The notes under the pieces are model-generated. The model saw nothing but the letters and a program-made list of their open reading frames with translations, searched no databases and had not been told where the DNA came from. From the NCBI GenBank assembly GCA_036003045.1, contig DASYSS010000001.1, positions 1 through 32,201 of the forward strand: DNA of 32,201 nt. Direction: 5' to 3'. Each line of letters opens with the position of its first letter. Positions within the stretch are counted from its first letter, which is position 1. This DNA is from Gemmatimonadaceae bacterium (GTDB taxonomy: Bacteria; Gemmatimonadota; Gemmatimonadetes; Gemmatimonadales; Gemmatimonadaceae). Shown here piece by piece: positions 1 to 32,201 of this stretch. The translations under genes were made by a program, and so were the position numbers.

Positions 1-861
1 AGGCGCTGCAAATCGTCGCCGAATCGCCACCCGACCTGATCCTCCTCGACGTCATGATGCCACAGATCAGTGGCCTCGAGGTGGCGAAGAAGATCAAGGC
101 GAATGTCAGCCTGCCGTTCATTCCGATCATCATGCAGACGGCGCTCGATGCGACCGAGAACAAGGTCGAGGGACTCGAGGCGGGTGCCGACGACTACATC
201 ACCAAGCCGATCGACTTCGCCGAGCTCAAAGCGCGCGTCAACTCGATGCTGCGCATCAAGAGGCTCCAGGCCGAGCTGGAAGACCGCGAGCGCGAGTTGC
301 TCGACGTCAACGAGCAGTTGCTCCACATGAGCCAGACGGACGCGCTCACGGGCCTCGACAACCGGCGGCATCTCGAGCACCGGCTCGAGGAGATGTTCGC
401 GCACGCGCGCCGCTTCAAGGAGCCGGTCGCGTGCGTCATTTGTGATCTGGACCGCTTCAAGGCCGTGAACGACACGTACGGCCACCCGGCCGGCGACGAA
501 GTGCTGCGGCAGCTCGCGCAGATCCTCCGCCGCGAGGCCCGGTCGATCGACCGCGTGGGCCGTTTCGGCGGCGAAGAATTCATGTTCCTGCTGCCCGGCG
601 CCGGCACCGAGGCCGCGGCATTGTTCGCCGAGCGGGTGCGCAAACAGGTCGAGTCGCATACATTCACGTTCAACGGTGGCGGGACGTCGATTCGCCGCAC
701 GGCGAGCTTCGGCGTTTCCGCGTGGCCGCACTCGCACATCGGCTCGCCCGAGGTGCTGGTGCGAACGGCCGACGAGGCGTTGTACGTCGCCAAGGAAACC
801 GGCCGCAACCGTGTCGTGCGGTTCGATAGTGACGCATTCAACGCGCACACCACGCCGGAAG

Positions 862-3754
<2,893 letters not shown>

Positions 3755-3794
3755 CAACGCCTGGCGATTTTTTGGGGGGAGGGGGAAGAGCTCG

Positions 3795-4352
3795 ATGCCA
3801 CAGTCGATCGGTCTGAACGAGAACGCGCTGGTCGCGATCACGCGCGACTCGCTGAACGCGCTCCGCGCCGCCCTGTTTCGCGAGGTCGGTCCGGGCGCCG
3901 CGGCGCTGTTGCAGGAGGCCGGATTCGCGGGTGGACCTGCCCTCTACGCCGCCTTCGGCCGATGGCTGTCGTCCCGCCGCCTCCCCGCCCCCGAGTCCCT
4001 CGCCGCCGAAGACTTCGGGAAACGCGCGTCGGAGTTCTTCCGCGACATCGGCTGGGGATCGGTCACGGTCGGCGAGTTGGCGTCGGTAATGACGCTCGAT
4101 TCGAGCGACTGGGCGGAGGGCGATCCGGATCACCCCCTGGACTTCCCGGGCTGCTACTACACGGCCGGCGCCTTCGCCGAATTCTTCGGGCGCGTGGCGG
4201 GCGAGCCGGTGGCCGTGATGGAAGTCGAGTGCCGCTCCATGGGCGCGGAGCGCTGCCGCTTTCTGGTGGGCGGCACGGACGTCATGCAGCGCGTGTACGA
4301 CGCGATGGGCGAAGGCGTCGCCTACGACGAGGCGGTTTCCGCGGGGATCTGA
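3795..4352 (+). CDS. V4R (4-vinyl reductase) domain protein
   Basis: This encodes 185 residues from ATG 3795, which follows a purine-rich ribosome-binding region (GGGGGAAGAG). The C-terminal half has the V4R signature: a Cys in the motif VECRSMGAERCRFLVGG, preceded by an FPGCYYTAG segment. V4R domains bind small molecules or metal/haem cofactors and occur in phenol-responsive regulators and bacteriochlorophyll biosynthesis proteins. No DNA-binding domain is present. The N-terminal 90 residues are helical and resemble the dimerisation part seen in stand-alone V4R proteins. It lies 40 bp after ligA and ends 3 bp from the convergent phosphoribosyltransferase gene. The ligand is unknown. Confidence 0.8.
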   Translation: MPQSIGLNENALVAITRDSLNALRAALFREVGPGAAALLQEAGFAGGPALYAAFGRWLSSRRLPAPESLAAEDFGKRASEFFRDIGWGSVTVGELASVMTLDSSDWAEGDPDHPLDFPGCYYTAGAFAEFFGRVAGEPVAVMEVECRSMGAERCRFLVGGTDVMQRVYDAMGEGVAYDEAVSAGI

Positions 4353-4355
4353 GGC

Positions 4356-4889
4356 CTAGCCCTCGCTCTTCAGCGCGTCTGCGTAGAGCGGATTCGGGAG
4401 CAGGTCGCCGTCGATGAGGACCTCACGGTCCCACGGCAGGACGATGGTGCTCTCCGTGGCCAAAGCGTGAAAATCCGGCGTGTATGCGCCGGTCTGAAAC
4501 GCCACCGCGGTGCGAACTTCCGCCGCGCCGGCGTTGACCATCGCCGCCACGGCGAGCCGGATCGTGTCGCCCGTGTCGCAGGTCTCGTCGACGATCAATA
4601 CTCGGCGATTCCTGACCGACGATGGCGCCGCGCTCAAGACCGCCGGAGTTTCGCGAACGGACTCGCTCCCGAAACGGCGGCTGACGACCATCGAGTGGAA
4701 CTCGCGTCCCAGGATCGCGGCGATGACCGCCGCGGGGACGACCCCCGCCGTCGCTATCCCGACGACGACCTCGGGGTCGTAGGCGCGCGCCACCTTCAGG
4801 GCGAGCCCGCGAGACAGCTCGCCGAAGAGCGGCCATTCGACCTCGAAGATCCCCTTCGAATGCTCGACCGTGGTGCGACGTGGTGACAT
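4356..4889 (-). CDS. Phosphoribosyltransferase family protein
   Basis: This encodes 177 residues. The PRPP-binding signature VLIVDETCDTGDTIRLA lies at about residues 97-113, preceded by the VVVGIATAGVVPAA loop (41-54) that binds pyrophosphate in type I phosphoribosyltransferases. Length and layout resemble xanthine/guanine-type purine salvage enzymes or the archaeal-type HGPRTase-like proteins, which transfer phosphoribose from PRPP to a base. The substrate cannot be fixed from sequence alone. The gene converges on the V4R gene, with stops 3 bp apart. Upstream it diverges from the TPR gene across about 230 bp. No clear Shine-Dalgarno precedes ATG 4889. Confidence 0.9.
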   Translation of the reverse strand: MSPRRTTVEHSKGIFEVEWPLFGELSRGLALKVARAYDPEVVVGIATAGVVPAAVIAAILGREFHSMVVSRRFGSESVRETPAVLSAAPSSVRNRRVLIVDETCDTGDTIRLAVAAMVNAGAAEVRTAVAFQTGAYTPDFHALATESTIVLPWDREVLIDGDLLPNPLYADALKSEG

Positions 4890-5122
4890 GCAGGTAAGCT
4901 ATCGGCACTCGGAAATGCGTGGAAGAATCACGAGCGAACGATCACGACGGTGTCGACCGTTGCTCAGGCCCTCTCGAACGCATACCTTTGCCGCGAGCCC
5001 AGACAACCTTCTGAATTCGTTCGGGAAGCGCTGTCGGCGCGACGTCGCGCGGCCGTCTTCCCTCCCGCCGTCTCGTATTCCAAACCGCCTCTCGTCCCCT
5101 CCCCCCCCACCCTCAGAGCCGT

Positions 5123-5590
5123 ATGTCCTGGTGGAGCCGCATTGTTGGCGGGAGGTCCGAGTCAGAGGTCAGACCACAGCGTCTTGACTATCTGAGCGAA
5201 GCGATGGCCCTCGAACGACAAGGGGACTACGACGCGGCGCTCACGTCGTACCGCCTCGCGCTGCGCGATCGGCCGAACGACACGAAGATTCTCCAGAACA
5301 TGGCCATCGCGTTCACGAAGACGAATCGGTCCGAGGAGGCGATCCGCTGTTATCGGAGTGCGCTCGAGGTCGCGCCGCATTTGTCCGGAGCGCACTACGG
5401 GTTGGCGTTCCTGCTCCTCAAGCGAGGCGACCAGACCGGCGCTGAAGAGCACCTCGACGCGTTCCTCGCTGCACCGCCGGGCGAACCGGAGGCGGAACGC
5501 TGGATCCACCACGCGCGCGAGACGCTCGAAACACTGCGCGGCGGCGGCAACCCGGCGGAGGACTCCGCCGCCGAGGACGCCGAGACCTAA
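5123..5590 (+). CDS. TPR-repeat protein
   Basis: This encodes 155 residues with about three tetratricopeptide repeats at roughly 20-53, 54-87 and 88-121. The helical signatures GDYDAALTSYRLAL and RSEEAIRCYRSALEVAP are visible, and an acidic tail follows. TPRs form protein-binding scaffolds. ATG 5123 is preferred because a later ATG (5204) would cut into the first repeat. Codons for residues 11-17 are made of repeat-like DNA (5152-5175) shared with an intergenic element near 29.5 kb, so the N-terminal extension may be recent. The stop is 2 bp before the ParA-like gene, implying one transcript. The partner is unknown. Confidence 0.82.
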   Translation: MSWWSRIVGGRSESEVRPQRLDYLSEAMALERQGDYDAALTSYRLALRDRPNDTKILQNMAIAFTKTNRSEEAIRCYRSALEVAPHLSGAHYGLAFLLLKRGDQTGAEEHLDAFLAAPPGEPEAERWIHHARETLETLRGGGNPAEDSAAEDAET

Positions 5591-5592
5591 AC

Positions 5593-6360
5593 GTGGGTCA
5601 AGTCCTCGCAGTCGTCAGCCAAAAAGGGGGAGTCGGCAAGACCACCACGGCAGTGAACCTCGCGACGGCGCTGGCCCGCCGCGGCGTGAAGACGCTGCTC
5701 GTCGACTCCGACCCACAAGGCTCCGTCCGCTACGGCCTCGGCCTCAGCGCGGCGACGACGCGGCTCGGGCTCTCCGACTACTTGGCGGGGACGCACGAGC
5801 TGCATCAGGTCGTTCGGACGACGACGCTGCCGTGGCTGCGCGTCGTGTCGGCCGGGAGCGTCACGGAGTCGGCGTCGCACGACGGCTATCAGCATCAGGT
5901 TGCCGAATCCCCGCGCACTATCGAGCTCTTCGAGCGGGCGCGCGAGCGCGGATACACGATCATCGTCGATACGCCGCCGGGGCTCGGCCCGGTCGTGAAC
6001 CGGGTGCTGGCGTGCAGCCAGCACGTGCTGGTCCCGTTGCAGTGCGAGCCGCTCGCGCTTCAGACGACGACGCAGATCCTGCGTGGAATTCGCGCCTCGC
6101 TGGCCTCGAACCCGACGCTCATGCTCGACGGCATCCTGCTCACGATGGTCGAGTTCGGGAATCCGGCGTCGGAGCGGGTGGCGAAATACGTGCGGGAACA
6201 GCTTCCCGCGGGATTGGTACTGGAGTTGACCGTGCCGCGAAGTCAGGCGTCGGTCGAAGCCTTCGCCGCCGGGCAGCCGGTCGTGCTCCGCTCGCCCGAA
6301 GATCCGGCGGCGCAGGCGTATCGCGCGCTCGCCGCGCTTCTCGTTGGACGGCTCGAGTGA
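5593..6360 (+). CDS. ParA/Soj-family ATPase
   Basis: This encodes 255 residues from GTG 5593. It has the deviant Walker A motif KGGVGKTTT (residues 11-19), with the signature lysine that marks ParA/MinD ATPases. The A-prime motif is LLVDSDPQGS (35-44), and the Walker B-like strand IIVDTPPG lies near residue 123. Family members form ATP-dependent dimers that position chromosomes, plasmids or protein complexes on the nucleoid. No parB or parS-like array is seen nearby, and the neighbours are a TPR gene (2 bp upstream) and a lipoprotein (4 bp downstream). An orphan ParA that positions a protein complex is therefore as likely as chromosome segregation. Confidence 0.93.
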   Translation: MGQVLAVVSQKGGVGKTTTAVNLATALARRGVKTLLVDSDPQGSVRYGLGLSAATTRLGLSDYLAGTHELHQVVRTTTLPWLRVVSAGSVTESASHDGYQHQVAESPRTIELFERARERGYTIIVDTPPGLGPVVNRVLACSQHVLVPLQCEPLALQTTTQILRGIRASLASNPTLMLDGILLTMVEFGNPASERVAKYVREQLPAGLVLELTVPRSQASVEAFAAGQPVVLRSPEDPAAQAYRALAALLVGRLE

Positions 6361-6364
6361 ACCG

Positions 6365-7210
6365 GTGAAATCTCGCCACGCGACAATTTTGCTCATCGCG
6401 TTCGCGGCGCTCGGCGTCGCGTGCCTCGACCTGTCCGCGCCAAAAGGCCCGGCGTCGATCTCGACGATTCAATTGCCGGCCAACTTCGTCGTGCGCGGCG
6501 ACACGATGCGCGACAGCGCGGGAACTCCGGCGCCGCTGGTCGTCAACCAGTTCAACATCAACGGACAGCTGATCGGCGGCACGTCGCCGCAATTCTTCAT
6601 CCTAGATAGCGCGCCCGCCGCCCACTTCGATCCGACGAACGGCGTGCTCGTCGGCGATCACCTTGGCACGGTGACGATCCTCGGACAGGTCGGCGGAATA
6701 CCAGGGATCGCGCCGCTTCAAACGCCGACCATCGTCGTGCCGGTGACCGTGTTGCCGACGCACATCGACGAAGGCACCGGCGCGCTGGACACGATCAAAG
6801 CGCCGCTGACCGGCGCCGGCGACACGACGCTCGCTCTGCCGCTGGGCCAAGGGGCTTCGACGATTCCCGTCCTCGTCCGAGGCGTCGGCGATACGGGCGT
6901 GCAAGGCGTCGTCGTCCATTACGTCATCACACGCACGCTCGCCTCGAACAATCCGGCGCGGCAAGCGGTCTACATCACGGGCGCAAACGGCAAGCTCACT
7001 ACCACCGATACGACGACCGCTCCATCGGGTGGCGCGACCAAGAATCAGCTCAACGTAAAAGCATCGTTGTTGGCCGACGTCGCGATCGCCACGGGACAGA
7101 AAGTCGACAGCGTGATCGTGCAAGCGACCGCATCGTACCGGGGCGTTCCATTGCTTGGATCGCCGGTGACGTTCCTGTTCCACGTCATCGGCGTGATCGG
7201 TTCGCCTTAG
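6365..7210 (+). CDS. Lipoprotein with Ig-like beta-rich exterior domain
   Basis: This encodes 281 residues from GTG 6365, 4 bp after the ParA gene. The N-terminus is a lipoprotein signal: a hydrophobic stretch ending in LGVAC with the lipidated Cys at residue 20. The rest is Thr/Val/Gly-rich and predicted all-beta. Features such as GVLVGDHLGTVTILGQVGG and VVHYVIT resemble the bacterial Ig-like (Big) domains often found in cell-surface proteins. No catalytic motif is visible. An in-frame ATG at 6344 lies inside the ParA gene and would place extra charged residues before the signal, so the GTG is preferred. The function is unknown. Confidence 0.75.
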   Translation: MKSRHATILLIAFAALGVACLDLSAPKGPASISTIQLPANFVVRGDTMRDSAGTPAPLVVNQFNINGQLIGGTSPQFFILDSAPAAHFDPTNGVLVGDHLGTVTILGQVGGIPGIAPLQTPTIVVPVTVLPTHIDEGTGALDTIKAPLTGAGDTTLALPLGQGASTIPVLVRGVGDTGVQGVVVHYVITRTLASNNPARQAVYITGANGKLTTTDTTTAPSGGATKNQLNVKASLLADVAIATGQKVDSVIVQATASYRGVPLLGSPVTFLFHVIGVIGSP

Positions 7211-7224
7211 CGCGCTTAGTCCGG

Positions 7225-7253
7225 TTTCGCGGCATGGCGCTGGTTCGTATACT
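7225..7253 (+). promoter_or_regulatory. Possible sigma70 promoter for the acyl-CoA synthetase gene
   Basis: A good -10 box, TATACT (7248-7253), lies 24 bp before the start codon. The hexamer 17 bp upstream is TTTCGC (7225-7230), a weak -35 match. It is the only such sequence in the 67-bp gap after the lipoprotein gene. Confidence 0.4.
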
Positions 7254-7277
7254 GGATGGTTCGCGCTCCAGCCGAGG

Positions 7278-9125
7278 ATGTCGATGATTTCCACGGGCGG
7301 TCCGCGCAATTCTGCGCCGGGCACTCTCAATCAGCTCTTCTTCAAGGCGTGTGAGCGCCGCAAGCCCGACGCGCTTCAGGTCAAGCGCGACGGGCGTTAC
7401 CAGCCGATCTCGCACGACACGCTCAAGGATCGCGTGCGACGCGCGTCGCTCGGCCTCGAGTTGCTCGGCGTGAGGCCGGGAGACCGCATCGCCATCCTGT
7501 CGACGAATCGGCCGGAGTGGGTGATCGCCGACTTCGCCTGTCTCACGACCGGCGTCGCCGACGTTCCCGTCTATCCGAATCTGCCCGCCGACCAGACCGC
7601 GTACATCCTTCGCGATGCCGGCGCGGTAGCGATTTTCGCGTCGGACGCGGAACAGACGGCCAAGGTGGCGTCGATCCGCGGCGAGTGCCCCGCGCTGCGC
7701 CACGTCATCACGTTCGACGAATCCGCCGGCGGCGACATGACGCTCGCCGCGCTCGAGTCGAAAGGCTCGGCCGGCGATACCGACGCGGCGCGCACCGCGT
7801 ACATGGCGCGCGCGAACGCCGTGCGCCCCGACGATCTGGCGACGATCATCTACACGTCGGGTACGACGGGCGATCCCAAAGGCGTGATGCTGACGCACGA
7901 CAACTTGTACTCGAACACGATCGCCGCGTGCGCCGCGATCCCGAATTCGGGCGACGACACGTGCCTCAGCTTCTTGCCGCTGTCGCACAGCTTCGAGCGA
8001 TTGGGCGGCTATTACGTGATGCTCAATTTCGGCGCGAGCATCGCGTACGCGGAATCGATGGAGACGGTACCGAAGAATCTGGTCGAGGTGCGGCCCACGC
8101 TCGTGCTGTCGGTGCCGCGTCTGTACGAGAAGATGTATGCGCGCGTACTCGAGAACGCCCTCTCCGGCGGCCCGCTCAAGAAGCGGATCTTTTACTGGGC
8201 GCGAAGCGTCGGCGAACGGTGGGCCGACGTGAAGCTCGCGGGCGGCACGCCGGGCGGACTCCTCGGCCTGCGATACGCGCTGGCGCATCGGTTGGTCTTT
8301 TCCAAGCTGCAAGCGCGCACCGGCGGACGGCTCAAGTACTTCGTCTCGGGCGGCGCGCCGCTCGCGCCGGAGATCATCAAATTCTTCTACGCGGCAGGGC
8401 TCGTCATTCTGGAAGGTTACGGCCTCACCGAGACGTCGCCGGTCATCGCGGTGAACACGCCGGCGAACTATCGCATCGGCACCGTCGGCAAACCGTTGCC
8501 CGGCACCGAAGCGACGATCGCGCCCGACGGCGAGCTGCTCGTGCGCGGCCCGCAGATCATGAAGGGCTACTTCAACAAGCCCGCCGCCACCGCCGAGGCG
8601 ATCGACACGGCGGGTTGGTTCCACACGGGCGACATCGGCGAGCTACGCGATGGGTTCATCGCGATCACCGACCGCAAGAAGGACATCATCGTGACCGCAG
8701 GCGGCAAGAACATCTCGCCGCAGCCGATCGAGAACAAGATTCGCACGAACAAGTTCGTGGCCCAAGCCGTGATGATCGGCGACAAACGAAAGTACCCGAT
8801 CGTGCTGATCGTGCCGAACTGGGAGAACCTCGAGAAGTGGGCCAAGGCCGAAGGCGTGGCCTGGGGCCCGCCCGCCGACCTGCTCGAAGCGCCGGCGATC
8901 CGCGAGAAGATGGAGCGCGAGGTACTCGGCGAGATCAAGGGCCTCGCTCACTTCGAGGTCCCCAAGCGCATCGGCCTCCTCGAGCACGACTTCTCGATCG
9001 AGCGCGGCGAGCTCACGCCGACGTTGAAGGTGAAGCGGCGGGTGATCGACAAGACCTACAAGTCGGTCATCGACGCGCTGTACGAAGGCAATCCGAGCGA
9101 ACACGAGCCAGCGCTGGCTAGTTAG
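7278..9125 (+). CDS. Long-chain fatty acid--CoA ligase (AMP-forming)
   Basis: This encodes up to 615 residues. The adenylate-forming superfamily motifs appear in order: the P-loop IIYTSGTTGDPKG at about 190-202; GYGLTETSP near 381; TGDIGEL near 450; and DRKKDIIVTAGGKNISP at about 465-481. The C-terminal catalytic lysine region is GELTPTLKVKR near 583. Size and motifs match FadD15/FAA-type synthetases, which activate fatty acids to acyl-CoA in two steps through acyl-AMP. ATG 7278 is the longest start. ATG 7284, six bases after GAGG (7274-7277), may be the true one. The substrate chain length is inferred from family resemblance. Confidence 0.95.
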   Translation: MSMISTGGPRNSAPGTLNQLFFKACERRKPDALQVKRDGRYQPISHDTLKDRVRRASLGLELLGVRPGDRIAILSTNRPEWVIADFACLTTGVADVPVYPNLPADQTAYILRDAGAVAIFASDAEQTAKVASIRGECPALRHVITFDESAGGDMTLAALESKGSAGDTDAARTAYMARANAVRPDDLATIIYTSGTTGDPKGVMLTHDNLYSNTIAACAAIPNSGDDTCLSFLPLSHSFERLGGYYVMLNFGASIAYAESMETVPKNLVEVRPTLVLSVPRLYEKMYARVLENALSGGPLKKRIFYWARSVGERWADVKLAGGTPGGLLGLRYALAHRLVFSKLQARTGGRLKYFVSGGAPLAPEIIKFFYAAGLVILEGYGLTETSPVIAVNTPANYRIGTVGKPLPGTEATIAPDGELLVRGPQIMKGYFNKPAATAEAIDTAGWFHTGDIGELRDGFIAITDRKKDIIVTAGGKNISPQPIENKIRTNKFVAQAVMIGDKRKYPIVLIVPNWENLEKWAKAEGVAWGPPADLLEAPAIREKMEREVLGEIKGLAHFEVPKRIGLLEHDFSIERGELTPTLKVKRRVIDKTYKSVIDALYEGNPSEHEPALAS

Positions 9126-9227
9126 TTCCGACGGCCGGCATTTACGAACCGGTGCTGCCGCGGATTTCGCGCCGCCGTGGGTGCAGCCGCCCGCGCGCTT
9201 GTCGGCATCTACCAAACGATACTGCTA

Positions 9228-9241
9228 ACGGATTTCGCGGA
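9228..9241. repeat. Left copy of 14-bp inverted repeat flanking the GxxExxY gene
   Basis: ACGGATTTCGCGGA is the exact reverse complement of 9926-9939. Related partial copies lie beside it: CGGATTTCGCG at 9161-9171 and ATTTCGCGGA at 9251-9260. A third perfect copy is at 30131-30144. Confidence 0.8.
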
Positions 9242-9295
9242 GACGGCAGAATTTCGCGGAGCCCGACAGAGAGCGATAAAGATTTGGGAACTGCC

Positions 9296-9739
9296 TCACA
9301 GGAGGTCCGGATGGCAAGCGGTTTCCGCGTCTCCGTCGGAGCGAACTTTTTTGGCACGGGCCGCTTCGCCCTTGGTATGGATCACTCGGTAGAAGTTCGC
9401 CGAACGGCCGAAGTGGAGTAACAGGCCGACCTCGAACTTGGTCGCGCGGAGATAGTTGTAGAGCTGTCTCTTGGCGTCGCGGTGCAAGCGCTCCGTGGAC
9501 TTGATCTCGACCACCACCTTGTCATCGACCACCATGTCGAGTCGTTGATGCGCGATCTCGACTCCGTCGTACAGAACAGCGACGTCTAGCTCGCGTGCGA
9601 CGCCGCGGCCCCGATCGCACAGTTCGCGCTCGAGCGCGGTTGCGTAGATGTGTTCAAGGAAACCGAACCCCAGCTCCCGGTGCACAGCGAAGAACGCGCC
9701 GATCAATGCGTGGGTGACTTCTTCTTCGATCAATCGCAT
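9296..9739 (-). CDS. GxxExxY family protein (PD-(D/E)XK nuclease-like)
   Basis: This encodes 147 residues. The defining motif GFLEHIY (residues 26-32) gives the family its name. A following segment has Asp68 and the pair Glu78-x-Lys80 in VVVEIKS, resembling the PD-(D/E)XK nuclease core. Near-full family length suggests an intact gene. The biological role of GxxExxY proteins is not established. The gene lies alone between same-strand neighbours, flanked on both sides by short repeats in opposite orientation (9161-9260 and 9908-9939), as if it were a small movable cassette of about 0.7 kb. Nuclease activity is only inferred from the fold motif. Confidence 0.88.
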   Translation of the reverse strand: MRLIEEEVTHALIGAFFAVHRELGFGFLEHIYATALERELCDRGRGVARELDVAVLYDGVEIAHQRLDMVVDDKVVVEIKSTERLHRDAKRQLYNYLRATKFEVGLLLHFGRSANFYRVIHTKGEAARAKKVRSDGDAETACHPDLL

Positions 9740-9907
9740 TGCCCACAGTTCACTCGTCGGTGTGCGCGAGCATCATCCATCGATTCTCAGCGCAGCCATT
9801 CGATCGCCGCGAAACGCCCTGAATTCCGCTCTTCCCCGCCACCGAAACGGTGCTCGCAGGGACATCAAGTCGCCGCAGGCAATCCTCTTTCAAATGCAGT
9901 TGTCGTA

Positions 9908-9939
9908 TCCGCGGAATCCGCCCAATCCGCGAAATCCGT
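9908..9939. repeat. Right repeat block flanking the GxxExxY gene
   Basis: Two related units lie 18 bp apart: TCCGCGGAATCCG (9908-9920) and TCCGCGAAATCCGT (9926-9939). The second is the exact inverted partner of 9228-9241. The rest of the 281-bp gap (9740-10020) holds no gene I can support. Confidence 0.78.
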
Positions 9940-10020
9940 AGTCCCTAGACGTAACGGCTCACTTGCCGCAGCCACGCTTGCGAGCCCCAAGCGATCTTCA
10001 TCGCGTCACGCAGGGACCAC

Positions 10021-10956
10021 CTAACGCGCCGCAGCCAGCTCGGACGATTGCTCGATCAAGGCAGGCCACGCGTCGCGCACGCACGGCGTGGCGGGGCGCC
10101 ATTCGCTCAGCTCGCGGAGCTTGCGGTTCGAGATACGCTGAGAGCGAGACCAGAGCTGGGTCGTGCTGCCGCCCAGCATCGTGAGCCAGCTCGGGAGCAT
10201 GTGCGGCGGCTTGGCGCCCACGGCTTTGGCGAGCGACCCCAGCCACTCGGCGCGCGTGATCGGCTCGTCGTCGCAGACGTTGTAGATCCCCGCCGGCAGG
10301 TGGAGCGCCTCGACGACCGCGGCGGCCGCGTCGTCGTGGGACACGGACGAGTAGTACGCGTCCGGCGGCCCGACCAGCGGGCTGATGCCGCGTTTGACCA
10401 TTTGAATCATCTCGGACGTGGCGAACGAATCCGGTCCGTAGAAGTTCGCGAAGCGGAGCACGATCCCGCGGCCGCCGAACTTCGTGAACTGCGCCACCGA
10501 CGCCTCGGCGTCGAGCACCGTCCGGTTGTATCGCGCGGGCGCCACCGTCCAGCGCTCGTCGATCCATTCGTCGTCGTGGTCGGCGTAGATCGGCGCGTAC
10601 GATTCCTGGACGACGCAGTCCGCGCCGGCGAGACGCGCCGCCGTCGCGAGATTCGCGGACCCCGTCCGGCGGATTCGATCGTTTTCGCGCCACGCCCACC
10701 GGAACACCATCGCCGGCATGCTGGCCGGGACGTGCGTCGACAGGTTGACGACGAGATCCGGCTTGCCCATCACGCGCCGGACGCTCGCGGCGTCCATGAG
10801 ATCCATCAGTACCGACTCGGCCCCCATCGCGCGCAGCTTCGCCGCGCCGGTGTCGCTGCGCGTGGCGGCCGTCACCGCGTAGCCGCCCTTCACCAGCGCC
10901 GGCACGACCCGCCGACCGATCACGCCCGTTCCGCCGGCGATGAAAACGCGTAGCAT
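10021..10956 (-). CDS. NAD(P)-binding epimerase/dehydratase-like protein (atypical extended SDR)
   Basis: This encodes 311 residues with a Rossmann nucleotide-binding motif GGTGVIG at residues 8-14 and a VVNLSTHV strand near 69. A substrate-domain region includes RFANFYGP, typical of extended short-chain dehydrogenases and sugar-nucleotide epimerases. The usual catalytic YxxxK is not evident: the Tyr143 candidate is followed by NRTV, so Lys is missing. It may therefore be an atypical SDR that acts as a binding or regulatory protein, or that uses other residues. It is the last gene of a probable four-gene operon, 35 bp after the zinc-ribbon gene. The substrate is unknown. Confidence 0.85.
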   Translation of the reverse strand: MLRVFIAGGTGVIGRRVVPALVKGGYAVTAATRSDTGAAKLRAMGAESVLMDLMDAASVRRVMGKPDLVVNLSTHVPASMPAMVFRWAWRENDRIRRTGSANLATAARLAGADCVVQESYAPIYADHDDEWIDERWTVAPARYNRTVLDAEASVAQFTKFGGRGIVLRFANFYGPDSFATSEMIQMVKRGISPLVGPPDAYYSSVSHDDAAAAVVEALHLPAGIYNVCDDEPITRAEWLGSLAKAVGAKPPHMLPSWLTMLGGSTTQLWSRSQRISNRKLRELSEWRPATPCVRDAWPALIEQSSELAAAR

Positions 10957-10991
10957 GCGTGCGCTGATTTAAAGAATTGTAAGTGAGGACG

Positions 10992-11621
10992 TCAGCGCGG
11001 GACGCGACGGGAGATGGCGATCGGCGCGCCGGCAACGGCGCCCGCATCGAGCTGGGCGACCCACACGTCGGCGTCGCGCGCGAGCTCGCTGAACCCGGCG
11101 GGGAGCTCGGCGCCCGCCGGCGCGAGCAGTCGACCGCCGGTGCGAAGGCTCGTCGTCACCGATGCGGCCATGGCGTCGCCGGCAGCGAGGTCCAGCGCCG
11201 CGGCGTCGGCCCATCCCGCGGCGACCGGCGCGACCGGAGAGCGAACGATCGAAATACCGTCACCACTGGTCACGCCGTGTGGAGGATTGACGAGAAGCAT
11301 TTGGGCGGGTGAGAGGCCGCGCAGCACCGACGCGTGCGCGCCCCAGGAGCCGTGCAGGATCGCCGTCATGCGCGCGTCCGTCAAATCGAGCGCCGCGGCG
11401 AGGCGCAGGGCCTCCGCCGAGCTCGGTGCCTGCGCCGCGGCGGCCGGCGCGTCGCCGAACCACACGACTCCCTCTCGAATGCGGTATTCCGCCGAGCATA
11501 CCGGACAACCCAGAGTCCCCTCGACGACGTCACGTTCGTCGGCGCGGTCGATCGACGCGACGAGCCACGTGTCCTCGTGGACGTTCAAGCAGCGGAGCCG
11601 GTCGATGAGCGGTAGGAACAT
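10992..11621 (-). CDS. Trm112-like zinc-ribbon protein of unknown function
   Basis: This encodes 209 residues. The first 55 resemble a Trm112/UPF0434 module: LRCLNVHEDTWL, then GTLGCPVCSAEYRIREGVVWF. Cys11, Cys39 and Cys42 are visible, but the second Cys of the first knuckle is replaced, so metal binding may be incomplete. The remaining 150 residues have alternating helices and strands that recall a methyltransferase fold lacking the GxGxG SAM-binding loop. No catalytic motif can be assigned. It starts 3 bp after the SDR gene stop, so it is surely co-transcribed and probably translationally coupled. The function is unknown. Confidence 0.72.
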   Translation of the reverse strand: MFLPLIDRLRCLNVHEDTWLVASIDRADERDVVEGTLGCPVCSAEYRIREGVVWFGDAPAAAAQAPSSAEALRLAAALDLTDARMTAILHGSWGAHASVLRGLSPAQMLLVNPPHGVTSGDGISIVRSPVAPVAAGWADAAALDLAAGDAMAASVTTSLRTGGRLLAPAGAELPAGFSELARDADVWVAQLDAGAVAGAPIAISRRVPR

Positions 11622-11624
11622 CCG

Positions 11625-12335
11625 CTACGCTCCCGACAGACGCAGCTCGTCGACGTTCACGTCCGCCGGCTGCGTCACGGCGAACATCACCGCGGCCGCG
11701 ACCGCCTCGGCGCGAAGCATATCGCGGCGGGCGGTGAAGCCCGGCCGCTCGTCCGGATTGACCGGGTCCCAGAGCGGCGTGTCGACGGCCGACGGCGAGA
11801 CGAGCGTCGCGCGGACCCCGCTTCCCTTGAGCTCCGCGCGCAGCACTTCGTGCAGGGCGCGCGCGCCGAACTTGCTCGCCGCGTACGCCGCGTTCTCGGG
11901 AAACACCATGTGATCCGCGATCGAGCCGATTGTGACGATGTGTCCCGACCGGCGCGCGCGCATCGCGGGAAGGAACGCGTGCGTCAGATGAAACGGCGCC
12001 ACGAGGTTCACGTCGATCGCCGACCGAAAGTCCTCGAGCGTCGTGGCGTCGACGGTGGCGAGCGAAAAGAACCCCGCGTTGTTGACCAGCACCGCCGGCG
12101 CGTCGCCGAACTCGTCGTTCACGCGGGCGAGGGCCGCGTCCAGCGCGAGGTTGTCGGTGACGTCGCAGGGAATCGCGATCGCGAGGTCACCAATCGAGCG
12201 GGCCGCGGCCGCGAGCGCGTCGGCGCTTCGCGCCAGCATGGCGACGCGGTGCCCGGCGCCCGCCAACGCGCGCGACGTGGCGAGGCCGATGCCGCGAGAC
12301 GCGCCGGACACGACCGCCGTCGCGCCGGTTTTCAT
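11625..12335 (-). CDS. Short-chain dehydrogenase/reductase, possible sepiapterin-reductase-like enzyme
   Basis: This encodes 236 residues from ATG 12335, whose first bases overlap the PTPS stop (ATGA). Classical SDR motifs are all present: the NADP-binding SGASRGIG (residues 10-17), NNAG (85-88), catalytic Ser138, and YAASK with Tyr151 and Lys155. The segments SKFGARAL and VDTPLWDPV recall bacterial sepiapterin reductases as I remember them, and the enzyme is translationally coupled to a PTPS. The last step of tetrahydrobiopterin synthesis (reducing 6-pyruvoyl-tetrahydropterin) is therefore an attractive assignment. A generic ketoreductase of the FabG type cannot be excluded. Confidence 0.9.
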   Translation of the reverse strand: MKTGATAVVSGASRGIGLATSRALAGAGHRVAMLARSADALAAAARSIGDLAIAIPCDVTDNLALDAALARVNDEFGDAPAVLVNNAGFFSLATVDATTLEDFRSAIDVNLVAPFHLTHAFLPAMRARRSGHIVTIGSIADHMVFPENAAYAASKFGARALHEVLRAELKGSGVRATLVSPSAVDTPLWDPVNPDERPGFTARRDMLRAEAVAAAVMFAVTQPADVNVDELRLSGA

Positions 12336-12745
12336 GTACCGTCGTACTCGACGTAGTTGTTCGGGGTCTCCCACAGCACCAGCCGCGTCAGGCGCGCGGG
12401 CGCCAGGGCCGGCTTGAGCACGCGCCACATGGCGACGACGAAGTTCTCGGTCGTCGGAATGACGCCGCGCAGGAAATCGACCTCGAGGTTGAGGTTCCTG
12501 TGATCGACCTTGTCGATCACTTCGCGCGTCACGATCCGCTTGACGACCGCCAGGTCGATCACGTAGCCCGTTCGTTCCTCGACCGGTCCGGTGACCGAGA
12601 CGTCGAGCGTGTAGTTGTGGCCGTGCCAATTCGGGTTGTTGCACTTGCCGAACAGCGTTTTGTTCTCGGCGTCGGAAAGCGACGGGTTGTGGACGCGGTG
12701 CGCGGCATTGAACTGGAGGCGGCGAACCACCGTGACGTTGGGCAT
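12332..12745 (-). CDS. 6-pyruvoyl-tetrahydropterin synthase (PTPS type, QueD superfamily)
   Basis: This encodes 137 residues. The zinc ligands are His16, His41 and His43. Catalytic Cys35 stands five residues before HGH (CNNPNWHGHNY), as in animal PTPS. In QueD enzymes the spacing is three. LFGKCNNPN, VDHRNLN (Asp81-His82), TTEN and the pterin-anchoring Glu126 in WETPNN also follow the PTPS pattern. PTPS converts dihydroneopterin triphosphate to 6-pyruvoyl-tetrahydropterin. A role in queuosine synthesis is the alternative, but no queC, queE or queF lies nearby. The start is 33 bp downstream of the 6S-like RNA terminator, with no separate promoter seen. It heads the coupled SDR operon. Confidence 0.92.
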   Translation of the reverse strand: MPNVTVVRRLQFNAAHRVHNPSLSDAENKTLFGKCNNPNWHGHNYTLDVSVTGPVEERTGYVIDLAVVKRIVTREVIDKVDHRNLNLEVDFLRGVIPTTENFVVAMWRVLKPALAPARLTRLVLWETPNNYVEYDGT

Positions 12746-12778
12746 ACGGGGAATCTCTCGCGCTCGGCCGAAAAGAAC

Positions 12779-12805
12779 GAGCCCCGCGGGATCACCGCGG
12801 GGCTC
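12779..12805 (-). terminator. Rho-independent terminator of the 6S-like RNA
   Basis: A perfect 11-bp stem (GAGCCCCGCGG, 5-nt loop, CCGCGGGGCTC) is followed on the minus strand by GTTCTTTTC. It sits just after the terminal stem of the RNA and 33 bp before the PTPS start. Confidence 0.88.
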
Positions 12806-12988
12806 GAGAGAATTCGGTCCGGAGAGGGTTTTGTGAAGCCCAGTCGAATTATGAGGTCCTCACCACCAACCTTCCGCCTTCCCCCGCACTGGGGGCGTGA
12901 CGTCGGTAGTAGATTTTCGAACCCACTCGAAGGACTTGTTGGCTCAAAAACGGAGTTCTCCGTCCCGAATGTTTCCTTCGTGCTTTGC
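12806..12988 (-). ncRNA. ssrS: Probable 6S RNA
   Basis: This stretch has no good reading frame but folds like 6S RNA. The terminal stem pairs 12812-12826 with the segment ending at 12971 (ATTCGG..CGGAGA against TCTCCG..CCGAAT, with a 2-nt internal loop). A closing stem pairs GAGCC with GGCTTC. The large central bubble contains a small GAGGACCTC hairpin on its 3' side, as in known 6S RNAs. A 10-bp stem (TACTACCGAC with GTTGGTGGTG) leads to the apical CCCCC-AGTGC-GGGGG hairpin. The primary sequence GGTTGGTG and CTTCACAAAA recalls the E. coli 6S 3' half. The length is about 183 nt, with a promoter upstream and a terminator downstream. 6S RNA binds sigma70 RNA polymerase by mimicking an open promoter. 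The 5' end is approximate. Confidence 0.78.
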
Positions 12989-12995
12989 GAGAAGC

Positions 12996-13024
12996 AATTT
13001 ACAGGCGAGCACAGACCCGGTCAA
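12996..13024 (-). promoter_or_regulatory. Sigma70 promoter of the 6S-like RNA
   Basis: On the minus strand, TTGACC (13019-13024) and TAAATT (12996-13001) are separated by exactly 17 bp. Initiation is predicted near 12986-12989. Confidence 0.75.
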
Positions 13025-13039
13025 ACCTGAGGCCACGTG

Positions 13040-13216
13040 ATGGATCTCGGAATTCTCGGCGGCATTGCGCTGCTCGTCGTGTGGGGCATCGCGTTTTTCG
13101 CGTTCGAACCACCCGGCTGGGTACACCTCCTGCTATCAGTCGGCGTCTTCGTGATCATCGCGCGCATCGTCGTTCGCGGGACGCCCGGAAAGGCGCCTCC
13201 GCCGCCGCCGAAATAG
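13040..13216 (+). CDS. Small DUF5670-like (lmo0937-type) membrane protein
   Basis: This encodes 58 residues. A GAGG ribosome-binding site (13029-13032) stands 7 bp before ATG 13040. The protein is two hydrophobic segments (about 4-21 and 27-44) joined by a short turn (FEPPGW), then a basic, proline-rich tail. This matches the length and layout of lmo0937/DUF5670 inner-membrane proteins, which are stress-associated in some bacteria but of unknown function. It diverges from the 6S-like RNA and converges on the lipoprotein gene 23 bp downstream. Confidence 0.75.
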   Translation: MDLGILGGIALLVVWGIAFFAFEPPGWVHLLLSVGVFVIIARIVVRGTPGKAPPPPPK

Positions 13217-13239
13217 GACGAGCAGAGCCGTCAGTCGTC

Positions 13240-13647
13240 TCAGGGCGGCTCGTGCACGCTCACGGTGCTCTGGCGCAGCACCGGCGCGACCGTGAAGTCG
13301 ATCACTTGTCCGAGTCCGATGCTCAGCTGGCCGCTGTTCGCGGATCCGCGCCCCCCGATCGGGATGGCCTGCAACGCGATCGACTGGCCGACGGTGATTC
13401 CCCATTCGACCTTGAAGTCGCCGGATCCATTGCCGGTTACCGTGCCGAGACGGCGGCTCACGCCGTTGACGATCATGAAGACGTTCACGTCGAGGAAGTT
13501 CTCGTTGCGAACGTGGACTTGGATCGGCTCGGCCTTCTCCGGCGGTTGATCGTCCTCCGTCTCCGGGTGTCGCACGCACGCGGTCGCGAGCGCAAGCAGC
13601 ATCAATGCCAGAGCGGTCGCGCGAGATCGAAAGTGAAGTGATGTCAT
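13240..13647 (-). CDS. Small lipoprotein, unknown function
   Basis: This encodes 135 residues. An N-terminal signal (residues 1-23) ends in the lipobox LATAC with the lipidated Cys at 24. A short acidic/proline linker follows, then about 90 residues of predicted beta-strands (IQVHVRNENFLDVNVFMIVNG and onwards), resembling a small beta-sandwich. No catalytic motif is visible. It lies 44 bp downstream of the double GNAT gene on the same strand and could be the last gene of that operon. I do not recognise the family. Confidence 0.72.
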   Translation of the reverse strand: MTSLHFRSRATALALMLLALATACVRHPETEDDQPPEKAEPIQVHVRNENFLDVNVFMIVNGVSRRLGTVTGNGSGDFKVEWGITVGQSIALQAIPIGGRGSANSGQLSIGLGQVIDFTVAPVLRQSTVSVHEPP

Positions 13648-13691
13648 GTGTCGTCCGGGTGGGTCGGAGACGAAGACGCGGAAAGGGCGAA

Positions 13692-14669
13692 TCAGATTTC
13701 CCAGTTGGACAAGACGAGCCCGTGCTCCGGGCGTCGCTCTTCATACGCACTCAAGGACATTCGTAGGTCCGTCCATCGCACGTTCGCGCCCATCGCGATG
13801 ACACGGCGGTAGGCGGCCGCGAATTCGCCCTGCACGCGCAGCGAGACGCGGCGCGTTCCGCTGCGTCGCGCGAGATCGCCCACCGCGCGCAGCATGTCCT
13901 CGAACCGCGACTCGTCCTCGAGCGCCAGCTTCAGCACGCGCAGCTCCTCGCGCGCGCGACCTTCGACGAGCGGGGCCGTGTGCGCCAACGCAAAGCCCAC
14001 GACACGGTCGCCGTCGTACAGCAAGACGGTATCCCCGACCGACAGATCGCTCGTGAGCGTGATCTCCCGCGAATAGTCGTATCCCGGAAGCAAGCGCTGT
14101 ACGAGCGCGCGGCACTGGCCGAGCGCGTCATCGCGCGCGCGAGGAGACAGCCGGCCGAACAGAAGCATCCCGCCGGCGTCGATCGCGTTCTGCGCTTCGA
14201 GCGTCATCGTGATCGTCAGCCGGCCGGGGAGAAATCCGAGCCGCGAATAGAACCCGATGTTGTCCATCGTGCGCGGCATCGTCTCCAACCCGATGACCGA
14301 TGACCCCTGCGCCTTGAGCCACTCGACGCCCCGCTGCACGATCTCCTTCCCCATCCCGTTCCCCTGGTACTCGGTCCGCACGGCGAGCGGACCCATCCAT
14401 CCTTCCGCGCCGGAACGGTGCACCATGTTGAAGGCGGCGATGTGATCGCGGTCGTCTCGCCAGATCATCGCGCCTTCGGCCGCGTCCTCGAGCGCGTAGC
14501 GCCAGATCGACGGGTTGAGAAACGGCACCCGCACCCCGACCATGCCGTCACGGCGATAACGCTCCGTGAACGATTCGCTGAAGACCTGGTTCAGCTCGCC
14601 GATGTCGTCCGCCGTCGCGCGGGTCGGACCGTCGAACACCTGCGGACGAAACGCTCGCGACGTCGCCAT
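13692..14669 (-). CDS. GNAT acetyltransferase with two GNAT-like halves
   Basis: This encodes 325 residues. The N-terminal GNAT domain carries the acetyl-CoA-binding motif A, LAVRTEYQGNGMG (Q102-x-x-G-x-G), and a typical NIGFYSRLGF strand. The C-terminal half (about 200-310) looks like a second, more diverged GNAT fold with VVGFALAH and MGANVRWTDLRM. Tandem GNATs usually acetylate small molecules or protein N-termini; the substrate is unknown. The ATG overlaps the sbcC stop by one base (TGATG), so it belongs to the same transcript as the repair genes. Confidence 0.87.
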   Translation of the reverse strand: MATSRAFRPQVFDGPTRATADDIGELNQVFSESFTERYRRDGMVGVRVPFLNPSIWRYALEDAAEGAMIWRDDRDHIAAFNMVHRSGAEGWMGPLAVRTEYQGNGMGKEIVQRGVEWLKAQGSSVIGLETMPRTMDNIGFYSRLGFLPGRLTITMTLEAQNAIDAGGMLLFGRLSPRARDDALGQCRALVQRLLPGYDYSREITLTSDLSVGDTVLLYDGDRVVGFALAHTAPLVEGRAREELRVLKLALEDESRFEDMLRAVGDLARRSGTRRVSLRVQGEFAAAYRRVIAMGANVRWTDLRMSLSAYEERRPEHGLVLSNWEI

Positions 14670-17119
14670 CAGTCCGCGGCCCCCGCATGAAGCGCCAGCT
14701 GTGGGTCGTCGCTGCGCGCCGCCTCCGCATCCACGCGCGACATCCCCGCTTCGTCGTCGTAGCTCACGGTGATCACGCGGTCCACCGGCGCCTCGCGCAC
14801 CGACTCGATGTGCGTGATGAGGATGATCTGCTCGAACCGATCGTGCAGGCGCTGCAGCAGGCCGACGACGTTCTGCCGGCGCGACTCGTCGAGCGAGCCG
14901 AACACTTCGTCGAGCACGAGAAGCGAAAAAGCCTGACCGGCGCGTTCGGCGATCATCTCTGAAATTGCTAGGCGGAGTACGAGATTGGCGAGATCCTCTT
15001 CGCCCCCGGAAATGACTGGCTTCGGGATCCCATCCTCCAGAAGGACGATCTGGTAGTCGTCATCTAACTCGAACTCGGTATATCGGCCATCCGTCAACTC
15101 CCGAATGTACCGGCTGGCCAGATCCGAGATCTCGGGGCGCATCGCAACGTTTAGCTCGGTCCGGAGGTCTGAAAAAGCGCGGTCCAGTTCTTCGTGCAGC
15201 TTGCGATCCCGGCCGAGCACGACCAGGCGCTCCTCCGCGCGCGCCAGCTCGGCCCTCGATTGCTCGGCCGACGCCAACGCGACCTTCGCGGCGGCGAGCT
15301 CCGTTTCGGCGCCCACCGCGGCCAGCTCGGCCGAGCGAAGCTCGGCCTCAGCCGCGTCGAACCGTCCGCGGAGAGCGTTGAAGCCGTCTTCCGAGAAGGC
15401 CAGCGCCTTCTTCTGACGATCGATCTCGGCCCTGCGTCGCTGGATGTCGTCCAGCTTGGACCGCACGGCCGTACGCTCTTCGACCAGGAGCGGCTCACGT
15501 TCGAGCTGTGCCGCCAGCTTCGTCGCGCGCACCGCTAGCGGCATCAATCGCTCGACCGCCGTGCGGACCTCGCCGTGACGCGCCGCATCGTAGCTCACCG
15601 CCAACGCCGCGAGCTCGCGCGAGACGGTGGAGTGTCGCTCTTCCTTGGCGATGAGATCGACGTGGATGGTGGACAGGCTACGCAAACCCGACTGAATCTC
15701 GGCGACGCGCCGTTCGAGCTTGGCTGACGTATCCATCAGCTCGCGGCGCCGTTCGCCGAGCGCGGTGATCTCGGGCGGTGTGGCCGCCAGTTGCTCGATG
15801 CGCGCGCGGAAATATTTCCCGTCGACGGTGATCGTCTCGATCTGGTTGTCGAGCACGTCGAGCACCGAACGGAAATGCGTGCCGAGCGGCCGAGCGCAGA
15901 TCGGACAGATCCCGCCCTCGCCGAGCTCCACGATCTGATCGCGTTGCGCGCGGACGTCTTTCAGCTGCTCGATGAGCGCGTGGCGCTTCGTCTCCGCTTC
16001 CTGCTTGTCGCGCACCCAGTCGGTCTGCGCGGCCTCCAGCGCCCGCTGAGTCTCGTCGAGCGATTCGCGCGACTGCTTGAGCGACGTCGCGACTTCGGTC
16101 TCGACTGCGGGGGTGAATTCAATCTTGGATGCCCGCTCGCGCAGCTGCGCGATTTCCTTGGCAAGCGTCGCTTCGTTTTCCGTGAGCGTTCGCTTGCGCC
16201 CGGCTTCGGCGGCGCTGCGATCGAGCTCCTTGAGCTCGGCCTCGAGCGACGGCAGCGGCGCGAGCTCACGTCTCACGCCATCCAGTTCGGCGCGCCCCGT
16301 GGCCGCCTCGCCCAGCTCGCGATCGATCCGGGAGATTTCCCGCGCCACCGACGTCAGTTCGCCATCCGAGACGCGCGATTCAGCGGTCAGGGTCTGCGAC
16401 CGCTCGCGATCGCGCTGCATCGATTCCCAGCGCGGCGCAATCTCCTCCACCGTCTTCCGAGCGGTCGTTCGCCGAAGGCCGAATTCATTCGCCTTGCTGG
16501 TGCTCTCGGCGATGCGAGCCTTCGCGTCGGCGAGGGCGCCCTGAACGATATCGGCGTCCGGCATGCCCGCGCGAAGACCCGTCGCCTCGGCGACGAGCAT
16601 CTTGCGCCGCTCGCGGGCGAGATCCTGTGCCGCGCGCAACCGCTCGTAGCCGAGGACGCGCGAGAGAAATTGGCCGCGTTCGGTCGGGCCCATCGCCGCC
16701 ATCACGGCCAGCTCTTTCTGTCCCGTGAAGTAGGTGTGGAAGAACTCGTCGCGGTTCATCCCCAGCCGTCGCGCCAGCACGTCCGTCACCCCGGAGATCG
16801 ACGTCGCGATCGGCGAGGATGCGCCGTCGAGATACAACTCGGCGTTGGTCAGCCCGCGCGAAACGAGATATCGATGCGCGCCGAGCTCGAACTCGAGGTC
16901 GACTTTGACGACGGCGCGCGGTCCCGCGCGATACGAACGAATCGACTCTCGCTTGCCACGCGCGGCCGGCGCGCCGTACAGCGCCCACGCCATCGCTTCG
17001 AGAATCGTCGACTTGCCCGACCCGTTCGGCCCGATGATTCCGGTGATGCCCGTCGAGAAGTCGATGTGCGTGTCGACGTGCTGCCGGAAGTTCGTGAGGC
17101 GCAGGCTGTTCAGTCGCAT
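14669..17119 (-). CDS. sbcC: SbcC/Rad50-type SMC ATPase
   Basis: This encodes 816 residues, in the size range of archaeal Rad50 and shorter than E. coli SbcC. The N-terminal Walker A is GPNGSGKS (30-37). Long coiled coils flank a zinc hook CPIC (Cys405, Cys408) that dimerises the arms. The C-terminal ABC signature SGGEEDLANL lies near 700, with Walker B LLVLDEVFGSLDE near 733 and the H-loop LITHIES after it. With Mre11/SbcD it forms a DNA-end processing complex that uses ATP to open or clip blocked ends. It starts one base after the sbcD stop, and the two are surely coupled. Confidence 0.96.
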   Translation of the reverse strand: MRLNSLRLTNFRQHVDTHIDFSTGITGIIGPNGSGKSTILEAMAWALYGAPAARGKRESIRSYRAGPRAVVKVDLEFELGAHRYLVSRGLTNAELYLDGASSPIATSISGVTDVLARRLGMNRDEFFHTYFTGQKELAVMAAMGPTERGQFLSRVLGYERLRAAQDLARERRKMLVAEATGLRAGMPDADIVQGALADAKARIAESTSKANEFGLRRTTARKTVEEIAPRWESMQRDRERSQTLTAESRVSDGELTSVAREISRIDRELGEAATGRAELDGVRRELAPLPSLEAELKELDRSAAEAGRKRTLTENEATLAKEIAQLRERASKIEFTPAVETEVATSLKQSRESLDETQRALEAAQTDWVRDKQEAETKRHALIEQLKDVRAQRDQIVELGEGGICPICARPLGTHFRSVLDVLDNQIETITVDGKYFRARIEQLAATPPEITALGERRRELMDTSAKLERRVAEIQSGLRSLSTIHVDLIAKEERHSTVSRELAALAVSYDAARHGEVRTAVERLMPLAVRATKLAAQLEREPLLVEERTAVRSKLDDIQRRRAEIDRQKKALAFSEDGFNALRGRFDAAEAELRSAELAAVGAETELAAAKVALASAEQSRAELARAEERLVVLGRDRKLHEELDRAFSDLRTELNVAMRPEISDLASRYIRELTDGRYTEFELDDDYQIVLLEDGIPKPVISGGEEDLANLVLRLAISEMIAERAGQAFSLLVLDEVFGSLDESRRQNVVGLLQRLHDRFEQIILITHIESVREAPVDRVITVSYDDEAGMSRVDAEAARSDDPQLALHAGAAD

Positions 17120-17120
17120 C

Positions 17121-18311
17121 TCACGCCTCGATCGCCGCCGGCGGCGTCGAAACGACGGCCGCGACTTGCGCTTCGTCCAGATACGCGATCGCCCGCTCGA
17201 TCAGCGTGTCGCGGTCGACGTCGGCGTCGATCACTCGAGCGGCCAGCTTCTCGCGGACGATTTCGTTGAGCGACGGCCGCCGCATCGGCGCCCCGGACGA
17301 CGTCACGCGATTCAGCTCCGGGCGCCGGAGATCGAGCTGGAAGCTCAACGCGCGTCGCTTGTAGTCGCGAATCGTCTTGTGGTCCAGCTCGCGCGCGATG
17401 TGCCGCGGAATGTCCCACACCGTGAGACGCACGATCTTGTCGTCGATGCCGTCGACGCACGCGTCGACGATGGCGCGGATTCGGTGGTCGATGTCCGCCG
17501 CGACGAGATTGCGCGCGTCGATCGACGGCAGCTCGATGAGGGGACGCGACGGCGGCAGCGGATGAAACGTCTGCGTCCGCTCGACGAGGTCGTATTCGAT
17601 GAAACCCTTTCCCTTCGGGCCGTCGGCTTCTTCGCGCTTTTCACCCCACGTATCGACGCTCGTGTAGTCGATCGAGCCGCTGAAAAAAGCGTTGGGCTTG
17701 AGCTCGCGGTACACGTGGTAGTGTCCGAGCGCGACGTAGTCCCAGGCAGGCGCATTCAGCTCGGAGGGCGACACTTCGACCGGCGGACGGTCCCACGCCA
17801 CGTTGTCCGCGAGGCCTTCGATCCCGCAGTGCATCGCCAGCACGTTGTACCGCGCGTCCGAATCGATCGTGAACGACGGCTTCACCAAGCCCGGCACGTC
17901 CGGCACGGCCAACACCGAGAGGTCGAGGTGCGGAAACGAGAGCCGCCGCGGCTGACGGTCGACGACGTCGATGCCGTTCAGCTGCGCGAAGAGCTGGAGG
18001 ATCCCGCCCGTCTCGCTCGTGCGCGGAGTATCGTGATTCCCCGCCACGAGCACGATCGCCGATTCCGGCAGCGCGGTGACCAGCCGGCTGAACTGCAAGA
18101 ACGCGTGGACGATCGCCTGATTCGAGGGACGGACGTTGTGGAAGACGTCGCCGGCCACCACGACGAGCTCCGGCCGCAACTCGATGATCCGGTCCACCAC
18201 CACCCGGAACGTCGTGGCGACGTCGGCTTCGCGTTGGTTGACCCCGGTCGGCGTCAGACGCTGATACTGCCGGTAGCCGAGGTGCAGGTCGGAGAGGTGA
18301 ACCAGGCGCAT
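17121..18311 (-). CDS. sbcD: SbcD/Mre11-type DNA exonuclease
   Basis: This encodes 396 residues from ATG 18311, where the family alignment begins (MRLVHLSDLHLG). An upstream in-frame start at 18464 would add 51 residues that overlap the neighbouring gene and match nothing. The metallophosphoesterase motifs are Asp8/His10, GD (Asp55), GNHD (Asn92-His93-Asp94), His161 in AMHCG, and GHYH (His197/His199). The usual Asp after GD-x-F is His here. Mre11/SbcD is the manganese-dependent 3'-5' exonuclease and endonuclease partner of Rad50. The C-terminal 100 residues include the capping domain. No clear Shine-Dalgarno is seen. Confidence 0.95.
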   Translation of the reverse strand: MRLVHLSDLHLGYRQYQRLTPTGVNQREADVATTFRVVVDRIIELRPELVVVAGDVFHNVRPSNQAIVHAFLQFSRLVTALPESAIVLVAGNHDTPRTSETGGILQLFAQLNGIDVVDRQPRRLSFPHLDLSVLAVPDVPGLVKPSFTIDSDARYNVLAMHCGIEGLADNVAWDRPPVEVSPSELNAPAWDYVALGHYHVYRELKPNAFFSGSIDYTSVDTWGEKREEADGPKGKGFIEYDLVERTQTFHPLPPSRPLIELPSIDARNLVAADIDHRIRAIVDACVDGIDDKIVRLTVWDIPRHIARELDHKTIRDYKRRALSFQLDLRRPELNRVTSSGAPMRRPSLNEIVREKLAARVIDADVDRDTLIERAIAYLDEAQVAAVVSTPPAAIEA

Positions 18312-18334
18312 GCGGCGGGAGGCGTTGAACGAAT

Positions 18335-19174
18335 CTAACGCTCTCGACGCTCCGCCGTACGCATGTGTTGGATGATTCGCATCTGCATCCGCAGCGCCGA
18401 CGCCGCGGGAGGATTCGTCACGGAGGTCATGACGAGGATGTTGAACCAGGACTCGCTCAACCAACCGCGCTTTCGGTCGAGAATCATTGACCCGCTCACC
18501 GATCCCTTTTCGAGAACGGCTTGAGAGGCGGCGCCCGGCCCGCTGGCCGGCTGCATCTCGCCGCGCATCGACACGTACGCCAGATCTCCGGCGTGGGTCA
18601 CCGAATCGAGGCGAAGCGTGACGTGCAGCATCCCGGACAGCTGCGCGCCGAACTCCGTGCCCGAAGGCAGCGGCATTTCGCGCATCCAGGTATCGCCGAC
18701 CCTGATCGGCCCCTTCGGGAAGGTCGCGGGCACGAGCGCCACCAGGTGCGCGACTTCGCGCGGCGTCCCGGCCGCCGGTTCCAGCGCCAGCAACCCTTCC
18801 GGGGTCACACGGAACCGGACCCGCTGGCCTTTCAGCCTCGCTTCTATCTGATGGGCAGCGACGATCCCGCGCTGGTCCGTGCTCCAGAGCCTCACCGAAT
18901 CGGTGACGGCGAGAACGGCCGTTTCTTCATTCGCTTCGCCCTCGACAATGGCGCGGGAGAACATCGCCATCGTCGTGACGAGACTCGCGGGACCGACGCC
19001 CGTTCGCAGGACGGCAGCGCCCGTGTAGTCCGTTTCCTGGTCGAGACGCATACGGAGCGTGTCGCCGGCGCGCGGCCGGATCTGAAGCAGTAGCTCCTGC
19101 GCGAACGCACCGTGAGCCGATGCGACAGCGAAGAGCCCGACACTTGCGCCGATGCGGACCGGCCGCGGGAACAT
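18335..19174 (-). CDS. Secreted protein of unknown function within the repair operon
   Basis: This encodes 279 residues. A cleavable signal peptide (about 1-25) ends in AFA before QE, so the mature protein should be exported to the periplasm or surface. The mature part is predicted beta-rich, with repeated hydrophobic strands such as YVSMRGEM and KGSVSGSMIL. No catalytic motif is evident. It lies between herA (8 bp upstream) and sbcD (23 bp downstream), all on one strand. This placement of an exported protein inside a DNA-repair cluster is unexpected. I do not recognise the family; an uncharacterised DUF6263-like protein is possible. Confidence 0.72.
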   Translation of the reverse strand: MFPRPVRIGASVGLFAVASAHGAFAQELLLQIRPRAGDTLRMRLDQETDYTGAAVLRTGVGPASLVTTMAMFSRAIVEGEANEETAVLAVTDSVRLWSTDQRGIVAAHQIEARLKGQRVRFRVTPEGLLALEPAAGTPREVAHLVALVPATFPKGPIRVGDTWMREMPLPSGTEFGAQLSGMLHVTLRLDSVTHAGDLAYVSMRGEMQPASGPGAASQAVLEKGSVSGSMILDRKRGWLSESWFNILVMTSVTNPPAASALRMQMRIIQHMRTAERRER

Positions 19175-19182
19175 TCGAGCGC

Positions 19183-21156
19183 TCAGAACCCGTAGGGGTC
19201 GTCGGCCGGTGCGGATCGGATCGCGGCCGCAGGCTGTCGTTCCGCGGGCTGCGCCGCGACAACCGGCTTGAGCTGCGACACGAAGAACTTCTTCACGTCG
19301 GCCGGCCGCTCGCGCAGCGTCGCGTTTCGCGCTCGAATCACTTCTTCGTCGTCGCGGATGCCGATCGCGTCGCGCACCCAGTTCAGCGTGACGGACGGAT
19401 CGAGCGAGCGCAGACTACGGAGCACGGCGGCATCGAGGTCGATGTCCACCGACTGCGGATACTTCTCGATTCCGTCGCGCCCCCGCATGATGGCGGGCCG
19501 CGGAAATCGAACGAAGATCGGCTGCGTGAAATGCGGATGCCGCACCATCAGCTGCCCCTTTTCCAGCGTCGCGAGCTTGGTCTTCACGGCCTGGCTCAGG
19601 ACGGCGTAACCCGGAGTCGCCAACTCGTCGGCGTCCATGCGGCCAAAGAGCGCCGTGCCGGAATTGCCGACGACCCGCCGGTGAACCTGCGAACGAAATT
19701 GCTGCGCTCCGAAGAGCACGAGGCCCAGATACCGGCCGCGTTCCGCGAGGTCGAGCAGCATCTTTCGTACATAGGTGTCCTGTCCATCGTTCGGCGCGTA
19801 TTTGTTCAGCTCGTCGACGAACACGATCACATGGTTCACGCCGAGGTCGCGCTTCTCGAGATGCTCGCGGAGGCGAGTGACGACGCGCGCGAAGATCAGA
19901 TCCTGCGCATCCTCCTCGAGGGAGGCGACGTCGATCACGTACACCGTGCGGTCCTGAAAGCTCCCGAAAGGCAGGTCGCTCACCGTTCCAGCGTCGGTCA
20001 CCAGGCCGGCACAACGCGTCGAAATATTGGACAGGCGGTTCCGGACCTTGCGGATGGTGGCCACGTGGTGCGTCCGCCAGCCCTCGTTCCCTTTGTTTTC
20101 CATCGCCGACAGAACGTCGCGGAACCACATCTCGAGGTCGGCGAACGAACGGACGAGGTACCGTTTGTTGCCAAGAAGTGGATCCGAGAAGTCGCGATCC
20201 ACGATCCGCTCTCGAATGAAGTCGATCAACGCGTCGGCCTTCGCGTCCACGTCGTCTTTGTTGAGCAGAACCTCCGCGTACTGCAGCACCTCGCGAAGTC
20301 CCCATGTGAGCGGCGTCACATTGTTCGTCAGCTCGTCGTTGGACCGGAGCGTGTTGAGCGAGAATCCGTCCGACTTGAACGGCGCGAAGTACTGGACGTT
20401 CTCGAATGGCGTGGCGGGGACGCCGCACTTTTCGTAGAGAGCCGAATCGCGGTCGTCGATCGTGCCGGGCTGATCCAGAAAGCAGAGGTCCGGCCCTTTG
20501 ACGTTGAAGCACACCGCCGCGATCGATCCCTTCTGCGCCGGGAAGTGCGTGAAGATCGAGCTCATGATCCATTCGATCGCGCTCGTCTTCGTGGCGAGCC
20601 CCGACACACCTGTGATGTTCAGATGCGCCGCTTCGGGCCCGATCAGAAAATCGGCGTCCAGATAGATCGGAGCGTCGGTCCCCCCGGCGTGATAAACGCC
20701 GATCGGGATGCCGGTACGCGCGCCGTCGCGCAGATATGCGTCCATGCGCAGCGCGATCGCCACGTCCTCGTCCGCCGCGAGAAACACCTGCCCCATCGGC
20801 ACGGGCTGAAGCGGCTCCTCGGGCACCTGCCGGAGCACCGCCGCGCTGTAGAGGCGAATCTCGGCGCGGCGCGTAGCCGCGAGCGACGCGGCGGTCGGCG
20901 CGCCGTCGTGCCCGAGCACGTCGTGCAGCGGCGTCGCGAGGTCGGTGTAGCTCAGACCCTCGACGACCACCCCATATATCTGCGGAATCGATCCGTTGAC
21001 CGGCGCGTCGCCCTGTGCGCGAACGATCGTGCCGATACCGACCGGCGAGTCGAGCGCCGTCCAGAAATGGAACTCGTGCGGCGTGTTCGGCTTGCGCTCC
21101 GTGGCGACTACGCGGCCGAGCGCGGTGGGGGTAGGAACTGGTTCGTCGATCGTCAC
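19183..21156 (-). CDS. herA: HerA-like ATPase (DNA translocase)
   Basis: This encodes 657 residues from GTG 21156, overlapping the NurA stop by 4 bp (GTGA). The N-terminal 170 residues form a HAS-barrel-like domain. The P-loop reads GVSGLATKTS (183-192), where Thr replaces the last Gly of the Walker motif. This form resembles a group of HerA-like ATPases in cyanobacteria as I recall it. Walker B is VIVFVDELNK near residue 444. A conserved AQQFRSQVHRRVVGNSGT segment follows. HerA forms a hexameric ring that translocates DNA and works with NurA to resect double-strand break ends. Confidence 0.92.
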   Translation of the reverse strand: MTIDEPVPTPTALGRVVATERKPNTPHEFHFWTALDSPVGIGTIVRAQGDAPVNGSIPQIYGVVVEGLSYTDLATPLHDVLGHDGAPTAASLAATRRAEIRLYSAAVLRQVPEEPLQPVPMGQVFLAADEDVAIALRMDAYLRDGARTGIPIGVYHAGGTDAPIYLDADFLIGPEAAHLNITGVSGLATKTSAIEWIMSSIFTHFPAQKGSIAAVCFNVKGPDLCFLDQPGTIDDRDSALYEKCGVPATPFENVQYFAPFKSDGFSLNTLRSNDELTNNVTPLTWGLREVLQYAEVLLNKDDVDAKADALIDFIRERIVDRDFSDPLLGNKRYLVRSFADLEMWFRDVLSAMENKGNEGWRTHHVATIRKVRNRLSNISTRCAGLVTDAGTVSDLPFGSFQDRTVYVIDVASLEEDAQDLIFARVVTRLREHLEKRDLGVNHVIVFVDELNKYAPNDGQDTYVRKMLLDLAERGRYLGLVLFGAQQFRSQVHRRVVGNSGTALFGRMDADELATPGYAVLSQAVKTKLATLEKGQLMVRHPHFTQPIFVRFPRPAIMRGRDGIEKYPQSVDIDLDAAVLRSLRSLDPSVTLNWVRDAIGIRDDEEVIRARNATLRERPADVKKFFVSQLKPVVAAQPAERQPAAAIRSAPADDPYGF

Positions 21157-22133
21157 ATCACGGCTCGGAGAAACTCTTCACAGTCGCGAACTCCGTAGAC
21201 CATCTTGTCCCACCGCCCGTCGGGGAGCGCCAGCGGCGCCGCCTCGGCGAGGATCCATCGCGAAACTTCGTCGGCGCGCGCGCCGATGTCATCTCGACCG
21301 GCCGGGGCCGAGACTTCGACGCGGACGAGACCCCACATCGGGTCGCGCCCGGCACGGTCGCGGAGGCGGAGATACCAGCTCGCCACGGGCGCACGCTTTT
21401 CCGGATTGATCGAGAAGACGCTCGTTCGCTGCGCCGCCTCCAGGCCGAGCGTTGCGCGTAGCGCGTCGCCTTGCACGTAGAGCGTGCGGTGGCTCTTCAC
21501 CACGCCGATCGCGCACGCCGAGCGGGCGATCGGCTGCGCAGCGCTGATGCCGCCGTCGATCAAGAGCGGCCGCGTTTCGACCGCGCACCATTCCTTGGCC
21601 AGCGCGTGCTCGAGCGACTCGCGGTCGTTTCGCACGAGGTTCCGGGCGAGCTCTCGAAGCGTCAGCGGATGCTCGATCGCGTCGGGCGTGCCGGCCGTCG
21701 TGTCTCGAACGTTCGCGCCACTCGTGTCGAGCGCCCGCCGGTCGGCTTCGTTCAGGTATCGAGCCGGAACGTAGATGCGTTGATCGACACGATGACTCCA
21801 TGTGAACATGCGACGGTCGCGGCGCTCGCGGATCACTGCGCCGATCGTCCCCGCGACGATTGGCACGCCGCCGGGCCGATACATCTTCACCGTGCTTTCC
21901 TGGCGCCCGTCGAGGAATGCGGCGATCGCCACCTCGAGCGTGTCGCCGACGTCGATGGCGCGCAGGTCGCGCCCCTCGATCACGGTCGCTTGGGCGAGCT
22001 TGGGCGGGTCGGCCGCTTCGGCGACGAGCTCGAGCGGCGCCTCGCCGTCGATGGCTTCACCGTCTGGGAATAGGGACGCGAGCCAGCGACCGATCGCGTG
22101 GTCGGGACGGACGGCCGTTCGCTCGGTACTCAT
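21153..22133 (-). CDS. nurA: NurA-like nuclease
   Basis: This encodes 326 residues from ATG 22133 (MSTERT), 11 bp after the methyltransferase stop. The extended frame to 22184 overlaps that gene and adds nothing conserved. NurA-type signatures are an early DG (Asp75-Gly76 in FLDGRQES), a second acidic motif LLIDGGIS (Asp193), then AIGVVKSHRTLYV with Lys213. The C-terminal end RWDKMVYGV recalls cyanobacterial NurA. NurA is the 5'-3' exonuclease that works inside the HerA ring. The family match is distant, so the call leans partly on its overlap with herA. Confidence 0.78.
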   Translation of the reverse strand: MSTERTAVRPDHAIGRWLASLFPDGEAIDGEAPLELVAEAADPPKLAQATVIEGRDLRAIDVGDTLEVAIAAFLDGRQESTVKMYRPGGVPIVAGTIGAVIRERRDRRMFTWSHRVDQRIYVPARYLNEADRRALDTSGANVRDTTAGTPDAIEHPLTLRELARNLVRNDRESLEHALAKEWCAVETRPLLIDGGISAAQPIARSACAIGVVKSHRTLYVQGDALRATLGLEAAQRTSVFSINPEKRAPVASWYLRLRDRAGRDPMWGLVRVEVSAPAGRDDIGARADEVSRWILAEAAPLALPDGRWDKMVYGVRDCEEFLRAVM

Positions 22134-22144
22134 GCTCGTCGCCG

Positions 22145-22906
22145 TCACGAGCCGACGCGTCCTGCGAGAACGATCACCGGCCAAACGATGCGCCGCGGAC
22201 CGTCATCACGCCACAGCGCGCCCAGCTCTCCCTCCACGACCACGACCGGATCCACTCCGGTCGCCTTTTTGTATCGGGCGGCCGCCGACATGCTCCTCAT
22301 GTAGCCGACGATCTGAGGGAGAAGCCAGTCGTTCTCCAGGGCGAACGGCGGCGCGTCGAGGCGCTCGAACGGAAACGGAATCGTGCGGTATTCGGTGTCA
22401 ACGTACTTCCGCTCCGGCGGCCAATATTCGCCGATGTCCTCGAACATGAATCGGCGCAGCACTTCACCGACCTCTCCCTCCATGCGCGGCGCCGCGTAGG
22501 TCCACGCGACGATCGGCACGTCGGGTCCGGCCGCGACCCGTTTGACCTCCGCGTAGAACTCCTCGTGCGCGAACCAGTGCAGCGCCTGCGCGACGGCGAC
22601 TGCGTCCACCGTGTTCGACCGAATCGCGGTCCGCTCCGCCGCGCACGCGGCCCAACCGACCCTTGGATCTCTCGTTGCGCGCGATAACTGTTCGGCGCTC
22701 AGATCCGTCGCGACGACGAAATCGAACCGGCGGGCAATGTCGCCTGTCGCCTGCCCCGAGCCCGCGCCGCAATCCCAGGCGACCCCGCGGCGAGACGCGA
22801 GCGACGTGAAGTAGTCGATCAGCGCCGCGGGATACCGTGGACGAAACGCCGAATACGCTGCTGAGACTGAAGAGAAATGGTCGGCGGGGCTGCTCGCGCC
22901 GCTCAC
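22145..22906 (-). CDS. SAM-dependent methyltransferase (trans-aconitate methyltransferase-like)
   Basis: This encodes 253 residues from GTG 22906, which overlaps the stop of the preceding O-methyltransferase gene by 4 bp (GTGA). An upstream start at 23104 lies in that gene and is rejected. The SAM-binding motif I is WDCGAGSGQATGD (near 46-58), followed by VVATDLS and the characteristic VAQALHWFA. This pattern is typical of Methyltransf_11 enzymes related to trans-aconitate or Crg1-type methyltransferases. The substrate is unknown. It lies 11 bp before nurA. Confidence 0.88.
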   Translation of the reverse strand: MSGASSPADHFSSVSAAYSAFRPRYPAALIDYFTSLASRRGVAWDCGAGSGQATGDIARRFDFVVATDLSAEQLSRATRDPRVGWAACAAERTAIRSNTVDAVAVAQALHWFAHEEFYAEVKRVAAGPDVPIVAWTYAAPRMEGEVGEVLRRFMFEDIGEYWPPERKYVDTEYRTIPFPFERLDAPPFALENDWLLPQIVGYMRSMSAAARYKKATGVDPVVVVEGELGALWRDDGPRRIVWPVIVLAGRVGS

Positions 22907-23532
22907 CGCACGACCGCGACCGCGACGCCGTCGTGGGTCGGCACGATGATCCCAAGGACGCGCGAGTCGCTCGCAAGACGCCTGTTGAACTCGCGCACCG
23001 CCTTCGTGCGGTCGTCGCTCTCGTCCTGCTCGTACACGCGGCCGCCCCAGAGCGCATTGTCGGCGATGATCAGGCCGCCGGGGCGCACGAGGCGCAACGC
23101 CCAATCGAGGTACGTCGGCAGCGGCTCTTTGTCGGCGTCGAGGAAAATCGCGTCGAACCGCTCGCCGTCGAGGGCCGGAAGTACGTCGAGCGCGCGCCCG
23201 ATCCTGACCTCGATTCGATCGGTAAGTCCAGCGCGCTCGATGTAGCGTCGCGCGAACTCGGCGTGCTTCGGCTCGATCTCGATCGTGAGCAGACGACTTC
23301 CCGGCGGCAGCGCGCGCGCCATGCAGATCGCCGAGTAGCCGCCCAATGTGCCGACTTCGAGAACGCGCCGAGCGCCGATCGAAGTGAGCAGCACTTGCAG
23401 CAACCGTCCTTCGTCGGCCGAAATCGCGATCGGGGGAAGGCCCGTGCGATCGGCTTCCTCACGCAGCGCCGAGAGCAACTCGTCTTCGGCGCTGAACAAT
23501 CCGGCGATGTAGTCTCCAGCTCGGTCTGACAT
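22903..23532 (-). CDS. Class I O-methyltransferase (CCoAOMT/COMT family)
   Basis: This encodes 209 residues, the family length. SAM motif I is VLEVGTLGGYSA (about 57-68). LLTIEIEPKHAEFA and the metal-binding stretch DAIFLDADKE (about 128-137) follow, then IIADNALWGGRV. These enzymes use a divalent metal to methylate catechol-like hydroxyls; bacterial substrates vary. Its stop overlaps the next gene start by 4 bp. The start is 20 bp after the Lrp/AsnC-like gene. Confidence 0.92.
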   Translation of the reverse strand: MSDRAGDYIAGLFSAEDELLSALREEADRTGLPPIAISADEGRLLQVLLTSIGARRVLEVGTLGGYSAICMARALPPGSRLLTIEIEPKHAEFARRYIERAGLTDRIEVRIGRALDVLPALDGERFDAIFLDADKEPLPTYLDWALRLVRPGGLIIADNALWGGRVYEQDESDDRTKAVREFNRRLASDSRVLGIIVPTHDGVAVAVVR

Positions 23533-23552
23533 CGTGGCTGCTTGGCTCGATG

Positions 23553-23831
23553 CTACTCGACGCCGATGTCCCAGGCTTGCTGCAGGTCCTTGCGCGAGTA
23601 CGCGCGGAACGCAGTGAGCGTCTGCGTCCGCCGAATTCCCGGCACGGTCGGAAAAATCTCGGTGACCACGTGCGCGATCTGCTCGTACTCCGGCACGCGG
23701 ACGATCGCGACCAGATCCCAGTCGCCCGACACCGAATACACCTCGGTCACACCTTCGACACCGGCGAGCATGTTCGCGGCCGTCGGAATGAGCGTCGGAT
23801 CCACATGGATCAGCACGATCGTCGTGATCAC
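23553..23831 (-). CDS. Stand-alone Lrp/AsnC ligand-binding (RAM) domain protein
   Basis: This encodes 92 residues from GTG 23831, overlapping the preceding gene stop by 4 bp (GTGA). The whole protein is one AsnC_trans_reg domain, with strands VITTIVLIHV, VYSVSGDWDLVAIVRVP and a final RTQTLTAF. The helix-turn-helix half of normal Lrp/AsnC regulators is absent, and no truncated remnant is seen. Such proteins bind amino acids and can mix into oligomers with full-length Lrp relatives. The ligand is unknown. An aminotransferase gene lies upstream on the same strand. Confidence 0.87.
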   Translation of the reverse strand: MITTIVLIHVDPTLIPTAANMLAGVEGVTEVYSVSGDWDLVAIVRVPEYEQIAHVVTEIFPTVPGIRRTQTLTAFRAYSRKDLQQAWDIGVE

Positions 23832-24349
23832 GGTTCGACGGACTGTGTGGGTGGACAGGGAGGCACGTTGAGAAGCCAGAGTCCCGAAATGCGATTCTTG
23901 TCGTCGACGTCGAACAGGAGATCCCGCGCGACGCGCACCGTGCGAGCGCCGCGCGGCGCGCCGAGCCGGAAATGAAAGTTGCGCTGGCCGGCGTCGGCTT
24001 CGGCGAACAAATGCGTGTCCACCTCGAGCGACGCGACGTCCGCCTTCGTTTTGCTTACCGGTAGAACGACTTGAACATCCTCGATTTGCGTCGGGAGCGA
24101 CAGCGAGGCAAGCTGCCGCACGTCCGGCCAGACCGCGACCTCGACGGCCGCGATGCGGCCGGCGGCGACGTCCAGAATCACCCATGAGCCGTCGTTCCCC
24201 TCGAGCCCCACAGAACCCGACAACCCGTCGCCCGCGCTCGACGTCCGCGGCGAAAGTTGCGCCGAAAGGATGTCGGTGTCGGGGTCCCAGGTGTATTCGA
24301 CGTCTGCCGGCGAAGCGTCAGCCGGATGAAGTTGTACGGCAACCTTCAC
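23828..24349 (-). CDS. Protein with DUF2283-like repeats, unknown function
   Basis: This encodes 173 residues from GTG 24349, with GGAGG about 10 bp upstream. Two segments look alike and resemble the DUF2283 pattern: SWVILDVAAGRIAAVEVAV (about 55-73) and LLFDVDDKNRISGLWLL (about 144-160). The protein is soluble and mostly beta. No function is established for this family. It begins a run of overlapping genes that reaches the repair genes downstream. About 136 bp separate it from the aminotransferase stop, the largest gap in the array, so an internal promoter could lie there, though none is obvious. Confidence 0.72.
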   Translation of the reverse strand: MKVAVQLHPADASPADVEYTWDPDTDILSAQLSPRTSSAGDGLSGSVGLEGNDGSWVILDVAAGRIAAVEVAVWPDVRQLASLSLPTQIEDVQVVLPVSKTKADVASLEVDTHLFAEADAGQRNFHFRLGAPRGARTVRVARDLLFDVDDKNRISGLWLLNVPPCPPTQSVEP

Positions 24350-24485
24350 GAACCCTGTCCTCCAGTTGAGCCGAGCGCCAATGTCGCACTGGGCACGTCA
24401 ACGAGCAGGTCCGATTTCACGCGCCACCGAACATTGCGTTGCGGCGCGCACCCATGGGATAGCCCTGAACGGGCCAGCCCGACGG

Positions 24486-25667
24486 CTAAGATAAGCCCGC
24501 GGCAGCGATTCGACGAACCCCCTCGAAGACGTCCGCGGTCGGGGCCGCAAACGAGACCCGAATCCATTCGGGCGCCCGGAACGCCGAACCGGCGACGACC
24601 GCCACATCGTGCGCGTCGAGCAGACGTTCCGCCAGTCGGCTGCCCGGCTCCGGATCGTCCGGCGATGCCTGCCCCGCGCGCACGAACAGATAAAAAGCTC
24701 CGTCGGGCTGGAGCACCTCAAAGCCGGCGTTGCGAAGGACGCTCAGCGCCCCGTCGCGACGCCGGCGTAGCTCGCGCATCATCTCGGCGAGGGCCGATTC
24801 GTACGCGTTCGTGTCGGAGAGCGCGGAAAGGGCGGCGTGCTGAGAGATGGTCGTCGCGTTCGAAGTCGTGTGCGACTGGAGGGCGGCCATCGATCGAGCG
24901 AGCGCCACCGGCGCGACCGACCAGCCGATGCGCCACCCGGGCATCGCCATCGACTTCGCCAGCCCGTCCACCACGACGAGTCGTCCGGACGGAGGTGCGA
25001 CCGAAAGCAGCGACGTGGCTTCGCCGGTGTAGCAGATTCCGCGGTAGATCTCGTCGCTCAGAAGCCACCAGCCGGCCTGGTCGGCGAACGCGACGATCTC
25101 CTCGAGCTCGGCGCGTGAGTAGACCGCGCCCGTGGGATTGCTCGGTGAATTGAGAATGAGGCCGCGCGTTTTCGGCGTGCGCGCCCGCTCGAGCTCGCGC
25201 GCCGAAATCTTGAAGCTGCGCTCGCGCGGACCGGTCACCGGCACGGCGGTCGCGCGCGCGATCGTGAGCATTTCGTAATAGCTCGTCCAGCCCGGCGTCG
25301 GCACGAGCACTTCGTCGCCGGCCGCGAACAGGGCGAAGCACGCGTTGAACAACGCTTGTTTGGTCCCCGCCGACACGACGACCGCGCTCGGGTCCACCGG
25401 CGACCCGCGCCTTTGCGAGGCGTCCTCGGCGATGATTCCGCGCAACGGCTCGATGCCGGCGACCGACGTGTATCGCGTCGCGCCGGCGTCCAGGGCGCGA
25501 TGCGCCGCCTCGATGACGAACCGGGGCGTCGGAAAGTCCGGTTCGCCCGCCCCGAGATCGATGATCGAGCGCCCCTCGGCGCGAAGCCGCTTGGCGCGCG
25601 CCGAGGCCGCGATGGTCGCCGACTCGCGCAGCTGATGAATGTTCGACGAAGGAGTGTAGTTCGTCAC
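24486..25667 (-). CDS. Aminotransferase class I/II (aspartate aminotransferase-like)
   Basis: This encodes 393 residues from GTG 25667, which has GGGG 8 bp upstream. An in-frame GTG at 25679 and the longer frame to 25754 are less likely, because the latter runs into the divergent gene. PLP-fold signatures are present: DLGAGEPDFPTP near the N-terminus, LNSPSNPTGAVYS, SDEIYR, and the Schiff-base Lys in LAKSMAMPGWRIGW. A final Arg in APEWIRVSF would bind the substrate carboxylate. The family moves amino groups between aspartate or similar amino acids and 2-oxoglutarate. Exact specificity is not determined by sequence. Confidence 0.94.
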   Translation of the reverse strand: MTNYTPSSNIHQLRESATIAASARAKRLRAEGRSIIDLGAGEPDFPTPRFVIEAAHRALDAGATRYTSVAGIEPLRGIIAEDASQRRGSPVDPSAVVVSAGTKQALFNACFALFAAGDEVLVPTPGWTSYYEMLTIARATAVPVTGPRERSFKISARELERARTPKTRGLILNSPSNPTGAVYSRAELEEIVAFADQAGWWLLSDEIYRGICYTGEATSLLSVAPPSGRLVVVDGLAKSMAMPGWRIGWSVAPVALARSMAALQSHTTSNATTISQHAALSALSDTNAYESALAEMMRELRRRRDGALSVLRNAGFEVLQPDGAFYLFVRAGQASPDDPEPGSRLAERLLDAHDVAVVAGSAFRAPEWIRVSFAAPTADVFEGVRRIAAAGLS

Positions 25668-25726
25668 CGGTTGCCCCACGCAGCTATTATTACCTCCCCA
25701 CGTCCCGCCGCCTTCCGTCGAGTCCA

Positions 25727-27379
25727 ATGTCGTCTGTCGACCGCGATCCCGCATCCCACGCCGTCTCGCGCGGCCAGAACGCCGTCATCGTCCTCCCGCA
25801 CGACTGGGCGTCGATTGCGGAGTTCCTGGCCCCCCTCGTCGAACGCATCGACGCCGACGGTTCGGACCTTCAACTGCTCGTCGCGACGGGTGACGCGGAC
25901 GCCGCCGCCGCCGTGATCGCCGCGGCCGTTCGCCTGATCGGCGACCGACCGATCCGCGTCCTCGCCGCGACGTCCACCGCGCGCGCATCGCGCCTCGCTC
26001 GACTCCGAACGCCGCAGCTCATAGCGGCCACGCCGACTACCCTCGTCGAGCTCATCCGCGCCAGCGCGATCAAGCTCGCCGACCTTCGCGCGATTTGTAT
26101 CGCCTGGGCCGATGAGGTGGTCGCGCGTGACGAGTCGGCGTCGCTCGAGACTCTGATGGCCGAGGTGCCCAAGACTGCCGCTCGCACCATCGTGGCGTCG
26201 ATCGTCACCCCCGCGGTGGACGAATTGGTCGAACGATACGCCCGCCGTGCCCGCCGAGAAGCCGCGCAAGTTCCGGCGAGCAACGAGCCCATCGCGCTCG
26301 AATACGTACTCGTGTCGCCCGCCGCGCGCTCCACGACGTTGCGCCGGTTGCTCGACGAGCTCGATCCGGAGTCGGCCACAGTCTTCGCGCGCGAAGCTGA
26401 AAGCCGGGCCTCCGTCGGCAATCAACTTCGCTCGCTCGGCTACGCCGGAGACGGCGACGTGCGGTGTGCCGTGGCCGCGGCCCCCGGAACGGCGTTGACC
26501 GTCCTCTACGACTTGCCAGCCACGCACGAAGAGCTCCGCGAAGCCGTCGCGGGCGCGGCTCGTCGCATCGCGATCATTCAGCCGCGCCAACTTGAGAGCC
26601 TGCGGGCGCTGGCCCTCAACGGCGTGCTCAAACCGCATCGACTGCCAGAAACCGCGGCGGCGTCGCGCGCGCGCGACGCGAGCGTGTTGGCGCAGCTTCG
26701 CGCGACGCTCGAGGCTGGAACGGTATCGCGCGAGCTGCTTTCGCTGGAGCCGCTGCTCGACGAGTACGACGGCGTCGAGGTGGCGGCGGCAGCCCTCAAG
26801 CTCCTCGAGCACGAACGATTGGCCGAGCGCGCGCGAGTCGCGGCGCAGACACGTGCGCCCCAAGGCGAAGGCTCGGCCGTCGCCGCGCGCGCGCCTACGG
26901 GTCCGATGGTCAGTCTGTTCGCGAGCGTCGGCGAACGCGACGGGATTCGCCCCGCGGACCTCGTCGGGATGATCACGAGCAAGGCGGGCGTCGCGGGAAG
27001 CGACGTCGGACGCATCGACATCCGCGATTCTCACTCGACGATCGAAGTCGCGAGTGAGCTCGCCGACCAGATCATCGATCGAGCGTCCGGAACGATCCTC
27101 AAGGGTCGTCGCGCTCTCTTGAAGCGCGACGAACGGCCGGCTCGTCGGGAGGACCGGCCGTTCCGCCGCGAAGGCGCGCCGCGTCGAGAGGGGGGTGGGC
27201 CGCGTCGCGAGGGTGCTCCGCGCCGCGACGGAGGAGGACGCGACGAACGGCGTCCGCGTGAAGCGCGCGGCGGTTTCCGCGCCCGTGATCGTGACGACGA
27301 CCGGCCGCGCCGTGGCCGCGACGACGATGACCGGCCTCGCCGCGGTCCGCGCGGCCCGCGCCCGACGCCGCGCGCGTGA
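25727..27379 (+). CDS. DEAD-box-fold protein lacking ATPase motifs, with DbpA-type RNA-binding domain
   Basis: This encodes 550 residues. The first 160 align without gaps to a DEAD-box first domain, but the key residues are gone. [18 protein letters not shown] occupies the Walker A region, with ASI where GKT should be. The DEAD position reads WADE within IAWADEVV. Motif III SAT becomes ASI. The helicase second domain (about 185-310) has no recognisable HRxGRxxR. A DbpA-type RNA-binding domain follows at about 393-470 ([18 protein letters not shown]), then an Arg/Asp/Gly-rich tail of 80 residues. It likely binds structured RNA without unwinding it, perhaps in ribosome assembly. Its stop overlaps the tdk start by 4 bp (GTGA). 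Confidence 0.85.
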
Positions 27380-27996
27380 TTTCGGACGGATCGTTTTCCA
27401 GCGGCCGCGCCGGATGGATCGAAGTGATTTGCGGCGTGATGTTCAGCGGCAAGAGTGAAGAGCTCATTCGGCGCGTGCGCCGGGCGATCATCGCGAAGAA
27501 GAAGGTGCAGGTCTTCAAATCGCACCTCGACGAGCGGTATTCCGGCATCTACCAGGTGTCGAGTCACGACGGCCGGACGGTGAACGCCGAGCCTGTGGAC
27601 ACGACGGAACAAATCGCGCGGTCGCTCCTGCCCGACACGCAAGTCGTCGCGATCGACGAAGCGCAATTCCTCGACGCCGGCATCGTCGACCTCGTGACGT
27701 CGTTCGCGAATCGCGGGCTGCGCGTCATCGTGGCCGGAACGGACACCGATTTTCGCGGCGAACCGTTCGGCGCGATGCCGCAGTTGCTCACCGTCGCGGA
27801 AGTGGTCGACAAGCTCCACGCGATCTGCATGGTGTGCGGGAATCCGGCGAGCCGAAATCAGCGGCTGATCGGCGGCCAACCGGCGCGCTACGACTCGCCG
27901 ACGATCATGGTCGGAAGCAACGAGTCGTACGAGGCGCGGTGCCGCGCCTGCCATTCCGTCCCGCGCCGGGACGAAGACCAGGGACGCCTGCTCTAG
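27376..27996 (+). CDS. tdk: Thymidine kinase
   Basis: This encodes 206 residues from GTG 27376, overlapping the upstream stop by 4 bp. The P-loop is GVMFSGKS (20-27). The catalytic Glu lies in DEAQFLD (94-100). The lasso domain has zinc Cys pairs CMVC (151, 154) and CRAC (189, 192), with the thymidine-binding segment SNESYEARC before the second pair. The enzyme phosphorylates thymidine with ATP in salvage. The first 14 residues are a variable extension. A later in-frame start would remove part of the P-loop strand. Confidence 0.97.
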
Positions 27997-28004
27997 AAAG
28001 GTCT

Positions 28005-28066
28005 CCGGTGACCGGTGACGGTGACCGGTGACCGGTGACCGGTGACCGATGACCGGTGACCGGACA
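28005..28066. repeat. Tandem 7-bp repeat CCGGTGA
   Basis: About nine units of CCGGTGA run head to tail between the convergent tdk and folE genes. One unit lacks a base (28019-28024), one reads CCGATGA (28046-28052), and the last is CCGGACA. Each junction GGTGACC is a palindrome, so many overlapping dyads result. Confidence 0.9.
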
Positions 28067-28072
28067 CCGCGA

Positions 28073-28720
28073 TCAGCCAATCGCCCGAGGTGCGTGAGCG
28101 AGCGTCAAAAACTCCTCGCGCGTGCGCGGGTCGGACCGGAACGACCCACGAATCGCGCTGGTGATCGTCTTCGAGTTCTGCTTCTCCACGCCGCGCATCA
28201 TCATGCACAGGTGGTAGGCCTCGATCACCACACCGGCGCCCATCGGCTTGAGCACTTCGTCGAGCGCCGACGCTATCTGCTCCGTGAGCCGTTCCTGGAC
28301 TTGAAGTCGCCGCGCGAAGACCTCGACGAGCCGGGCGACCTTGCTCAACCCGACGATCTTCCCGTTCGGGATGTAGGCGATGTGCGCCCTGCCGTAGAAT
28401 GGGAGCATGTGGTGCTCGCAGAGGCTATAGAGCTCGATGTCGCGCACCATGATCATGTTGGACGCTCCCTCGGCATCGAATAGGGCGCCGTTCACGACCT
28501 GCTGGACATCCATCTCGTAGCCGCGAGTGAGCCACGCGAGGGCGTTGGCCACGCGTTCTGGAGTCCGCCTAAGCCCTTGCCGGTCAGGATCTTCGCCGAT
28601 CAGTTCCAGCTGGCGGCGCACGAGCCCGACGAACTCGTCGTCCGCGCCTGTCGCGTCGTCGAGATCGGTTGAGTCCGGCTGCTGCCGGGGATTCAATGAG
28701 AGATGCGCCCCGTCTTGCAT
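28073..28720 (-). CDS. folE: GTP cyclohydrolase I
   Basis: This encodes 215 residues. The zinc ligands are Cys101 and His104 in [10 protein letters not shown] and Cys172 in [14 protein letters not shown], all intact. [15 protein letters not shown] is a typical N-terminal motif, and the TSAIRGSF end is the family signature. The enzyme converts GTP to dihydroneopterin triphosphate, the entry step to folate and to biopterin. A GGAG ribosome-binding site lies 7 bp before ATG 28720. It diverges from coaE across about 100 bp. The PTPS gene at 12.3-12.7 kb could use its product. Confidence 0.97.
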
Positions 28721-28746
28721 ATAGACTCCAAAAAGCAGGTTTTTCG

Positions 28747-28775
28747 TTGACGGGTTCCCGACCCGTACGTACCTT
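28747..28775 (+). promoter_or_regulatory. Candidate coaE promoter with internal dyad
   Basis: TTGACG (28747-28752) and TACCTT (28770-28775) are 17 bp apart. A perfect dyad, ACGGGT-TCCCG-ACCCGT (28750-28766), lies across the -35 end and spacer, where a repressor could bind. Confidence 0.5.
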
Positions 28776-28819
28776 GGCCCCGGGGCGTAACCACCAAAAA
28801 GGCCGCCCGAGGACCTGAC

Positions 28820-29443
28820 ATGCTAATTGTTGGCCTCACCGGCAACATCGGCAGCGGTAAGTCGACGGTCGCCCGGATGCTTTCCGAACGCGGCGCCACG
28901 ATCATCGACGCCGATGTTCTTGCCCGACGTGCCGTCGAACTCGGAACCCCCGCGTACACGAAGATCGTCGCGCGGTGGGGCCGTGCCGTGGTCTCTCCCG
29001 ACGGACACCTCGACCGCGCCGCTCTGCGTCGAGTCGTGTTCGCGGACCAAAGCCAACTCGAAGAACTTAACGAGATCGTGCATCCCGAGGTCGAGAGCCT
29101 CCGCGATCGCCTCGTCGAGCAGGCCCGCGCGCGCGGCGATCGAATCGTCGTCTGCGACATTCCGCTCCTGTTCGAGAAAGGCATGGCCGACCGCTTCGAC
29201 CGGATTCTCCTCGTCGACGCCCCGCGTCCGATCCGTCTCGAGCGTCTTCTCCAGGACCGCGGCCTGCAAACGACCGAAGCGATGGAGATCATCGCCGCCC
29301 AAATGCCGGCTGAGCTCAAACGCGCGCGTGCCGACTACATCATAGAGAATGCCGGGACGCTGACGCAGCTCGAGCGGAGGGTCCAGGATCTGTGGGCCTC
29401 GCTGATGCGGGACGCCAGCGGGGTGAGATCGGTGGCGCGATAA
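28820..29443 (+). CDS. coaE: Dephospho-CoA kinase
   Basis: This encodes 207 residues. The P-loop is GNIGSGKST (9-17). [12 protein letters not shown] is the conserved CoA-binding Asp segment. [12 protein letters not shown] and the lid stretch RLLQDRGL also match the family. The enzyme phosphorylates the 3'-hydroxyl of dephospho-CoA with ATP, the last step of CoA synthesis. A GAGG sequence lies about 7 bp before ATG 28820. It appears to be a single gene, divergent from folE. Confidence 0.97.
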
Positions 29444-29504
29444 CGTCGCGGCGGCCAGTTCCGGCCTCTGTTGCGCCACTGTGGGTGCGGCGTTGGGCTA
29501 GAAA

Positions 29505-29556
29505 ATCGGACGTCTGATATCGGACCTCTGACGGCCGCCGCGCCGTCAGGTCCGAT
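29505..29556. repeat. Tandem 14-bp units followed by an inverted copy (hairpin)
   Basis: ATCGGACGTCTGAT (29505-29518) and ATCGGACCTCTGAC (29519-29532) are tandem units differing at two positions. CCGTCAGGTCCGAT (29543-29556) is the inverted, 2-bp-shorter partner, giving a stable hairpin between coaE and gcvH. Similar words occur inside the TPR gene (5152-5175). Confidence 0.8.
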
Positions 29557-29584
29557 TGACGCCCTCTCTCATCGCGGATAGACT
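29556..29584 (+). promoter_or_regulatory. Sigma70 promoter for gcvH
   Basis: TTGACG (29556-29561) and TAGACT (29579-29584) are 17 bp apart. Transcription would start near 29591, about 30 bp before the gcvH GTG, so there is no room for a glycine riboswitch in the leader. Confidence 0.62.
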
Positions 29585-29620
29585 CCGCGCGCGTCGCCCT
29601 CCCCCGATTTGGAGCCCGTC

Positions 29621-30010
29621 GTGTCCGATATCCCGAAGGACCTGCTCTACACCGAAGACCACGAATACCTGAAGCCCACCGACGACTCCAATGTCGTCGC
29701 CATCGGCATCACCGACTACGCCCAGGGTGAGCTTGGCGATGTCGTTTTCATCGAGCTTCCGAAGGTCGGCGCGTCGTTCGCCAAGCACGACGTGTTCGGC
29801 ACAGTCGAAGCGGTGAAGGCCGTGTCCGAGCTCTATTCGCCGGTTTCCGGCGAGGTCATCGCCGTCAATGACCGCCTCGACAAAGAGCCGGCCCTCGTCA
29901 ACAGCTCGCCGTACGGCGACGGTTGGATGATCAAGGTCCGGCTCAAAGACCCGAACGAGCGCAAAGCGCTGCTCGACGCGGGCGCCTACTCGGCGCACCT
30001 CGGCGGCTAG
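29621..30010 (+). CDS. gcvH: Glycine cleavage system H protein
   Basis: This encodes 129 residues from GTG 29621, six bases after GGAG (29611-29614). The upstream TTG at 29609 overlaps this site and is rejected. The lipoyl-domain motif VEAVKAVSELYSPVSG carries the modified Lys66. The N-terminal YTEDHEYLK and DYAQGELGDVVFIELP match the family. GcvH shuttles the aminomethyl group between GcvP and GcvT on its lipoyl arm. The gene converges on gcvP, with a 168-bp gap holding a fold-back element. gcvT is not in the window. Confidence 0.98.
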   Translation: MSDIPKDLLYTEDHEYLKPTDDSNVVAIGITDYAQGELGDVVFIELPKVGASFAKHDVFGTVEAVKAVSELYSPVSGEVIAVNDRLDKEPALVNSSPYGDGWMIKVRLKDPNERKALLDAGAYSAHLGG

Positions 30011-30045
30011 CGCACTATCGCGCTGTCGAAGAACAAAAACTAGGC

Positions 30046-30150
30046 AGGAACGCAGATCAGGCGGATCGAAAACCCGGATCGCGCGGATAAACCTTCAGAC
30101 GGTTTGCAGTCCGCGTCATCCGGATGTTCGTCCGCGAAATCCGTGTTCCT
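30046..30150. repeat. Fold-back (imperfect inverted-repeat) element between gcvH and gcvP
   Basis: The outer ends AGGAAC (30046-30051) and GTTCCT (30145-30150) are complementary. Inside, the two arms of about 45 bp pair imperfectly. The tip is a perfect AAACC (30089-30093) / GGTTT (30101-30105) hairpin with a 7-nt loop. The right arm contains the 14-mer TCCGCGAAATCCGT (30131-30144), also found at the GxxExxY locus. It may also terminate both convergent transcripts. Confidence 0.8.
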
Positions 30151-30178
30151 TTTAAGCCTTTTGATGTTGTACCGAGCC

Positions 30179-32201
<2,023 letters not shown>

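Follow-up and report, generated by a model that had tools for sequence, protein, structure and literature searches.

The window analysed here, an entire 32-kb contig (32,201 nucleotides) from a 5.37-Mb draft genome of a Gemmatimonadaceae bacterium that is 98.5% complete, carries homologues of NurA, HerA, Mre11/SbcD and Rad50/SbcC that are packed, together with a GNAT gene, into one tight and conserved operon, as indicated by gene spacing, profiles, folds, motifs and the gene order found in relatives (Table 1). We consider it likely that this operon specifies a two-stage machine for the processing of double-strand DNA ends, standing in for RecBCD/AddAB. The combination of conserved linkage, intact active sites, apparent absence of RecBCD/AddAB and the pattern in which nurA and herA are lost makes a role in end resection the most likely one.

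In the window, nurA, herA, the secreted-protein gene, sbcD and sbcC follow one another on the minus strand with spacings of 23 bp or less, as the first-pass annotation of this DNA had described; all the reading frames are open and the coordinates have been rechecked. The nurA stop overlaps the herA start by 4 bp, the secreted-protein gene begins 8 bp after herA, 23 bp separate it from sbcD, and a single base pair lies between sbcD and sbcC, the stop of which in turn overlaps the GNAT start by 1 bp. The sbcD start at 18311 (MRLVHLSDLHLG) is internal to a longer ORF extending to 18464. Upstream of nurA (22145-24185), the genes for a methyltransferase, an O-methyltransferase and an Lrp/AsnC-domain protein are likewise close-packed. 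Since a promoter scan of the operon region gave no consensus promoter above shuffled sequences, it is the gene spacing that points to co-transcription of the operon. The secreted-protein gene is a passenger in part of the family, and it occurs without herA too.

Table 1. Genes of the nurA-herA-sbcD-sbcC region and its surroundings (positions in the window).
Feature	Position	Strand	Description
Lrp/AsnC ligand-binding-domain protein	23553..24185	-	upstream neighbour of nurA in many loci
O-methyltransferase (Methyltransf_3)	22903..23532	-	
Class I SAM-dependent methyltransferase	22145..22906	-	GTG start; place kept only within the window's genus
nurA	21153..22133	-	326 aa, ATG start; divergent bacterial-type NurA nuclease (predicted)
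herA	19183..21156	-	657 aa, GTG start; divergent "type B" HerA hexameric translocase (predicted)
Secreted-protein gene	18335..19174	-	signal-peptide-like N-terminus; weak DUF6263 similarity
sbcD/mre11	17121..18311	-	396 aa; metallophosphoesterase nuclease (predicted), metal-binding motifs retained
sbcC/rad50	14669..17119	-	816 aa; SMC-like ATPase, CPIC zinc hook
GNAT-fold protein gene	13692..14669	-	last gene of the run; adjoins sbcC

The first two products of the operon escape the standard family models. Pfam searches returned zero family matches for the window NurA and zero for the window HerA (DUF87 and HAS-barrel included), PF09376, the NurA model, had zero matches in the whole of the genome to which the window belongs, and NCBIfam gave a single weak HerA match for the window HerA (E 0.002). 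Among relatives, PF09376 matches 2 of 33 NurA-like proteins (best E 5.9e-4), and the DUF87 and HAS-barrel models show weak matches in 4 and 7, respectively, of 41 HerA-like proteins. By themselves, Pfam and NCBIfam would have led to a rejection of both identities, an outcome that profile and structure searches overturned. A family profile built on the alignment of the 41 HerA-like homologues from the phylum had D. radiodurans HerA as its sole match among PDB sequences (E 7e-59), and no archaeal HerA appeared at E <= 1; with the corresponding profile of the 33 NurA-like homologues from the phylum, the matches were D. radiodurans NurA at E 5e-6 and, less strongly, T. maritima TM1739 at E 7e-4. 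Thus, of the identities that had been proposed for checking against PF09376 and DUF87, neither was recovered by these models for the window proteins themselves, and both were recovered through their families, NurA by profile and fold, and HerA by a profile that reaches the D. radiodurans protein.

The structural models agree with these assignments. The AlphaFold (AF2) model of NurA (pLDDT 92) has the RNase H-like NurA fold, with D. radiodurans NurA (7F6D chain G) as the best match (Z 19.0, 266 residues, 3.7 Å), followed by T. maritima TM1739 (Z 18.7) and S. solfataricus NurA (2YGK, Z 14.7), the remaining RNase H folds reaching Z <= 9.4. Its predicted catalytic acids D75, E175 and D193, which fall at the FVDG, LE and DG motifs when TM1739 is aligned with the family, are retained in 31, 33 and 33 of the 33 homologues. 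In the case of HerA (AF2 model, pLDDT 80), a HAS-barrel and a RecA-like ATPase fold are present, and Foldseek places D. radiodurans HerA 7WRW at the top (E 2.4e-33, TM 0.64/0.72), with the D. radiodurans chains ranking first (E 1e-28 to 1e-33) and the archaeal and defence HerAs lower. The Walker A (GVSGLATKTS, with K190/T191) and Walker B (DELNKYAP, with D448/E449) motifs are recognizable, and residues K190, T191, D223, D448 and E449, which correspond to K175, T176, D220, D487 and E488 of D. radiodurans HerA, are retained in 41/41 homologues. From these comparisons of sequences and models we identify the 21153-22133 product as a putative NurA of the D. radiodurans type, with predicted nuclease activity, and the 19183-21156 product as a putative HerA of the same type. 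The Pfam misses on HerA are a limit of model sensitivity, and the type-B HerA/NurA of the window is a divergent variant that current Pfam models do not detect. The two remaining repair proteins of the operon carry the Mre11 and Rad50 motifs, and the metal motifs of SbcD, together with the Walker A/B, signature and CPIC (CxxC) hook of SbcC, are retained in nearly all members.

The order nurA-herA-(secreted)-sbcD-sbcC-GNAT is conserved. Among 40 type-B loci, taken from herA-bearing relatives of four families (f1, f2, f4 and f9), the four repair genes all lie inside one 20-kb stretch and in the same orientation in 30 (hand count); nurA is found near herA in 32, sbcD in 37 and the GNAT gene in 34. 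As the arrangement recurs in many genera and in several families of the phylum, the gene order is not due to chance, and the conservation in relatives that had been named as a check is indeed observed. Type-B HerA is present in 159/298 sampled genomes of the phylum. The first-pass annotation had also counted a GNAT protein and methyltransferases among the operon members, a proposal that stands for the GNAT gene, a conserved companion, and is not supported for the methyltransferases beside nurA, which are conserved in the window's genus and sporadic elsewhere. Of the non-repair genes, the GNAT gene is kept most persistently, and it stays even where nurA-herA have been lost. Eight type-B herA loci (L061, L062, L063, L065, L066, L067, L075 and L077) have no detectable nurA in the 20 kb covered; in L065, the place immediately before herA is taken by a small, unrelated gene (~170 aa).

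A second kind of HerA, type A, is found in Gemmatimonadota of families f5-f7. It shares 45-48% identity with D. radiodurans HerA and about 30% with the window HerA, whereas the window and D. radiodurans proteins share only about 28% (a partial D. radiodurans sequence being used for the identities to this species). Near herA in nine f5-f7 type-A loci, nurA is present in 9/9 and sbcD with sbcC in 8/9. Three type-A Gemmatimonadota loci (L101, L102 and L105) have an extra ORF of 1199-1292 aa upstream of herA, with weak SbcC/SMC similarity. A type-A HerA profile scan of 84,980 species genomes yielded at least 514 confirmed relatives, the best 80 of which were examined; these 80 are mostly from Actinomycetota, with Chloroflexota and Acidobacteriota also represented, along with a small number of MAGs that bear the label Bacteroidota or Pseudomonadota. 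In these best 80 of at least 514, sbcD lies within 300 bp of herA at 62 loci and all four genes are together at 57, several of the contigs being short. The earlier statement that bacterial SbcCD usually stands apart from HerA-NurA therefore fails where HerA is of the Deinococcus type. The GNAT gene, in contrast to its frequency near type-B herA, was found in 0/89 type-A loci. In the HerA tree, built from bacterial sequences, type B forms a single clade (support 100/100) on a very long branch, so its exact placement is unsure, and the position of nurA, first or last, largely tracks the tree.

The archaeal affinities of the set deserve separate consideration, since in archaea these four genes serve to trim broken DNA ends, a task for which bacteria usually have RecBCD or AddAB. 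The window SbcC and SbcD score higher with archaeal Rad50/Mre11 models and PDB chains than with E. coli-type SbcCD, and the four families, with a similar linkage, are shared with the archaeal operon (PMC2288612), all of which would agree with the horizontal transfer of the four genes as a block from archaea, that is, with an archaeal system inside a bacterium. An archaeal-like route in a bacterium was the framing of the first-pass annotation, and its term "archaeal-style" is apt in so far as the same four families lie in one operon; however, HerA and NurA are of bacterial (Deinococcus) type by profile and fold. The proximity of both proteins to those of D. radiodurans opposes a recent archaeal transfer, and with the cluster also present in several bacterial phyla, there is no need to invoke a direct and recent donor among the archaea. 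Although the absence of archaeal sequences from the HerA tree leaves room for an ancient transfer, we regard an archaeal block as a very unlikely explanation of the operon.

Several related arrangements are already known, namely the archaeal four-gene operon, the nurA-herA pair of Deinococcus-Thermus and the case of Oceanithermus profundus, which includes sbcDC. The D. radiodurans NurA-HerA (7F6D, 7WRW, 7WRX) resembles that of the window in both folds, in Walker A (G[IV]SG.ATKTS) and Walker B (DELNKYAP), in the NurA catalytic acids, in having nurA adjoining herA and in belonging to an organism without RecBCD (none being detectable in the case of the window); it differs in the HerA divergence and branch length given above, and in that the Deinococcus operon has been described as consisting of herA and nurA, with no sbcDC (PMC9960219, PMC12977600), which the window has. 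Published descriptions of Thermus likewise present nurA-herA without sbcDC. The herA-mre11-rad50-nurA operon of archaea (Sulfolobus, Pyrococcus) links the same four families and is transcribed as a unit in S. acidocaldarius (PMC2288612), whereas the window has HerA and NurA nearer to the Deinococcus type, the order nurA-herA-sbcD-sbcC and an added GNAT gene. In O. profundus, a bacterial hepA/herA is followed downstream by sbcD and sbcC, an arrangement noted by Blesa et al. (2017, PMC5448004) and taken to mean that this organism had recruited sbcDC; in the present survey, the arrangement turns up across many genera and in several phyla, and the window HerA is a separate, divergent type. The type-A clusters of Actinomycetota, Chloroflexota, Acidobacteriota and Gemmatimonadota f5-f7 have the same four genes on one strand, and they differ from the window in often having nurA last and in having no GNAT gene. 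As late as 2026, a paper presents herA-nurA in bacteria as an operon of Deinococcus-Thermus that probably came from archaea (PMC12977600). We found no description of the four-gene cluster in Gemmatimonadota, Actinomycetota, Chloroflexota or Acidobacteriota in the open-access literature that was searched, most subscription papers lying outside the search.

The genome that contains the window also bears on the role of the operon. Family searches of this draft gave no match to the PDDEXK_1 nuclease (AddB/RecB-type) and none to RecC (PF04257), so that neither recBCD nor addAB, both of which had been proposed for a genome-wide search, was detected. RecJ (504 bits, above the cut-off) and RecO are present, together with RecQ-like helicases whose scores fall under the curated cut-off. 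Among the UvrD_C proteins, two are UvrD/Rep-type-like by reading, and one is UvrD-like with an inserted DnaQ-like exonuclease; the latter (L109, G000:C85:153318-156299) is a 994-aa ORF with UvrD/PcrA-like helicase domains and a DnaQ-like (DEDD) 3'-5' exonuclease at residues ~588-750, which makes it a candidate for acting on DNA ends in this genome without detectable RecBCD. With RecJ, RecO and the RecQ-like proteins in place, resection might be carried out mainly by RecJ with RecFOR and a helicase of the RecQ type, a route that has been proposed for Deinococcus, leaving a minor or regulatory part to HerA-NurA and SbcCD, and the finding that D. radiodurans HerA stimulates RecJ, with NurA blocking this stimulation (PMC4663267), would accord with it. 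Nevertheless, the strong conservation of the operon and its intact active sites speak against such a division of labour, and nurA-herA loss accompanies the presence of RecBCD/AddAB, which is unexpected for a minor role; we therefore judge it unlikely.

The distribution of these nucleases within the phylum can be stated more precisely. In the Gemmatimonadota sample, strong PDDEXK_1 matches occur in 30/30 type-A genomes, in which the cluster thus coexists with AddAB-like nucleases, against 23/159 type-B genomes, and 117/159 type-B genomes have neither RecC nor a strong AddAB-like match, a strong match being defined by E below 1e-20, a threshold set after the data had been inspected, in genomes that are mostly drafts. 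PF12705 was discarded as the sole RecB marker, as it matched a true RecB weakly (6e-8 in G055, with 735 bits for TIGR00609) and also matches Cas4-Cas1 fusions (G013 and G102); since this model alone is misleading, RecC (PF04257) was searched too. The fusions (NF049935), with weak PDDEXK_1 matches, lie at G013:C1:927094-928848 (L153) and on G102:C7 (L155).

Genomes lacking herA are informative in this regard. At ten f1 loci (with upstream context), one f2 locus and one f3 locus, nurA-herA alone are missing, and the neighbourhood from the aminotransferase to sbcD-sbcC-GNAT is otherwise intact. RecC or a strong AddAB-like match is found in 14 of the 17 f1 genomes without herA, compared with 30/87 herA-bearing f1 genomes (Fisher p 3e-4, ancestry uncorrected). 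In genus g2, RecC occurs in 2/2 genomes without herA and in 0/10 with it; in genus g4, it occurs in nearly all genomes, whether herA is kept or lost, and this independence implies that RecBCD would allow nurA-herA to be lost without making their loss necessary. Three genomes (G200, G202 and G237) are without herA and also without RecC or a strong AddAB-like match.

According to the mechanism that we propose, SbcC-SbcD (Rad50-Mre11) would bind the DNA end, cut beside blocked or hairpin ends and thereby open access to it. The HerA hexamer, acting as an ATP-driven dsDNA pump, would then feed the duplex to a NurA dimer, which would cut the strands (mainly the 5' strand in D. radiodurans) and leave a 3' tail for RecA loading via RecFOR. 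We infer the enzyme activities, a joint action of HerA-NurA with SbcCD and the part played in recombination from related systems, among them the D. radiodurans NurA-HerA, in which the 5' tail is cut as the complex translocates (PMC9960219). The in vivo evidence on bacterial HerA-NurA is mixed and counts against the resection model, with weak radiation phenotypes in D. radiodurans (PMC4663267). Further points against it are the degradation of both strands by the T. kodakarensis complex (PMC12977600), that RecJ could resect without HerA-NurA, the three herA-less genomes just mentioned, and the type-B herA loci in which no nurA is detectable.

HerA proteins also function in the Sir2-HerA, DUF4297-HerA and TdpAB defence complexes, and RecBCD performs both resection and the destruction of foreign DNA. 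HerA-NurA might mainly serve to destroy dsDNA that is foreign or broken, in an antiviral or clean-up function, the link to SbcCD reflecting a shared handling of free ends; replacement by RecBCD would fit this reading as well, since RecBCD does both jobs. The HerAs of the three defence complexes rank under those of Deinococcus in the HerA fold search, the PADLOC models Mad8 and HerA give weak superfamily matches to the window HerA (2e-8 and 2e-5), and the T. kodakarensis complex degrades both strands, an antiviral role having been proposed for it (PMC12977600). On the other hand, the operon neighbourhood is fixed and chromosomal, with housekeeping genes across genera, unlike a variable defence island, a reading that we reject on account of this conservation, and type B extends over the sampled phylum at the frequency given above. 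PADLOC gives no match for NurA, and the anti-phage partner genes of Sir2-HerA, DUF4297-HerA, MADS and TdpAB are absent beside herA, the neighbours being NurA, SbcD, SbcC and GNAT. Destruction as the main function consequently appears improbable to us, and a RecBCD-like double role, combining resection with the destruction of foreign DNA, would fit all the data.

All together, our results suggest that HerA-NurA-SbcCD is probably a principal route of double-strand-break resection in this lineage, in which RecBCD/AddAB are undetectable. The survey finds clusters of all four genes in Gemmatimonadota, Actinomycetota, Chloroflexota and Acidobacteriota, and we tentatively raise, at slightly less than even odds, the broader proposal that the complex may be a widespread, under-recognised bacterial alternative to RecBCD/AddAB, retained in several phyla, serving as the main resection machine in most type-B Gemmatimonadota and dispensable when RecBCD/AddAB is available. 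The joint loss of nurA and herA beside RecBCD/AddAB turns the replacement of one system by the other into a testable hypothesis. If the complex does replace RecBCD/AddAB, bacteria that are mesophilic and culturable, for instance Micromonospora or Glycomyces (type A) and Gemmatimonadota isolates (type B), would offer genetic systems in which to address the disputed role of HerA-NurA.
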